DNA of 64,000 bases from Candidatus Pollutiaquabacter sp. (GTDB lineage: Bacteria; Bacteroidota; Bacteroidia; AKYH767-A; 2013-40CM-41-45), in NCBI GenBank assembly GCA_947465495.1, contig CANIAS010000003.1, forward strand, positions 1 through 64,000, in the 5' to 3' direction. Positions 1 through 64,000 of this stretch are shown piece after piece. Below the pieces are notes generated by a model that saw only the letters and a program-made list of their open reading frames with translations, was not told the DNA's origin and searched no databases. The translations under genes and the position numbers were made by a program. Position 1 is the stretch's first letter, and each line of letters begins with the position of its first letter.

Positions 1-352
1 AAGCAGCCGTCGATGAACTATAAAATCCAGCATTGGGATAGTCAACGACATTGATATAATTGGTGTAGGTTGTCGTATTCGTATTTCCTGTGGCATCACT
101 CACGGCCAGCGTGACCGTATATTGACCAGGAGAAGTATACGTGTTGGAGGGATTGGGCAAGGTCGAACTATTGCCATTGCCAAAGGTCCAGTAATAGGTT
201 GTCGCGCCGGTGGAGGTGCTGGTGAATGTCACCGCGAAGGGTGCGCAACCACTTGTTTGATCGGCAGTGAAGGAGGCAGTAGGTGTACCGTATCCCTTTA
301 CAACTCCGAACAGCAAGACGATGTTCAGTACTAAAAGTTTTGCATTTCTCAT
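1..352 (-). CDS. Secreted PKD-domain protein, N-terminal part (runs off the window start)
   Basis: Minus-strand ORF open at the window edge, ATG at 352..350: MRNAKLLVLNIVLLFGVVKGYGTPTASFTADQTSGCAPFAVTFTSTSTGATTYYWTFGNGNSSTLPNPSNTYTSPGQYTVTLAVSD; signal peptide then typical PKD repeat. Not in the ORF track because it is open-ended. Confidence 0.85.
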   Translation of the reverse strand, partial: MRNAKLLVLNIVLLFGVVKGYGTPTASFTADQTSGCAPFAVTFTSTSTGATTYYWTFGNGNSSTLPNPSNTYTSPGQYTVTLAVSDATGNTNTTTYTNYINVVDYPNAGFYSSSTAA

Positions 353-425
353 CCCCCGATGGTTTTTGCATTATTAATAAAAAGGCTATAAAAGCCAAAG
401 GCACTCGGCCAAAAGAGGGTACAGG

Positions 426-956
426 TTATTTAACCTGTACCATCCGGTCACTCTTGTCCATGAACAATGGACTTGTATTTGGTGAGGAAACAGCGCTTGG
501 TGGAGCTTGTGCTACCAGGCTTCCTTGGTCATTGATCTGCTTGATGCGATATTGGGTGGTTCCATTAATTGGCTTACTGTCAACCCAACTATAGAGTAAT
601 TCCAGTGAGGACCCGATTCCTTCTTTAAGTCCAACGGGCTCATATTCTACTCCGTCGACCGATCGCTCAATTACATAGATGCAATCAGCGGAGTTAGCCT
701 TGACTACCCAGTTCAGATAAACCTTACCAGCATTAAATACCGCTGTTTGCTTCGCAAATTCGAGTTGGCCAGGATCATTTACTGCTTTTCCTGGAGTTTG
801 TGCGAAAGCACTGAACGAAGCGAATACTAGAATGTAAAGAAGTACCAGCTCGAGTGCATAGACGAAAAAACTATTCTTTTTAGCTTTTTCGCGGATAGCG
901 AGCATTGTTCCATTGTTTTGAGCAATTGCTGCTGACTTGTTGAATAACGTTTTCAT
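426..956 (-). CDS. Hypothetical secreted protein with fibronectin-like 'YVIERSVDGVEYEPVG' segment
   Basis: ORF 426..1058; internal ATG at 956 (MKTLFNK...) preferred; hydrophobic N-terminal segment ending AFAQ; segment resembling domains of Bacteroidota surface proteins. Confidence 0.55.
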   Translation of the reverse strand: MKTLFNKSAAIAQNNGTMLAIREKAKKNSFFVYALELVLLYILVFASFSAFAQTPGKAVNDPGQLEFAKQTAVFNAGKVYLNWVVKANSADCIYVIERSVDGVEYEPVGLKEGIGSSLELLYSWVDSKPINGTTQYRIKQINDQGSLVAQAPPSAVSSPNTSPLFMDKSDRMVQVK

Positions 957-1243
957 TGGATGAAGTTTTGTATATGGCAATATATACTTGGGGGTACCCC
1001 TACAGTTCCTGTAATAAATGTCATTGCTTACAGGTGTAAGGTTTTCATGATTTTGCACATCAATTTAATCCCCCAAAGGATCTCCAAGCCTTTCAAACAG
1101 CATTTTTCAATTTTTTTCGCATTTATTACACTTGCAAGCATTCGACCCCTATTTTATCCCGTTTTTTGTTCGTCGCTGTATCCATTCCTTTTTTCGAGTC
1201 GTTAAAGACCTCAGAAAACAATCACCACATAATCTTTAGGATC

Positions 1244-2701
1244 ATGGATACGCTAAACAAAACCATCAAGAAGTTGAACGACAACGAATACCAGGAACTG
1301 CTTTCAGCAGTTGCCGGTCGTAAGAACAATAAGCCCTACGTCGTGTTGGAATCAGCCAGAAAGCACAATTATTCTGAGAATCAGATGATGGAACTGCTGG
1401 GCGTAACACCTAGTACTTATTATACACTTAAGTCGAGGTTGAATGAGAGGATTGCAGAATACCTGTCGAAGAATGTAAATAATCCAATTAGTGTGCTGAA
1501 GGAAAAAGTGGCCATGGTACCGGCTATGCTTTTCGGAAGCGATCGTAATGTTGCGATTCGTTCACTAAAGAATCTTGAGAAACAACTCATCGAGTACGAT
1601 TTATCAAACGAACTGATTATTGTTTACAAGGCACTCGCTCGCCTAAGCATGCACAACGGTGATTATGATTATTATGAAAAGGAATACAACCGTCACGTGG
1701 CCTATTCTCTGGCAGTTGTAAAAGCAGAAGACTTATTCTACGAATTCGTTAAACGGGCAGGGAATTATCGATTGACACGCGACGAACGTGATTACGAGTC
1801 CGTACAGACGATCCTGCGTGAACTCACCAATATTTCAGAACTTTATCACGGGCACCGACTTTTCGTTCTCTATAACCTCGTTCGTATCTATTATCTAAAC
1901 CTATTCACAACACGCACTGAAAATCTGCGAGCACTTGAACTAGAAATTGATTCATTACTTCAACAAATCAATAAGTACTTCGAAAAGTTTGAGTTGGATA
2001 CGTTTTATCAGAGTGTTCGTTTTCTTGTCGACTACCTCTACTTTGATTATTACCAGCGCACAGGTAACCAGGTTCGGGCTGATCATTACTACCGTCAGAT
2101 CAATCAGCAAGTGCCTGATGTCGCCAGCAAACCGATATTCAGTTTCTATGTAACGCAGTTTCTTCAGTCTAAAACACAACGTTACTTGGTTAATGGCAAC
2201 GCCCAGGAATTGACAGACATTAATACCGATCTTGAAAGTGGTTTTGATACGGATGTGAATGAGCCTTATCCGTTTATTTCCCTGCGCATGTTCCAATCAC
2301 TTGGGAAGTTCTATCAAGGCGATTACACGGGTTCGGCTAAGGTGATCAATAACATGCGAAATGACCTCTCCATGAAGAAGTTTGTTTACTCCGATGTCGA
2401 AAGCAAACTCTTTCAAGCCTTGCAATATTGTTACATGGGTGAAGACGGCTTGTGCAGTCAGTTGCTGCAAAGTGTGAAACGTCAGATACCTGAAGATGAT
2501 CGTCGATTTGATCCGGCTCATGCTTTCATCAAGATTTTAAAAGCGGCGATTAAGCCAGAAGAGTTCCGGAAGAAAGTCAAGAAACTGGCTGAATTGAATG
2601 AGACATTTCGTTCCCAGATTACCGGCCAGGATAGCATGCTATGGTTCGTGAAAATGGACGAGCCGATGATTCGCCGCCTTGCGAACCCGATTAAAGACTA
2701 A
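1244..2701 (+). CDS. Hypothetical protein, possible N-terminal HTH-like segment plus alpha-helical repeat region
   Basis: Long ORF; ATG at 1244 (MDTLNKTIKKLNDNEYQELL); segment ENQMMELLGVTPSTYYTLKSRLNERI looks HTH-like. Confidence 0.7.
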   Translation: MDTLNKTIKKLNDNEYQELLSAVAGRKNNKPYVVLESARKHNYSENQMMELLGVTPSTYYTLKSRLNERIAEYLSKNVNNPISVLKEKVAMVPAMLFGSDRNVAIRSLKNLEKQLIEYDLSNELIIVYKALARLSMHNGDYDYYEKEYNRHVAYSLAVVKAEDLFYEFVKRAGNYRLTRDERDYESVQTILRELTNISELYHGHRLFVLYNLVRIYYLNLFTTRTENLRALELEIDSLLQQINKYFEKFELDTFYQSVRFLVDYLYFDYYQRTGNQVRADHYYRQINQQVPDVASKPIFSFYVTQFLQSKTQRYLVNGNAQELTDINTDLESGFDTDVNEPYPFISLRMFQSLGKFYQGDYTGSAKVINNMRNDLSMKKFVYSDVESKLFQALQYCYMGEDGLCSQLLQSVKRQIPEDDRRFDPAHAFIKILKAAIKPEEFRKKVKKLAELNETFRSQITGQDSMLWFVKMDEPMIRRLANPIKD

Positions 2702-2727
2702 TTTTCTTTTTGCTTGCCAATTGTCTT

Positions 2728-2756
2728 CGCCCGTTGCTCTGCAGCGGGCGTTTTTT
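2728..2756 (+). terminator. Rho-independent terminator
   Basis: CGCCCG TTGCTCTGCAG CGGGCG followed by TTTTTT. Confidence 0.7.
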
Positions 2757-2772
2757 ATGGCCAATTTAAACC

Positions 2773-3183
2773 TTAAAAATTGATGGCGTCAAGGTACTTC
2801 TCGCCAAGCGGTTTGTTAACGTACTTCAACACGTATGGATTGGTACTTGCTCGGTTGATATCGTCGGGACTGATAGACGAAGACAAAACGACGATTTTAC
2901 AAAACTTACGAATGGTCTCTGAAAGGTGCTCGTATTCTGCCAGAAAACCGAACCCGTCCATGGCTGGCATGTTCAAGTCCAAAAAAATGACTTCCGGAAG
3001 GATCGCTGTATTCTCAGAATGATCTTTTAGGTATTGTAATGCACCTTCTCCCGAATTTTTAACGATGACAGATTTCGAGAAATGACTGGTGGTAATCATC
3101 CGTTCATTGATAAAATTGTCGATGTCATTATCATCGATCAGAAGAACGCGGTCAAATTTAAAGGGTTTTTCAGCGTTTTTCAT
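2773..3183 (-). CDS. Stand-alone response regulator receiver domain (CheY-like)
   Basis: MKNAEKPFKFDRVLLIDDNDIDNFINERMI...VIFLDLNMPAMDGFGFL...KIVVLSSSI...YVNKPLGEKYL; phospho-acceptor Asp, Ser and Lys motifs. Start set at 3183 because the longer ORF begins inside the tRNA. Confidence 0.85.
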   Translation of the reverse strand: MKNAEKPFKFDRVLLIDDNDIDNFINERMITTSHFSKSVIVKNSGEGALQYLKDHSENTAILPEVIFLDLNMPAMDGFGFLAEYEHLSETIRKFCKIVVLSSSISPDDINRASTNPYVLKYVNKPLGEKYLDAINF

Positions 3184-3202
3184 CGGAGTAGTGGATGAGA
3201 AG

Positions 3203-3278
3203 TGGTGGTGATGGGCGGAATCGAACCGTCGACACAAGGATTTTCAGTCCTTTGCTCTACCAACTGAGCTACATCACC
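3203..3278 (-). tRNA. tRNA-Phe (GAA anticodon)
   Basis: GGTGATGTAGCTCAGTTGGTAGAGCAAAGGACTGAAAATCCTTGTGTCGACGGTTCGATTCCGCCCATCACCACCA: cloverleaf with 7-bp acceptor stem, CTGAAAA anticodon loop, encoded CCA. Confidence 0.96.
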
Positions 3279-3299
3279 GTTAAAAGTCAAACAGGAGCG

Positions 3300-3329
3300 C
3301 AAAAGTAGCTATTTTTTGATTTTATCAAA
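3300..3329 (-). promoter_or_regulatory. Bacteroidota-type promoter for tRNA-Phe (TTTG-N18-TACTTTTG)
   Basis: Minus strand TTTG at 3329..3326, TACTTTTG at 3307..3300, about 20 nt upstream of the tRNA 5' end. Confidence 0.5.
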
Positions 3330-3410
3330 ACTAAAATTGGAAGAATCGCAGAACACTTGATAATGAGTGGTTTCATATTAGCTAAAAGCCAATTATCTTT
3401 CATCCCTGCT

Positions 3411-4148
3411 ATGAGTTATCAATTTGCGATTGACGTAGGAAACACGATGGTCAAAATCGGCATATTCCGCCACGACCGCTTAATCCGGAAGTATACCTAT
3501 ACAAGGCTCACCTACAAAACATTGGTATTGCTTGGGAAGCGATATCTGCCCGTTTCAGCCATTGTTTCGTCGGTGGTTGAGGTGCCCGCGTTTCTACTCC
3601 GATATCTTAATTCAATCCCTCATTCAGTCCTATTACAGCCTGACACGCCAGTGCCTATTAAAAATCACTATCGCTCGAAATCTACCTTGGGAAGCGACCG
3701 ATTGGCCGGTGTTGTTGGTGCTTTTTCGCTTTTTAAAGGACGTAATGTCTTGGTAATCGATGCTGGAACCTGCATTAAGTACGATTTTTTAGACAAAGGT
3801 GGCAATTATCACGGAGGCAGCATCTCTCCGGGTATATCCATGCGATTGCGCGCTCTTCATGAGCAGACAGGCAAGTTGCCACTTATTACTTCGGCGGATA
3901 TCGCTACTTTTCAAGGCAACGATACACGAACCAGTATTCTGACCGGCGTTATAAAAGGCGCATCCTTCGAAATAGAAGGTTTTGTCAAGCGCTACAAAAA
4001 AGAATATAGCCGACTTGTTGTAATCCTGACTGGTGGCGATGCGGTCAGCTTGTCAAAGCACCTAAATTTCAGCATCTTTGCAGCCCCCGATCTTCTAATG
4101 ATTGGGTTGAATTCTATACTCCTACATGACTCACTACCGCATTCATAA
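3411..4148 (+). CDS. coaX: Type III pantothenate kinase
   Basis: MSYQFAIDVGNTMVKIGIF, GSDRLAGVVGA, VLVIDAGTCIKYDFLD, GGSISPGI motifs. Confidence 0.92.
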   Translation: MSYQFAIDVGNTMVKIGIFRHDRLIRKYTYTRLTYKTLVLLGKRYLPVSAIVSSVVEVPAFLLRYLNSIPHSVLLQPDTPVPIKNHYRSKSTLGSDRLAGVVGAFSLFKGRNVLVIDAGTCIKYDFLDKGGNYHGGSISPGISMRLRALHEQTGKLPLITSADIATFQGNDTRTSILTGVIKGASFEIEGFVKRYKKEYSRLVVILTGGDAVSLSKHLNFSIFAAPDLLMIGLNSILLHDSLPHS

Positions 4149-5622
4149 GTTCACCATCCTCTTGTTGGCGCTTTTCTTCTGCGTTGGAGTTCGTTCCTTT
4201 GGTCAAACAACCACCTCATCGCCTTATTCACGGTATGGTATCGGTGACATTCAATCGGCTGGTGTTAATCAAACGCTTGGAATGGGAGGAATTGGTCTGG
4301 CACTCTATAATGGACTGTCGCTGAACTTCAGTAACCCTGCCGCGTACGGGCGCTTGCAATTGACCACTTTTGAAGCGGGTATCAATGCTAATTTTTTAAA
4401 GCTTAGTGATACCGAAAAAAGCAGGGATAATAATTCTATTTCGCTAGGATACTTTGCATTTGCAGTTCCTCTTAAAACTAAAAAAGCCGGACTAGGTTTC
4501 GGGATTGTACCGTTGAGCAATGTCGGTTATTCCATCGATGATCCAATCATTAATATCTTCGAAGAGCCAGAGCTCCATTGCTACGATGGTAGCGGAGGCC
4601 TACATCAGTTCTTTGTTTCAGCCGGGTTCACTCCATTTAAGAATTTCACAGCGGGTATAAATGTCTCCACCTTGTTCGGACAAATCATTCAAGAGCGCAG
4701 GGTGGAATTTTACGATCCTACGTTTTTGAATACACGTTTGACCGATACCAGAAGTCAACGGGGATTTTATTTCACACTTGGATTACAATACACCCTGGAT
4801 AGCTTACGACTCTCGCCAGCTGATTCAATCATCCGATTTAATAAAAAGCTGAATGTGCTTCGTGACAGTGTGGTCGTACTTGAGCGACTCAATCGTCACC
4901 CTGACCAGGCCATTGACACATCGGGTCATTCTGCCGCATTGATTTCCCTGAATAACGAAATACGAGAAACAGTTTCGCTCAGAAGCAGTGTGAAAGATCG
5001 TTATCAGCGTGGTGATTGGAATTTGACCGCTGGCTTGACGTTCAGCCCGTCCAACTCCATCAATGCAAAGCGGACGGTAGTGGCTGAAACTTTCCGGTAC
5101 GTAGATAACACGACCAAAGATCAAATTATTGTGAAGGATACATCGTACTATTCTCCTGCTGAAATCGGAGATGTTGTACTTCCCACCGGCTTAGGGTTTG
5201 GTTTGGCATTGAAAAAAGGTACGCAGTGGTTGATTGGTTCAGACATACGCACCCAAGACTGGTCCGAATATCGTTCCTTCGGAGAGTCTGATTCATTGGC
5301 CAATAGTTGGCGCTGGTCGACTGGCGCCCAATTTGTGCCAGATGGGCGCGGGTTCGATGCTTATTGGAAGCAGATGCAATATATGGCTGGATTTCATTAC
5401 TCCCAGACATTTCTTCAGCTGAATGGTCGTCAACTGACTGAAATGGGGGTCTCTGCTGGAATAGGATTTCCAATTCGACGCGGATTAACCACCATTCGTT
5501 TCATGACGGAGGTAGGGAAACGCGGCACAACGGAAGCTAATCTCCTAGAAGAAAAATACATACGATTCTCACTCAATTTTTCGCTGAACGACCGTTGGTT
5601 TGTCAAGCAACGCTACGATTGA
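4126..5622 (+). CDS. Outer-membrane beta-barrel protein (FadL/OmpP1-like, Bacteroidota)
   Basis: Signal peptide; SSPYSRYGIGDIQSAGVNQTLGMGGIGLALYNGLSLNFSNPAAYG; barrel-like C terminus. Confidence 0.8.
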   Translation: MTHYRIHKFTILLLALFFCVGVRSFGQTTTSSPYSRYGIGDIQSAGVNQTLGMGGIGLALYNGLSLNFSNPAAYGRLQLTTFEAGINANFLKLSDTEKSRDNNSISLGYFAFAVPLKTKKAGLGFGIVPLSNVGYSIDDPIINIFEEPELHCYDGSGGLHQFFVSAGFTPFKNFTAGINVSTLFGQIIQERRVEFYDPTFLNTRLTDTRSQRGFYFTLGLQYTLDSLRLSPADSIIRFNKKLNVLRDSVVVLERLNRHPDQAIDTSGHSAALISLNNEIRETVSLRSSVKDRYQRGDWNLTAGLTFSPSNSINAKRTVVAETFRYVDNTTKDQIIVKDTSYYSPAEIGDVVLPTGLGFGLALKKGTQWLIGSDIRTQDWSEYRSFGESDSLANSWRWSTGAQFVPDGRGFDAYWKQMQYMAGFHYSQTFLQLNGRQLTEMGVSAGIGFPIRRGLTTIRFMTEVGKRGTTEANLLEEKYIRFSLNFSLNDRWFVKQRYD

Positions 5623-5670
5623 TTCGTTGGGATTGTTAAACCATTTCGTTTCTGACTTGTTACTCCTTCC

Positions 5671-6708
5671 ATGAACGCAGGCACCTCCAACACCAAAATA
5701 GCTGTCTGGTTGCTTTGCGGTTGCTTTCTTATTTTTTCAATGGTTGTAATTGGTGGAATCACACGTCTCACGGGTTCCGGACTGTCCATTACCGAATGGA
5801 ATGTTATCATGGGAGCATTACCTCCCCTAAACGATCAAGAATGGCAACTTGCTTTTGAAAAGTATCAGCAGATTCCTCAGTACAAAGAAGTCAATTCGTT
5901 TTTCACGTTGTCTGATTTCAAATCCATTTTCTGGTGGGAGTATTTTCATCGGCTGGTTGGACGCTTAATTGGGGTGGTCTTCCTGGTGCCGTTCCTTTGG
6001 TTTTTATTCACCCGACAACTGGAACGCAAGATGGTTAAAAAGGCGATCTTCCTTTTTTGTCTGGGGGGTTTACAAGGCTTTCTTGGGTGGTTTATGGTTA
6101 AAAGTGGATTGTCCGAGCGAACTAGCGTGAGTCATATCCGTCTTGCGATTCACTTGACTACTGCATTTGTCACATTCGCCTTTACCTTTTGGTTTGCTTT
6201 GCAATTATTGGAAAAGAAAAGTAACATTCCACACTTTCCGTCGGTTCATCGATGGAGCATCGTATTACTTATCATCCTGTTGATTCAGTTAGTCTATGGC
6301 GCATTTGTAGCGGGCCTGCACGCTGGGAAGATGTTCAATACGTTCCCGTTGATGAACGGCCAGATTTATCCAACAGGAGGATGGGTAGATGATTGGGGCA
6401 TACGGAATCTGGTTGATAATCCTGCTACCGTTCAATTCATTCACCGCTTTTTTGCATTCAGCATCGTCAGCTTGACGGGGCTACTCTGGTGGCGTTGCAA
6501 ATCCTTGCAAGTATCCATCAGGCAGCAACGATCAATTCGATTTCTGATGCTAGCGGTCATCGCTCAATTCTTACTCGGTGTTTTCACGGTACTTTATCAA
6601 GCACCCATCGCGCTTTCTTCGGTTCACCAAATCGGAGCTTTTTTCCTTTTTATGGCTGTACTGCTTACCGTTTTTCGCTTTAGGCAATCAACGAATTCTC
6701 CTCAGTAA
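5671..6708 (+). CDS. ctaA: Heme A synthase, COX15/CtaA family
   Basis: VVIGGITRLTGSGLSITEWNVIMGALPPLNDQEW, EYFHRLVGRLIG, QFIHRFFAF, SSVHQIGAFF histidine motifs. Confidence 0.93.
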   Translation: MNAGTSNTKIAVWLLCGCFLIFSMVVIGGITRLTGSGLSITEWNVIMGALPPLNDQEWQLAFEKYQQIPQYKEVNSFFTLSDFKSIFWWEYFHRLVGRLIGVVFLVPFLWFLFTRQLERKMVKKAIFLFCLGGLQGFLGWFMVKSGLSERTSVSHIRLAIHLTTAFVTFAFTFWFALQLLEKKSNIPHFPSVHRWSIVLLIILLIQLVYGAFVAGLHAGKMFNTFPLMNGQIYPTGGWVDDWGIRNLVDNPATVQFIHRFFAFSIVSLTGLLWWRCKSLQVSIRQQRSIRFLMLAVIAQFLLGVFTVLYQAPIALSSVHQIGAFFLFMAVLLTVFRFRQSTNSPQ

Positions 6709-6722
6709 ATTTTAAAGTAGTA

Positions 6723-7301
6723 TCAATTCCAGCGGAAACTCTCGATGAGTTGACGTAGATCGTCTTCGATAAATGCCTGGACGGGAGCGATGGAGTCCGG
6801 GTTAGGTACCGCATAAAAATAAAGTGAAGCTCGCACGAAGTGGCGAGTGCTATCGGTTAGCCAGAACTGCATCGGCGATGCGGAACTACCTTTCAGTTTG
6901 TAATTCAGCCCATAGACGTCGTTCTCACTATTTACAAATTGAGACTCGTCAATGGCGCTGGCTTTGGCGGTATGCTTCATGGCTAACGAACGGCAGTCGT
7001 CAATCAATTGAGGTAAATCGTTGTTTACATCCTTATAACTCAGATACAATGTCCCTTTGAAATCAGGGAACTCGATGTTCATCCAACATTTTGCCGCATC
7101 AGCACTATCTTGAACAACCGTAGCGTAAGTTGGAATATCAAAGTGAAATGGACATCCGTTTGGTTGATAGGAGGTGTAACTCTTTTTCGGTAGCGTGATT
7201 CGGAAATAGCCGCGAGGTTTAGGGGCCAACGGCTCATCACATGACGTGATCATTACCAGCAGCAACAAAAAGGTGAGAGGGAGTAACTTTACCAGGTTCA
7301 T
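6723..7301 (-). CDS. gldD: Gliding motility lipoprotein GldD
   Basis: Lipoprotein signal MITSC; PKPRGYFRITLPKKSYTSY; length and linkage to gldE. Confidence 0.9.
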   Translation of the reverse strand: MNLVKLLPLTFLLLLVMITSCDEPLAPKPRGYFRITLPKKSYTSYQPNGCPFHFDIPTYATVVQDSADAAKCWMNIEFPDFKGTLYLSYKDVNNDLPQLIDDCRSLAMKHTAKASAIDESQFVNSENDVYGLNYKLKGSSASPMQFWLTDSTRHFVRASLYFYAVPNPDSIAPVQAFIEDDLRQLIESFRWN

Positions 7302-8668
7302 GATTCGTTCGTTAATCCTTCCTGTTTCGGCATAGAGACCTTTACGCGTTTGATGCGCCGCTTATCGGCTGATTCCACGGTAAAGGTGATTCCATGGTAA
7401 TGAATCACTTCGTTGAGTCGCGGAATTCCGCCTTTGATTTCCAATAATAGTCCGGCCAGTGTGTCCGCTTCTTCATTGTCGATATCGAAAACTTTTCGGT
7501 CTACTTCCAATACCCGGCAGATGTCGTTCAACAAGGTTTTGCCCTCGAAAACCACGGTGTTAGCATCCAATCGGGAATAAAATAATTCTTCGTCATCGAA
7601 TTCATCGTTGATCTCACCTACGATTTCCTCCAAGATATCTTCGAGTGTGACAATGCCAGAGGAGCCGCCGTACTCATCGACAACAATGGCAAGGTGCATC
7701 TTGCGATCCTGGAATTCCTGGAGCAGGTCGTTGATCTTCTTGCTTTCGGGAACAAAATAGGCAGGACGAAGCAATTTCAGCCAGTCGAAGTCATGTTGTT
7801 CTTTTTGATTGAGATAGGGAAGAAGGTCTTTGATGTAAAGGATTCCAAGAACAGTATCGAACGTGTCTTCGCAGACTGGAATTCGGGAGTATCTGTTCTC
7901 CAAAATGGATGGAATAATTTCGGAAAATGTCATTGACTTCTCGAAGGATACTACATCCAGTCGTTGTCGCATAATTTGTTTCACATCAATGTTGCCGAAA
8001 CGTGCGATTCCTTTTAGGATCTTCTTTTCCTCTTCCGGTGTGTTTTTGTCGGAGGTGATATCGATTGCATGCGTGAGATCATCCACGGACACTTCATATC
8101 CTTTTTGTCCCATGCGCTTATCAACGATGGCAGTGCTTGCTACTAGCAAAGCGCTCAATGGGCGAAAGAGTTTATCGAGTGCAAAAATTGGGAAGGCGCT
8201 AAATGTAGCGAAACTGACCGCTTTTTGGGTTGCATAAACTTTTGGCATTACTTCGCAGAATAGTACGATAACAAATGTCACCGCTACAACTTGGATGAAA
8301 AAACCGAGCATATGGTTTTTGCTAAAGTCGAATACGTCATTGATCATGACACTGGATACTACGACGATAGCGATGTTGATAAAATTGATGCCAATCAGCA
8401 GTGTTGCAATGAGTCGCTTAGGCATCGTCAGCAAGTGGTAGACTGTTCGTTGCGAAGCAAGTTTAGAGTCTTTCAGCGGCAATAACTGAGAAGGAGTGAT
8501 GGCGAAGAAGGCGGTTTCGGATCCCGATATAAATCCCGAAAGAAATAACAACGTTAATAGCACTACTCCTTTCACCACGAAACCAACGGTGATAGCAAAG
8601 TCAGGTTTGACCACAGAAATACTGTCGATCAAAAGGAGGTGGCAGAAGGAGGTTGAACCGGGGTCCAA
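7298..8668 (-). CDS. gldE: Gliding motility-associated protein GldE (CNNM/CBS/CorC-HlyC family)
   Basis: SGFISGSETAFFAI transmembrane domain, CBS pair, VVDEYGGSSGIVTLEDILEEIVGEI; overlaps gldD by 4 nt. Confidence 0.9.
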   Translation of the reverse strand: MDPGSTSFCHLLLIDSISVVKPDFAITVGFVVKGVVLLTLLFLSGFISGSETAFFAITPSQLLPLKDSKLASQRTVYHLLTMPKRLIATLLIGINFINIAIVVVSSVMINDVFDFSKNHMLGFFIQVVAVTFVIVLFCEVMPKVYATQKAVSFATFSAFPIFALDKLFRPLSALLVASTAIVDKRMGQKGYEVSVDDLTHAIDITSDKNTPEEEKKILKGIARFGNIDVKQIMRQRLDVVSFEKSMTFSEIIPSILENRYSRIPVCEDTFDTVLGILYIKDLLPYLNQKEQHDFDWLKLLRPAYFVPESKKINDLLQEFQDRKMHLAIVVDEYGGSSGIVTLEDILEEIVGEINDEFDDEELFYSRLDANTVVFEGKTLLNDICRVLEVDRKVFDIDNEEADTLAGLLLEIKGGIPRLNEVIHYHGITFTVESADKRRIKRVKVSMPKQEGLTNES

Positions 8669-8739
8669 GGAGTCGTTGATCCTAAAAAATAGTAGCGCAA
8701 AGTTACTAAAACTTCGCGCTACTTGGATGACTGAAATTC

Positions 8740-9153
8740 TTAGAAGGGAAGATCGTCGGTGGTTGCGATAGCAACCGATGGCACTGGTTGACTGTCGCTA
8801 ATCGCTGCCGGAGAGGCACCATCGTTTGGCTTTCCCAATAACGTCATGCTTTCCGCCACAATTTCCGTGAAATACTTCTTGACGTTGTTCTCTTCATAAC
8901 TGCGCGTGCGTATGCGCCCCTCAATATAGAGCTGCTTTCCTTTATGGACGTATTTTTCGGCTATTTCAGCTAATCCACGCCACAAGACAATGTTATGCCA
9001 TTCTGTTTGCTCGACACGCTGCCCCTCACGATTCTTGTATACCTCCGAGGTTGCCAAGGGGAATTTAGCGATCGCCACTCCTCCTTCAAGATACTTCACT
9101 TCCGGGTCTTTCCCTACGTTACCGACCAGGATCACTTTGTTTACTCCACTCAT
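8740..9153 (-). CDS. ssb: Single-stranded DNA-binding protein
   Basis: MSGVNKVILVGNVGKDPEVKYL...WHNIVLWRGLAEIAEKYVHKGKQLYIEGRIRTRSYE; acidic C-terminal tip DDLPF. Confidence 0.96.
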   Translation of the reverse strand: MSGVNKVILVGNVGKDPEVKYLEGGVAIAKFPLATSEVYKNREGQRVEQTEWHNIVLWRGLAEIAEKYVHKGKQLYIEGRIRTRSYEENNVKKYFTEIVAESMTLLGKPNDGASPAAISDSQPVPSVAIATTDDLPF

Positions 9154-9339
9154 GGTGTTTTTGAATTAAATGGTGAATGATTGTATGACAATTAACGCCA
9201 CAAATGTAATATAGCGAAAAGTGCTTTGTAAACCAACACTAGCGGGTTAATTCATGCAACAGGCGCAGCACTTCGTGAATCGGTGCAGTTTGTCGGATTG
9301 CCAATTATTCGATAATTTGGACCTTCGTTGATTTTACGT

Positions 9340-10491
9340 ATGCCTTCCACCAACAAAGTAGTAGTTTCTGGATGTTTTGACCTACTGCATAGTGGTCATG
9401 TTGCTTTCCTCAAAGAAGCCGCCAATTTTGGAGATCTTCACGTATGTATCGGTTCAGACAAGACTGTTCTGCAGTTAAAAGGTCGACCGCCTATAAACTC
9501 TCAGCAAGAGCGAAAATTCATGGTGGAGTCCCTGAAATTTGTCACGGATTGCAGAATCAATACAGGAAGTGGTATACTTGATTTTGAAGATGAATTAAAA
9601 GAAATCAAGCCTGATGTATTTGTGGTAAACGAAGATGGCCACACGCCTAAAAAAGAGCAGCTTTGTAAAACTCTTGGGATCGAGTATAAAGTGCTGAAGC
9701 GTATGCCATCGGAAGGACTTCCGGTGCGCTCAACCACCTCGTTACGGTCGTTAAGTACCATACCTTATCGTATCGATTTGGCTGGAGGTTGGCTGGATCA
9801 ACCGTTTGTATCAAGCCATGCATCAGGACCTGTCATCACCATCTCCATCGAGCCGACAGTTGAGTTCAATGATCGAAGTGGCATGGCCAGTAGTTCACGG
9901 AATAAAGCCATTGAACTTTGGAAGACAACATTGCCGGAGGAGTTTCCGCAGCATAACGCACGCATACTTTTTAGTTTTGAAAACCCTCCTGGTACACAAG
10001 AAGTAAGTGGTTCGCAGGATGCACTTGGTATATGTTTACCCGGACTCAATCAATTGTATTATCAAGGACAATATTGGCCAGAGAACATCATTTCGGTGCA
10101 CGATGAGTCGGTATTGTCTTGGTTGGAGCAACATCTTTTTCTTGTTTCACTCGGACCACGGAAGAATGGATACAAGGTGTTGGAGGACACCCGTATTTCG
10201 TCTGAACAGGCGAAGGCATTGTCGAATCACGCCACTGCTTGCTGGGAGGCGATTCTTCAAAAAGATCTTGAAGCTGCTGGTCGTCATCTTACAGGTTCCT
10301 TCCTAGCTCAAAGAAGTATGTTTCCGCTCATGGCCGACCAAGAGCTGATTGATTTTATCCAACCGTATACGGACCAGGCAGTTGGTTATAAATTGTCTGG
10401 CGCAGGTGGAGGCGGATATCTCATACTATTATCCGAAAAGTCCATTGAACCTGCACTTCAAATCCGGATACGACGGAAAAACTGGATTTAA
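9340..10491 (+). CDS. Fused RfaE/TagD-like cytidylyltransferase and C-terminal GHMP-kinase-like domain
   Basis: N-terminus VVVSGCFDLLHSGHVAFL (HxGH) and LPVRSTTSLR; C-terminus PYRIDLAGGWLDQP and YKLSGAGGGGYLILL. Confidence 0.85.
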   Translation: MPSTNKVVVSGCFDLLHSGHVAFLKEAANFGDLHVCIGSDKTVLQLKGRPPINSQQERKFMVESLKFVTDCRINTGSGILDFEDELKEIKPDVFVVNEDGHTPKKEQLCKTLGIEYKVLKRMPSEGLPVRSTTSLRSLSTIPYRIDLAGGWLDQPFVSSHASGPVITISIEPTVEFNDRSGMASSSRNKAIELWKTTLPEEFPQHNARILFSFENPPGTQEVSGSQDALGICLPGLNQLYYQGQYWPENIISVHDESVLSWLEQHLFLVSLGPRKNGYKVLEDTRISSEQAKALSNHATACWEAILQKDLEAAGRHLTGSFLAQRSMFPLMADQELIDFIQPYTDQAVGYKLSGAGGGGYLILLSEKSIEPALQIRIRRKNWI

Positions 10492-10507
10492 AACTGTTGT
10501 TACTGCC

Positions 10508-11683
10508 ATGGAAACGATTCGAAAAAATGGAATGCTTATTCCTTTGGTGTTAATCATCAGTCTTTTTTTTCTCTGGGGGCTTTCTTATGGATTATTGGAT
10601 GTGCTGAACAAACATTTTCAGGAGTCACTTCACATTTCTAAAAGTCGTTCGGGCTTGTTGCAAGCTGCCTATTTTGGCGCCTATTTTATCATGGCATTAC
10701 CTGCTGGGCGTTTCATGCAACGTAACGGCTATAAGCGCGCTATCTTACTGGGACTTTTAGTATATGCCTTGGGGGCTTGCCTGTTTTATCCAGCAGCGGG
10801 CGCCCGTAGTTTTACATTCTTTTTAGTTGCGTTGTTTGTATTAGCCAGCGGTTTGGCTTTCTTGGAGACTGCTGCTAATCCCTTCATGACCATTTTAGGG
10901 AATCCCGAGCAAGCGGCTTTTCGTCTGAATTTGGCGCAGAGTTTCAATGGAGTTGGCTCTTTCATCGGGCCTGTTATAGGAGGCGCGATTTTTTTTGGCG
11001 CAGCCACGATGAATGTTCAATGGGTGTATTTTGCAATCGCTGCCATGGTAATAGTGGTGGCAGTATTAATCCGAATTACAGAAATGCCGGAGCCGTTGCT
11101 GGAGAAAAAAGATTCTTCCATTACGTTGACCGAAGTTTGGAATTCTTCTGCAGTTTTTCGGAATGCGGTCGTTGCTCAGTTTTTTTATGTGGCTGCTCAA
11201 GTTGGGGTGGCCGCCTATTTTATCAATTATTGTACGGAGAAAGGACTTGGAATCAGCAATTCGGACGCAGCGTATTATTTATCCCTTGCCATGGTATTGT
11301 TTACCGTTGGTCGATTCACCGGTTCAGCGATTTTAAAACGAGTTGAACCAAACCGTTTGTTAGGCACTTATGCATTGGTTAATATTTTGCTCTGTGTTGT
11401 GGTGATGATAAGTTCCGGGATGGTTGGAATATGGGCCTTGATAATAATGTTCTTTTTCGAGTCGATTTTATTCCCAACAATATTTGCCATTGGGATTCGT
11501 GGTCTTGGCGATAAGACGAAACTTGCATCTTCCTTAATGGTCATGTCGATTGTTGGTGGCGCCATTGTTCCATACTTTATGGGCTGGGTGGCTGATCACT
11601 ACACTACGGCCATGTCTTATTCAATTCCGCTTGCTTGCTTTTTGGTGGTCAGTTGGTTTGGTTTCAAAGGAGCTCGACCATGA
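10508..11683 (+). CDS. MFS sugar permease, L-fucose:H+ symporter (FucP) family
   Basis: LFFLWGLSYGLLDVLNKHFQESLHISKSRSGLLQAAYFGAYFIMALPAGRFMQRNGYKR; ETAANPFMTILG; NLAQSFNGVGSFIGPVIGG. Confidence 0.88.
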   Translation: METIRKNGMLIPLVLIISLFFLWGLSYGLLDVLNKHFQESLHISKSRSGLLQAAYFGAYFIMALPAGRFMQRNGYKRAILLGLLVYALGACLFYPAAGARSFTFFLVALFVLASGLAFLETAANPFMTILGNPEQAAFRLNLAQSFNGVGSFIGPVIGGAIFFGAATMNVQWVYFAIAAMVIVVAVLIRITEMPEPLLEKKDSSITLTEVWNSSAVFRNAVVAQFFYVAAQVGVAAYFINYCTEKGLGISNSDAAYYLSLAMVLFTVGRFTGSAILKRVEPNRLLGTYALVNILLCVVVMISSGMVGIWALIIMFFFESILFPTIFAIGIRGLGDKTKLASSLMVMSIVGGAIVPYFMGWVADHYTTAMSYSIPLACFLVVSWFGFKGARP

Positions 11684-12021
11684 ACTCACGTTACTATTTT
11701 GCGTTAGATTTAAAGGACGACCCTGCATTGATTGCTGAGTACGAATCACATCATCGTGCCGTATGGCCCGAAGTCATAGCAGCCATCCGCGATTCAGGCA
11801 TTGTGGACATGCAGATTTTCCGTGTCAGAAATCGGTTGTTTATGGCCATGGAGGTAAATGAAAATTTCAATCCTGCGACCAAGGCCGCCGCGGATGCCGT
11901 AAATTCTGCGGTGCAGGCCTGGGAAGATCTAATGTGGAAATTCCAACAACCACTACCAGGATCAAAACCGGGTGCGAAGTGGATTCCGATGGACATAATA
12001 TTTGATCTTAAAGATTGCTGA
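11680..12021 (+). CDS. L-rhamnose/L-fucose mutarotase family protein
   Basis: YYFALDLKDDPALIAEYESHHRAVWPEVIAAIRDSGIVDMQIFRVRNRLFMAMEV; ATGA overlap with the permease stop codon. Confidence 0.87.
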   Translation: MNSRYYFALDLKDDPALIAEYESHHRAVWPEVIAAIRDSGIVDMQIFRVRNRLFMAMEVNENFNPATKAAADAVNSAVQAWEDLMWKFQQPLPGSKPGAKWIPMDIIFDLKDC

Positions 12022-12035
12022 TTGCAACAGCCGGT

Positions 12036-13088
12036 TCAGTCGCCTACTAGTAACTGTCGAAGGTACTTTTCAATCAATTTCGGAACCGGAAATTTTTGCA
12101 GGTTCTTTCGGTTCACTTTTTTCCACGTTGCAGGTAGTTTGATTTTTTTCTGCAAGGTGAATTCGTAAAAAACCGCATGAAGAGTTTGATGACTTAATAA
12201 GTGACGTGCCTTGGATGGCTTGTCGTGCATTGTAGTACTGTGGTTCTTGAAAAGGAGGGAAGTCTTTCTCAACATGCCCTCCGGTCCGAGTGCTTTTTTC
12301 TCCTCAAGCATTGGGAATTCCCAAAGATTCATCCAGATATCTTTTTCGGTGCGTTGTTTTAAATAAACATCTTTTCCGTCGTGCAGAACGATGTAATGAA
12401 AATACCGATTGCGGGAAGTTTGCTTTTTTGCTTTGACGGGCAACTCCTGGATGGTGTTTTTTTTTCTGGCAATACAAGAAGACCGGAACACACACGAGTC
12501 GCAATTGGGATTAGAGGGGACGCAGGTTAGTGCGCCAAATTCCATGATGGCTTGGTTGAATTCGTGTGGCGGGGCGTGTTGAATGAGTTCAGTGGCAACT
12601 TGAAGAAATTCTTTTTTGCCTGCTGTACTATCGATGGGTGTATCGATTCCGAAAAGTCTGCTTAGGAATCTGTACACATTTCCGTCAACAACGGGGTATC
12701 GAAGATCGTACGCGAAGGAGGCAATCGCGGCGGCGGTGTAATCGCCTATTCCTGGAAGTTCACGAATGGCGGCATGGTCAGTTGGAAAAATTCCCTGATG
12801 CTTTTCCAATACCATTCGCGCTGCTTTATGAAGATTTCTAGCCCTGGAGTAATAGCCAAGCCCTTGCCATAGTTTGAGTACTTTTTCCTCTTTTGCCTTG
12901 GCGAGTGAAGCAACGGAAGGAAAAGCTTCCTTGAATCGCTCATAATAAGGACGGCCTTGTTCGACACGCGTTTGTTGAAGGATGATTTCCGATAGCCAAA
13001 TTAGGTATGGGTCGCGTGTGTTACGCCAGGGTAGGTCCCGCTTATTGGAGTGGTACCATTCGATCAGGGTGTAAGCGACGGGGTGCAT
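12036..13088 (-). CDS. mutY: A/G-specific adenine glycosylase
   Basis: RDLPWRNTRDPYLIWLSEIILQQTRVEQG, GLGYYSRARNLHKAA, ELPGIGDYTAAAIASFA, FeS motif CVPSNPNCDSCVFRSSC. Start set at MHPVAYTL. Confidence 0.95.
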   Translation of the reverse strand: MHPVAYTLIEWYHSNKRDLPWRNTRDPYLIWLSEIILQQTRVEQGRPYYERFKEAFPSVASLAKAKEEKVLKLWQGLGYYSRARNLHKAARMVLEKHQGIFPTDHAAIRELPGIGDYTAAAIASFAYDLRYPVVDGNVYRFLSRLFGIDTPIDSTAGKKEFLQVATELIQHAPPHEFNQAIMEFGALTCVPSNPNCDSCVFRSSCIARKKNTIQELPVKAKKQTSRNRYFHYIVLHDGKDVYLKQRTEKDIWMNLWEFPMLEEKKALGPEGMLRKTSLLFKNHSTTMHDKPSKARHLLSHQTLHAVFYEFTLQKKIKLPATWKKVNRKNLQKFPVPKLIEKYLRQLLVGD

Positions 13089-13383
13089 CATGCGGATCAA
13101 AGGTAGGACTCGTTTCACAGTTGATGACACGGCAATTAGAAATGGCATGTGCGAAATCTGGTTTCTAGGAGGAACTTCAAACGGTTTCTTTTCGGGCAAT
13201 TCTTTGGAATTGAAGCCTCGCAAAGGCGCATCTAGTCTATTTTCCCGAACAACGGCATTGAATTAGACTTATTAATGCGCGCTGTTTTACGCCTTTTTAA
13301 CCTGTTTTGTAGGGAGTTAACCATGTTTCATAAATCGATGCCGGAAAAATTGAGCTAAGGCTTTTTAATTCAGTAAGAAGCAC

Positions 13384-13391
13384 TATCTTTG
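13384..13391 (+). promoter_or_regulatory. Bacteroidota -7 box TATCTTTG upstream of HU gene
   Basis: TATCTTTG matches TAnnTTTG, 43 nt before the ATG at 13435. Confidence 0.45.
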
Positions 13392-13434
13392 CGCCCCTAC
13401 TTCGATATTATACAACTACTTAATAGTCAAAGCA

Positions 13435-13749
13435 ATGACAAAAGCAGAACTGGTAGCCGAGATTTCTACGAAGACCGGTATTGAAAAGACGATAGCGCTT
13501 CAGGCTGTTGAAGCTGCCATGAAGGTGATAAAGAACACGATGGCTGATGGAGAAAATGTATACCTCCGTGGTTTCGGTTCGTTCATTGTAAAGAAGCGCG
13601 CTCAAAAATTAGGTCGTATTATTTCTAAGAACACGACCATTGTAATTCCTGAGCATAATATTCCGGCATTCAAACCCGCCAAGACTTTCTCTAATAAGGT
13701 AAAGAACGCCAAAATCAAGAAAAACCAGTCATCTGAAGCTATTGATTGA
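13435..13749 (+). CDS. HU-family DNA-binding protein
   Basis: MTKAELVAEISTKTGIEKTIALQAVEAAMKVIKNTM...YLRGFGSFIVKKRAQKLGRIISKNTTIVIPEHNIPAFKPAKTF. Confidence 0.95.
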   Translation: MTKAELVAEISTKTGIEKTIALQAVEAAMKVIKNTMADGENVYLRGFGSFIVKKRAQKLGRIISKNTTIVIPEHNIPAFKPAKTFSNKVKNAKIKKNQSSEAID

Positions 13750-13751
13750 TT

Positions 13752-14588
13752 ATGGCCATTAGCCGCACCCAGCTTTATTACGTGGCAGGTGCTGTGGTAC
13801 TGACGGTCGCGCTCTATTTCGCCTCTGGCGATACGACGGAAAACTCGAAAGAGAAAATTGGACCATCCGATACCGAGCATTCGATTTCCTTCGACGACCG
13901 CCTGGCGGATGCAAAGAAATCTCTAAAACGCCAAGAGGTCTCCCAGCTGGAAGCGCTAGAAGTAACTTCCGAGGAGCATGGCGGTAAAGACACGTCAGTG
14001 TTGGGTGAAATTGGAAGGACATGGGATGGATTTAACAATCCATCGATTGCCGCGGAGTACTTTGAGCAGATTGCTCAACTTAATCCAGGAGAAAATGAAT
14101 GGCTAAATGCAGCTTTCCGCTACTTTGACGCCTTCAAAATGACAAACGACTCGCTCTTGCGGGCGTCCATGGTTGAAAATGCCATAGAAGCCTATAAGAC
14201 GGTCATTGAAATAAACCCGCAAAACCTCGATGCGAAAACGGACTTAGGTCTATGTTACGCTGAAGGAACTGGAAACCCGATGCAGGGAATCATGCTGCTT
14301 CGGGAAGTGGTACAGGCTAAGCCTGATCACGAAAATGCACAATTCAACTTGGGTGTGCTTTCCGTGAAATCAGGCCAGCTCGATAAGGCTGTGAATCGGT
14401 TCGAAAACGTACTTCGAATCAATCCGGGTAATTACCAGGCAGAATTTCTGCTCGGGCGTTGTTACCTGAAGATGGGGCAGAAGGACAAGGCGGTTGCAAG
14501 TCTTGAAAAAGTAAAATCAGGATCGAAAGATTCTCAGTTAGTAGAAGAAGCAGATAATCTCATTCATCAAATAAATATTAACCAATAA
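13752..14588 (+). CDS. Tetratricopeptide-repeat protein with N-terminal membrane anchor
   Basis: MAISRTQLYYVAGAVVLTVALYFA anchor; repeats such as HENAQFNLGVLSVKSGQLDKAVNRFENVLRINPGNYQAEFLLGRCYLKMGQKDKAVASLEKV. Confidence 0.88.
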   Translation: MAISRTQLYYVAGAVVLTVALYFASGDTTENSKEKIGPSDTEHSISFDDRLADAKKSLKRQEVSQLEALEVTSEEHGGKDTSVLGEIGRTWDGFNNPSIAAEYFEQIAQLNPGENEWLNAAFRYFDAFKMTNDSLLRASMVENAIEAYKTVIEINPQNLDAKTDLGLCYAEGTGNPMQGIMLLREVVQAKPDHENAQFNLGVLSVKSGQLDKAVNRFENVLRINPGNYQAEFLLGRCYLKMGQKDKAVASLEKVKSGSKDSQLVEEADNLIHQININQ

Positions 14589-14600
14589 ACATCTCAACCT

Positions 14601-14690
14601 ATGCCAAGCGGTAAGAAGAGAAAAAGACATAAAATGGCGACGCATAAACGGAAAAAGCGTCTCCGTAAGAATAGACATAAGAAGAAGTAA
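14601..14690 (+). CDS. AURKAIP1/COX24-domain mini-protein (29 aa, probably ribosome-associated)
   Basis: ATG...TAA: MPSGKKRKRHKMATHKRKKRLRKNRHKKK; below the 60-aa cutoff of the ORF track; matches the short basic KRKRHKMxxHKRKKRLRKNRHKKK type. Confidence 0.85.
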   Translation: MPSGKKRKRHKMATHKRKKRLRKNRHKKK

Positions 14691-14700
14691 TATCCTTAGG

Positions 14701-14723
14701 CAAGAGGTCCGTGTGGCCTCTTG
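14701..14723 (+). terminator. Inverted repeat in the intergenic region, possible weak terminator or 5'UTR hairpin
   Basis: CAAGAGG tccgtgtgg CCTCTTG; only a weak T-rich tail. Confidence 0.35.
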
Positions 14724-14892
14724 TCCTTACTTCTTCATGCAGAGTGCCCGTTCCATCGCGGCACGGACTTTTCGTAAACACATCCTTGGTCGGCGATGCG
14801 TCGTCGGCTGTACCTCCGAGTATCTGCATGGTCGTGTTCTGTTTTTTCTTCGGGGCCGTTCTACGGTTGCTGTGTTTGAAAATTCATTTTAG

Positions 14893-16458
14893 TTGAATAA
14901 AGAACTTGTTATCAGTTCCACTGCCGGTGAAGCAAGAATCGCTTTGCTGGAGGAAAAACAACTGGTCGAACTCAACAGCGAAAAAAAGGATCAAAATTTT
15001 CAGGTAGGGGATATCTACTTGGGACGTGTACGGAAATTGATCCCAAGCCTGAATGCTGCTTTCGTAGACGTTGGTCACGAGAAAGATGCTTTTCTGCATT
15101 ATCTCGATCTGGGTCCGCAGGTGCAGTCCTTATTAAAACTAATTAAACTCACCACGACTGGCAAAAAGCCGGATCCGATGCTGTCCAATCTGAAGTTGGA
15201 GGCGGATATCGATAAAAGTGGCAAGATTAATTCGGTACTGACTGCCAATCAATGGGTGTTGGTGCAAGTCGCTAAAGAACCTATCAGTACCAAAGGACCA
15301 CGCATTACGTCTGACCTTTCCATGGCCGGACGTTACGTTGTACTTGTGCCATTTACGGATGTTGTTTCCATTTCTCAAAAGATTAAAAGTTCCGATGAGC
15401 GGCAACGTTTAAAACGCTTAGCCATGAGCATCAAGCCTCCTGGTTTCGGGCTTATTGTGCGTACGGTTGCTGAAGGTAAAAAAACGGCAGAGCTGGATCA
15501 GGATATCCAGGATTTGGTGTCAAAATGGAAGTCCGCTTTCGAGGCGTTGCAAACAGCCAAGCCCCCTCAGAAAATCTTAGGCGAATTGAATCGAACTTCA
15601 ACGATTCTGCGCGATTTGCTGAATGCCAATTTCAACGCTATTCATGTCAACGATCAGTTGCTCTATGATGAGATCCGGACGTATATTCAGACCATCATGC
15701 CGGAGCAGATAGAGATTGTAAAACTCTACAAAGGAAAGCAACCAATCTTCGAACATTTTGGCATCGAAAAGCAGATCAAGTCGTCATTTGGAAAGACAGT
15801 TAACATGGCCAATGGTGCTTATCTCATCGTTGAGCATACAGAGGCCATGCACGTAGTCGATGTGAATAGCGGAGGACGTGTCAAGTCGGCCGATGGAGAT
15901 GCTACGCAGGAAAGTAACGCCTTGCAAGTGAATAAGGATGCTGCCAGTGAGATTGCTCGTCAGCTTCGCTTACGCGATATGGGCGGAATAATAGTTGTCG
16001 ATTTCATCGATCTTCATAATCCGAACAATCGGAAAGTGCTCTTCGATCATCTCAAAGAAGAGATGAAACGTGACCGCGCCAAGCATACCATTCTTCCTCC
16101 AAGCAAATTCGGGTTGGTGCAGATTACCCGTCAGCGCGTTCGTCCAGAAACTAATATCACCACGGTGGAGAAGTGTCCGGCTTGCGACGGAACAGGTGAA
16201 ATAAAGGCCAGTATTTTGCTTGTGGATGAAATCGAAAACAACCTGCGTTACTTTGTTCAAGAGCAAAATGAAAAGGAATTGGCCATCCAGGTTCATCCTT
16301 ATTTAGAGGCTTATCTTAACAAAGGATTGCTTTGGAAAACTGTTGCCAACCAATGGAAAAAGAAATACAAGATTAAATTAAAGGTCGAAGCAAATACATC
16401 GTATCATATTATGGAATACCACTTCTTCAATAAATCAGAAGAGGAAATTAAAATTTAA
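14893..16458 (+). CDS. rng: Ribonuclease E/G family protein
   Basis: TTG start; MNKELVISSTAGEARIALLEEKQLVEL; VGDIYLGRVRKLIPSLNAAFVDVGHEKDAFLHY (S1); VVDVNSGG; DFIDL; Zn-link CPACDGTGEI. Confidence 0.94.
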   Translation: MNKELVISSTAGEARIALLEEKQLVELNSEKKDQNFQVGDIYLGRVRKLIPSLNAAFVDVGHEKDAFLHYLDLGPQVQSLLKLIKLTTTGKKPDPMLSNLKLEADIDKSGKINSVLTANQWVLVQVAKEPISTKGPRITSDLSMAGRYVVLVPFTDVVSISQKIKSSDERQRLKRLAMSIKPPGFGLIVRTVAEGKKTAELDQDIQDLVSKWKSAFEALQTAKPPQKILGELNRTSTILRDLLNANFNAIHVNDQLLYDEIRTYIQTIMPEQIEIVKLYKGKQPIFEHFGIEKQIKSSFGKTVNMANGAYLIVEHTEAMHVVDVNSGGRVKSADGDATQESNALQVNKDAASEIARQLRLRDMGGIIVVDFIDLHNPNNRKVLFDHLKEEMKRDRAKHTILPPSKFGLVQITRQRVRPETNITTVEKCPACDGTGEIKASILLVDEIENNLRYFVQEQNEKELAIQVHPYLEAYLNKGLLWKTVANQWKKKYKIKLKVEANTSYHIMEYHFFNKSEEEIKI

Positions 16459-16480
16459 TACGTTTTACGAAATTAGTGTA

Positions 16481-16511
16481 GATGCCGCCTTTCAAGAGGT
16501 GGCATTTTTTT
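16481..16511 (+). terminator. Rho-independent terminator after rng
   Basis: GATGCCGCCT TTCAAG AGGTGGCATTTTTTT. Confidence 0.7.
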
Positions 16512-16518
16512 ACTTTTG
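16511..16518 (+). promoter_or_regulatory. Bacteroidota -7 box TACTTTTG
   Basis: TACTTTTG 18 nt upstream of the ATG at 16537, directly after the terminator. Confidence 0.4.
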
Positions 16519-16536
16519 CAAAATAATCGTGCGTTC

Positions 16537-17118
16537 ATGAATATAATTAAGAAAATCCTTCTCGTGCTTGCTGCCTTGTTGCTGTTGATCGCTGCAGCAG
16601 GAATGATCTTTTTTCCGGGACACGTAGAGCTGCGAAGAGCTGTTACCATACAGGCCAACCAAGAGCGTGTGTTTGATTACTTAAACACCATCTCGAATTT
16701 TAATACGTGGTCTCCGTGGTATGAGATGGACACAGCAGCTGCCTATTCTTTTGTAGGACCATCAGCTGGAAATGGAGCCACGATGAAATGGGTAAGTGAA
16801 AAAGGTGAAGTCGGAGTTGGTTCCATGGTCATCACTTCGTCTATTTCGCCCGTCTCCATCAAGCACGATCTCAGTTTTTCTAAAAACGGAAAAGCTACAG
16901 GAGATTATCTCCTTGCCACCACCGATTCAGGAACAACTGTTACGTGGATTTTTGGATTCGAGGCAGGCGCGAATCCTTTGCTGAGAATCATGGGAGCCTA
17001 TATCCAAGAGATGGTTGGCGCTGATTTTGATCGAGGACTTGCTAAACTTAAATTAACCCTTGAGACGCAGAACGTCTCAGCTGTTGATTCGATTTTAAGC
17101 AAACCTTTCAATGAGTAA
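16537..17118 (+). CDS. SRPBCC (START-like/polyketide cyclase) family protein
   Basis: N-terminal TM helix; GHVELRRAVTIQANQERVFDYLNTISNFNTWSPWYEMD. Confidence 0.8.
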   Translation: MNIIKKILLVLAALLLLIAAAGMIFFPGHVELRRAVTIQANQERVFDYLNTISNFNTWSPWYEMDTAAAYSFVGPSAGNGATMKWVSEKGEVGVGSMVITSSISPVSIKHDLSFSKNGKATGDYLLATTDSGTTVTWIFGFEAGANPLLRIMGAYIQEMVGADFDRGLAKLKLTLETQNVSAVDSILSKPFNE

Positions 17119-17587
17119 TCGATTAAAGCTGGTCCCCACACCGGAGAAGGCTTTGGAAAAAGCCCTTCGATACTGTGCTTTTCAGGAACGCAGTCAGCAA
17201 GAAGTGAGAGATAAGTTGTATGGCTGGGGACTACATCGTAATCAGGTGGAGGAATTGATCTCAAAATTGATTAGTGATAATTTTCTCAAGGAAGAACGAT
17301 TCGCGGAGGCATTTGCAGGTGGTAAATTTCGAATTAAAAAATGGGGTCGAGTGAAAATCAGGCAGGCATTGAAGGCCAAGCAAGTTTCTGAGCCCCTTAT
17401 TCGCCAGGCTTTGGCTTCCATCAAGGAGTCCGACTACCGCAAGATGCTGATGAAGGTCTTGTCGGAGCGCGCGTCAAAAGTGAAGGAATCGGTGCCCTAT
17501 AAACGAAACCAGCTCTTGGCTCGTTATGCCATTTCTCGTGGCTTTGAGCCAGAAATCGTTTGGGAGGTTTTGGGACTCGAAGACTAG
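17111..17587 (+). CDS. recX: Regulatory protein RecX
   Basis: ALRYCAFQERSQQEVRDKLYGWGLHRNQVEELISKLISDNFLKEERFAEAFAGGKFRIKKWGRVKIRQALKAKQVSEPLIRQAL. Confidence 0.9.
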   Translation: MSNRLKLVPTPEKALEKALRYCAFQERSQQEVRDKLYGWGLHRNQVEELISKLISDNFLKEERFAEAFAGGKFRIKKWGRVKIRQALKAKQVSEPLIRQALASIKESDYRKMLMKVLSERASKVKESVPYKRNQLLARYAISRGFEPEIVWEVLGLED

Positions 17588-17614
17588 TCAGAACGAAAGG
17601 TTCTGCATACGCTG

Positions 17615-17648
17615 TTTGTTCCTTGTGCCGTCAATTTCGCTATCTTCG
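17615..17648 (+). promoter_or_regulatory. Putative prfB promoter (TTTG-N22-TATCTTCG)
   Basis: TTTG 17615-17618 and TATCTTCG 17641-17648, 8 nt before the prfB ATG. Confidence 0.4.
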
Positions 17649-17656
17649 CAATCACT

Positions 17657-18743
17657 ATGACAGCAGAACAACTGAAAGAACTTAAAGGGCGCTCCGATGC
17701 GCTAAGGGGGCATCTTTGACATCGATGGCAAACTGAATTCCATCGCTGAAGAAGAATCTCAATCACATGCATCCGGTTTTTGGGACGATCCCAAAGCCGC
17801 TGAAAAATTATTGAAAAGCATCCGTCAGAAGAAGAACTGGACTGAAGCGTTTGAAAAGGTCAATAGTTCGATTGAAGATCTTGCCGTACTGTTTGATTTT
17901 TTTAAAGCTGGTGAAATGAGCGAACCGGAAGTCGACGCTCATTACAAGCAGTCGATGGATCTTTTGGAAGATCTCGAATTCAAAAACATGTTGAGTTCAG
18001 AGGAAGATCGCCTTTCAGCCATTATCAATATCAATTCAGGAGCCGGCGGGACAGAAAGTCAAGACTGGGCATCCATGTTGATGCGTATGTACATCATGTG
18101 GGCGGAGAAGCATGGATATAAGGTAACTGAACTGGACTTATCGGATGGTGATACGGCAGGAATAAAATCCTGCAGTTTACAGATTGAGGGTGACTATGCC
18201 TTTGGATATTTGAAAGGGGAGAGTGGTGTTCATCGACTTGTACGAATCTCTCCATATGATTCCAATGCTCGTCGTCATACTTCCTTTGCTTCGGTATTCG
18301 CTTATCCGGTGGTGGACGAAACCATCAACATCGAAATCAAAGATGCTGACATTGAAATCCAAACATCCCGCTCCGGTGGTGCAGGTGGACAGAATGTAAA
18401 CAAGGTGGAGACCAAGGTTCAAATCACTCACCTTCCAACAGGAATCGTTGTTGTTTGTCAGGTGGAACGCTCACAAGGAGGAAATCGCGAACGAGCCATG
18501 ACTATGCTCCGCTCACAACTTTACGAACTTGAGATGAGGAAAAAGAGTGAGGCGAAGGCTGCTGCTGAGGCGACTAAGAAAAAGATCGAGTGGGGGTCAC
18601 AAATCCGTAACTACGTACTTCATCCTTATAAATTGGTCAAGGATCTTCGTACGGATGTGGAGACATCCGATACGCAAGGTGTACTGGATGGTGAAATCGA
18701 TCAGTTTATCAAATCGTACCTGATGGAAATGAGTAAAAATTGA
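17657..18743 (+). CDS. prfB: Peptide chain release factor 2 with programmed +1 frameshift
   Basis: ATG 17657, frame 1 [20 protein letters not shown], in-frame TGA 17717-17719 in AGG GGG CAT CTT TGA C; +1 frame continues [32 protein letters not shown]...[17 protein letters not shown] to 18743; 361 aa if shifted. The ORF track shows only 17811..18743. Confidence 0.97.
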
Positions 18744-18751
18744 AGTAACAA

Positions 18752-18790
18752 GAAAAAGTCGATTGGCTAAATACAGTCGACTTTTTGTTT
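18752..18790 (+). terminator. Rho-independent terminator after prfB
   Basis: AAAAAGTCGA ttggctaaatacag TCGACTTTTT. Confidence 0.7.
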
Positions 18791-18803
18791 AATAAATCAT
18801 GCT

Positions 18804-20207
18804 ATGCAATTTCGTAAAGAAAAAGACACGATGGGCATCGTTGAGGTGCCGGCTCACGTGTACTGGGGTGCTCAGACGCAGCGCTCTATTGAAAATTTCA
18901 AAATCGCTCAGGACATCAACCGCATGCCTCGAGAGATCATTCAGGCTTTTGCTTATCTAAAGAAAGCCGCTGCTCTGGCCAATCTAGATGCCGGTGTTTT
19001 ATCCAAGGAAAAATCGGACCTCATCGGAAAAGTATGTGATGAGATTCTTACCGGTTCCCTGGATGATCAATTTCCACTCGTAGTTTGGCAGACTGGTTCC
19101 GGTACGCAATCGAACATGAACGTCAATGAGGTGGTTGCTTACCGCGCTCACGTCGTCAATGGTGGCGAATTGGCCGACGAGAAAAAAATCGTTCACCCCA
19201 ACGATGATGTGAATAAGTCACAATCGTCCAATGATACCTTCCCAACTGCCATGCACATTGCGGCGTACAGAATGTTGGTACACGTCACCATTCCCGGAAT
19301 TAAAAAACTGCGTGATACGTTGGCGAAAAAGTCCTTGGAATATATGACCATCGTAAAGATTGGCCGTACACACCTGATGGACGCGACGCCTTTGACACTT
19401 GGACAGGAAATCTCAGGGTATGTATCTCAACTTGATCACGGACTCCGGGCGATTGAACATACCTTGCCGCATTTGGCCGAGTTGGCACTAGGTGGTACTG
19501 CGGTTGGTACAGGTATCAATACACCCAAAGGATATGATGTAAATGTGGCGAAGCATATTGCACAATTGACCAACTTGCCATTTCGTACCGCTGAAAATAA
19601 ATTTGAAGCATTGGCAGCACATGATGCCATTGTCGAAGCGCACGGTGCATTGAAAACGGTAGCGTGTTCCATGATGAAAATTGCCAACGACATTCGACTG
19701 CTTGCATCCGGTCCGCGTTGTGGTATCGGCGAGCTTCATATTCCCGACAATGAACCAGGATCGAGTATCATGCCCGGAAAAGTTAATCCAACACAATGTG
19801 AAGCTATGACCATGGTGGCAGCACAAGTGCTAGGGAATGACGTCGCAATCAATATCGGAGGAGCTACGGGTCATTTCGAGCTGAATGTGTTTAAACCGGT
19901 AATGATCTATAATTTTCTACACTCAGCACGGTTGATCGGTGATGTTTGTGTTTCCTTCAACGACAAATGTGCTGAAGGCATCGAACCGCTGCGTGAAAAC
20001 ATTGAAAAGAATCTCATGGGTTCGCTCATGTTGGTTACGTCGCTCAACACTAAAATTGGCTATTACAAAGCTGCTGAAATCGCACAGACTGCTCACAAGC
20101 AAGGTCTGACGCTGAAGGATGCAGCAGTACAGCTTGGGCACCTTACTGCTGAGCAATTTGACGAGTGGGTCATTCCTGCTGAGATGGTGGGTGACATTAC
20201 TAAATAA
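18804..20207 (+). CDS. fumC: Class II fumarate hydratase
   Basis: [68 protein letters not shown]. Confidence 0.95.
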
Positions 20208-20224
20208 CTAATCATTGGCTAGTT

Positions 20225-20259
20225 AAAAAAAGCGGAGCCAATTGACTCCGCTTTTTTTT
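20225..20259. terminator. Terminator (possibly bidirectional) between convergent fumC and guanylyltransferase genes
   Basis: AAAAAAAGCGGAGCC aattg ACTCCGCTTTTTTTT. Confidence 0.75.
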
Positions 20260-20280
20260 GGAAAATAATCGTCTAGATAA

Positions 20281-21366
20281 TCAGACGAATCGTTCTCCCT
20301 TTTTAATCTTAACATCATTCACAAGGTTCCGAACTTGTTGTTCGTCATCTTTCGGGCATATCAACAATACGTTGTCGCTATAAACGACAATGTAATTCTC
20401 TAGTCCTTGAATGACCGCTAGTTGATCTTTTGGTAAATTGACAATACAATTTGATGTTTTATCCAGCATCGCATGCTGCCCTACGATTGCATTGCCTGCG
20501 TCGTCGTGCGGGAGCTCTTCATAGAGGGATTTCCAGGTACCTAGATCGCTCCAGCCAAATTCAGCAGATAGTACATACACATTTTTTGCCTTCTCCATAA
20601 TTCCGTAATCGATGGAGATATTGGTGCATTTTTCATAGGTGCGTTTGATAAAGTCTGCTTCTTCCGGTGTGCCATACATACTTTTTCCCTCTTCGAATAA
20701 GGCGGACATATCCGGAAGGTAATCTTTAAAGGCATTAAGAATGCTATCAGCACGCCACAGAAAAATGCCTGCGTTCCATAGAAACTCACCGCTTTTCAAG
20801 AAGAATTTTGCCATTTCAAGATTTGGCTTCTCCGTAAAAGTCTTTACGCGGGATATACTGAAATCTTCTTTAGTATCCGTCTCTTGAAATTGAATGTAGC
20901 CGTAACCGGTATCCGGGCGGCTAGGTTGAATGCCGATGGTAAGTAAGTGGTCGCCAGAAGCGGTGAAAGCTAAGCCTTTGAGCACTGCTTCTTGAAAACG
21001 TTTCTCGTCTTTGATGATGTGATCAGAAGGAGCAACTACTAGGTTAGCTTCCGGATTCAATCGAAATATTTTTTCAGCAGCATAGGCTACACAGGGCGCA
21101 GTATTTCTGCGCATTGGTTCGGCCAGTACTCGTTCTGGTTGAAGGTGTGGGAGTTGATGGAACACATGGTCTACGTAACTTTCATTGGTAACGATGAAGA
21201 TGTTTTCTTTCGGGCAAATAGAAAGGAATCGTTCGTAGGTTTGTTGAATGAGTGTTTGGCCCGTACCCAAAATATCCAGAAACTGTTTCGGGAAATTGTT
21301 CCGACTCATCGGCCAAAAACGACTGCCGATTCCGCCGGCCATAATCACACAATAATTATTCTTCAT
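20281..21366 (-). CDS. manC: Mannose-1-phosphate guanylyltransferase
   Basis: MKNNYCVIMAGGIGSRFWPMSRNNFPKQFLDILGTGQTLIQQT; VVAPSDHIIKD; FTEKPNLEMAKFFLKSGEFLWNAGIFLW; SIDYGIMEK. Confidence 0.92.
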   Translation of the reverse strand: MKNNYCVIMAGGIGSRFWPMSRNNFPKQFLDILGTGQTLIQQTYERFLSICPKENIFIVTNESYVDHVFHQLPHLQPERVLAEPMRRNTAPCVAYAAEKIFRLNPEANLVVAPSDHIIKDEKRFQEAVLKGLAFTASGDHLLTIGIQPSRPDTGYGYIQFQETDTKEDFSISRVKTFTEKPNLEMAKFFLKSGEFLWNAGIFLWRADSILNAFKDYLPDMSALFEEGKSMYGTPEEADFIKRTYEKCTNISIDYGIMEKAKNVYVLSAEFGWSDLGTWKSLYEELPHDDAGNAIVGQHAMLDKTSNCIVNLPKDQLAVIQGLENYIVVYSDNVLLICPKDDEQQVRNLVNDVKIKKGERFV

Positions 21367-21412
21367 TCAAAGTGTTGAGTTGGTAGTTGTAAATGCGTGT
21401 AGAAAAGTACAA

Positions 21413-22690
21413 TCAGGAGAGACTTGATAGTACTTTTTTCAGTTGAAGGAACAGTTCATCGATTTCTGTTTTGTTGCAGGTGCCTACCGACAACCGATAC
21501 CAAGTGGAGTTTTCATTGGCACCGAAGAAGGCGAAAGGAACAATGGCTAAATGAACCTCATCCAATAGGAACTGAGTAACGTCTTTCTGAGTTTGTAATA
21601 CTTTTCCAGATGCAGTCTTTTTTCCTTGCAATTTAATATTCACTGTTAAGTAGATGGCAGCTTGTGGAGCAATGGCGTCAACTGGGAAGCCTTGATTTTT
21701 CAGTTCGTGAAACCCGTTGTAAAAACGCTCAAGGCGTTCGGAAATTTCATTTTTAAAATGGATGAGGAAATTATTGATGGCAGGTTTCTGCTTCAGGAAC
21801 TTTGCAGCAGCCACCTGCTCTGCTTTTGGAGCCCAAGCACCGACGTGCGTTAAAACGGCTTTCATTTTGTCCATGATGCGTTGAGGTCCGAACGCCCAAC
21901 CTACACGGATACCGGTAGCTGCAAATGACTTGGACATGCCATCAATGAAGACGGTATATGGACGTAGTTCTGGACGAATACGTACGGGATCAAAGTGTTG
22001 TGTGCCTCCGAAAGTCAGAACCCAATATACCTGGTCGAACATGATATAGAGTGGTTTTACACCAGGACCACGCCGACGATTTTCTTCCAAAACCAGCTCG
22101 CAAATTGTTTCCAGCTGATAATGACTGAATACTGTTCCAGTAGGATTTAAGGGTGAACACAGCGAAAGAAGATTTGCATTGGCCAGGTGTGGCCTCAACT
22201 CATCAGCCGTAGGCATGAAATTATTCTCCGGTTGGGTTTCCACGAAAATGGCATTCGCTTGCGTAAGGTGGCAATAATGATTGTTGTTCCAGGATGGAAC
22301 CGGAAAGACTACCGTATCACCTTTGTCAAGAATGGTGGTGTAAAAAGCAAAGATGAGGGGACGTGCTCCTCCGGCTACCAGAATCTCTTCAGCTGAATAG
22401 TTGAGACCTTGATGTTCTTCGAGGAATTCAGCAATTTCTTTGCGGAGCTCGAGTACCCCATTGGCCGCAGGATAATTGGTTTGATTATCACGGTACGCAG
22501 CAATAATTTCAGTGGTAAGTTCTGCGGGTATTGGAAAGATGTTTGAATCGAAATCGCCGATGGTGTAATTGAAAACGCGTTCACCATTACGAATCTTCTC
22601 ATGGACTTCTGCTGCCAATTTGATGATTTCCGATCCGATTAGGTTTTCAGCCATTTCGGAAACGAGCAGGGTGGGTGTATTCTGAGCCAT
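21413..22690 (-). CDS. PLP-dependent aminotransferase, class I/II
   Basis: YPAANGVLELRKEIAEFL; CSPLNPTGTVFS; FIDGMSKSFAATGIRVGWAFGP. Confidence 0.9.
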   Translation of the reverse strand: MAQNTPTLLVSEMAENLIGSEIIKLAAEVHEKIRNGERVFNYTIGDFDSNIFPIPAELTTEIIAAYRDNQTNYPAANGVLELRKEIAEFLEEHQGLNYSAEEILVAGGARPLIFAFYTTILDKGDTVVFPVPSWNNNHYCHLTQANAIFVETQPENNFMPTADELRPHLANANLLSLCSPLNPTGTVFSHYQLETICELVLEENRRRGPGVKPLYIMFDQVYWVLTFGGTQHFDPVRIRPELRPYTVFIDGMSKSFAATGIRVGWAFGPQRIMDKMKAVLTHVGAWAPKAEQVAAAKFLKQKPAINNFLIHFKNEISERLERFYNGFHELKNQGFPVDAIAPQAAIYLTVNIKLQGKKTASGKVLQTQKDVTQFLLDEVHLAIVPFAFFGANENSTWYRLSVGTCNKTEIDELFLQLKKVLSSLS

Positions 22691-22791
22691 ACCGGTGTTG
22701 CGTAAACCGTCCGCAAAGGTACTCTAAAAATAAGTACACAGTACCCTTGTTGCTCACCCGGGAAGCTTCCTTTTATTGTAAAAACACAATT

Positions 22792-23442
22792 TCAGGTCGA
22801 TTCCCGGGATGCTGCATCAGTCAATAATTGCACTTCAGCCAGACTGCTAACCAGGTAGGCTTTCCCCGAAGAAATTTCTTGGCAGCGATATCGTGTCCGG
22901 TTCTTAACCCCTTTTTGAAAGGTCAATTTAGATCGATCACCATAGAGCCTGAAAATGCTTCCGTCTGGTAATTCGTCTAGGTGATATACAGGTACACTGG
23001 TTGGCGGATCATAACATTTTAGTGCTTTCATCAAGGCTGCGTCGTGGCAACTGGAAGATGGTGGATGCAAGAGATGCCGCTGCAAGACTTCTTCAAGGTC
23101 ATTGGGAAAGATCCCCATCTCCAGAAAATATCCTAGTAGAATTTTAAATTCTTGCTTCCATTCTTTGCCATGAGGTTCGTGATATTGGCCATACTTGATA
23201 AAACTATGTAAGTGTGCAACTTCATGCGTGAAGGTGATCAAGAATGCATATTTGTTTAAGTCGTGATTGACCGTAATACGATGCCCTTGTCCATTTTCCA
23301 ATGGACGGTAGTCACCTAATTTAGAACTCCGTACACCTGTGATTTTTAAATGGATGTTTCTTGACCGAATCCAGCGCGTACACACTGGAATAGCAGGCTC
23401 CGGCATGTATTTGGCCAATACTTCTTCAATGGTCGTAGCCAT
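22792..23442 (-). CDS. SprT-like zinc metallopeptidase-domain protein
   Basis: ITFTHEVAHLHSFIKYGQYHEPHGKEWKQEFKILL (HExxH followed by HGKEW). Confidence 0.82.
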   Translation of the reverse strand: MATTIEEVLAKYMPEPAIPVCTRWIRSRNIHLKITGVRSSKLGDYRPLENGQGHRITVNHDLNKYAFLITFTHEVAHLHSFIKYGQYHEPHGKEWKQEFKILLGYFLEMGIFPNDLEEVLQRHLLHPPSSSCHDAALMKALKCYDPPTSVPVYHLDELPDGSIFRLYGDRSKLTFQKGVKNRTRYRCQEISSGKAYLVSSLAEVQLLTDAASREST

Positions 23443-23518
23443 GGCGTGTTCCTGATAGCAACGGGTGCTTTAGCTCGATTGATTTATTCAAATTGTACAA
23501 TAGGTCCGAGCGAAGCAT

Positions 23519-25648
23519 TTATGGTTTTAAGAGCTGATAGGCGATGAGCCCCGATAGGTAGGCCAGCCCACTCATGTAAAACAACTGGATGAGTGGGTAT
23601 TTGATATGTTTGGTTTCACGATAGACAGTCGCCAGTGTACTCATGCATTGCATAGCGAAAGCATAAAACAATAATAGAGAAAGTCCGACGGCCAAAGTAT
23701 ATCGTGGCCCACCGGTAATCGGATTTCGTTCGGCCATAAGCTTCTCTTTTAATGTACGTTGCGCTGCACGTTGATCGCCTACGCTATAAATGGTAGACAT
23801 GGTGCCGACAAAAACTTCGCGTGCAGCAAAGGAAGTGATTAATGCGATGCCAATTTTCCAGTCGTAGCCGATTGGTCGGATGACGGGTTCTATGATATGA
23901 CCTAGGTGACCTGCGTAGGATTGCTCCAGTTTCTCACTTTGTATGTCGTGTTCAAAGGCTTCGACTGGAATATTCTTTTGAATGGCAGCGTTGGCATATT
24001 TTTGTTCGATGCGTTGGAAACTATCTCCTGGTCCGAAGGAGGAGAGCATCCAGAGGATAATCGAAATGGCCAGAATAATTTTTCCGGCGTCGAAAAGGAA
24101 GATGCGAACTTTTTCAATAATGTGCAGCCCGATTGTTTTCCAGCGGGGTAAGCGATACATTGGTAATTCCATCACATAGTAGCTACGCTCTGTTGATTTT
24201 AATAGGTTTTTCATCACCCAGGCTGCACCCAGTGCAGCGATAAAACCAATCAGGTATAATAACATCATGACGATTCCTTGCAAAGAAAATCCAGCTAATC
24301 GATCACCTGGGATTACCAATGCGACCAATAAGGTATAGACTGGCAATCGTGCGGAACAACTCATCAAAGGTGTTACCATCAGTGTGATCATTCGTTCCTT
24401 ACGGTTGCGTATCGTACGCGTGGAGAGCAGGGCAGGTACCGCACAGGCAACGCCACTCATTAGCGGAATCAATGATTTTCCATTTAATCCGAAACCGCGC
24501 ATTAGCCGGTCCATCAGAAAGCTGACGCGCGACATGTACCCTGTATCTTCCAAAATGGCGATGAAGAAGAATAATAAGGCAATCTGTGGAATGAATACTA
24601 CAATTCCGTTAATGCCAGCCAATACACCGCCCACTAGTAAGTCGTTTAGTATACCTGGAGGAAGTGTTGACTGTACTTTTGAATTCAACCAGTTGAATCC
24701 CTCGTCAATCAGCTCCATAGGAAGTGACGCCCACGTGAAGATTGATTGAAAAATGATGAATAGCACAGCAAGGAAAATGACGTATCCCCAAATTCGATGC
24801 GTGAGTAATGAGTCGATTTTATAAGAATACGATTGTTGAATCGGTCGAGTCTTTTCACGAACACACTCTTGCAAATAATTTGAAATTAATTTATAACGCT
24901 CTAAGGTTTCACGAGCTTGCAATTGCTGCGCGTCAAAGGCGTTATGCTTGGTCAGATCGAGGATGGCCGTTCGGTGTTCATCCGACATTTCACCCGTTTC
25001 AATCAGGTGTAAATTATTAGCGACTAAGAAAGCGTTGTAGTCACTGTTTACATGTAAGTTTTTTCGGATGGCGTCGACCACTTGCGGGGCCATGCTACGA
25101 GAATCCAAATGTTGTTTGCCAGCAGGTCGGTCGACTTCGGCAATGGCTGCTTTTAGTTCTTTCAGACCTTCACCCTTGCGTGCGGTCATGGGCACGACTC
25201 GCGCTCCCATTCTTTTCTCCAATTCTTTAAAATTAATCTCAGCGCCGCTGCTACGTACCATATCCATCATATTGATGGCCAGAATAACAGGTATATTAAG
25301 ATCGATGACTTGTGAAGAAAGAAAAAGATTCCGTTTTAGGTTCGTGCCATCAGCGACTACAATGACAAGATCCGGATGCATCGCATGATCCGGATTGCAA
25401 AGTAGTCGGAATGGTAATTCCTCTTCCGGGGATTTTGGATACAGGGAATAAGTGCCGGGTAGATCAATTATTTCTGCTTGGACAATAGATCCGTCGTCGC
25501 CTTTGATTGTGCATTTTCCCGTGTGTTGTTCCACGGTCACCCCGGGGAAGTTTGCAATCTTTTGATGAAGTCCAGTAAGTTCATTAAAAACCGTTGACTT
25601 CCCCGAATTAGGATTGCCTACCAGTGCGATCTTTATGCGTCTTTCCAT
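23519..25648 (-). CDS. feoB: Ferrous iron transport protein B
   Basis: IALVGNPNSGKSTVFNELTG, DLPGTYSLYPKSPEE, NMMDMV; nucleoside-recognition membrane domains. Confidence 0.96.
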   Translation of the reverse strand: MERRIKIALVGNPNSGKSTVFNELTGLHQKIANFPGVTVEQHTGKCTIKGDDGSIVQAEIIDLPGTYSLYPKSPEEELPFRLLCNPDHAMHPDLVIVVADGTNLKRNLFLSSQVIDLNIPVILAINMMDMVRSSGAEINFKELEKRMGARVVPMTARKGEGLKELKAAIAEVDRPAGKQHLDSRSMAPQVVDAIRKNLHVNSDYNAFLVANNLHLIETGEMSDEHRTAILDLTKHNAFDAQQLQARETLERYKLISNYLQECVREKTRPIQQSYSYKIDSLLTHRIWGYVIFLAVLFIIFQSIFTWASLPMELIDEGFNWLNSKVQSTLPPGILNDLLVGGVLAGINGIVVFIPQIALLFFFIAILEDTGYMSRVSFLMDRLMRGFGLNGKSLIPLMSGVACAVPALLSTRTIRNRKERMITLMVTPLMSCSARLPVYTLLVALVIPGDRLAGFSLQGIVMMLLYLIGFIAALGAAWVMKNLLKSTERSYYVMELPMYRLPRWKTIGLHIIEKVRIFLFDAGKIILAISIILWMLSSFGPGDSFQRIEQKYANAAIQKNIPVEAFEHDIQSEKLEQSYAGHLGHIIEPVIRPIGYDWKIGIALITSFAAREVFVGTMSTIYSVGDQRAAQRTLKEKLMAERNPITGGPRYTLAVGLSLLLFYAFAMQCMSTLATVYRETKHIKYPLIQLFYMSGLAYLSGLIAYQLLKP

Positions 25649-25669
25649 GAAGGTTGGAGTGCTGCGACG

Positions 25670-25909
25670 TTAAAAAGAAGTTCGGACGCGGATGGACGAG
25701 GCCTCATCCTTACGCAAGCTCAACATATACCCGGATACTGCAATGGCTATAGGGTCGCCCAATGGAGCTACCCGAATCACTTCTACCGTTTCGCCAGGGA
25801 TACACCCCATTTCGAGCAATTTCAGGGAGATTTCGTAGTCGGTAAAGCTCTCTACCAGCGCTTTTTGCCCCAACTTGACTTCCGATAATGCACAAAGTTG
25901 GTTCGACAC
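25670..25909 (-). CDS. feoA: Ferrous iron transport protein A
   Basis: LSEVKLGQKALVESFTDYEISLKLLEMGCIPGETVEVIRVAPLGDPIAIAVSGYMLSLRKDEASSIRV. Confidence 0.93.
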   Translation of the reverse strand: MSNQLCALSEVKLGQKALVESFTDYEISLKLLEMGCIPGETVEVIRVAPLGDPIAIAVSGYMLSLRKDEASSIRVRTSF

Positions 25910-26065
25910 GCTATTTAGAATGATTATAAAGTAGACATCAAAAGTAGTCCAATTTTCCCATTCTTTTTGTGAACTTGGAGTGTTTGAAATAAATTTAAAC
26001 TATTGAAAAACATGATATTGCAATTATCAAAGGCGAGTGGAAGGCCAGTTCGTCCAAATGCTGCT

Positions 26066-26206
26066 TCAACCTTTACTGGTAGGTGTTGTGTGTGCGTTTT
26101 TTACCTTTCCGAATTTCGGGCAATCACACTTTTTCTTAAAAATAAAGCAACTGCTCATGGTGATGAGCAACATTCCTGCTAAAGCAACAAAGGCGATTTT
26201 TTTCAT
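26066..26206 (-). CDS. Small lipoprotein with CDCPKFG motif (46 aa)
   Basis: Below ORF-track cutoff: MKKIAFVALAGMLLITMSSCFIFKKKCDCPKFGKVKNAHTTPTSKG; lipobox-like MSSC. Confidence 0.65.
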   Translation of the reverse strand: MKKIAFVALAGMLLITMSSCFIFKKKCDCPKFGKVKNAHTTPTSKG

Positions 26207-26297
26207 TGTGTTAAAGGTACATAATAGTACCACTGTTGAGAAGCCATTTTAATGCGTCAACTAACGGTGGTCTGATTTTGTATTTTTACACCAGCAT

Positions 26298-27038
26298 ATG
26301 AATTGGCTTTTTCATTTAGGGCGGTATTGGATGTTCGTCAAGGATATGATGAACCGTCCAGAGAAGTTCTCCATCTACTGGAAACAGTTTGTTCGTGAAT
26401 TGGATAATTTCGGATACGGTTCCTTGGGAATCGTTGCTTTAGTATCTACGTTCATGGGAGCGGTCATCACTATTCAGACCGTTTACAATCTATTTAACCC
26501 GTTGATCCCTTTGTCGGCGGTGGGAATTGTAGCTCGCGATTCGATTATTTTGGAGTTTTCTCCAACGATGATCAGCCTGGTATTAGCAGGTAAAATAGGT
26601 TCAAGCATCGCCTCTGAAATTGGTACGATGCGCGTGACAGAGCAAATAGATGCCCTTGAAATTATGGGAATCAATTCAGCAGCCTACTTGGTGCTTCCAA
26701 AGGTGGTGGCTGCGGTATTGATATTCCCATTCGTAGTAACTATCTCGATGTTTCTCGGCATTTTCGGTGGATGGATTGCCGGTACAGCTTCTGGCGTTAT
26801 TCCATCCGTTGATTACATTCAAGGATTACAGAATCAATTTATCCCCTATAACGTAACGTTTGCCATTATCAAATCAATTACGTTTGCCTACATCATCACT
26901 ACTGTATCTTCCTATCATGGTTATCATACAAAAGGTGGCGCACTCGAAGTTGGTAAGTCTAGTACGGATGCCGTTGTTTATAGTAGCATAATGATCCTAA
27001 TCTTCGATTATATCTTGACTCAGCTAATCCTGATATGA
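26298..27038 (+). CDS. mlaE: MlaE-family ABC transporter permease
   Basis: FMGAVITIQTVYN; SLVLAGKIGSSIASEIGTMRVTEQIDALEIMGINSAAYLVLPKVVAAVLIFP. Confidence 0.92.
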   Translation: MNWLFHLGRYWMFVKDMMNRPEKFSIYWKQFVRELDNFGYGSLGIVALVSTFMGAVITIQTVYNLFNPLIPLSAVGIVARDSIILEFSPTMISLVLAGKIGSSIASEIGTMRVTEQIDALEIMGINSAAYLVLPKVVAAVLIFPFVVTISMFLGIFGGWIAGTASGVIPSVDYIQGLQNQFIPYNVTFAIIKSITFAYIITTVSSYHGYHTKGGALEVGKSSTDAVVYSSIMILIFDYILTQLILI

Positions 27039-27784
27039 TTGAATTAAAAAAAATATCGAAACGTTTTGAAAGTCGGAACATTCTGAGTGATGTATCTGCG
27101 ACATTTCAAAAAGGACATATCAACCTCGTCATTGGAGGATCTGGATCCGGAAAAACGGTCATGATGAAATGTATGGTCGGACTCGAGGAGATTGACGAAG
27201 GTGAAATTATCTACGATGGCCAACGCTTTTCAGGATTAACTAAGAAAGAACGTAAACCGTATCGCCAACAGATCGGCATGGTCTTTCAAGGTGGAGCACT
27301 TTTCGACTCGCTCAATGTCGAACAGAATGTAATGTTCCCCCTGAGCATGTTTACCGAGATGTCCTTGGAAGAAAAAAGAGACCGTGTCAATTTCTGCTTG
27401 AAACGAGTCAATCTTCCTACCGCTCAAAAGCTGATGCCTTCTGAATTAAGTGGCGGAATGAAAAAGCGAGTGGCGATCGCCCGTGCTATTGCTACCAATC
27501 CCAATTACCTTTTTTGCGACGAGCCTAACTCTGGACTCGATCCACGTACCTCCATTGTTATAGACAATCTTATCAAAGAGATTACAGAGGAGTTCAATAT
27601 AACGACCATTGTCAATACCCATGATATGAATTCGGTGCTTGAAATTGGGGATAAAATCATCTTCCTCTATCAAGGCAGTAAGTGGTGGGAGGGTAACGTA
27701 GATGATATTTTGCGGACTGACAATAAAGAAATCAACGATTTCATCTTTGCTTCCAAACTTGCTAAAGGAATCAAAAAGGTCTGA
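27035..27784 (+). CDS. mlaF: MlaF-family ABC transporter ATP-binding protein
   Basis: Walker A GGSGSGKTVMMK; Q-loop MVFQGGALFDSLNVEQNV; signature LSGGMKKRVAIARA; CDEPNSGLDP; ATGA overlap with mlaE. Confidence 0.92.
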   Translation: MIELKKISKRFESRNILSDVSATFQKGHINLVIGGSGSGKTVMMKCMVGLEEIDEGEIIYDGQRFSGLTKKERKPYRQQIGMVFQGGALFDSLNVEQNVMFPLSMFTEMSLEEKRDRVNFCLKRVNLPTAQKLMPSELSGGMKKRVAIARAIATNPNYLFCDEPNSGLDPRTSIVIDNLIKEITEEFNITTIVNTHDMNSVLEIGDKIIFLYQGSKWWEGNVDDILRTDNKEINDFIFASKLAKGIKKV

Positions 27785-27787
27785 CCA

Positions 27788-28732
27788 TTGCACTTCTACC
27801 AGCCTGAACGGATTCAAATTGTCGATTCACACACAGGTGGTGAGCCTACACGTGTTGTGCTTGATGGTGGACCTGACCTTGGCGGTGGAACAGTAGCTGA
27901 ACGTCAATATTTACTTCAACAGCAATTTGATTTTTTCAGGACTGCAGTGATTCACGAACCGCGTGGTTCTGCTGTACTGGTAGGCGCACTATTAATTCCT
28001 GCGTCAGTACCTGATTGTGTGACTGGCGTGATTTTCTTTAACAACGTCGGGTACCTTGGCATGTGTGGCCATGGCACCATTGGCGTTGTAAGTACGTTGC
28101 ATCACCTGGGTAGAATTCATTCCGGCAGCATTCGAATTGAAACTTCAGTTGGAGTGGTAGCAGCACACCTTGGCGAGGATGGTTCAGTTTCCATTGCTAA
28201 TGTTCCCAGTTACCGCAAGGTAAAAGACCTTGAAGTGGATGTGCCGGGCATCGGTAATGTAATTGGCGATGTTGCGTGGGGTGGAAATTGGTTTTATCTG
28301 GTAAGGCCATCAGAGCAATCGATATCACAGGATCAAATAGAAACTTTGACCAATCGCGCATGGAGCATTCGACAAGCAGTCAACAATCAAGGATATCCGG
28401 AAGTAGATCATATTGAGATTTTCGGACCCGCTGCTGCCTCTGAGAATGATTCGCGTAATTTTGTATTATGCCCGGGTAAAGAGTACGACCGATCACCGTG
28501 TGGCACCGGCACCAGTGCTAAATTAGCGTGCTTGGCACAAGATGGGAAATTAGCAGAAGGTGCTGAATGGTTACAAGAGAGTATTGTTGGCAGTGTGTTT
28601 CGTGGAACCTATACATGGCTCGATCGCGAAGCAGGCGTAATAGCACCACTTATAACAGGTAAAGCTTATGTAACCGGCGAAACGTTATTGCTGTTTGATC
28701 CTAACGATCCTTATCGTTGGGGAATCAAATGA
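27788..28732 (+). CDS. Proline racemase / 4-hydroxyproline epimerase family protein
   Basis: TTG start; IVDSHTGGEPTRVVLDGGPDL; catalytic MCGHGTIG and SPCGTGTSAK cysteines. Confidence 0.88.
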   Translation: MHFYQPERIQIVDSHTGGEPTRVVLDGGPDLGGGTVAERQYLLQQQFDFFRTAVIHEPRGSAVLVGALLIPASVPDCVTGVIFFNNVGYLGMCGHGTIGVVSTLHHLGRIHSGSIRIETSVGVVAAHLGEDGSVSIANVPSYRKVKDLEVDVPGIGNVIGDVAWGGNWFYLVRPSEQSISQDQIETLTNRAWSIRQAVNNQGYPEVDHIEIFGPAAASENDSRNFVLCPGKEYDRSPCGTGTSAKLACLAQDGKLAEGAEWLQESIVGSVFRGTYTWLDREAGVIAPLITGKAYVTGETLLLFDPNDPYRWGIK

Positions 28733-28756
28733 ACCAATAATTGGCCCAATTGAAGC

Positions 28757-28793
28757 GCAAAAAAAAGCCTGCCCTTTTGAGGCAGGCTTTTTA
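28757..28793. terminator. Terminator between convergent genes
   Basis: AAAAAAAAGCCTGCC cttttga GGCAGGCTTTTT. Confidence 0.75.
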
Positions 28794-28808
28794 ATAAACT
28801 AGACCGGA

Positions 28809-30641
28809 TTAACGGTTGGAAATCATGATGTTCTTGGTAGAAACACCTGCTGCAGATTGTACGCGTACGGTGTACATGCCCTCAGCTTGGTTGCTAATAT
28901 CCACTTTTGCATTCGTCATGGAATCAAAGCGGTTGGAGTAAACAACTTGACCTAATGTGTTGGTGATGGTCACCAGTGCATTCTTTGCATCGCTGTTGAT
29001 GCTCAGTTGTCCTTTAGAAGGATTTGGGTAGATGGTCAATGATGATGCGTTATTGACCGTTGATATTCCGGTAGAAATATCAGCCGTGGTAACACGCAAG
29101 ATGAATGCGATTTCAAAGCTGGCAGTTTCAACAGCCGTCCATGCACCTGCACCAACTTGGTAGAAGGCAGTTCCAGGGGTGAAGATATCAGAAGCGGTAC
29201 CCAAGGTGATGTTGTTCTGTGATTTCTGATTCACGGCAACGTAGTATTGACCGCCATTAGCTACAAAAGGTGTGCTGAATGGAAGCGATAAGAATGCTCC
29301 GCCCGTATCGGCATCGGTGATGATGTAATTGCCGGTAGAAGCAATAAGCGCATTTGGCAAACCGCCTACCATGTCATAAATGTCAACAGACATTGAATCG
29401 TCCATCGTAGCGCCAGCAAGATAGAAGGTGGCTGAATTAAATTGAATAGGCTGATAAACTTCGAACGTTTGTCCCAAGTGACCGGTATTCGCATTGAAGC
29501 CCAAACCGCCTGTATAGTAGCTAGCGTCGAGAAACGTAAAGTCACGCGCGTAATCAGCGGTGTCTACGTACATGTAGCTAAAGGAGGTGTCGTTGCTGGT
29601 GTTAGCATCAGCATTGGTCATTGAACATACGTACATGAAGTAGTAAACGCCAGTATCAGAAGGTGTAAAAGGAAGAGAGGTTGTCAACAAAGCAGAGGTG
29701 TCGCCAGGATTCAACGTTGCAGCTGAATTTGTAACACTGTTGTAGATGTTATTGAATGATCCATCGTAAATGTCAATTGTGACAACTGCGTTGGTAGCTG
29801 GAGAGCTACCATTGTTGAATACTTTAGCTCCTAATGTCAAAGGTTGTACTTGTGTCAAAGGAACGCATGAATAAGGGCTTGGGTGAGCAACTTCAGCAAT
29901 GCCGATATCGTCAGCAGGAACATCTTCGATAGAAACATCATCAATCATCCAAGAATAACCGCAACCTGAACCAGCGCCAAAGCTAGCTGGGCTATAGAAT
30001 TCGAAACGAATTTTAACATTCGCAGAACCAGCAGCAAGGCTGGAGATGTCAACATAAGCGATATCGGGGTTAATTGATCCGTCGCCATCGTTGGAATTGA
30101 AATTATTGTCTTGCGTGATAGCGTTCAAGGCAATTTGATTCCATGTGCTACCGCCGTTGTTAGAAACGTAGAGGTAAGTAGAATCAATGTAACGACGATA
30201 GTACTGAGAGAATTTCAGGCGGGCTGATGTTGCAGCACTCAGGTCAATCGTACCTGCAGTGGTCAATAACGCCTGCTGATCGCCAGAGCATAACAGGTCG
30301 GAATCAAACAAGGCAAAACCATTCGCAGCAGTAGCAGATGCGATAGGGTCAATAAGAAATGCGCCAGATGGGCCGTTGGTGCCAATTACCCAGTTGTCCA
30401 CTGATGGTGCAACTGCAGATAATGTCCAAGTGGATGGATTGCTGAAGTCATCCGACCAGTATACCGTAGAGTTGCTGCGGCTGGAGGCGTTGTTTTTCTT
30501 CAATGAATTGAAAGTTGCATTCTTTGCAGCTGGTTTTTGCTGCGAATGTTGCTTGCCAGAGACAAGCTTCTTGGACAGTTGAGCACTTGCCGCTGTTCCC
30601 AGGGCGACTACAACTGCAAGTAAAAGGTAGAACTTTTTCAT
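28809..30641 (-). CDS. Secreted protein with T9SS type A sorting domain
   Basis: Signal peptide MKKFYLLLAVVVALGTAASAQ; VYWSDDFSNPSTWTL (MAM/choice-of-anchor-J-like); C-terminal SLTIYPNPSKGQLSINSD...GMYTVRVQSAAGVSTKNIMI. Confidence 0.9.
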   Translation of the reverse strand: MKKFYLLLAVVVALGTAASAQLSKKLVSGKQHSQQKPAAKNATFNSLKKNNASSRSNSTVYWSDDFSNPSTWTLSAVAPSVDNWVIGTNGPSGAFLIDPIASATAANGFALFDSDLLCSGDQQALLTTAGTIDLSAATSARLKFSQYYRRYIDSTYLYVSNNGGSTWNQIALNAITQDNNFNSNDGDGSINPDIAYVDISSLAAGSANVKIRFEFYSPASFGAGSGCGYSWMIDDVSIEDVPADDIGIAEVAHPSPYSCVPLTQVQPLTLGAKVFNNGSSPATNAVVTIDIYDGSFNNIYNSVTNSAATLNPGDTSALLTTSLPFTPSDTGVYYFMYVCSMTNADANTSNDTSFSYMYVDTADYARDFTFLDASYYTGGLGFNANTGHLGQTFEVYQPIQFNSATFYLAGATMDDSMSVDIYDMVGGLPNALIASTGNYIITDADTGGAFLSLPFSTPFVANGGQYYVAVNQKSQNNITLGTASDIFTPGTAFYQVGAGAWTAVETASFEIAFILRVTTADISTGISTVNNASSLTIYPNPSKGQLSINSDAKNALVTITNTLGQVVYSNRFDSMTNAKVDISNQAEGMYTVRVQSAAGVSTKNIMISNR

Positions 30642-30792
30642 GGTGTTGTTTTGGATTTGTTTATTACCAGTGCAAATTTAAAGTTCTTTTCTATTCCTAC
30701 AACCGATGGGCTGCCTTTCACGAGTCACGGAAGCGTCTTTTTTCAACCATATCCCGTTCGTTTTGGGATTGTTCGTGAAGGGGGCACTAAAG

Positions 30793-30821
30793 CAAAAAAA
30801 CCGGGCAGGTGCCCGGTTTTT
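30793..30821 (-). terminator. Rho-independent terminator between the two T9SS genes
   Basis: AAAAAACCGGGCA ggTGCCCGGTTTTT. Confidence 0.65.
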
Positions 30822-30843
30822 GAATAGGTAGGTAGTAGAACGA

Positions 30844-32604
30844 TTATTCCACGACAATCTTGCGGGAAGTCGTGTATTGGTCGTTGGCTACACGGATGAC
30901 ATAAACCCCAGCGGCAAGGCCTGAGATATCAATTCGCTCCGAGGAAAGGTTGGCAAATGACTTTTGAGCAACTTCCTGACCCATCAGGTTGGAAATCGTC
31001 ACCAAGTAGTTGGATCCTTTGCCACCTTGAATCGTAAGCTGGTCGTGTGCTGGATTTGGAAACACACTCAATGACTGCTCTTCAATAGCTGATACGCCTG
31101 TCGTGTTAGTGTACACAGACAGATTGATATCATCCAAGCGCAAAGAGCCGATCTTGTTTCCGCTCAGAACGTGGAAGCCAATGTAAAATGTACCATTGCT
31201 TGGGCAGGTAAATTGGTTGTTACCTGCAAGGTAGCTGATGCTGCTTGCCAGAAGTGGCAATTGAATAGGAGCTACCAGTGCGGAAGAAGAAGGTGCCGAA
31301 CAAAGGACTACTTCAAGGTATGCATCCGTAGCGGAATTGAATACACGATAGAAATAATCCAAGTTATAGGTGGTGCTATCGTTGAGGTCTACGCAAGGCA
31401 TAAACAACCACTCATTGGCAAACTGTGTGGCAGAAGCTGAAGTGTAGCTAGCGCAGTTCAAACCGGTACGTGGCAATACGTCGGAAATGCTCCAGGTGTT
31501 ATTATCGGCATTCACATCTTCAATGACCCAGCCGGTGCGGTCTTCGCTATCTTCAAAACCAGCAGAGAAGTCATTGTTCGCATCAATCATTCGTGTTCCA
31601 TTGTAAACGAAAGATGAGATGGTATCATTTGATGGATCTACATCGCCAAAAGTTGTAACATAAATCATCAACGTATGTGAACCAGGGTTGGAAAAATTCG
31701 CTGGAATACTGAATGCATAGATGGTGGAACCACCAGCTACTACGGTAGTAGTGGAATTTTCAGTGACAGGGGATCCGCCGTCAACGACGTAGCTGATGTC
31801 AAATCCGTTCATGTCGGAATTTCCGATGTTGTCGATGTTAACAGTTACAGTTTCAGCGTTGGAAAGTCCTGAGCAATTGCTCGCTGGAGATACAATGCCA
31901 GAAAGTGAAGCATCAAAAGCTATTACGGGCTCGTACATGGTCACATCATCAATCATCCACCAATAATCATAATCGCCGGTGAAATTGAACTTGACCCAAA
32001 CAGTAGCTTGATTAGCTGCCAAAGAAGTAATGTCAAGATCGATTGCATCCGCGTTAGAGGTATAGGCGTTGGTGTTCAGGCCAGCACTAGCATCTAAGAC
32101 TTCCGTCCATGAGGTGCCATCGTTGGAGACAAACACTTTTGCAGTTTCATAAAAATGATACAAAAATTGGTTGAAGGTTAAATGAACGATGCTGTGTCCT
32201 GAGCAATCAATCACATTTGTGATCATGTCTGCGTCTTCGCCACCAACACTCTGACTGGCTGAATCGCTGTCATAAACCATATAGCCATTGGCGGCAGTGG
32301 TTCCTGTGGTGTTCAACCGACCAATCGTACCGTACGATGCCGCGTTATAAATGCCGCTGGTGGTGAGTTTCCAGTTAATGCCGTTGCCAGCGTTATCTAC
32401 CAATTGCCAGCCGGCAGGAACCCCACCGCTGAAGTCTTCCGAGAAGAACGTGTTGACAGTATTGGTACGGTGAGGTTGTGCAACACGGTGGAATGGAGTT
32501 CCAGGAGTGTCATGAACAAAGGAAGTACGTTGCGCATTTTTTCCGGCAAAGGCAGAGAATGCGAACACGGTGAGCACAGAAAGTAGCGTAATGCGTTTCA
32601 TCAT
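30844..32604 (-). CDS. Secreted protein with T9SS type A sorting domain
   Basis: Signal peptide; FFSEDFSGGVPAGWQLVDNAGNGINWKL; C-terminal SLSVFPNPAHDQLTIQGG...GVYVIRVANDQYTTSRKIVVE. Confidence 0.9.
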   Translation of the reverse strand: MMKRITLLSVLTVFAFSAFAGKNAQRTSFVHDTPGTPFHRVAQPHRTNTVNTFFSEDFSGGVPAGWQLVDNAGNGINWKLTTSGIYNAASYGTIGRLNTTGTTAANGYMVYDSDSASQSVGGEDADMITNVIDCSGHSIVHLTFNQFLYHFYETAKVFVSNDGTSWTEVLDASAGLNTNAYTSNADAIDLDITSLAANQATVWVKFNFTGDYDYWWMIDDVTMYEPVIAFDASLSGIVSPASNCSGLSNAETVTVNIDNIGNSDMNGFDISYVVDGGSPVTENSTTTVVAGGSTIYAFSIPANFSNPGSHTLMIYVTTFGDVDPSNDTISSFVYNGTRMIDANNDFSAGFEDSEDRTGWVIEDVNADNNTWSISDVLPRTGLNCASYTSASATQFANEWLFMPCVDLNDSTTYNLDYFYRVFNSATDAYLEVVLCSAPSSSALVAPIQLPLLASSISYLAGNNQFTCPSNGTFYIGFHVLSGNKIGSLRLDDINLSVYTNTTGVSAIEEQSLSVFPNPAHDQLTIQGGKGSNYLVTISNLMGQEVAQKSFANLSSERIDISGLAAGVYVIRVANDQYTTSRKIVVE

Positions 32605-32674
32605 AAGGGTATGGTTAGGTATTTTAATGTACGTTGGGCTTCAAAAATAAGATTTATTAGCGGTCTGACAAACA

Positions 32675-32704
32675 ATAAAAAAGCCCGACTAAACGGGCTT
32701 TTTA
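32675..32704. terminator. Terminator downstream of gcvP
   Basis: AAAAAAGCCCGactaaaCGGGCTTTTT. Confidence 0.7.
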
Positions 32705-32706
32705 AG

Positions 32707-35571
32707 CTAAATTGCGACTTCTTCATATTGTTCCATCGGCGGGCAAGCACAAACAAGGTTCCTGTCGCCATAGGCATTGTCTACACGCCCGACCGCTGGC
32801 CAAAATTTATGGGCAGCTACATAGGGTAGTGGGAAGGCTGCTTTTTTCCGAGAATAGGAATGACTCCATTCGTCATTCGTAATGACAGCCATCGTATGTG
32901 GTGCGTTTTTTAATACGTTATCCTTACGATCTGCTTGTCCGTTTTCGATTTCATCAATCTCTCGGCGAATGGAAATCATGGCATCACAGAAACGATCGAG
33001 CTCCGCTTTTGGTTCACTTTCAGTCGGCTCAATCATGATTGTGCCTGGAACAGGGAACGACATGGTTGGTGCGTGGAATCCATAATCCATCAAACGTTTA
33101 GCAATATCTTCCACTTCAATACTTGCAGTAGTCTTGAACGGACGACAATCTAAAATCATTTCATGCGCAACCCGGCCGTGGGTTCCTACATAAAGAACTG
33201 GATAGTGTTTTTCTAAGCGCGCTTTAATGTAGTTAGCATTGAGGATCGCATATTTTGTAGAGTCGGTTACGCCGGCGGCTCCCAACATCTTTATGTATGC
33301 ATATGAAATTAACAGGATGCTTGCGCTGCCCCAAGGTGCTGCAGATACGGCATGAGTACTGCCTCCCATTTTCACTATAGGGTGAGATGGAAGAAACGGT
33401 GCCAAATGTGCGGCCACACCGATAGGACCCATGCCAGGGCCACCACCACCGTGAGGAATTGCAAATGTTTTATGCAGGTTCAAGTGACAAACGTCTGCTC
33501 CAATGGTGTAGGGATTAGTCAGTCCTACCTGTGCATTCATGTTAGCGCCGTCCATGTATACTTGTCCGCCGCACTCGTGAACGATTTGTGTGATTTCCTT
33601 AATGCCCTCTTCAAACACACCGTGGGTAGAAGGATAGGTTACCATCAGACAGGATAGTTGTTCTTTGTGCAATTCTGCTTTAGTGCGCAGATCATTGATA
33701 TCAATATTCCCCATGTCGTCGCATTTTACCACAACGACCTTCATGCCCGCCATAACGGCACTCGCCGGATTGGTCCCGTGTGCTGAGGATGGAATTAATG
33801 CAACATCACGATGATGGTCGCCACGACTAATATGATACGCACGAATGACCATAAGTCCCGCGTATTCTCCTTGTGCTCCTGAATTGGGTTGCAAAGAAAC
33901 GGCGTGGAATCCGGTAATCGTGCAAAGATATTCCTCCAGTTCACGAATGATTTGCGCATATCCTTCTGTTTGATCGGAAGGGGCGAAAGGGTGAATTCCT
34001 CCCCAAGCCTTCCACGTTACTGGAATCATCTCGGAAGACGCGTTCAATTTCATGGTGCAGGAACCTAATGCAATCATCGAATGGTTCAATGAAAGATCTT
34101 TCTTTTCCAAGGATGCGATATACCGCAGCATTTGTGTTTCAGAATGATTGTTGTGAAACACCGGGTGAGTCATGAATTCGGAAGTGCGATGGAGTTGATC
34201 TTTAAGTACCTCCGAAAGACTAGCATTCATTGTAGGAGATGGCTTTCCTTTTGCGGCTGCAAATACACCAACAATATCTTTCAAGTCGTGATTAGTCACG
34301 GTCTCGTTAAGACTGATACAAACGCAATTGTCTGTGGTATAGCGGAAATTTATTCCTGATTCCAATGCGTGTTTACGAATGCTTTCTAATTCATTTCCGC
34401 ACTCGACTTGCAGGGTGTCAAAATAGGTGCTGTTCTTTTGGACATAGCCCAGCTGTTCCAATTGCGCAGCTAATTCTTTGGTCTTGTTGTGTACATCGCC
34501 TGCAATTTTTCGCAGTCCTGTCGGGCCGTGATACACCGCATACATACCGGCCATGACTGCTAACAGTACCTGAGCGGTACAGATGTTTGACGTTGCTTTG
34601 TCGCGACGGATATGCTGCTCACGGGTTTGAAGTGCCATGCGCAAGGCTCTGTTTCCTTGTGCATCAATGGAGACCCCAATGATACGTCCTGGCATCTCAC
34701 GTTTATACGATTCTTTGGCAGCGAAAAACGCAGCGTGCGGTCCCCCGAACCCAAGGGGAACACCAAAGCGCTGACTATTTCCGAAAACGATGTCTGCTCC
34801 CCATTCGCCGGGTGGTTTTAGTAATGTCAATGCCAACAAATCAGCTCCGACACCAATCTGTAAACCATGTTTTTTCGCATTCTCTACCCAACTGTCCAAA
34901 CGATCGATATTTCCATGGATGCCGGGATATTGCAGGATGGCGCCGAAGAAGGTGTTGTCTACCGAAATGGTTCGATGATCCCCAATGATCAGTTCGATGC
35001 CCAGCGGGGCAGCGCGTGTAATCAAGACATCGATGGTCTGTGCGAGGCAATCTGACGACACAAACAGTTTGTTTGCTTGACGTTGGACGGCGTCCTTTTC
35101 TCGGGAGGCAAAAAATACGTGCATGGCTTCCGCCGCCGCAGTAGCTTCGTCCAGCAAGGAGGCATTGGCGATTTCCATACCGGTCAACTCAATGACCATG
35201 GTCTGGTAATTCAACAAGGCTTCCAAACGACCTTGTGCGATTTCTGCCTGGTAGGGAGTGTAGGCAGTATACCAGCCCGGATTTTCAAAAATGTTTCTCA
35301 ATATAACTCCAGGAGTTATCGTATCGTGGTAGCCGGCTCCGATATAAGAACGGTAAACCTTATTTTTAGAAGCCGTTTGCTCCAGTTCGGATAGATATTC
35401 GTGTTCTGATAAGCCAGAGGGAAGGTCAAGTGTTTTGGGTAGACGGATGGAGGACGGTACAGTCTCGTTGATAAGTTGATCAACTGAAGAGATTCCGATT
35501 TCACGCAGCATGTCAGCGGTTTGCTCGGCATCAGGACCGATATGTCGGTTGGAAAAAGGGACTGAAGACAT
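32707..35571 (-). CDS. gcvP: Glycine dehydrogenase (aminomethyl-transferring), single-chain P protein
   Basis: [77 protein letters not shown]. Confidence 0.97.
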
Positions 35572-35660
35572 AATGGAAGTATGATTTTAGGAGGCCTAAA
35601 GATACTAATTAAGCCCCTTCACAAAAGCCGAATTTATCAACCATCGTAGCGATTTTCTCG

Positions 35661-35668
35661 TAGCTTTG
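35661..35668 (+). promoter_or_regulatory. Bacteroidota -7 box TAGCTTTG
   Basis: TAGCTTTG ends 5 nt before the ATG at 35674, implying a very short or absent leader. Confidence 0.35.
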
Positions 35669-35673
35669 ATTGT

Positions 35674-36279
35674 ATGAAAACAGCACTTAAAATGGTCTTA
35701 TGGGCGGCGCTCACCGCCTTACTTCATCAAGTTGCTTCCGCCCAGGATACGATTGTGTTGATAAGCGGAAAAATTATCATTTCGAAGTCCGTCGAGATCA
35801 AGGACTATTCTGTCAACTACCACGATACTAAAAAAGGTAAATTTCATTCCATGGAGAAGTACCGTATTTTCAGCGTTCTTGGTGCAGATGGCAAGGAGCA
35901 GGTGTTATACACCAAGGACCCCTATGATTCATTGGATTTCACGCCCGAGCAAATGCGTCTATTTATCAAGGGAGAGCAAGATGCTGATCGTTTTTTTCAT
36001 GGTACTGCAAATAAAGCGGTCTCTTTTGCAATCGGTGTTCCGTCTAGTTTATTAGCGATTTATGGATTGTTGGTTCCGCCACTTTATTCGACAGTAATTG
36101 GTAGTTTCTCTCCCAATATGCAGAAGGCAACTGTTTCTGATCCGGCGTTGCGCAATGTGCCCGAGTATTCCGAAGGCTATCAGCGAAAAGTACGCGAAAA
36201 GAAAATACGTAATTCATTGCTATACGGTTTAGCGGGTTTCGCTGCAGGGTTTGTTGTATTCAACATGGTGGTCAATTGA
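35674..36279 (+). CDS. Hypothetical exported/membrane protein
   Basis: 201-aa ORF with signal peptide and C-terminal TM segments. Confidence 0.65.
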   Translation: MKTALKMVLWAALTALLHQVASAQDTIVLISGKIIISKSVEIKDYSVNYHDTKKGKFHSMEKYRIFSVLGADGKEQVLYTKDPYDSLDFTPEQMRLFIKGEQDADRFFHGTANKAVSFAIGVPSSLLAIYGLLVPPLYSTVIGSFSPNMQKATVSDPALRNVPEYSEGYQRKVREKKIRNSLLYGLAGFAAGFVVFNMVVN

Positions 36280-36293
36280 TAGGGCTTCTTCCC

Positions 36294-37145
36294 ATGATTT
36301 TGATCAGACGCTTGTTGCTCTATAGTCACCTATTTCTGGCTGCTTGCGCAGCTGCCTTGTGGTGCGTGACCTTGAAAATGAGCGATGGAGTCGTTACGTA
36401 CGGTCCTGATTTCTACCTGCTGGTCTCATCAACGTTGTTCTATTACAACTTTCACAAGTTTGCCTATAAGTTCAAATCGTTTCGGATTTCTGAGATGATT
36501 TCCATGATGATGGACAAATCAGTATGGCTGTTTGAACGCGTACTTTTTTTTATGAGTGGAGCGGTCTTTCTGGTTTCTTTTTTATGGGCAGAGACGGATG
36601 TTAAATTGTGCTGGATGGCGCTTGCTGGATGTTCGCTACTCTATTCCTTGCCGATGCGTTGGGGTAAAGGAAAATCTCGACGTCTCCGTGAAATACCGGC
36701 ATTGAAACTCGTGGATGTCGCTTTGGTATGGGCTATTTCAACGGTTGTCATTCCGTTGGTTTCATCAAACTTGTTCGTCGTGGACATCAGCTTCTGGTCC
36801 ATATTTATTTCTCGCTTTGTCCTGGTGTTTTGTCTTTGTATACCTTTTGAAATCCGGGATGAACAGCGAGAACGTGCGCATGGTTTTACATCCTTCATGG
36901 AGTATGGTCGCAAGAACATTTTTGTGGCAGGCACCTTCATGCTCTTGGTAGCGACTTTGCTGGTGCTTCTCGCCTATCAACAAAATATGATTGATCAAGT
37001 GGAATTGATATCCTACGTCTTCACGCATACGCTTGCCTTCGCATGGATAGTTATGGCCAAACCTACTTGGCCTGACTGGTACTTTAAATTTTGGGTGGAT
37101 GGCACCATGCTAGCACAGTTTATTTTTCTTACTATATTCGTTTGA
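36294..37145 (+). CDS. Multi-TM membrane protein, possibly UbiA-superfamily-like
   Basis: Multiple TM helices; CIPFEIRDEQRERAHGFTSFMEYG resembles the second UbiA motif region. Start at internal ATG preferred over TTG 36276. Confidence 0.55.
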   Translation: MILIRRLLLYSHLFLAACAAALWCVTLKMSDGVVTYGPDFYLLVSSTLFYYNFHKFAYKFKSFRISEMISMMMDKSVWLFERVLFFMSGAVFLVSFLWAETDVKLCWMALAGCSLLYSLPMRWGKGKSRRLREIPALKLVDVALVWAISTVVIPLVSSNLFVVDISFWSIFISRFVLVFCLCIPFEIRDEQRERAHGFTSFMEYGRKNIFVAGTFMLLVATLLVLLAYQQNMIDQVELISYVFTHTLAFAWIVMAKPTWPDWYFKFWVDGTMLAQFIFLTIFV

Positions 37146-37147
37146 AT

Positions 37148-37573
37148 ATGCTTCGCACATATCCCATTGAGGCTTTTGAAAGTCTAGCCAAGGCTATCCG
37201 CAATGATGATGAATCAGAGCAGAAATTGCTCGTTCTTCATGGATTTCCGGAACTGTCTCATTTTTGGGATGCCTTGGAAGGAGTAGAGCCGTCTTTTCGA
37301 TGGTTATTGGAAAATGATTTCCGACATCTTGCAGCTATCGTGGATGGTTTGACCGGAAAAGATACCGCGAAAGTATGGTTGCTGAAATCCGGTTACCCGG
37401 TGCTTGCGGCATTCATCGATGCTGCCCAAGGAAATGCTTCCGCGGTTAAGATGTTACTCAAAGGAAATCACAAAGGATGGATTGTGGTAGCTCGCGCCAT
37501 TCACGATAAGCAAAAAAAGAAGGACAAAAACATGTTCTGGGGGTTATTAAATTTTGGTAATCCCTTCCGATGA
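37148..37573 (+). CDS. Hypothetical protein (142 aa)
   Basis: ORF with ATG at 37148 (MLRTYPIEAFESLAKAIRNDDESEQ), directly after the preceding gene's stop codon. Confidence 0.6.
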   Translation: MLRTYPIEAFESLAKAIRNDDESEQKLLVLHGFPELSHFWDALEGVEPSFRWLLENDFRHLAAIVDGLTGKDTAKVWLLKSGYPVLAAFIDAAQGNASAVKMLLKGNHKGWIVVARAIHDKQKKKDKNMFWGLLNFGNPFR

Positions 37574-38866
37574 GGCGCTATACACCACGTCCAAAGATTC
37601 GCAAATCAACTGCACAGCTCTTTCCAATATGTTTGTTGAATGCGCCGCTGATATAAAACCAACTTCGTACCCCGACGGTCCAAGATAGACTCCTTTCTCC
37701 AACAGTGATTTATGCATCACACGGAATTTATTCATGCTATTCGGATCGATTTCGTCGGAGCGCCGCACCGCATCTAACGATGTAAAGGCGAACCAAAAAA
37801 TGGAGCCAATGCTGAATACTTTTAAATCGTAACCTTTCGAAGTAGAATACTGATTGAGTTGGTTAACAAAGGCAATGGTCCGCGCCTCCTGATCAGCGTA
37901 AAACCCTGGTTGAAGGCATTCCGATAGCTGTGCGAAACCGGCTGCCATGGCAACTGGGTTTCCTGATAACGTACCGGCCTGATACACATCACCTTCGGGA
38001 GAGATGTGGGACATGATTTCTTTGCTCGCGCCGTAGGCACCGACAGGCATGCCGCCCCCGATGATTTTTCCATACGTGATGATGTCGGGTTGAATATTAT
38101 AATAACCGGCAGCTCCTTCAAAGCCTACACGGAATCCAGAAATAACTTCATCGAATATGAGCAGAATGTCATGTTTCCTAGTAATGTCTCGAAGAAATTT
38201 CAAGTAGGACTCTTCCTGGAGTAGTAGTCCGTTGTTCGCCGGAATAGGTTCAATAATAACGGCAGCTATGTCGTGGGAAAAATCAGAGATGGCTATTTCC
38301 AGCGCACGACGGTCATTGAGTGGGACGACAATGGTATCCTTCGCTACCGATTCAGGAATGCCTGCCGATGAGGAAATGCCAAAAGTGCTCAATCCACTTC
38401 CGGCTTTAACCAGTAGTGAATCAACATGCCCATGATAGCACCCTTCGAATTTAATGATCAATGGTCGACCGGTAACACCGCGGGCTAGTCGAATTGCTGA
38501 CATGACAGCTTCTGTTCCAGAGCTAACAAAGCGAATCTTTTCAATGTACCGATGATTTGTCAAAATTAATTCGGCTAGTTCGTTCTCCTTACGTGTTGGT
38601 GCACCAAAGGAGGTGCCGGAGGCAACTGCTTCTACTATCTTTTCTCGAACAGCTGCAGCATTATGCCCGAGAATCAAAGGGCCCCATGAACAGCAGAAGT
38701 CGATGAAGGAATTGCCATCAGCATCTGTGATGGTACATCCCTCGCCTTTTTCTATGAATAGTGGGGTGCCGCCAACCGAACGGAATGCACGTACAGGTGA
38801 GTTCACGCCACCCGGAAAAAATTGGTTCGCTTTCCGGAAGAGTTCCTCGGATCGTTCTATTTTCAT
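37547..38866 (-). CDS. hemL: Glutamate-1-semialdehyde 2,1-aminomutase
   Basis: FFPGGVNSPVRAFRSVGGTPLFIEKGEG; SSGTEAVMSAIRLARGVTGR; LLIFDEVISGFRVG; YGKIIGGGMPVGAYG. Confidence 0.96.
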   Translation of the reverse strand: MKIERSEELFRKANQFFPGGVNSPVRAFRSVGGTPLFIEKGEGCTITDADGNSFIDFCCSWGPLILGHNAAAVREKIVEAVASGTSFGAPTRKENELAELILTNHRYIEKIRFVSSGTEAVMSAIRLARGVTGRPLIIKFEGCYHGHVDSLLVKAGSGLSTFGISSSAGIPESVAKDTIVVPLNDRRALEIAISDFSHDIAAVIIEPIPANNGLLLQEESYLKFLRDITRKHDILLIFDEVISGFRVGFEGAAGYYNIQPDIITYGKIIGGGMPVGAYGASKEIMSHISPEGDVYQAGTLSGNPVAMAAGFAQLSECLQPGFYADQEARTIAFVNQLNQYSTSKGYDLKVFSIGSIFWFAFTSLDAVRRSDEIDPNSMNKFRVMHKSLLEKGVYLGPSGYEVGFISAAHSTNILERAVQLICESLDVVYSASSEGITKI

Positions 38867-38936
38867 TTTGAAGAATCAGTTAAATGAAGTAATCTCGCTG
38901 TCGCAAAGGTCGGAAGTTTTCCTGAAGTAGAATATC

Positions 38937-40223
38937 ATGTTTCATAATACCCTAGAATTTGCCCAATCCCTTGATCGTACTGACTCACTACGTGCTTTCC
39001 GCGATCGTTTTTATTTCCCTCAAATCGATGGTAAAGATGCCATCTATTTCACAGGCAACTCGTTAGGATTGCAGCCTAAATCGACTCAGCATTATGTTTT
39101 AAACGAGTTGGAAGATTGGGCCTCCTATGGCGTGGAAGGACATTTCCACAGTCGCATGCCTTGGTTCAGGTATCAGGATTTTCTCACTGATCAAATTGCT
39201 GATTTACTGGGAGCCAAACCGGTGGAAGTGGTTGCGATGAATTCATTGACAACCAATCTTCATCTGCTCTTGGTCTCATTTTACCGACCTACGAAGAGCC
39301 GTTACAAGATTATCTGTGAATACGATGCATTTCCATCTGATCTTTACGCGGTCCAGTCGCAAGCAGCCTTCCACGGTTTTGATCCCGAGGACGCGATTGT
39401 GTATTTAAAACCTCGCGATGGTGAAGTCGCCTTGCGCGATGAAGATGTACTTTCTGCCATAGGTAAACACGCTGATACATTGTCAACAGTGATGCTGGGG
39501 GCGGTGAATTATTATACCGGACAGTTTTTTGATTTGGCTGCAATTTCAAGTGCCGCACATCAAGTCGGTGCTACCGTTGGATTTAATCTTGCTCATGCTG
39601 CCGGGAATGTATTGCTTCGATTACACGATTGGAACGTTGATTATGCCTGTTTCTGCAGTTATAAATATTTGAACGCTGGCCCTGGAGGAGTTTCTGGAAT
39701 ATTTGTGCACGAGCGATTTGCTGACGATCACACCATTCCTAGATTGGCTGGCTGGTGGGGAAATGATCCGGAAACGCGCTTTAAAATGCCTCGCACTTTT
39801 GTGCCTGCGCAAGGTGCTCGCAGTTGGCAACAAAGCAATGCTCCCGTTCTTTCCATGTCAGCTCTCAAGGCTTCGCTGGACATTTTCTCCGACGCTGGAA
39901 TGATGCCATCCTTACGCGCTAAAAGTGAGCAACTCACTGGTTTTCTTGAATTCATTATTGCTCAAATCAACACGTCCCTGTCTGAGCCATTGATTGACAT
40001 CATCACCCCTTCTATGCCTTCCCGACGTGGTTGCCAGCTTTCTATGGTTTTTAGAAAAGATGGACGCGATATTTTCCGTCAACTTACCGAATCAGGAATA
40101 ATCGTCGATTGGCGGGAACCTGATGTTATCCGTGTGGCTCCCGTTCCTCTCTACAACTCTTACGAAGATGTCTTCCGCTTTGGTGAGTGTCTCAAGCAGA
40201 TCCTAACCCATCGGCAACGTTGA
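38937..40223 (+). CDS. kynU: Kynureninase
   Basis: YFTGNSLGLQPKSTQHYVLNELEDWASYGVEGHF; VDYACFCSYKYLNAGPGGVSGIFVHERF; RGCQLSMVF. Confidence 0.95.
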   Translation: MFHNTLEFAQSLDRTDSLRAFRDRFYFPQIDGKDAIYFTGNSLGLQPKSTQHYVLNELEDWASYGVEGHFHSRMPWFRYQDFLTDQIADLLGAKPVEVVAMNSLTTNLHLLLVSFYRPTKSRYKIICEYDAFPSDLYAVQSQAAFHGFDPEDAIVYLKPRDGEVALRDEDVLSAIGKHADTLSTVMLGAVNYYTGQFFDLAAISSAAHQVGATVGFNLAHAAGNVLLRLHDWNVDYACFCSYKYLNAGPGGVSGIFVHERFADDHTIPRLAGWWGNDPETRFKMPRTFVPAQGARSWQQSNAPVLSMSALKASLDIFSDAGMMPSLRAKSEQLTGFLEFIIAQINTSLSEPLIDIITPSMPSRRGCQLSMVFRKDGRDIFRQLTESGIIVDWREPDVIRVAPVPLYNSYEDVFRFGECLKQILTHRQR

Positions 40224-40266
40224 ATTCGTCTTTCGTAATTCGAATATTTAATAACCACGAGCAAGC

Positions 40267-41613
40267 ATGTCAGAAAAAAAGAATATAACCATCCTGGGCT
40301 CCGGATTAGTCGGTAGTCTGCTCTCCATTTATTTATCGAAACGCGGATATGAGGTCACGGTCTATGAACGCCGACCAGATATGCGCGAGCACAAAATGGC
40401 AGCTGGACGTTCGATCAATTTGGCATTGTCTGATCGTGGCTGGCGTGGATTGGAAGGTGTGGGTATTGCGGACGATATCCGACGGATTGGAATACCAATG
40501 TACGGACGACAAATGCACAGTGTCAACGGTATGTTGACCAATCAGCAATATGGAGAAAGCAATCAAGCAATTTATGCTACCTCACGCGGCATATTGAATT
40601 GTGAATTGATGACCTTGGCCGAAAAGAGTGGTGTCAAAATCCATTTTAATCAACGTTGTCTTAACGTGAATCTCGAAGGGAAAGAAGCGTATTTCGAGCA
40701 CGTGGAATCCAAAGAAAAATTAACCGTAAAAAGTGACCTTATAGTAGGTTCCGACGGCGCATTCTCCGCCGCTCGACTAGCCATGCAGCTGTCTACCGAT
40801 CGCTTTCAGTATTCTCAAAGCTATATTGATCATGCGTATAAGGAGCTCTTAATTCCAGCCGGTCCCAACGGTGAATTCCTGTTGGATAAAAATATGTTAC
40901 ACATCTGGCCTCGCGGTGGCTACATGATGATTGCTTTACCAAATCTGGATGGCAGTTTTACCTGCACGTTGTTTTTTCCGAATGAAGGAAGACATTCGTT
41001 CGCTTCACTTACAAGTAAGTCATCGGTACTGGCTTTTTTTAAAGAAGTATTCCCAGATACGGTGCCTTTAATGCCGACGTTGCAAGATGATTTCTTTGAC
41101 AATCCAACCGGTTCTTTGGTAACTGTCCGATGCTTTCCGTGGGTGTACAAGGAGAATGTTTGTTTGATTGGCGATGCAGCTCACGCCATCGTTCCGTTCT
41201 ATGGTCAAGGCATGAATTGTGGTTTCGAAGATTGTTCAGTGCTCAACGAGTTGTTAGATACTCACAACGATGATTGGTCAAAGGTGCTGCCTGCTTTCGA
41301 GCGTTCTCGTAAACCGAATGCTGATGCAATTGCTGAACTGGCGCTGATGAATTTTATAGAGATGCGTGACAAAGTAGGTCAACCCGCTTTTCTATTGCAG
41401 AAAAAAATCGAAGCACGCATTCATGAAAAGTATCCGGCAAAGTGGTTGCCGCTCTATTCACAAGTTACTTTTTCGGACATTCCTTATGCGGTCGCACTTT
41501 CCAATGGACTGAGGCAGGAATCCATCATGCGGAAAGTGATGGCCCTTCCCGGAATCGAAGAGCGTTGGGATTCGCACGAAGTGGAAAAGATGATTCTGGA
41601 AATGATCGGTTAA
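40267..41613 (+). CDS. kmo: FAD-dependent kynurenine 3-monooxygenase
   Basis: ITILGSGLVGSLLSIYLSKRGYEVTVYERRPDMR; GRSINLALSDRGWRGLEGVG; VCLIGDAAHAIVPFYGQGMNCGFEDC. Confidence 0.94.
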   Translation: MSEKKNITILGSGLVGSLLSIYLSKRGYEVTVYERRPDMREHKMAAGRSINLALSDRGWRGLEGVGIADDIRRIGIPMYGRQMHSVNGMLTNQQYGESNQAIYATSRGILNCELMTLAEKSGVKIHFNQRCLNVNLEGKEAYFEHVESKEKLTVKSDLIVGSDGAFSAARLAMQLSTDRFQYSQSYIDHAYKELLIPAGPNGEFLLDKNMLHIWPRGGYMMIALPNLDGSFTCTLFFPNEGRHSFASLTSKSSVLAFFKEVFPDTVPLMPTLQDDFFDNPTGSLVTVRCFPWVYKENVCLIGDAAHAIVPFYGQGMNCGFEDCSVLNELLDTHNDDWSKVLPAFERSRKPNADAIAELALMNFIEMRDKVGQPAFLLQKKIEARIHEKYPAKWLPLYSQVTFSDIPYAVALSNGLRQESIMRKVMALPGIEERWDSHEVEKMILEMIG

Positions 41614-41619
41614 GGATTC

Positions 41620-42252
41620 TTACAGAAAAGGATTGCTGATTCGTTCATTTCCGATGGTAGTAACCGGTCCATGGCCCGAATATACTTTTACCGAATCATC
41701 CAATATCATCATGCTGTGATGAATGGATTCCATCAGAATGTCCAAATCTCCTCCCGGAAGGTCGGTTCTACCAATGCTACCAGCGAACAAAACGTCACCG
41801 GAAAAAACAACTTGAGCTTCGGCTTGATAAAAGGCGACATGCCCCGGGCAATGACCGGGAACGAATCGTACAGATAATTTCGTTGTTCCAAATTGTACGG
41901 TGTCGCCATCGTTCAAGAATATTTCGGGGTCAGGCGATGCCTCAGGACGTATACCCCACAGTTCTCCGTAAAGAGGAGCGCTTCGTAATAGCTCCAGGTC
42001 ACTTGGATGCAGTTGCGGCGTAAGTCCCCAGCGACGATGAACGAAGGCGTTACCTAAGACATGATCAATGTGAGCATGCGTGTTCAGCAATAGGGTTGGT
42101 TGTAATTTCTGTGAAACAATGTATCCTTCCAGGGCCTGTTGTTCGGCTGCGGAATAACAACCCGGATCGATAATGGCACATGTGCCTGTTTCATCCGATA
42201 GAACGTATGTGTTTTCGCTAAAGGGGTTGAAAACAAAGGATTTAATCTGCAT
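41620..42252 (-). CDS. MBL-fold metallo-hydrolase (glyoxalase II-like)
   Basis: LLNTHAHIDHVLGN; VRFVPGHCPGHVAFY; VFSGDVLFAGSIGRTDLPGGD; VYSGHGPVTTIGNE. Confidence 0.92.
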   Translation of the reverse strand: MQIKSFVFNPFSENTYVLSDETGTCAIIDPGCYSAAEQQALEGYIVSQKLQPTLLLNTHAHIDHVLGNAFVHRRWGLTPQLHPSDLELLRSAPLYGELWGIRPEASPDPEIFLNDGDTVQFGTTKLSVRFVPGHCPGHVAFYQAEAQVVFSGDVLFAGSIGRTDLPGGDLDILMESIHHSMMILDDSVKVYSGHGPVTTIGNERISNPFL

Positions 42253-42362
42253 GTTGACAATGATTTCAGGCACTAAGGTAGAGCTTCCTGAGGCAAGTTT
42301 TATCTTCCGATTTTAGTGGTTATTGAGTAACTTAGCCACTTGTGCTCCGAACCGTGCATCGA

Positions 42363-45300
42363 ATGATTTTTCCTGTCTGGCTTCGTCGATTATTACTGAC
42401 GGTGATTTCGCTTTTTCCGCTGATCGCCGGAGCTCAATTTTACAATGGCTATCAAATGGACTTTGGTAAAAATCGAGTCCAATACGATGATGAACGCTTC
42501 TGGATGTTCATGAAGTTTCCCCGCTATGATACCTATTACTATGTCGGTGGCATTGAACTTGCGTCTTTTGTTGGTAGGACCGCGGAAGAGGACTTGCAGA
42601 AGATTGAAAAATTGTTGGATTATAAACTCGATGGTCGTTTACAGTTCATAATTTATAACAAGCTCAGTGAAGCAAAGCAAACAAACATCGGTTTAGAGAC
42701 GGAAGAGAGTACTAATAACAATACGGGAGGCATGACCCGCATCGTTGGAAATAAAGTGTTTCTTTATTTTGACGGCAATCACGAACATTTGCGTAGGCAA
42801 GTTCGGGCTGGAATCGCTCGAGTATTGATTGATCAGATTATGTTTGGTGGCGATCTTAAAGATCGTATCCAGAATTCGGCTTTGCTCACCTTGCCTGATT
42901 GGTACCTCCAAGGATTGGTTTCCTATATCTCGCGTGATTGGGATGCAGAGATTGACAATCGTATCCGTGACGGAGTAGTTTCTGGGCGGTTTTTGAAATT
43001 CAATCGCTTGACAGGAACCGACGCGCTCTATGCCGGACATGCCTTTTGGAAATACATTGTTGATACCTATACGGCCACCTCCATTTCAAATTTGCTGTAC
43101 ATGACCCGGATTAACCGGAACGTCGAGAGTGGATTTAATTATGTGATCGGTTTAACTATCAAGCAGGTGGCGATTAACTTCAACGAAACGTTGCGCAACC
43201 GTTATGGGGCTACCGATTACCGCCGTGACTCTGTATTGTCAGGGATAATTTTGAAACGCCCCAAGCCGAACCGAGTCTATAATCAACTTCATGTTAGTCC
43301 TGATGGACGTTATGCCACTTATGTCATCAATGACTTAGGTCGCTACAAAGTTTACCTGTATGACTTTGATAAAAAGCGCTCTCGCTGTATACTCCGCGGA
43401 GGCTTCCGATCCTATTCCCGTGAAACGGACGAGTCTTTTCCGGTACTGGCATGGCACCCAACAGGTCAGTTGTTAGGAGTAATACGCGAGCGTAAGGGAT
43501 TTCTTTGGTTGGGAACTTACACGCTCGAGAATAAGGAATTCAGAGAAGGTAAAATATTTAACTTCGAGAAAGTACTTGATTTTTCGTACGCTGAAGACGG
43601 CCAGTCGATTGTTCTTTCAGGTGTTCAGAAAGGACAAAGCGATATATACGTTTACAACCTACGTACGCGTACCTATAATCAGATAACTAAGGATCCATTT
43701 GACGACTTACAACCTCGATTTATTCGAAAATCAACGGCTATCGTATTCGCTTCCAACCGTACCAACGATACACTTGGACTGGATTTCAAGAAGGAGCTTC
43801 CTGCGGGCGATAACCTTGATATTTTTTATTACGATTACCTGGGTAAGGCCGGATTGTTAAAGCGAGTCACAAATACGCCAATTGCTCGCGAATATCAACC
43901 TATGTCCTACGATTCATTACATATCGCCTATTTGTGCGATGAGAATGGAATCGTAAACCGTTATGTGGCCAGTGTAGACAGTGCATTAGCTTCTGTAGAT
44001 ACGGTGGAGCATTATCGAATGATTATTCAGACGTATCCTCAGTCAGATCGTGCGCGTAGCATCCTGTGGCAGGATGTAAATGCAACGCAGAATTTTGTTG
44101 GAGAGATTGTGTTTGACCGTGGTCGAACGCGAATGACGGTCAACAGAAAGCTACCGGTTAGAAAGAGCCATGCATCGTTGCAGCCAGTGTTGTTCCGGTT
44201 GGAAATGGGTGTCGCACCTGCCATCACCCCTGCAGCTCCACTGTCAAGTCCTTTGCAACAGGAATCGGTTTCAACTATTCCTACAGCTATCATTGATTCA
44301 AATGCTGTAAACATTGATGATTATGTATTTCAGGGCGATTTTCCCGAAGTGCCGAAAGCAACAGATCAAAAAGACACCCTCTCCACGGGCGCAGGTTTTG
44401 CAGTTACACCTGCGATGACTGCGGCAAACACAACCTCCGATACATCAGCTATTCAATTACCCAAGCAACGAAATTATGACATTGCTTTTTCTTCGAGTTA
44501 CTTTGTGTCACAGCTGGATAATTCGTTGTTAAATCAAACGTATCAGTTGTTTACTGGCGGTGCAGTTTACTATAATCCAGGTTTAAATGGATTCTTTAAA
44601 CTTGGTATTCGCGATGTGATGGAAGACTACCGGATTTCGGGTGGCTTCCGGCTTTCAGGCGACCTTAACAGCAATGAGTATTTTTTAAATTATGAAAACT
44701 TGAAGAAACGACTGGATAAACAAGTCACGTTCTATCGTCAAGCGGTGATTTATAATATTGATCCGTTCTATGGTTCAAAGCTGCATTCACACGAGGTTCG
44801 CGGGTACCTCAAATGGCCGTTTAGCGATGTGTCTAGTCTACGAGGGTCGCTGGCTTATCGCAACGATCGGTTTGTGTTACTCTCTACAGACTACCCTTCG
44901 CTTCGATACCCGAATGAATATTTACACTGGGGAAGTACGCGTATCGAATATGTATTCGATAACACAGTACCGCTCGGGCCCAATCTTTACAATGGAACTA
45001 GATTGAAAGTATTTGGTGAGTACTACCGCCAAATCGACGCGAAGGTCAGTGGAATGACTGCATTGGGAACGGATATTCGTTATTACAAAAAAATCCATCG
45101 TGAAATAGTCTGGGCTAACAGGTTTGCCGCAGGGACATCAATAGGACAGGAGAAAATCATTTATTACCTCGGTTCCACAGACAATTGGATCAGTCCGAAT
45201 TTTAACTACAAGACAGCGATAGATTATTCGCAGAATTATTATTTCCAGACGTTGGCAACGAATCTTCGTGGGTTTGATCAAAACATTCGTAATGGTAATT

Positions 45301-45656
45301 CATTCGCGGTTATTAATTCTGAAATCAGGATACCGGTGTTTCGTTATCTGTTGAACCGTCCGCTTAAATCGGATTTCATCCGCAATTTCCAGGTAATTGG
45401 ATTTGGCGATCTTGGTACCGCGTGGACGGGTTGGTCGCCGTATGCTTCGGATAGTCCATTGAACAATGAGACGATTGTCAGTCAACCTTTCGTCATTACC
45501 TTGACAAAACAAAAAGATCCTATCGTTGGTGGTTATGGCTTTGGATTACGCAGTCGACTGCTTGGGTACTTTCTGCGTGCAGATTGGGCTTGGGGTGTAG
45601 AAGATCGTGTCATCAAAGGAAGAAAATTCTATTTCTCACTCGGATTGGATTTCTGA
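42363..45656 (+). CDS. Outer-membrane protein: degenerate peptidase-MA-like N-terminus, TolB/PD40-like propeller, BamA/TamA-like C-terminal barrel
   Basis: Signal peptide; LTLPDWYLQGLVSYIS; propeller repeats (VSPDGRYATYVINDLGRYKVYLYD, PVLAWHPTGQLLGVI); C-terminal FQVIGFGDLGTAWTGWSPYA...GYGFGLRSRLLGYFLRADWAWGVED...FYFSLGLDF. Confidence 0.85.
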   Translation: MIFPVWLRRLLLTVISLFPLIAGAQFYNGYQMDFGKNRVQYDDERFWMFMKFPRYDTYYYVGGIELASFVGRTAEEDLQKIEKLLDYKLDGRLQFIIYNKLSEAKQTNIGLETEESTNNNTGGMTRIVGNKVFLYFDGNHEHLRRQVRAGIARVLIDQIMFGGDLKDRIQNSALLTLPDWYLQGLVSYISRDWDAEIDNRIRDGVVSGRFLKFNRLTGTDALYAGHAFWKYIVDTYTATSISNLLYMTRINRNVESGFNYVIGLTIKQVAINFNETLRNRYGATDYRRDSVLSGIILKRPKPNRVYNQLHVSPDGRYATYVINDLGRYKVYLYDFDKKRSRCILRGGFRSYSRETDESFPVLAWHPTGQLLGVIRERKGFLWLGTYTLENKEFREGKIFNFEKVLDFSYAEDGQSIVLSGVQKGQSDIYVYNLRTRTYNQITKDPFDDLQPRFIRKSTAIVFASNRTNDTLGLDFKKELPAGDNLDIFYYDYLGKAGLLKRVTNTPIAREYQPMSYDSLHIAYLCDENGIVNRYVASVDSALASVDTVEHYRMIIQTYPQSDRARSILWQDVNATQNFVGEIVFDRGRTRMTVNRKLPVRKSHASLQPVLFRLEMGVAPAITPAAPLSSPLQQESVSTIPTAIIDSNAVNIDDYVFQGDFPEVPKATDQKDTLSTGAGFAVTPAMTAANTTSDTSAIQLPKQRNYDIAFSSSYFVSQLDNSLLNQTYQLFTGGAVYYNPGLNGFFKLGIRDVMEDYRISGGFRLSGDLNSNEYFLNYENLKKRLDKQVTFYRQAVIYNIDPFYGSKLHSHEVRGYLKWPFSDVSSLRGSLAYRNDRFVLLSTDYPSLRYPNEYLHWGSTRIEYVFDNTVPLGPNLYNGTRLKVFGEYYRQIDAKVSGMTALGTDIRYYKKIHREIVWANRFAAGTSIGQEKIIYYLGSTDNWISPNFNYKTAIDYSQNYYFQTLATNLRGFDQNIRNGNSFAVINSEIRIPVFRYLLNRPLKSDFIRNFQVIGFGDLGTAWTGWSPYASDSPLNNETIVSQPFVITLTKQKDPIVGGYGFGLRSRLLGYFLRADWAWGVEDRVIKGRKFYFSLGLDF

Positions 45657-45685
45657 TACTTACATAAACTCGATTCGTCGTTCGT

Positions 45686-46870
45686 ATGATTGAAAAAATA
45701 AAATTGCTTTCCGCCACTTCCTTGAAGGAAACCACTTCATGGCGTCGTCATTTGCACGCACATCCTGAACTTTCTTTTCAGGAATTCAAGACGCAAGAAT
45801 TCGTAGAGGCTCAACTTGATGCCATGGGTGTTACAGAGATACAACGAATGGCTGGAACCGGTGTAGTTGCGATGATCCGTGGTCGAAATCCGGATCGAAA
45901 GACCGTGGCACTCCGCGCTGATATGGATGCTTTGCCTATTCTTGAAGCTAATCAGGTGGAATATTGCTCTACTGTGCATGGAGTTATGCATGCATGCGGA
46001 CACGACGTGCATACATCTTCGTTGTTAGGAGCAGCCAACATACTGCATCAACTACGCGATCAATTTGAAGGTTCGATCAAGTTGATATTTCAGCCTGGCG
46101 AGGAAAAGATTCCTGGTGGCGCATCAATCATGATCAAGGAGGGTGTATTGAATAATCCCGCTCCACAATCAGTGTTAGGACAGCATGTCATGCCGCAGAT
46201 CAAAGCAGGTAATGTGGGCTTTCGTCGAGGCTTGTACATGGCAAGTGCTGACGAAATTTACATGACCGTTCGCGGAAAAGGTGGTCATGCAGCTATGCCG
46301 CACACATTCATTGATCCTGTGATGATGGCGGCGCAAATACTGGTGACTTTGCAACAAGTAGTCAGTCGGTTCGCCAAACCAGCCATTCCAAGTGTGCTTT
46401 CGTTTGGCAAAGTGATTGCCAACGGTGCTACGAATGTGATTCCTGATAGTGTCTATTTGGAGGGCACGTTTAGAACAATGGACGAGACCTGGCGGGAGGA
46501 AGCGCATCGGCACATCGAACGGATAGCAAAAGAAGTAGCTGCAACACTGGGTGGTTCGTGTGATGTTGAAATTAGGAAGGGATATCCATTTCTCATCAAC
46601 GACGAAGCCTTAACCGATCGTACCAGACAATGGGCGGAGGAGTATCTCGGTGCCGAACACGTCGAAGACTTGGATATCTGGATGGCTGCAGAAGACTTCG
46701 CATATTATTCGCAAATTGCGCCCGCCTGTTTTTACCGGCTCGGCGTTCGTAATGAGTCACGGGGCATCACATCATCAGTGCATACAGCAACCTTTGATGT
46801 GGATGAATCGGCGTTGGAAACAGGCATGGGATTGATGGCCTGGTTAGCGATTCAGGAGTTGAACAACTGA
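45686..46870 (+). CDS. M20-family amidohydrolase / N-acyl-amino-acid hydrolase
   Basis: WRRHLHAHPELSFQEFKTQEFV; RADMDALPILE; MHACGHDVHTSSLLGAA; FQPGEEKIPGGASIMIKEG. Confidence 0.95.
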   Translation: MIEKIKLLSATSLKETTSWRRHLHAHPELSFQEFKTQEFVEAQLDAMGVTEIQRMAGTGVVAMIRGRNPDRKTVALRADMDALPILEANQVEYCSTVHGVMHACGHDVHTSSLLGAANILHQLRDQFEGSIKLIFQPGEEKIPGGASIMIKEGVLNNPAPQSVLGQHVMPQIKAGNVGFRRGLYMASADEIYMTVRGKGGHAAMPHTFIDPVMMAAQILVTLQQVVSRFAKPAIPSVLSFGKVIANGATNVIPDSVYLEGTFRTMDETWREEAHRHIERIAKEVAATLGGSCDVEIRKGYPFLINDEALTDRTRQWAEEYLGAEHVEDLDIWMAAEDFAYYSQIAPACFYRLGVRNESRGITSSVHTATFDVDESALETGMGLMAWLAIQELNN

Positions 46871-46887
46871 CGGTTATAGTTCGAGTA

Positions 46888-46921
46888 TAAAAAAAGCGCC
46901 TAGGTAAGGCGCTTTTGTTTT
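46888..46921. terminator. Terminator between the M20 gene and gyrB
   Basis: AAAAAAAGCGCCtaggtaaGGCGCTTTTGTTTTT. Confidence 0.7.
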
Positions 46922-46933
46922 TTGTAGTATCGG

Positions 46934-48940
<2,007 letters not shown>

Positions 48941-49218
48941 TCAAATGTTCATGGGTCGCTCCAAAGCGCTTGATTGCGCGACCTTTCAGTATGTTCTCGA
49001 AGATACGAAAACGACCTCGTTGTAGCAATTTTCCAGTGCGATTTTAAGGCCTTTTTTTACCTGCTTTATTAACGTTTTAAAATACTGTAATTCAAATAAA
49101 TAAAACGAAATTTAAAACGCTGATATAGCCCTAGTTTTTGGGCTTAAAAGTGGGGTGATAAATGGTCGAAAAAAACCGCCTTAACATGTCCGTTCATCGA
49201 AGGTCGATCAGGCCTAAA

Positions 49219-50976
49219 TCAATACTCCAATTCTAGGTCAAGTCGTTTCTTTAGTTCATTCAACAATGGATGACGTTCTGCCAATTTGTTGAATTTTTCA
49301 GTAGGCGTATAAGGCACTTGAATATCATGACCACCAATCTCAACCACTAATTCTAGTTGAAGGTAAAAATTGGAAAGGTCTATTCGGATTTGCTCCAAAA
49401 GGTCTGCTTTAATTTCCTGAATGTCTTTTTCAATGGCGTGACTATCTACGATAAAACTCATTGACTCTGTAGCGGTGAGCTCAGGCATGCGCTTCAATAA
49501 AGCGGTTGATAATGCATACCTACCTTGCTCATTCAGCTTTTGACCGAAGGCGGTCCATGACTTCTTCAACTGTACCGGCGATATCGCGTTGCGAGGAAGA
49601 TCTTTTACTGCGGAAGCCTGGGGTCCGTCATTTTTTTTTTCAGGCTCCTGCGGAGGACTCGTCGAAATTGAAATGGATGTTCTTCCTGCTGGCGGCTTGG
49701 AAGCTAGTGGCTTTGGTGCCGGGCTAGCGGTAGGTACTGCTGCAGGTGCCGCTGCTGCTAGTGAAGTAGTGGCTGGTGAAGTAGCCGCTGGAGGTGTAAC
49801 AGTTGAGTTAGGCGTAGGTACAGGAGAAGCTGCTGGCTTTGTTACTGGCGCAGCCAATGGTGCAGCAGCTGGTGTGCTAGCCTGTTTGCCGTGCGTGCAC
49901 AATTGCAACAGGGTAAATTCTACGTGAAGGCGTTGGTTTCTTGCAGATTTGAAATTCAGGTCGGCACGATGCGACAATTCCAATAATTCAAGCAACCAGT
50001 TGGATGTACAATTTCGGGATTGAACTCGAAAGCGTTCGCGCACGGATGGACTTACCTCGAGCAACGTGAGCGTCGCTTCGTCTTTGCAAACTAATAGGTC
50101 GCGTATGTGCGAAGCCATTCCAGAAAGGAAGTGATGTGCATCAAATCCATTGGAGAGAATTTCGTCGAAGGCGAGTAAAACAGAAGCTGTATTTCCTGCT
50201 ACTACATCGTCCATGATTCTGAAGTAATAATCATAATCGAGAATGTTTAAATTCTCGATAGCGGCTTTGTAGGTAACGTGACTTCCTGCATAACTGACCA
50301 ATTGATCAAACATCGACAAGGCATCCCGCAATGCGCCGTCAGATTTTCGGGCAATAACGTGCAATGCTTCTTCTTCCGCATTCACATTTTCCTTAACAGC
50401 GATCTGTTGTAAATGTCCAGCAATGTCATCAACAGAAATTCGATTGAAGTCGAAAATCTGACAACGCGATAAAATAGTAGGGATAATCTTGTGCTTCTCG
50501 GTTGTGGCCAGAATAAAGACAGCGTAGGATGGAGGTTCTTCCAAGGTCTTCAAAAAAGCATTGAAGGCACTTGTGCTGAGCATGTGAACCTCGTCGATGA
50601 TGTACACTTTGTAACGCCCCATCTGAGGGGCATAGCGCACCTGCTCCACCAGTCCGCGGATATCATCCACAGAATTATTAGAAGCAGCATCCAGTTCATA
50701 AATATTTAGGGAATGCCCCGCATTGAATGACGTACAAGATTCGCATTGGTCACAAGCTTCGATGTCCTTCGAGAGATTTGTGCAGTTAATGGTCTTAGCC
50801 AGAATTCGTGCCGTGGTTGTCTTACCTACTCCGCGTGGACCGGTGAAAAGGAATGCCTGCGCAAGGTGGTTGTTGCGAATGGCATTCTTGAGGGTCTGCG
50901 TGATGTGTGGCTGCCCTACCACCGTGTCAAAGGTGATTGGCCGGTATTTTCGGGCTGATACGATAAACCGTTCCAT
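49219..50976 (-). CDS. dnaX: DNA polymerase III subunit gamma/tau
   Basis: SARKYRPITFDTVVGQPHITQTLKNAI; GPRGVGKTTTARILAKTINC; CDQCESC zinc site; YIIDEVHMLSTSAFNAFLKTLEEPP; Ala/Pro-rich linker before the C-terminal domain. Confidence 0.97.
   Translation of the reverse strand: MERFIVSARKYRPITFDTVVGQPHITQTLKNAIRNNHLAQAFLFTGPRGVGKTTTARILAKTINCTNLSKDIEACDQCESCTSFNAGHSLNIYELDAASNNSVDDIRGLVEQVRYAPQMGRYKVYIIDEVHMLSTSAFNAFLKTLEEPPSYAVFILATTEKHKIIPTILSRCQIFDFNRISVDDIAGHLQQIAVKENVNAEEEALHVIARKSDGALRDALSMFDQLVSYAGSHVTYKAAIENLNILDYDYYFRIMDDVVAGNTASVLLAFDEILSNGFDAHHFLSGMASHIRDLLVCKDEATLTLLEVSPSVRERFRVQSRNCTSNWLLELLELSHRADLNFKSARNQRLHVEFTLLQLCTHGKQASTPAAAPLAAPVTKPAASPVPTPNSTVTPPAATSPATTSLAAAAPAAVPTASPAPKPLASKPPAGRTSISISTSPPQEPEKKNDGPQASAVKDLPRNAISPVQLKKSWTAFGQKLNEQGRYALSTALLKRMPELTATESMSFIVDSHAIEKDIQEIKADLLEQIRIDLSNFYLQLELVVEIGGHDIQVPYTPTEKFNKLAERHPLLNELKKRLDLELEY
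49628..49649 (-). promoter_or_regulatory. Putative slippage site in dnaX: AGGAG-CCTG-A10-TGA
   Basis: Minus strand AGGAG 49649..49645, A10 49640..49631, -1-frame TGA 49630..49628. Zero frame reads E446-K-K-N449. Confidence 0.6.
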
Positions 50977-50983
50977 ATAGCTT

Positions 50984-50991
50984 CAAAGATA
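50984..50991 (-). promoter_or_regulatory. Bacteroidota -7 box TATCTTTG upstream of dnaX
   Basis: TATCTTTG on the minus strand, 7 nt before the dnaX ATG. Confidence 0.4.
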
Positions 50992-51067
50992 CGATTAGTT
51001 CGTGGTTTTTGACATGTTCATGGCGTTCATAAATGTGTATTTTGGAAGAAGTTTAAAAATATAACAT

Positions 51068-51823
51068 ATGACAAGACCTATTCAAAATGATGCTGATGCC
51101 CGACCCAGCCAGGAGCGATTTTTCGTCCAAGGCCCTCATTCCAGATTCAGTGAATTTCTTTTCACCTTTAAAGTGATGAGAGAATTCATTAAAGGTTTTC
51201 GGGCGCTGCACTTTAATGGTCCATGCGTGACAATTTTCGGGTCTGCCAGATTTGGAGAAAGTCATCCGTATTACCACCTAGCACGTAAAACCGGGGCGGC
51301 ATTATCAAAAATGGGATTCGTGATACTTACCGGAGGTGGGCCTGGCGTCATGGAGGCAGCTAATCGGGGAGCCAAAGACGTTAACGGCCGTTCTATTGGT
51401 TGTAATATTAGCTTACCTCATGAGCAGCAGCCAAACCCATACCTGGACAAGCAAGTCACGTTTGACCACTTTTTTGTACGAAAAGTGTTGTTACTGAAAT
51501 ATTCCTATGCGTTTCTTGTTTTGCCAGGCGGCTTTGGTACGTTGGATGAGTTGTTTGAAACACTCACGTTAATTCAAACAGGAAAGATTTCCCACTTTCC
51601 AGTCGTGCTGATGGGCGAATCCTATTGGACGCCGCTGATCAACCAATTGGATCGAATGAAAAATGAGGGAGCCATTGTCGATGGTGATATGGATCATTTA
51701 CTGATTACTGACGACGTGGATAAGGTTATGCACTTTATCAGGAAACATTCCATTGATGAGTATGGACTGACACGCCGTCTACCACCAAAGCCAATCAGAC
51801 TCTTCGGCGAACGAAATTGGTGA
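51068..51823 (+). CDS. LOG-family (TIGR00730-type) protein
   Basis: TGGGPGVMEAANRGAKDVNGRSIGCNISLPHEQQPN; LPGGFGTLDELFETLTLIQTGK. Confidence 0.92.
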   Translation: MTRPIQNDADARPSQERFFVQGPHSRFSEFLFTFKVMREFIKGFRALHFNGPCVTIFGSARFGESHPYYHLARKTGAALSKMGFVILTGGGPGVMEAANRGAKDVNGRSIGCNISLPHEQQPNPYLDKQVTFDHFFVRKVLLLKYSYAFLVLPGGFGTLDELFETLTLIQTGKISHFPVVLMGESYWTPLINQLDRMKNEGAIVDGDMDHLLITDDVDKVMHFIRKHSIDEYGLTRRLPPKPIRLFGERNW

Positions 51824-51922
51824 TTGATCGTTCATACAGTTGTATTCAATTCTAATGTTATTTTTTCAGGAGTCAAGTTTTCAACAAACCGACTCATTTA
51901 TGAACATTGTGTTATAAAATTG

Positions 51923-51953
51923 TTGCACTCCGAAAGTGGTGAAGTTACATTTG
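51923..51953 (+). promoter_or_regulatory. Promoter for second HU gene (TTG-N20-TACATTTG)
   Basis: TTG 51923-51925 and TACATTTG 51946-51953, 30 nt upstream of the ATG. Confidence 0.5.
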
Positions 51954-51983
51954 GTGTAACACTAATTTTAAAACCAAACTACA

Positions 51984-52256
51984 ATGAACAAAGCTGACTT
52001 GATTGATGCAATCTCCAGCGAAGCAAAAATTACGAAAGCAGATGCTTCTCGTGCTTTACAGGCTTTCATGAATGCAACCACCAAATCATTGAGAAAAGGT
52101 GAGCGAGTTGCCCTCGTAGGTTTTGGCACATTCACTGTGTCTAAGCGTGCTGCCCGCAATGGCCGCAATCCTCAGACCGGTAAGCCGATCAAAATTGCAG
52201 CTCGCAAGGTTGCGAAATTCAAGGCTGGAATCGAATTGGCTGCGAAGGTCAAGTAA
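51984..52256 (+). CDS. HU-family DNA-binding protein (second copy)
   Basis: [82 protein letters not shown]. Confidence 0.97.
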
Positions 52257-52271
52257 TCCTTGACAGCAGCT

Positions 52272-52304
52272 TAAAAAAAAGCCTCGCTTCGGCGGGGCTT
52301 TTTT
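52272..52304. terminator. Terminator after HU gene
   Basis: AAAAAAAAGCCTCGCttcgGCGGGGCTTTTTT. Confidence 0.75.
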
Positions 52305-52319
52305 ATGAATGATAGTAAG

Positions 52320-53093
52320 TTATTTTCCTTGAAATAGTGGTTTACGCTTTTCTAAAAACGCTCTTACGCCCTCCTGATGGTCGTCGGTTGATCCTGCTGC
52401 TGTTTGCAAGTTTCCTTCAAGTTTCAATTGTTGTTCAAGGTTGTTACTCATGGACGCGTTCAAAAGGCGCTTGGTCAAACCAAGGCCTCGAGTAGGCATC
52501 TGTGCTAACTGTTCAGCCAATGCCTGTGAAGCGGCAGCCAAGTCGTTGTCTTCTACAGACCGGTAAATCATTCCCATTGCCTGTGCTTCATCAGCACTCA
52601 CTTTATCAGCAGTAAACATCAGTGCTGTTGCGCGCTGAAATCCAATCAGTCGTGGCAACATAAATGTGCCACCGCTGTCTGGAATTAACCCTATTTTACT
52701 AAATGCCTGAATGAATGACGCACTTTTTCCAGCCATCACAATGTCGGCTGCTAAAGCGATGTTCGCACCAGCTCCCGCGGCCACTCCATTAACAGCAGCC
52801 ACAACCGGCTTTTCAATGGAACGCATCAACAGGATGATCGGATTGTAATGTTCTTCAACAATGCGTGTGATTCCTGGGCCTTCCGGATCAATCGCTTCGG
52901 AAAGATCCTGCCCAGCACAAAATGCTTTACCTGTCCCGCTTAGTAACAATGCACGTACGTTACTGTCTGCTTCTGCTGCTTTAAGTGCAGCCTGCAGTTC
53001 AAGAGACATTTCACGGATAAAGCTGTTGAATTTTTCGGGGCGGTTTAGCGTAATGTGCGCAACTGCGTTTTGTACCGTATAGGTGATGTACAT
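52320..53093 (-). CDS. paaG: Enoyl-CoA hydratase/isomerase family, PaaG-like
   Basis: ITLNRPEKFNSFIREM; GTGKAFCAGQDLSEA; AAVNGVAAGAGANIALAADIVMA; FSKIGLIPDSGGTFMLPRLIG; linked to paaABCD. Confidence 0.88.
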   Translation of the reverse strand: MYITYTVQNAVAHITLNRPEKFNSFIREMSLELQAALKAAEADSNVRALLLSGTGKAFCAGQDLSEAIDPEGPGITRIVEEHYNPIILLMRSIEKPVVAAVNGVAAGAGANIALAADIVMAGKSASFIQAFSKIGLIPDSGGTFMLPRLIGFQRATALMFTADKVSADEAQAMGMIYRSVEDNDLAAASQALAEQLAQMPTRGLGLTKRLLNASMSNNLEQQLKLEGNLQTAAGSTDDHQEGVRAFLEKRKPLFQGK

Positions 53094-53168
53094 AGTGAAG
53101 TAGATGTTGTCGTAGTTAAGCAGAGTGGAACAGCGTTCCAAGTATTCGTAGCAATGATAATGTTTGAA

Positions 53169-53663
53169 TCAATGACACTTGAAATAGTCAAAGGGCTCCA
53201 GGCAAGAAAGACATTTGTACAATGACTTGCAGGCGGTTGATCCGAATGCACTGACCATGGTTGTTTGAATTGATCCGCAACGTGGACAAGGTACAGTGCG
53301 AGGATGAAGGGAAAGTACCGATTTGTCACTGGTGCTCTCTACTGGTGGCGCAATGCCGTACTGTCTTAGTTTTTCTTTCGCAACTTCCGGAATCCAATCG
53401 GTCGTCCAAACCGGTGAATAAACCAGTTTCACCACAACGTCCTGGTATCCTTCAGCCATCAAGGTAGTTTTAATGTCTTTTTCAATAGCCATCATCGCTG
53501 GACAGCCACTATAGGTCGGTGTGATTGAAACAGTAACGCGTCCTGTTTCGTCTTTTGAAACATCCCGCACAATACCTAATTCAACGATGCTGATGACCGG
53601 GATTTCAGGGTCAGGGATTCTTTCTAGAATCGTATGAATAGCTGCTGTTTCGTTGATGGACAT
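53169..53663 (-). CDS. paaD: Phenylacetyl-CoA epoxygenase subunit PaaD
   Basis: DUF59-type IPDPEIPVISIVELGIVRDV, PTYSGCPAM; C-terminal CPRCGS...CKSLYKCLSCLEPFDYFKCH. Confidence 0.92.
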   Translation of the reverse strand: MSINETAAIHTILERIPDPEIPVISIVELGIVRDVSKDETGRVTVSITPTYSGCPAMMAIEKDIKTTLMAEGYQDVVVKLVYSPVWTTDWIPEVAKEKLRQYGIAPPVESTSDKSVLSLHPRTVPCPRCGSIQTTMVSAFGSTACKSLYKCLSCLEPFDYFKCH

Positions 53664-53740
53664 GGAACGATCATGATTTCAATTACGGTAAATGAAGTCT
53701 TTTTGTATTCGTTAAATCAACCCCAATCACTTTACGCTAC

Positions 53741-54499
53741 TTACCATTCTGCTCCAGGGATGGCACGATGCAACGATTGCATTTCAGCTAACAGGTGTCC
53801 CAGATGCTCCGTATGTTTTCCGGAACGACTGCCCCGAATGGAGAATGGTTTTTCAGGAATCGAAAGACCTGCCTCCTTCATTATGCCGTTGATCAAGTTA
53901 TCCCAAGCAGTACGCAAACCTGCAGCGTCCACACCAACTTGTTCTTTGATCAGGAGCTGGTCAACTTCGTCCATATCAAATAGGTCATCCACGTACATCC
54001 AAAGTTCTCCAACAGCTTCATTCATGCGCCGTGCACTCTCTTCAGTGCCTTGGCCTAACCGGATGGTCCAGTCTGCACTATGACGTAGATGGTACGTAAC
54101 TTCTTTAAGCGATTTATGCGCCAATGCAGCAACCGTCTCGTGTTTGCTGTGTAATAGCGCTTCGAAATTTAGTTTTTGAAATGCACTGATTAACAATTGA
54201 CGTAATATGGTCTGAGCAAAGTCGCCGTTGGGTTGCTCTGCCAATAATACGTTTTGGAATTCACGCTCACTACGAAGAAAAGCTAAACGGTCTTCGTCGA
54301 GTCCGTTGTTGGAGATCTCGCAAGCAACCGTATAAAAGGCGCGTGTCTGTCCAATCAAATCCAATGAAATGTTGGTGAGCGCAATGTCTTCCTCGAGAAT
54401 TGGACCGTGTCCACACCATTCGCCAAGTCGTTGGCCGAGAATGAGACTGGTGTCTCCTAACCGGATGCAATACCGGGCAAGGGCTTCATGGGTAGTCAT
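53741..54499 (-). CDS. paaC: Phenylacetyl-CoA epoxygenase subunit PaaC
   Basis: YCIRLGDTSLILGQRLGEWCGHGPILEEDIALTNISLDLIGQTRAFY; KEVTYHLRHSADWTIRLGQGTEES. Confidence 0.94.
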   Translation of the reverse strand: MTTHEALARYCIRLGDTSLILGQRLGEWCGHGPILEEDIALTNISLDLIGQTRAFYTVACEISNNGLDEDRLAFLRSEREFQNVLLAEQPNGDFAQTILRQLLISAFQKLNFEALLHSKHETVAALAHKSLKEVTYHLRHSADWTIRLGQGTEESARRMNEAVGELWMYVDDLFDMDEVDQLLIKEQVGVDAAGLRTAWDNLINGIMKEAGLSIPEKPFSIRGSRSGKHTEHLGHLLAEMQSLHRAIPGAEW

Positions 54500-54519
54500 G
54501 TTGTAGGGCAGCTGATAGG

Positions 54520-54804
54520 TTATTCGAAAATGGCGCCAGGCGTCTTGTAAAAATTGGGGTGACGGTACGCTTTGTCATTAGAGGGCTCGAAGAATGAACC
54601 CATATCTTCCGGAGTGCTGGAAACGATGGAATCCGATGGTACGACCCAGATGCAGGTGGCTTCATTCCTGCGGCTGTAAACGTCACGCGCGTTCATCAGC
54701 GCCATTTCTTTGTCAGGAGCATGCACGTTGCCTGCGTGCTCGAAAGGAAGTCCGGTACGTTTCTGAGTGAAAACTTCCCAGAGTGGCCAATTGTCGTTGT
54801 TCAT
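54520..54804 (-). CDS. paaB: Phenylacetyl-CoA epoxygenase subunit PaaB
   Basis: WPLWEVFTQKRTGLPFEHAGNVHAPDKEMALMNARDVYSRRNEATCIWVV. Confidence 0.94.
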   Translation of the reverse strand: MNNDNWPLWEVFTQKRTGLPFEHAGNVHAPDKEMALMNARDVYSRRNEATCIWVVPSDSIVSSTPEDMGSFFEPSNDKAYRHPNFYKTPGAIFE

Positions 54805-54838
54805 GGTAATGTTAATCTAGTCGTGATATTACTTCGGC

Positions 54839-55789
54839 TTAAGCAGCAATCATTTTTCCGGCTTTTTTGTGAGCATAGGCAGTAGCGGCCTCTCGCACCC
54901 ACGCACCTTCGCTGTGAGCTTTCTTACGAGCTTTCAAACGCTCTTTATTACAAATGCCATGTCCGTTGATTACCTGAAAAAATTCCTCCCAATTGATAGG
55001 GCCAAAATCATAATGCTGTGTCTCCTCGTTCCATTTTAAATCAGGATCGGGTAGCGTTAATCCAATGTTCATTGCTTGTGGAACGGTACGGTCGATGAAG
55101 CGTTGACGTAATTCGTCGTTAGAGTAGCGCTTCACTTTCCAACGTAGCAAATCGGCGCTGTTTGGAGAATCTTTGTCGGATGGTCCGAACATCATTAAGG
55201 ATGGCCACCACCAACGGTTGATGGAATCCTGTGCCATGGCTCGTTGTTCTTCGTTACCCTTCATCAACGTCGCTAAAATCTCGTAGCCTTGTTTGTGATG
55301 AAAATTCTCCTCTTTGCAAATACGTACCATGGCTCTTGCATAAGGACCATACGAGCATTTTGCAAGTACCGTTTGATTTACAATCGCAGCGCCGTCTACA
55401 AGCCAACCAATTGCACCGATATCGGCCCAGCTAAGTGTAGGATAGTTGAAGATGCTGGAATATTTTGCTTTACCTGAATTTAATTCCTCTACCAATTGGT
55501 CTCTTGAAACACCCAGGGTTTCCGTACCACTGTAAATGTATAATCCATGACCACCTTCGTCCTGCACTTTGGCCAGCAATACGCATTTGCGACGTAAACT
55601 GGGCGCGCGTGTGATCCAATTACCTTCCGGAAGCATACCTACTACTTCGGAGTGGGCATGTTGACTCATCATCCGAATCAGTTGCTTCCGATAACGCTCG
55701 GGCATCCAATCTTTGGGTTCGATGACTTCTCCTTTGTCGATTCGCTGCTGGAATTCCAGTTCTAACTGTTGTTCACTTTTTACTGACAT
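54839..55789 (-). CDS. paaA: Phenylacetyl-CoA epoxygenase subunit PaaA
   Basis: [84 protein letters not shown]. Confidence 0.96.
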
Positions 55790-55857
55790 CGTTTAGCACG
55801 TTTAACGTTAAAATTCAGGCATTAATCATTGTCAAACAATGATAATGGTCATAGTGT

Positions 55858-56292
55858 TCAAATGCGGTGATAATCTCCTCGCCAACGTTTAATGGACTTT
55901 TTAATTTCTTCCTGGCTCATCCGTTTTTCGGCGGCTTCCTTGCATAATGCCACAAATTCGTCGTCTGGCGCAAATCGCAAGGCGATGATTTGAGAGGTGT
56001 GTAACCGATGATCCAATGGCTTGCCCGTCAATTCAAAGTGTCGGAAGTTCTCTTCTGACCGTATGATCCGGTCTTGCAGCTTAATGCCAAATTGCCGAAC
56101 CGTGTAGTAAAGTCCCAGTAAAATCAGACTGATAGCTACCAGCAATGAGGCGGAGTAGCTGTTTTCTCCACGATCAATGGTTCCTACTAAGTTGATGATG
56201 GAGCCCACAAAGGTCGCTAGGCAAAAGACCAAAAGTAATCCGTGGTACCACCACACATAACGACGATGATTTGAATAACTTTGCTTCTTCAT
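55858..56292 (-). CDS. Small two-TM membrane protein (DUF6526-like)
   Basis: 144 aa; N-terminal HRRYVWWYHG then two TM helices; FAPDDEFVALCKEAAEKRMSQEEIKKSIKRWRGDYHRI. Confidence 0.65.
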   Translation of the reverse strand: MKKQSYSNHRRYVWWYHGLLLVFCLATFVGSIINLVGTIDRGENSYSASLLVAISLILLGLYYTVRQFGIKLQDRIIRSEENFRHFELTGKPLDHRLHTSQIIALRFAPDDEFVALCKEAAEKRMSQEEIKKSIKRWRGDYHRI

Positions 56293-56405
56293 TCAAAATG
56301 TTTCTCAATTCTCACAAAAATACGCCATTTTTGGGCCGTTTACAAGGACAGCATGAGTACTAAACGGGTTAAAAAGGCCGATTTCTTTTCGATTTAAGGA
56401 TATAA

Positions 56406-57545
56406 ATGGACTTCCGCGGAAAAAAAATATACATCTCTGTAATCAGTGACTTAGTCACTGACCAGCGTGTACATCGCACAGCCTATACCCTGCGTGGCCA
56501 AGGCGCATCGGTGGTTCTGGTGGGTCGTCGACTATCCTCCAGCTTGCCGATGTCTTCCAGAGCATATCGCACCATTCGCTTGAAGTTGTTTTTTCAACGA
56601 GGACCGATGATGTATGCTTGGTTCAACATCCGACTTTTTTTCTTTCTGCTCTTTAAAAAGGCCGATCTATTAGTGGCTAATGACTTGGATACCCTATTGG
56701 CCAATTTTCTTGTTTCGAAAATCCGCCGTATTCCATTAGTGTATGATAGTCACGAATATTTTACAGAAGTCCCAGAACTTGTAAGTAGACCGTTCGTTCA
56801 GCGGTTTTGGAAATTACTTGAAAGGTCCATATTCCCTAAACTCAAAGCAGTATTCACCGTGAATGATTCCATCGCTGACTTGTATGAAAAGGAATACCAG
56901 GTCAAGGTGCATGTGGTAAGGAATATTCCGCTGAATGACCAGTTCAATCAGCACGTTATCTTTCACGAACTTACCCGTGAAGAAGCAGGACTTCCAGTGG
57001 ATAGAACCATCTACTTGCTGCAAGGTTCCGGAATTAATATCCATCGTGGAGCGGAGGAAGCTGTGGAAGCAATGAAATGGGTAGATGATGCTTTATTGTT
57101 GATTATCGGCGGAGGTGATGTCATCGACATCTTGAAGAAGATGACATTGGATTTAGGCCTTAGTGATAAGGTGAAATTTGTTCCCAAGATGCCACCAACT
57201 GAATTGCGCAAATGGACGCGTCTGGCAGATTTCGGGTTAACCTTGGATAAGGATACGAATCTGAACTATCGCTATTCCTTGCCGAATAAACTTTTTGATT
57301 ACATCGAGTCTGGTTTGCCTGTAATTACTACCGACCTTCCGGAAGTCCGGCGCATCGTGGAGTTATACGATATTGGTCGAATTGTTCCGACACTCACACC
57401 TCAGTACTTAGCGGATGTCATGAATCATATGAAGTCTCCAACGGCACCTGTTGGAAAGTGGAAGGAGAATGTCAAAATCGCAGCCGCAGAAATTTCTTGG
57501 GATCAAGAAAGAGAGCGATTATTAGCCGTATTCGACTATGCATAG
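56406..57545 (+). CDS. Glycosyltransferase, GT4-like
   Basis: ISVISDLVTDQRVHRTAYTLRGQGASVVLVGR; DLDTLLANFLVSKIRRIPLVYDSHEYFTEVPEL; LPNKLFDYIESGLPVITTDLPEVRRIV. Confidence 0.88.
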   Translation: MDFRGKKIYISVISDLVTDQRVHRTAYTLRGQGASVVLVGRRLSSSLPMSSRAYRTIRLKLFFQRGPMMYAWFNIRLFFFLLFKKADLLVANDLDTLLANFLVSKIRRIPLVYDSHEYFTEVPELVSRPFVQRFWKLLERSIFPKLKAVFTVNDSIADLYEKEYQVKVHVVRNIPLNDQFNQHVIFHELTREEAGLPVDRTIYLLQGSGINIHRGAEEAVEAMKWVDDALLLIIGGGDVIDILKKMTLDLGLSDKVKFVPKMPPTELRKWTRLADFGLTLDKDTNLNYRYSLPNKLFDYIESGLPVITTDLPEVRRIVELYDIGRIVPTLTPQYLADVMNHMKSPTAPVGKWKENVKIAAAEISWDQERERLLAVFDYA

Positions 57546-58665
57546 TCAACATATCCTGCATATTATTTCCTTTGATGTCCCATTTCCTCCGGATTATGGT
57601 GGAGTCATTGATGTCTTTTTCAAAATCAAGGCCCTGCATGCGCACGGTGTACGTGTTCATTTGCATTGTTTTGAATATGGACGTTCTCCTAAGAAAGAAT
57701 TGGAAGCATTGTGTGAATCGGTGCATTACTATCCTCGAAGTACCTCCAAGTCGCTGCTGTTCGATGATTTACCATATATAGTGCTTTCACGGTCCTCCAC
57801 CGAGTTGCGGCAACGTTTACTGGAAGATGCGCATCCAATTCTAATGGAAGGATTGCACAGTACGTTGTTGCTGAACGATCCGGCATTCTTTTCTAGAAAA
57901 TGTATCGTACGAGCTCATAATGTCGAACACGATTATTATGAAAACCTGGCGAAAGTGGAAAAGCGTTTCTTTAAACGATTCTACTTTAAGAAAGAGACTA
58001 ATAAGTTGCGTAACTACGAGTCCGTCGTGAAACGTGCACATGCCATTGCAGCCATTTCCCCGGAGGATACTGCCTACTTTAATTCCAAATACGGAAACGC
58101 GACGTATATCCCCGCATTTCACCCCTTTGATGCATGTCAACATACTGAAGAAACACAAGATTTCGCTTTTTACCATGGCAATCTTGCCGTAGGGGAGAAT
58201 AATGAAGCAGCGTTATTTCTCATTGAAAAAGTTTTTGATAATCTGCCATACCGCTTAGTCATAGCCGGTTCCAGACCGTCTGAAGAATTGAAGAAGGCTG
58301 CTGCTAAAAAAGACAACGTACAAATTCTCGATTGTTTGACTCCGGAAGAGATTCATCGTCACATTGCAACGGCAAAAGTTAATGTACTGCCTACGTTTCA
58401 GTCTACAGGCATCAAGCTGAAGTTGCTGGCTGCATTATTTCTTGGGCAGCAATGTTTGGTGAATTCGCCCATGGTGCTTAATACTGGACTTGAAAAATTA
58501 TGCACGATTGCTAATGACGCAAATGGCTTTAAGCAACGACTAAAGGAGATATTCGTTTCGGATGGATTAAAATCGGAACAATTAAATGCGAGAAAAGTAA
58601 TTTTGGAAAGTGGTTTTTCAAACACCCGCAATGCTCAAAAACTAGTTGAGCTATTCTTTGGCTGA
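57538..58665 (+). CDS. Glycosyltransferase, GT4-like
   Basis: FDVPFPPDYGGVIDVFFKIKALHAHGVRVHLHCFEYG; RAHNVEHDYYENLAK; VNVLPTFQSTGIKLKLLAALFLGQQCLVN; 8-nt overlap with the upstream GT. Confidence 0.85.
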   Translation: MHSQHILHIISFDVPFPPDYGGVIDVFFKIKALHAHGVRVHLHCFEYGRSPKKELEALCESVHYYPRSTSKSLLFDDLPYIVLSRSSTELRQRLLEDAHPILMEGLHSTLLLNDPAFFSRKCIVRAHNVEHDYYENLAKVEKRFFKRFYFKKETNKLRNYESVVKRAHAIAAISPEDTAYFNSKYGNATYIPAFHPFDACQHTEETQDFAFYHGNLAVGENNEAALFLIEKVFDNLPYRLVIAGSRPSEELKKAAAKKDNVQILDCLTPEEIHRHIATAKVNVLPTFQSTGIKLKLLAALFLGQQCLVNSPMVLNTGLEKLCTIANDANGFKQRLKEIFVSDGLKSEQLNARKVILESGFSNTRNAQKLVELFFG

Positions 58666-58671
58666 ATCAAG

Positions 58672-59361
58672 CTATTCGCTTGTAACAACAGTTTGCGTAT
58701 CATGCAATCTTCCGCCTTCACACTTTAAAATACGGGCGGGAAACTTGTCCATAATCCCGTAGTTGTGTGTCGCCATCAGAATCGAGGTGCCTTTTTGGCT
58801 GATATCGAATAAGAGTTTCATGATCTCTTCCGATGTTTCTGGGTCCAGGTTGCCAGTTGGTTCGTCAGCCAGTATTAATTCAGGATGATTTAGTAAAGCA
58901 CGTGCAATCACTACACGTTGTTGTTCTCCACCACTAAGCTCGTGGGGCATCTTGAATCCTTTGGTCGACAAGCCTACGTGCGCAAGCACTTCTTCCATAC
59001 GCGCCTGCATGGCGTTACGCTCGTTCCAGCCTGTTGCCGCAAGTACAAATTCAAGGTTCGCAAGAATGGTGCGATCAGGAAGAAGTTGAAAGTCTTGAAA
59101 TACAATGCCTAGCTTACGACGAAGAAAAGGAACCTGTCGTGAGGAAAGGTGATTTAATGAAAATCCAGCTACGCTCCCTTCGCCCTCGTCTAAAACAAGT
59201 TCTCCATAAAGTAATTTTAGCAGACTGCTTTTCCCGCTACCTGTTTTTCCAATTAGGTAAACGAATTCACCTTTGTCAATCTCCAGGTGGACGCCTGACA
59301 GTACCGGACTTTTCGATTGTGAAATTGTGGCGTTAGACAGTTTAACGATGCGGTTGGTCAT
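58672..59361 (-). CDS. ftsE: Cell-division ATP-binding protein FtsE
   Basis: GEFVYLIGKTGSGKSSLLKLLYGEL; LGIVFQDFQLLPDRTILANLEF; LSGGEQQRVVIARALLNHPELILADEPTGNLDPETSEEIMKLL. Confidence 0.9.
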   Translation of the reverse strand: MTNRIVKLSNATISQSKSPVLSGVHLEIDKGEFVYLIGKTGSGKSSLLKLLYGELVLDEGEGSVAGFSLNHLSSRQVPFLRRKLGIVFQDFQLLPDRTILANLEFVLAATGWNERNAMQARMEEVLAHVGLSTKGFKMPHELSGGEQQRVVIARALLNHPELILADEPTGNLDPETSEEIMKLLFDISQKGTSILMATHNYGIMDKFPARILKCEGGRLHDTQTVVTSE

Positions 59362-59504
59362 GGTGGAAAGTTAATTCGACGGTAAAAATACGCAGACTTC
59401 TTGTGGATCGTCGTGGGTAAGAAAGCAAATTATACACGTGAAATTACCATGATCCGACGACGGCAGTGATCGTAATTGCCAACGACGGATACGGCTATAG
59501 GAAA

Positions 59505-59705
59505 TTAATCCAGCTTTTTGATTTTTCCGTAGGGCAATTCACGGATGAGCTCAATCAATTCCTGCTCACGATGCCCGAGGCCGATTTTAGAGAGGGCTTT
59601 CTCGGGTCGGTCGACACGGAAGTATGCTAACAAGGTGAACTTCTCGTCGCGCAACTGAACGTAATCCGGAATTTTGGCAGTGCCTTTTACCTTCAAAATG
59701 TACAT
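59505..59705 (-). CDS. Small conserved-looking hypothetical protein (66 aa)
   Basis: MYILKVKGTAKIPDYVQLRDEKFTLLAYFRVDRPEKALSKIGLGHREQELIELIRELPYGKIKKLD; no competing ORF; protein-like composition. Confidence 0.6.
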   Translation of the reverse strand: MYILKVKGTAKIPDYVQLRDEKFTLLAYFRVDRPEKALSKIGLGHREQELIELIRELPYGKIKKLD

Positions 59706-59857
59706 CGCGTCAAAGATACTAAAATCAGCAAGTCGGTCGTATCTATAGTAGAAGTGTGCATAAGAGTGTTGGTAAATACAACCACTTCAAAAACAGTTAG
59801 ATGGGCGTTGTCAATAATTTTGTGCGAATATCGTTTAACGAGCATCAATCCCTCTGT

Positions 59858-62800
59858 ATGGTGAGAAGATTATTAGTGCTGCTGATCGCTACGATCAGCT
59901 GCACGACTGTGTTTGCACAGAAGACAACCGTTTACACGGAAGCTGACCGGAACTACCGGCTAGGTTTGGAGTTGCTGGATAAGCAGAAATACGGTGCTGC
60001 GCGGAAGGCCTTTGAGCAGACCTTGTATTCAACAGAAAGCATTTCCGACGAAGCACGGATGAATTCCACCTACTATATAGGATGGTGTGCCGCTGAGCTG
60101 TATCAAACAGATGCGGAATACCTGCTGCTTGGATTCATACAGCACTACCCGGAAAGTCCCAAGATGGAAGAGGCTTATTTTTCACTGGGCAATTATTATT
60201 ACCGTGCCAAGAAATACAAGAAATCACTGGAATGGTTCAGCCGTCTGGACCTGGCTACCTTGGACAAAGACGAAAGGGATGAAGTTAATTTTAAGATTGG
60301 GTATAGTGCCTACATGACAGAGGATTACGATAAGGCATCGCGTGCGTTTTTTGATGTGAAAGATGGAGACAGCAAGTATGCGACCGCTGCACAGTATTAC
60401 TATGCACACATGGCTTACGTGAGCGAGAATTATGAAACGGCGTTGAAGGAATTTCTGAAATTGCGCAACTCCGAGGCGTTTGCACCGGTCGCGCCTTATT
60501 ACATCACGCAGATCTATTACAAGCAAGGTAAATACGACGAGGTGTTGAAGTATGCACCTAATGCGCTCGATTCGGCTGGTGCTAGGAATGGCATGGAGAT
60601 AGCAAGAATGGTTGCTGAGTCGCACTACCGAAAAGGGGAGTACACCACAGCGCTACCTTATCTAACCGATTATGAAAAAAACTCTCCGAATGCCGGTGCC
60701 TCGGATTACTATGCAATCGCCTACAGTTATTACCGTACCAATCAATTTGAAAAAGCAATTCCTTATTTCCAGAAATTAACCGCTGTCGAGGATTCTTTGT
60801 CACAAAATGCCTATTACCATTTGGGCGATTGTTTTATTCATACCAATAATAAGCGGAGTGCGCGCAATGCCTATCAGTCTGCCGCAAAGATGACTTTCGA
60901 TCCCTTCATCACTGAGGAGTCTCGCTTTGCGTATGCCAAGCTTAGTTATGAATTGTCTTTTCAATCGGTAGCGATTGAGGCTTGTCGCTCTTTTGTGAAG
61001 GATTATCCCGAAAGCCAGCACGTGGCAGAGACCAATGAGATTCTTATAAATATTTATGCGAGCACACGCAATTATCGTGATGCGCTCATCGCGCTTGATG
61101 CCATCAAAACCAAGACTCCTGGTATGAAAGTGGCCTACCAAAAGGTTGCTTATTTCCGCGGTATAGAGTTGTTCATGGATAATAAGCTTCAGGATGCCAT
61201 TAAGATGTTTCAAACCTCGTTGGCAAATCCGGTCGATAATCGTTTGACAGCGGAAGCAAATTATTGGAAAGGGGAGGCCTATTATAAATTGGGTCAATAT
61301 GAACAAGCTGTTCGTTCCTACAATGATTTTCTGTTCATGCCTTCTGCAGTCACCTCCGAGCATTACAACCTTGCCAATTATAATGCGGGGTATGCTAATT
61401 TTAAATTGGAGAGTTACGCTAACTCACAGACAGCTTTTAGGAAATACATAAAGGATAAGCCACATACAGATCCTCAACGATATTCCGATGCGCTTTTACG
61501 TATTGCTGACTGCAGCTTTATGCTACGCGATCAGAATGCTGCACTTGATTTCTATAGTCAGGCTATTCAGTCAGGTGCTAAAGCATCCGACTATGCTTAT
61601 TATCAACGCGGAATTATCCTTGGTGTTCAAGGTAAATTGAATGAAAAAATTGCTTCGTTGGAAAAACTGATTGAGCAGTATCCTACATCTGTTTATTTGG
61701 ACGATGCCTTGTATGAAACAGGACAAGCGCACCTGACAATTGATAACAACGGTAAGGCCTTGACGTATTTTTCTAGAGTAATCAACGAGTTTCCTTCCAG
61801 TAGTTATGTGAAAAAGGCCGAGTTGGGCGAGGCGTTGGTCTATTACAACGAAGGTAAAGACGAGCAAGCTACGGCAGCATGCAAGCGAATCATTAGCAAA
61901 TATCCTAATTCGAATGAGTCGCGCGAAGCACTCTCGCAGCTCAAGAATATTTCAGTCTCTCAGCATAAAGTCGATGACTACCTGGCTTATGTCAAAGAAG
62001 TGCCTAACGCGGATCTTAGTACTGCCGGACAGGATTCAATCGTGTATGAAGCAGCGGAGTTGCTTTATACACAAGGTAAATGCGAAGAGGCCCAACGGGA
62101 TTTTGACAACTACCTGAGCAAGTATCCGAATGCAGTATTTAAAGTGAATGCCAATTATTACCGAAGCGATTGCTTGTACCGTTCCAAAAAATACGAAGAA
62201 GCATTGCCAGGTTATGAATATGTCATTGCCCAGCCTAAGAACTCTTTCACCGAAAAATCGTTGCTGAACGATGCGCTCATTCAGTTTCGTTTAAAACGAT
62301 ATGAAGAAGCCGCACAGCGATTTGATGCTCTGGAAAAGTCAGCCGAGGTGAAAGACAATATCACGGCAGCTCAAATAGGACAGCTGCGTGCCTATTATAA
62401 AATCGGAAAGTGCGACAGAGCACTCATTGCTGCAGGAAAGTTGCTTGCCAATACGAGCATCGACAAGGATCTTCAAAACGAAGCACAATTGATTACGGGA
62501 CGTTGTTATTTAGCAGAAGCTGATTTTGCTAAATCGAAGGCTGCATTTAGCGTTGTAGCTAAACGTACGAACTCTGAAATGACCGCAGAAAGTAAGTATT
62601 CGCTGGCGTTGATCGAATACAAACAACAGAACTACAAAGAGAGTCAAAAACTCATCTTTGAAGTGCAAAAGCAGGTGCCTTCCTACGATTTTTGGATTGC
62701 AAAATCATTTATCCTACTTGGCGACGACTACCTGGCGCTGAAAGATACCTTTCAGGCACGTGAGACCTACAAAAGCATCGTTGATAATTTTGAACGCGAA

Positions 62801-62953
62801 TCCAACGAACAAGAAGACTTAAAGCAAGTCGCACAGCAGAAGCTGGATGCGATCAATCAGTCGCGTGACGCTCGTGAAAAAGAATTGCTCGACGAGAAAC
62901 GTCGTTTATCCGGTGCCGGCGACGATTCGCTCGAAGTTAATCCGATCAAGTAA
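59858..62953 (+). CDS. Large tetratricopeptide-repeat protein, exported
   Basis: Signal peptide MVRRLLVLLIATISCTTVFAQ; many TPR units, e.g. AEANYWKGEAYYKLGQYEQAVRSYNDFL, AYFSLGNYYYRAKKYKKSLEWFSRL. Confidence 0.92.
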   Translation: MVRRLLVLLIATISCTTVFAQKTTVYTEADRNYRLGLELLDKQKYGAARKAFEQTLYSTESISDEARMNSTYYIGWCAAELYQTDAEYLLLGFIQHYPESPKMEEAYFSLGNYYYRAKKYKKSLEWFSRLDLATLDKDERDEVNFKIGYSAYMTEDYDKASRAFFDVKDGDSKYATAAQYYYAHMAYVSENYETALKEFLKLRNSEAFAPVAPYYITQIYYKQGKYDEVLKYAPNALDSAGARNGMEIARMVAESHYRKGEYTTALPYLTDYEKNSPNAGASDYYAIAYSYYRTNQFEKAIPYFQKLTAVEDSLSQNAYYHLGDCFIHTNNKRSARNAYQSAAKMTFDPFITEESRFAYAKLSYELSFQSVAIEACRSFVKDYPESQHVAETNEILINIYASTRNYRDALIALDAIKTKTPGMKVAYQKVAYFRGIELFMDNKLQDAIKMFQTSLANPVDNRLTAEANYWKGEAYYKLGQYEQAVRSYNDFLFMPSAVTSEHYNLANYNAGYANFKLESYANSQTAFRKYIKDKPHTDPQRYSDALLRIADCSFMLRDQNAALDFYSQAIQSGAKASDYAYYQRGIILGVQGKLNEKIASLEKLIEQYPTSVYLDDALYETGQAHLTIDNNGKALTYFSRVINEFPSSSYVKKAELGEALVYYNEGKDEQATAACKRIISKYPNSNESREALSQLKNISVSQHKVDDYLAYVKEVPNADLSTAGQDSIVYEAAELLYTQGKCEEAQRDFDNYLSKYPNAVFKVNANYYRSDCLYRSKKYEEALPGYEYVIAQPKNSFTEKSLLNDALIQFRLKRYEEAAQRFDALEKSAEVKDNITAAQIGQLRAYYKIGKCDRALIAAGKLLANTSIDKDLQNEAQLITGRCYLAEADFAKSKAAFSVVAKRTNSEMTAESKYSLALIEYKQQNYKESQKLIFEVQKQVPSYDFWIAKSFILLGDDYLALKDTFQARETYKSIVDNFERESNEQEDLKQVAQQKLDAINQSRDAREKELLDEKRRLSGAGDDSLEVNPIK

Positions 62954-62983
62954 TCAATTCGAATACAAACGATGGTAACTACC

Positions 62984-64000
62984 ATGAAAAAGATAACGAT
63001 AGTCAGTTTGCTGCTGTTTCCATTGATAGTATCTGCACAGCAACAGGAATCCGAACGGGACCTGGGAAACAAAGAATACATCATTGTGAAGGATTATAAA
63101 CCCGTATTGGCCGAGTCTGTGAAAATCTCCGATTTGCCCGATGGTGATACCGCTACAGTAATTGCGCTGCCGCAGTCCTATGATTTCGAATCCAGAAAGG
63201 CAGAGATACGCTACGAAGCAGCCTCTATCAAAGCAGTTAAGATCAAAGATGAGCCGCTTCCAAAATTATACCGTTGTTACTTAAAAGGCGGTGGCGGAAA
63301 TTATTCCAAATACATCGGCGAACTCTATGTCAACTCGCTGCGCTCCAAGAAAGGTTCCTTAGGATTGGCAGCAAAACATTTGTCAGGCTCTCCATCATTC
63401 ACGGATTTTGGAAATGCAGCGTATAGCAATAATTTGGGGCGAATAGATGGAAATTATTTCTTGAATCATGCCACTATCACCGGTGATGTGTTCTATAAAC
63501 GGGATGCCGTGCATTATTATGGCTATAACACAACGGATACCATCATCGATGATGAAGATTCTCGTCAACGGTTTACGGATATTGGTGCGCAAGCTGCCAT
63601 CGCGAGTACGTTTCTTGATAGTTCCCATGTGAATTACCGAGGAGGAATCGCTTATTCCGACTTGACTGACGATTTTGGAGTGAAAGAGTCACAATTGGTT
63701 ATCGACGGTGCAATCGCTAAGAGGTTCAAAGAAACAACCTTGGGAATGGACCTCTCGTTGGCTTTTTTCAATAAGAGTGATGCGACCTTTCAGGAACTTT
63801 CATTGAATTCTAACCTCGATCGAAATATACTTCGTTTCCGTCCTTATGTAGCATTCAACCGCGAACGCATACGTTTCAAGGGAGGAGTAGGTGTAGAGGC
63901 TGAAACCAACTTGGATGCAGCTGTGCATGTTTTTCCACGGTTAGAACTTCATGTTCCTGTATCAGAAGGCGTTCTTCGGTTCTTTGTAAAATTGGACGGC
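62984..64000 (+). CDS. Outer-membrane beta-barrel protein, N-terminal part (runs off the window end)
   Basis: ORF open at the window edge (not in the ORF track): MKKITIVSLLLFPLIVSAQQQESERDLGNKEYIIVKDYKPVLAESVKISDLPDGDT...; alternating barrel-like strands. Confidence 0.8.
   Translation, partial: MKKITIVSLLLFPLIVSAQQQESERDLGNKEYIIVKDYKPVLAESVKISDLPDGDTATVIALPQSYDFESRKAEIRYEAASIKAVKIKDEPLPKLYRCYLKGGGGNYSKYIGELYVNSLRSKKGSLGLAAKHLSGSPSFTDFGNAAYSNNLGRIDGNYFLNHATITGDVFYKRDAVHYYGYNTTDTIIDDEDSRQRFTDIGAQAAIASTFLDSSHVNYRGGIAYSDLTDDFGVKESQLVIDGAIAKRFKETTLGMDLSLAFFNKSDATFQELSLNSNLDRNILRFRPYVAFNRERIRFKGGVGVEAETNLDAAVHVFPRLELHVPVSEGVLRFFVKLDG

Follow-up and report, generated by a model that had tools for sequence, protein, structure and literature searches.

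A conserved, predicted fucose-salvage cassette encoding a fused nucleotidylyltransferase and compact GHMP-kinase-like protein

A real and conserved three-gene cassette, with a predicted role in fucose salvage, is present in the window (the whole stretch of 64,000 nucleotides that was analysed), which comes from a freshwater-type Bacteroidota genome. We consider it probable that the fused protein encoded by its first gene is a bifunctional L-fucokinase/L-fucose-1-phosphate nucleotidylyltransferase of L-fucose salvage, most likely yielding GDP-L-fucose. The wider fused family looks like an independent solution to fucose salvage that is present in at least four phyla and combines a different nucleotidylyltransferase (NT) fold with a minimal kinase.

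The cassette and the two domains of the fused protein

The three open reading frames are laid out as the first-pass annotation had described them, with a 16-nt gap after position 10491 before the fucP start (ATG 10508) and the mutarotase ATG at 11680 overlapping the FucP stop as ATGA (Table 1). The permease annotated as FucP type exceeds the cut-off of TIGR00885. The mutarotase had been offered as RhaM or FucU type and is of the RhaM type, the FucU half of that label falling away; against the narrower rhamnose equivalog YiiL_rotase (TIGR02625) it scores 27.3 bits, below the cut-off of 99.6. The fused protein is below the cut-off of every named NCBIfam family, including rfaE domain II (TIGR02199; 60.5 of 181.5 bits), which is the best named match of its NT domain, and the Fkp family of bifunctional fucokinase/GFPP enzymes (NF009948; 46 of 721 bits).

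Table 1. Features of the cassette (positions in the window)
Feature	Position	Strand	Basis
Fused NT + compact GHMP (fucokinase-like) protein	9340..10491	+	383 aa from ATG 9340
N-terminal HIGH-superfamily nucleotidylyltransferase domain	9352..9747	+	PF01467 45.1 bits, cut-off 21
HSGH catalytic motif, H17-H20	9388..9399	+	H17 and H20 each in at least 39/41 aligned relatives
RSTTS motif, residues 130-134	9727..9741	+	R130 40/41, S131 39/41
C-terminal compact GHMP domain	9757..10488	+	~240 aa vs 361 aa in the corresponding Fkp stretch
Sugar-binding motif R144-W151-x-D153 (Fkp R592, W599, D601)	9769..9798	+	Alignment to 5YYS; invariant 41/41
Probable glycine-rich phosphate loop R179-SGMASS-S186 (Fkp GSGLGTSS)	9874..9897	+	Inferred; G181, S185 invariant 41/41
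GSQD, catalytic Asp D227 (Fkp G759, Q761, D762)	10009..10020	+	Fkp alignment; 41/41
GAGGGG, third GHMP motif (Fkp GAGGGG, A900 region)	10399..10416	+	Fkp alignment
FucP-type L-fucose:H+ symporter	10508..11683	+	TIGR00885 330 bits, cut-off 280.4
RhaM-type deoxy-sugar mutarotase	11680..12021	+	PF05336 103.7 bits, cut-off 23.4

The N-terminal domain had been described as an RfaE/TagD-like NT with HSGH and RSTTS motifs, and PF01467 bears this out. Its active-site motifs are intact, HSGH, K47, E57-R58 and RSTT being conserved in the alignment of relatives. It resembles HldE domain II more closely than TagD, which is consistent with a sugar-1-phosphate substrate of the kind used by the HldE/RfaE heptose-1-phosphate adenylyltransferases (TIGR02199). 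In HldE, a PfkB-type kinase stands N-terminal to the NT; the window protein differs in that the partner of its NT is GHMP-like.

The GHMP-kinase-like domain seen at first pass is sub-threshold in Pfam (PF08544 GHMP_kinases_C, 16.5 bits, below the cut-off of 21) and is backed by profile and fold similarity. Foldseek placed a structure model of medium confidence (pLDDT 79, with a loop stretch below 50) in the GHMP fold with a probability of 1.00 and an E-value of 2e-8, matching many GHMP kinases, and the family profile matched the Fkp kinase 9IIP at both ends (5.5e-14) and the heptose kinase 3K85 at 5.4e-6. R144, W151, D153, S185, Q226 and D227 are invariant in 41/41 aligned sequences, residue E214 is always E or D, and the spacing of R144, W151 and D153 is identical to that of their Fkp equivalents. 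Among the Fkp residues, W599 provides the stacking contact with fucose, D601 and Q761 are hydroxyl-binding, and R592 lies close to O1; the ATP phosphates are bound by loop 712-720 and the metal by S719, with D762 serving as the base (PMC11982464).

Like Fkp of Bacteroides fragilis (5YYS, 9IIP, 9IIT), the window protein carries a nucleotidyl domain N-terminal to a GHMP domain, and it keeps the fucose-contacting and catalytic residues of the Fkp kinase (R592, W599, D601, S719, Q761, D762). It differs in that its NT is a HIGH-superfamily domain, whereas that of Fkp is a beta-helix pyrophosphorylase (PF07959, fucose pyrophosphorylase) that is absent from the fused protein. The earlier description of an enzyme that resembles Fkp in logic and has a different nucleotidyltransferase fold is thus upheld, and the fused enzyme probably works like Fkp from outside the Fkp family. 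It is also far smaller, with 383 aa against ~950 and a kinase domain reduced by ~120 aa, most of the difference lying ahead of the glycine loop. The stretch from D153 to this loop is ~87 residues shorter than in Fkp, and the missing region presumably helps to bind the ATP base in the longer enzyme.

The probable loop of the family reads SG[ML][AS][ST]S, compared with the GHMP consensus PxxxGLGSS, and precedes the catalytic Asp by the distance expected. Because of the deletion, it is misplaced in global HMM and MAFFT alignments with Fkp; our assignment rests on its spacing to the catalytic Asp, which is nearly that of Fkp, and on intermediates of the L112 type (see below), in which GAGLGGSG aligns with SGMASS. 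The same two observations led us to reject a loss of the glycine loop from the short kinase domain. From the Fkp profile match, the Foldseek placement, the invariant Fkp-equivalent residues and the related loop, the GHMP domain is likely to be a working but pared-down kinase.

Gene neighbourhoods and distribution of the fused family

Neighbours within ~3 kb of the fused gene were counted for the first 17 loci, and 12/17 had a fucose-linked gene, with no clear fucose gene nearby in the other five (5/17). FucP is a neighbour in six loci (window, L036, L043, L045, L046, L053) and RhaM likewise in six (window, L043, L045, L053, L055, L056). GH29 alpha-L-fucosidase genes adjoin three copies (L037, where the gene overlaps the fused gene, L043 and L046), and GH95 and an L-fucose isomerase occur in L056 and L042 respectively. 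The gmd and fcl genes encode the makers of GDP-fucose by the de novo route; gmd is a neighbour in three loci, alone in L041 and with a true fcl in L054 and L055. Among Verrucomicrobiota copies, gmd/fcl are found at L118 and L120 and an L-fucose isomerase at L119. The substrate, given at first pass as a fucose-like or heptose-like sugar, is narrowed to L-fucose by the fucosidases, L-fucose isomerase, gmd and fcl that lie nearby.

Co-occurrence in other genomes, on which the first-pass annotation had staked its reading, is found: elsewhere the fused gene stands next to FucP, RhaM or both, and in Bacteroidota four separate loci (the window, L043, L045 and L053) bring all three components together. 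In L043 a single 600-aa open frame (7003-8802) encodes RhaM-NT-GHMP, with genes for FucP and a GH29 fucosidase after it, so that the mutarotase is tied to the NT-GHMP enzyme. The four separate loci and the invariant active-site residues in ~40 relatives argue that the three-gene association is not due to chance. An NAD-dependent epimerase/reductase recurs beside the enzyme (L056:7332-8333, L106-L111) and may act on its product; the L056 protein is related to GDP-fucose synthase, far below its cut-off.

Among carrier genomes, gmd is present in 8/8 from the Bacteroidota, compared with 160/248 in the phylum background, and is over the cut-off in 5/8 other carriers. The Fkp pyrophosphorylase domain was over its cut-off in 0/8 Bacteroidota carriers; Fkp is in any case uncommon in the sample of the phylum (2/248), so its absence from the carriers is weak evidence. 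The first-pass annotation had called for a search of the window's own genome for fcl and fkp: PF07959 was not found, and fcl lies adjacent to gmd on another contig (L066, G000:C44, 2437-4531), in a cluster of genes that resemble those for surface polysaccharide biosynthesis and export. One of the cluster's genes encodes a chain-length protein that resembles tyrosine kinases and has a long tail of GY repeats. The genome also encodes two GH29 fucosidases. Together with gmd/fcl in a polysaccharide-like cluster, these make it plausible that this organism has access to free fucose and can put it to use. A search of the genome for GT10/GT11 fucosyltransferases gave no match, and control genomes were also without a match in the same search.

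Relatives of the fused protein occur in Bacteroidota, Chloroflexota, Ignavibacteriota and Verrucomicrobiota/Lentisphaerae, with 43-75% identity to the window protein (median 52%) among those aligned; the named-genome scan returned copies from Bacteroidetes, from Anaerolinea, from one further bin of Chloroflexi, one of Ignavibacteriae and one of Lentisphaerae, and from an uncultured bacterium. Full-length relatives are rare in Bacteroidota, at 4/99 relatives besides the window genome (a count that takes in G031, matched in the GHMP part only) and 3/395 phylum-sample genomes, whereas matches came from 59/388 genomes of the phylum to which the Lentisphaerae genome belongs. This patchy spread suggests dissemination of the fused family by horizontal transfer. 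A split form exists in Verrucomicrobiota (L106-L111): GHMP and NT are encoded by adjacent genes next to the NAD-dependent epimerase, and NT is present as two tandem copies, of which the first is without HxGH where read (L106, L109, L110). Elsewhere, L047:9983-10726 encodes a GHMP part without the NT part and has a stop inside the frame in the genome search; it may be a decayed copy. In both Anaerolinea copies (L038:11232-12272, L040:11163-12203) a Gfo/Idh/MocA oxidoreductase comes next, in the place of fucose transport genes.

Proposed pathway and alternative explanations

In the pathway that we infer, including both activities of the fused enzyme and its sugar, anomer and nucleotide, FucP would import free L-fucose and the RhaM-type protein would speed alpha/beta interconversion, making beta-L-fucose available. 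The compact GHMP domain would phosphorylate beta-L-fucose at C1 with ATP, D227 acting as general base and S185 lying near the metal, and the HIGH-superfamily NT would exchange the phosphate for an NMP to give an NDP-L-fucose, most likely GDP-L-fucose, which could join the de novo Gmd/Fcl pool and feed surface glycans. The salvage route by import, anomer conversion and activation envisaged at first pass is thus an interpretation that the domains and the fucose-linked neighbours support. As to the nucleotide, we know of no HIGH-superfamily enzyme that uses GTP, and the closest named NT is an ATP-using heptose enzyme, a point against the GDP-fucose reading. Known fucosyltransferases use GDP-fucose according to an evolutionary survey of salvage enzymes (PMC12732313), and GDP-fucose is therefore the most economical guess for the product. 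It is possible, if rather doubtful, that the NT makes ADP-, CDP- or UDP-L-fucose, which would constitute a second, separate fucose donor pool for unrecognised fucosyltransferases.

One alternative explanation is that the fused protein is an L-fucose-1-phosphate nucleotidylyltransferase only, its GHMP-like domain binding the sugar and a separate enzyme making fucose-1-phosphate. The kinase reading does have points against it, as the GHMP part does not reach the Pfam cut-off, ~87 residues are missing and the altered glycine loop reads SGMASS compared with SGLGTSS; NT and GHMP are, moreover, separate genes in some Verrucomicrobiota, and the explanation is close to the published reading of Amuc_1591 as a nucleotidyltransferase with a sugar-binding C-terminal domain (PMC13313206). 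We nevertheless regard it as improbable, given that three residues, the catalytic Asp, the Ser at the metal site and the Arg close to O1, do not vary across 41 sequences and that no separate fucokinase family recurs beside the fused gene among the neighbours annotated.

It is very unlikely that the fused protein activates heptose or another sugar in the manner of HddA/HldE. The best named NT match is indeed rfaE domain II, the top Foldseek matches of the kinase part include the heptose kinases WcbL and 3K85, and the HddA/WcbL-type kinases (3K85, 4USK) share with it the GHMP fold, the QD pair and the glycine-rich C-terminal motif. However, their kinase domain is longer and the sequence profile is nearer to Fkp than to 3K85 and its kind; the profile and the neighbouring fucose genes led us to set a heptose substrate aside, and W151, the equivalent of the fucose-stacking W599 of Fkp, is invariant. 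Fucosidases and an L-fucose isomerase adjoin some copies, and L056 combines a LacI-type regulator with GH95, as might be expected if the cassette were catabolic and fucose-1-phosphate or NDP-fucose a degradation intermediate. We give this explanation scarcely any weight: gmd/fcl and polysaccharide genes adjoin other copies, a nucleotidylyltransferase step would be wasteful in catabolism, and neither an aldolase nor a fuculokinase was seen among the neighbours annotated.

Relation to Amuc_1591 and to known fucose salvage

The evolutionary survey of FUK, GFPP and Fkp ascribes published fucose salvage to GDP-fucose to a single pair of families, FUK and GFPP, with Fkp regarded as the product of one fusion between them; neither its section on diversity nor a term search of its text showed a mention of a HIGH-type NT joined to a GHMP domain (PMC12732313). 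No paper on a FucP-RhaM cassette was found in the open-licence PMC literature; nor does that literature, as searched, appear to describe the three-gene set, the broader family with its fused and split versions, or the argument for a kinase step. If confirmed, the activity that we propose for the fused enzyme would fill a pathway gap in genomes without Fkp, provide a small catalyst for costly GDP-fucose and show how small a GHMP kinase can become. It would also help to explain the D-arabinose phenotype of Akkermansia.

According to a June 2026 report, Akkermansia muciniphila mutants resistant to D-arabinose are all hit in Amuc_1591, L-fucose relieves D-arabinose toxicity, and Amuc_1591, a putative fucose-nucleotidyltransferase, has an N-terminal adenylyl/cytidylyltransferase and a C-terminal fucokinase-like domain (PMC13313206). 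By this description, Amuc_1591 has the same domain order as the window protein, and the NT-fucokinase-like architecture is therefore not wholly new. By analogy, the Akkermansia phenotype supports fucose/D-arabinose as a substrate for the wider family. The published V176/G326 numbering of Amuc_1591 is fitted only by an L112-type relative, which is thus a candidate counterpart; murJ, sought as a neighbour that would pin the counterpart down, was not found among the ORFs scanned. The candidate differs from the window protein in being 29% identical to it over residues 6-178 and in its loop, GAGLGGSG. Proteins of this divergent NT-GHMP type are encoded in Verrucomicrobiota at L112:4987-6570, L113 and L115, each with a separate NT gene directly after, the product of which in L112 is 53% identical to the window NT.
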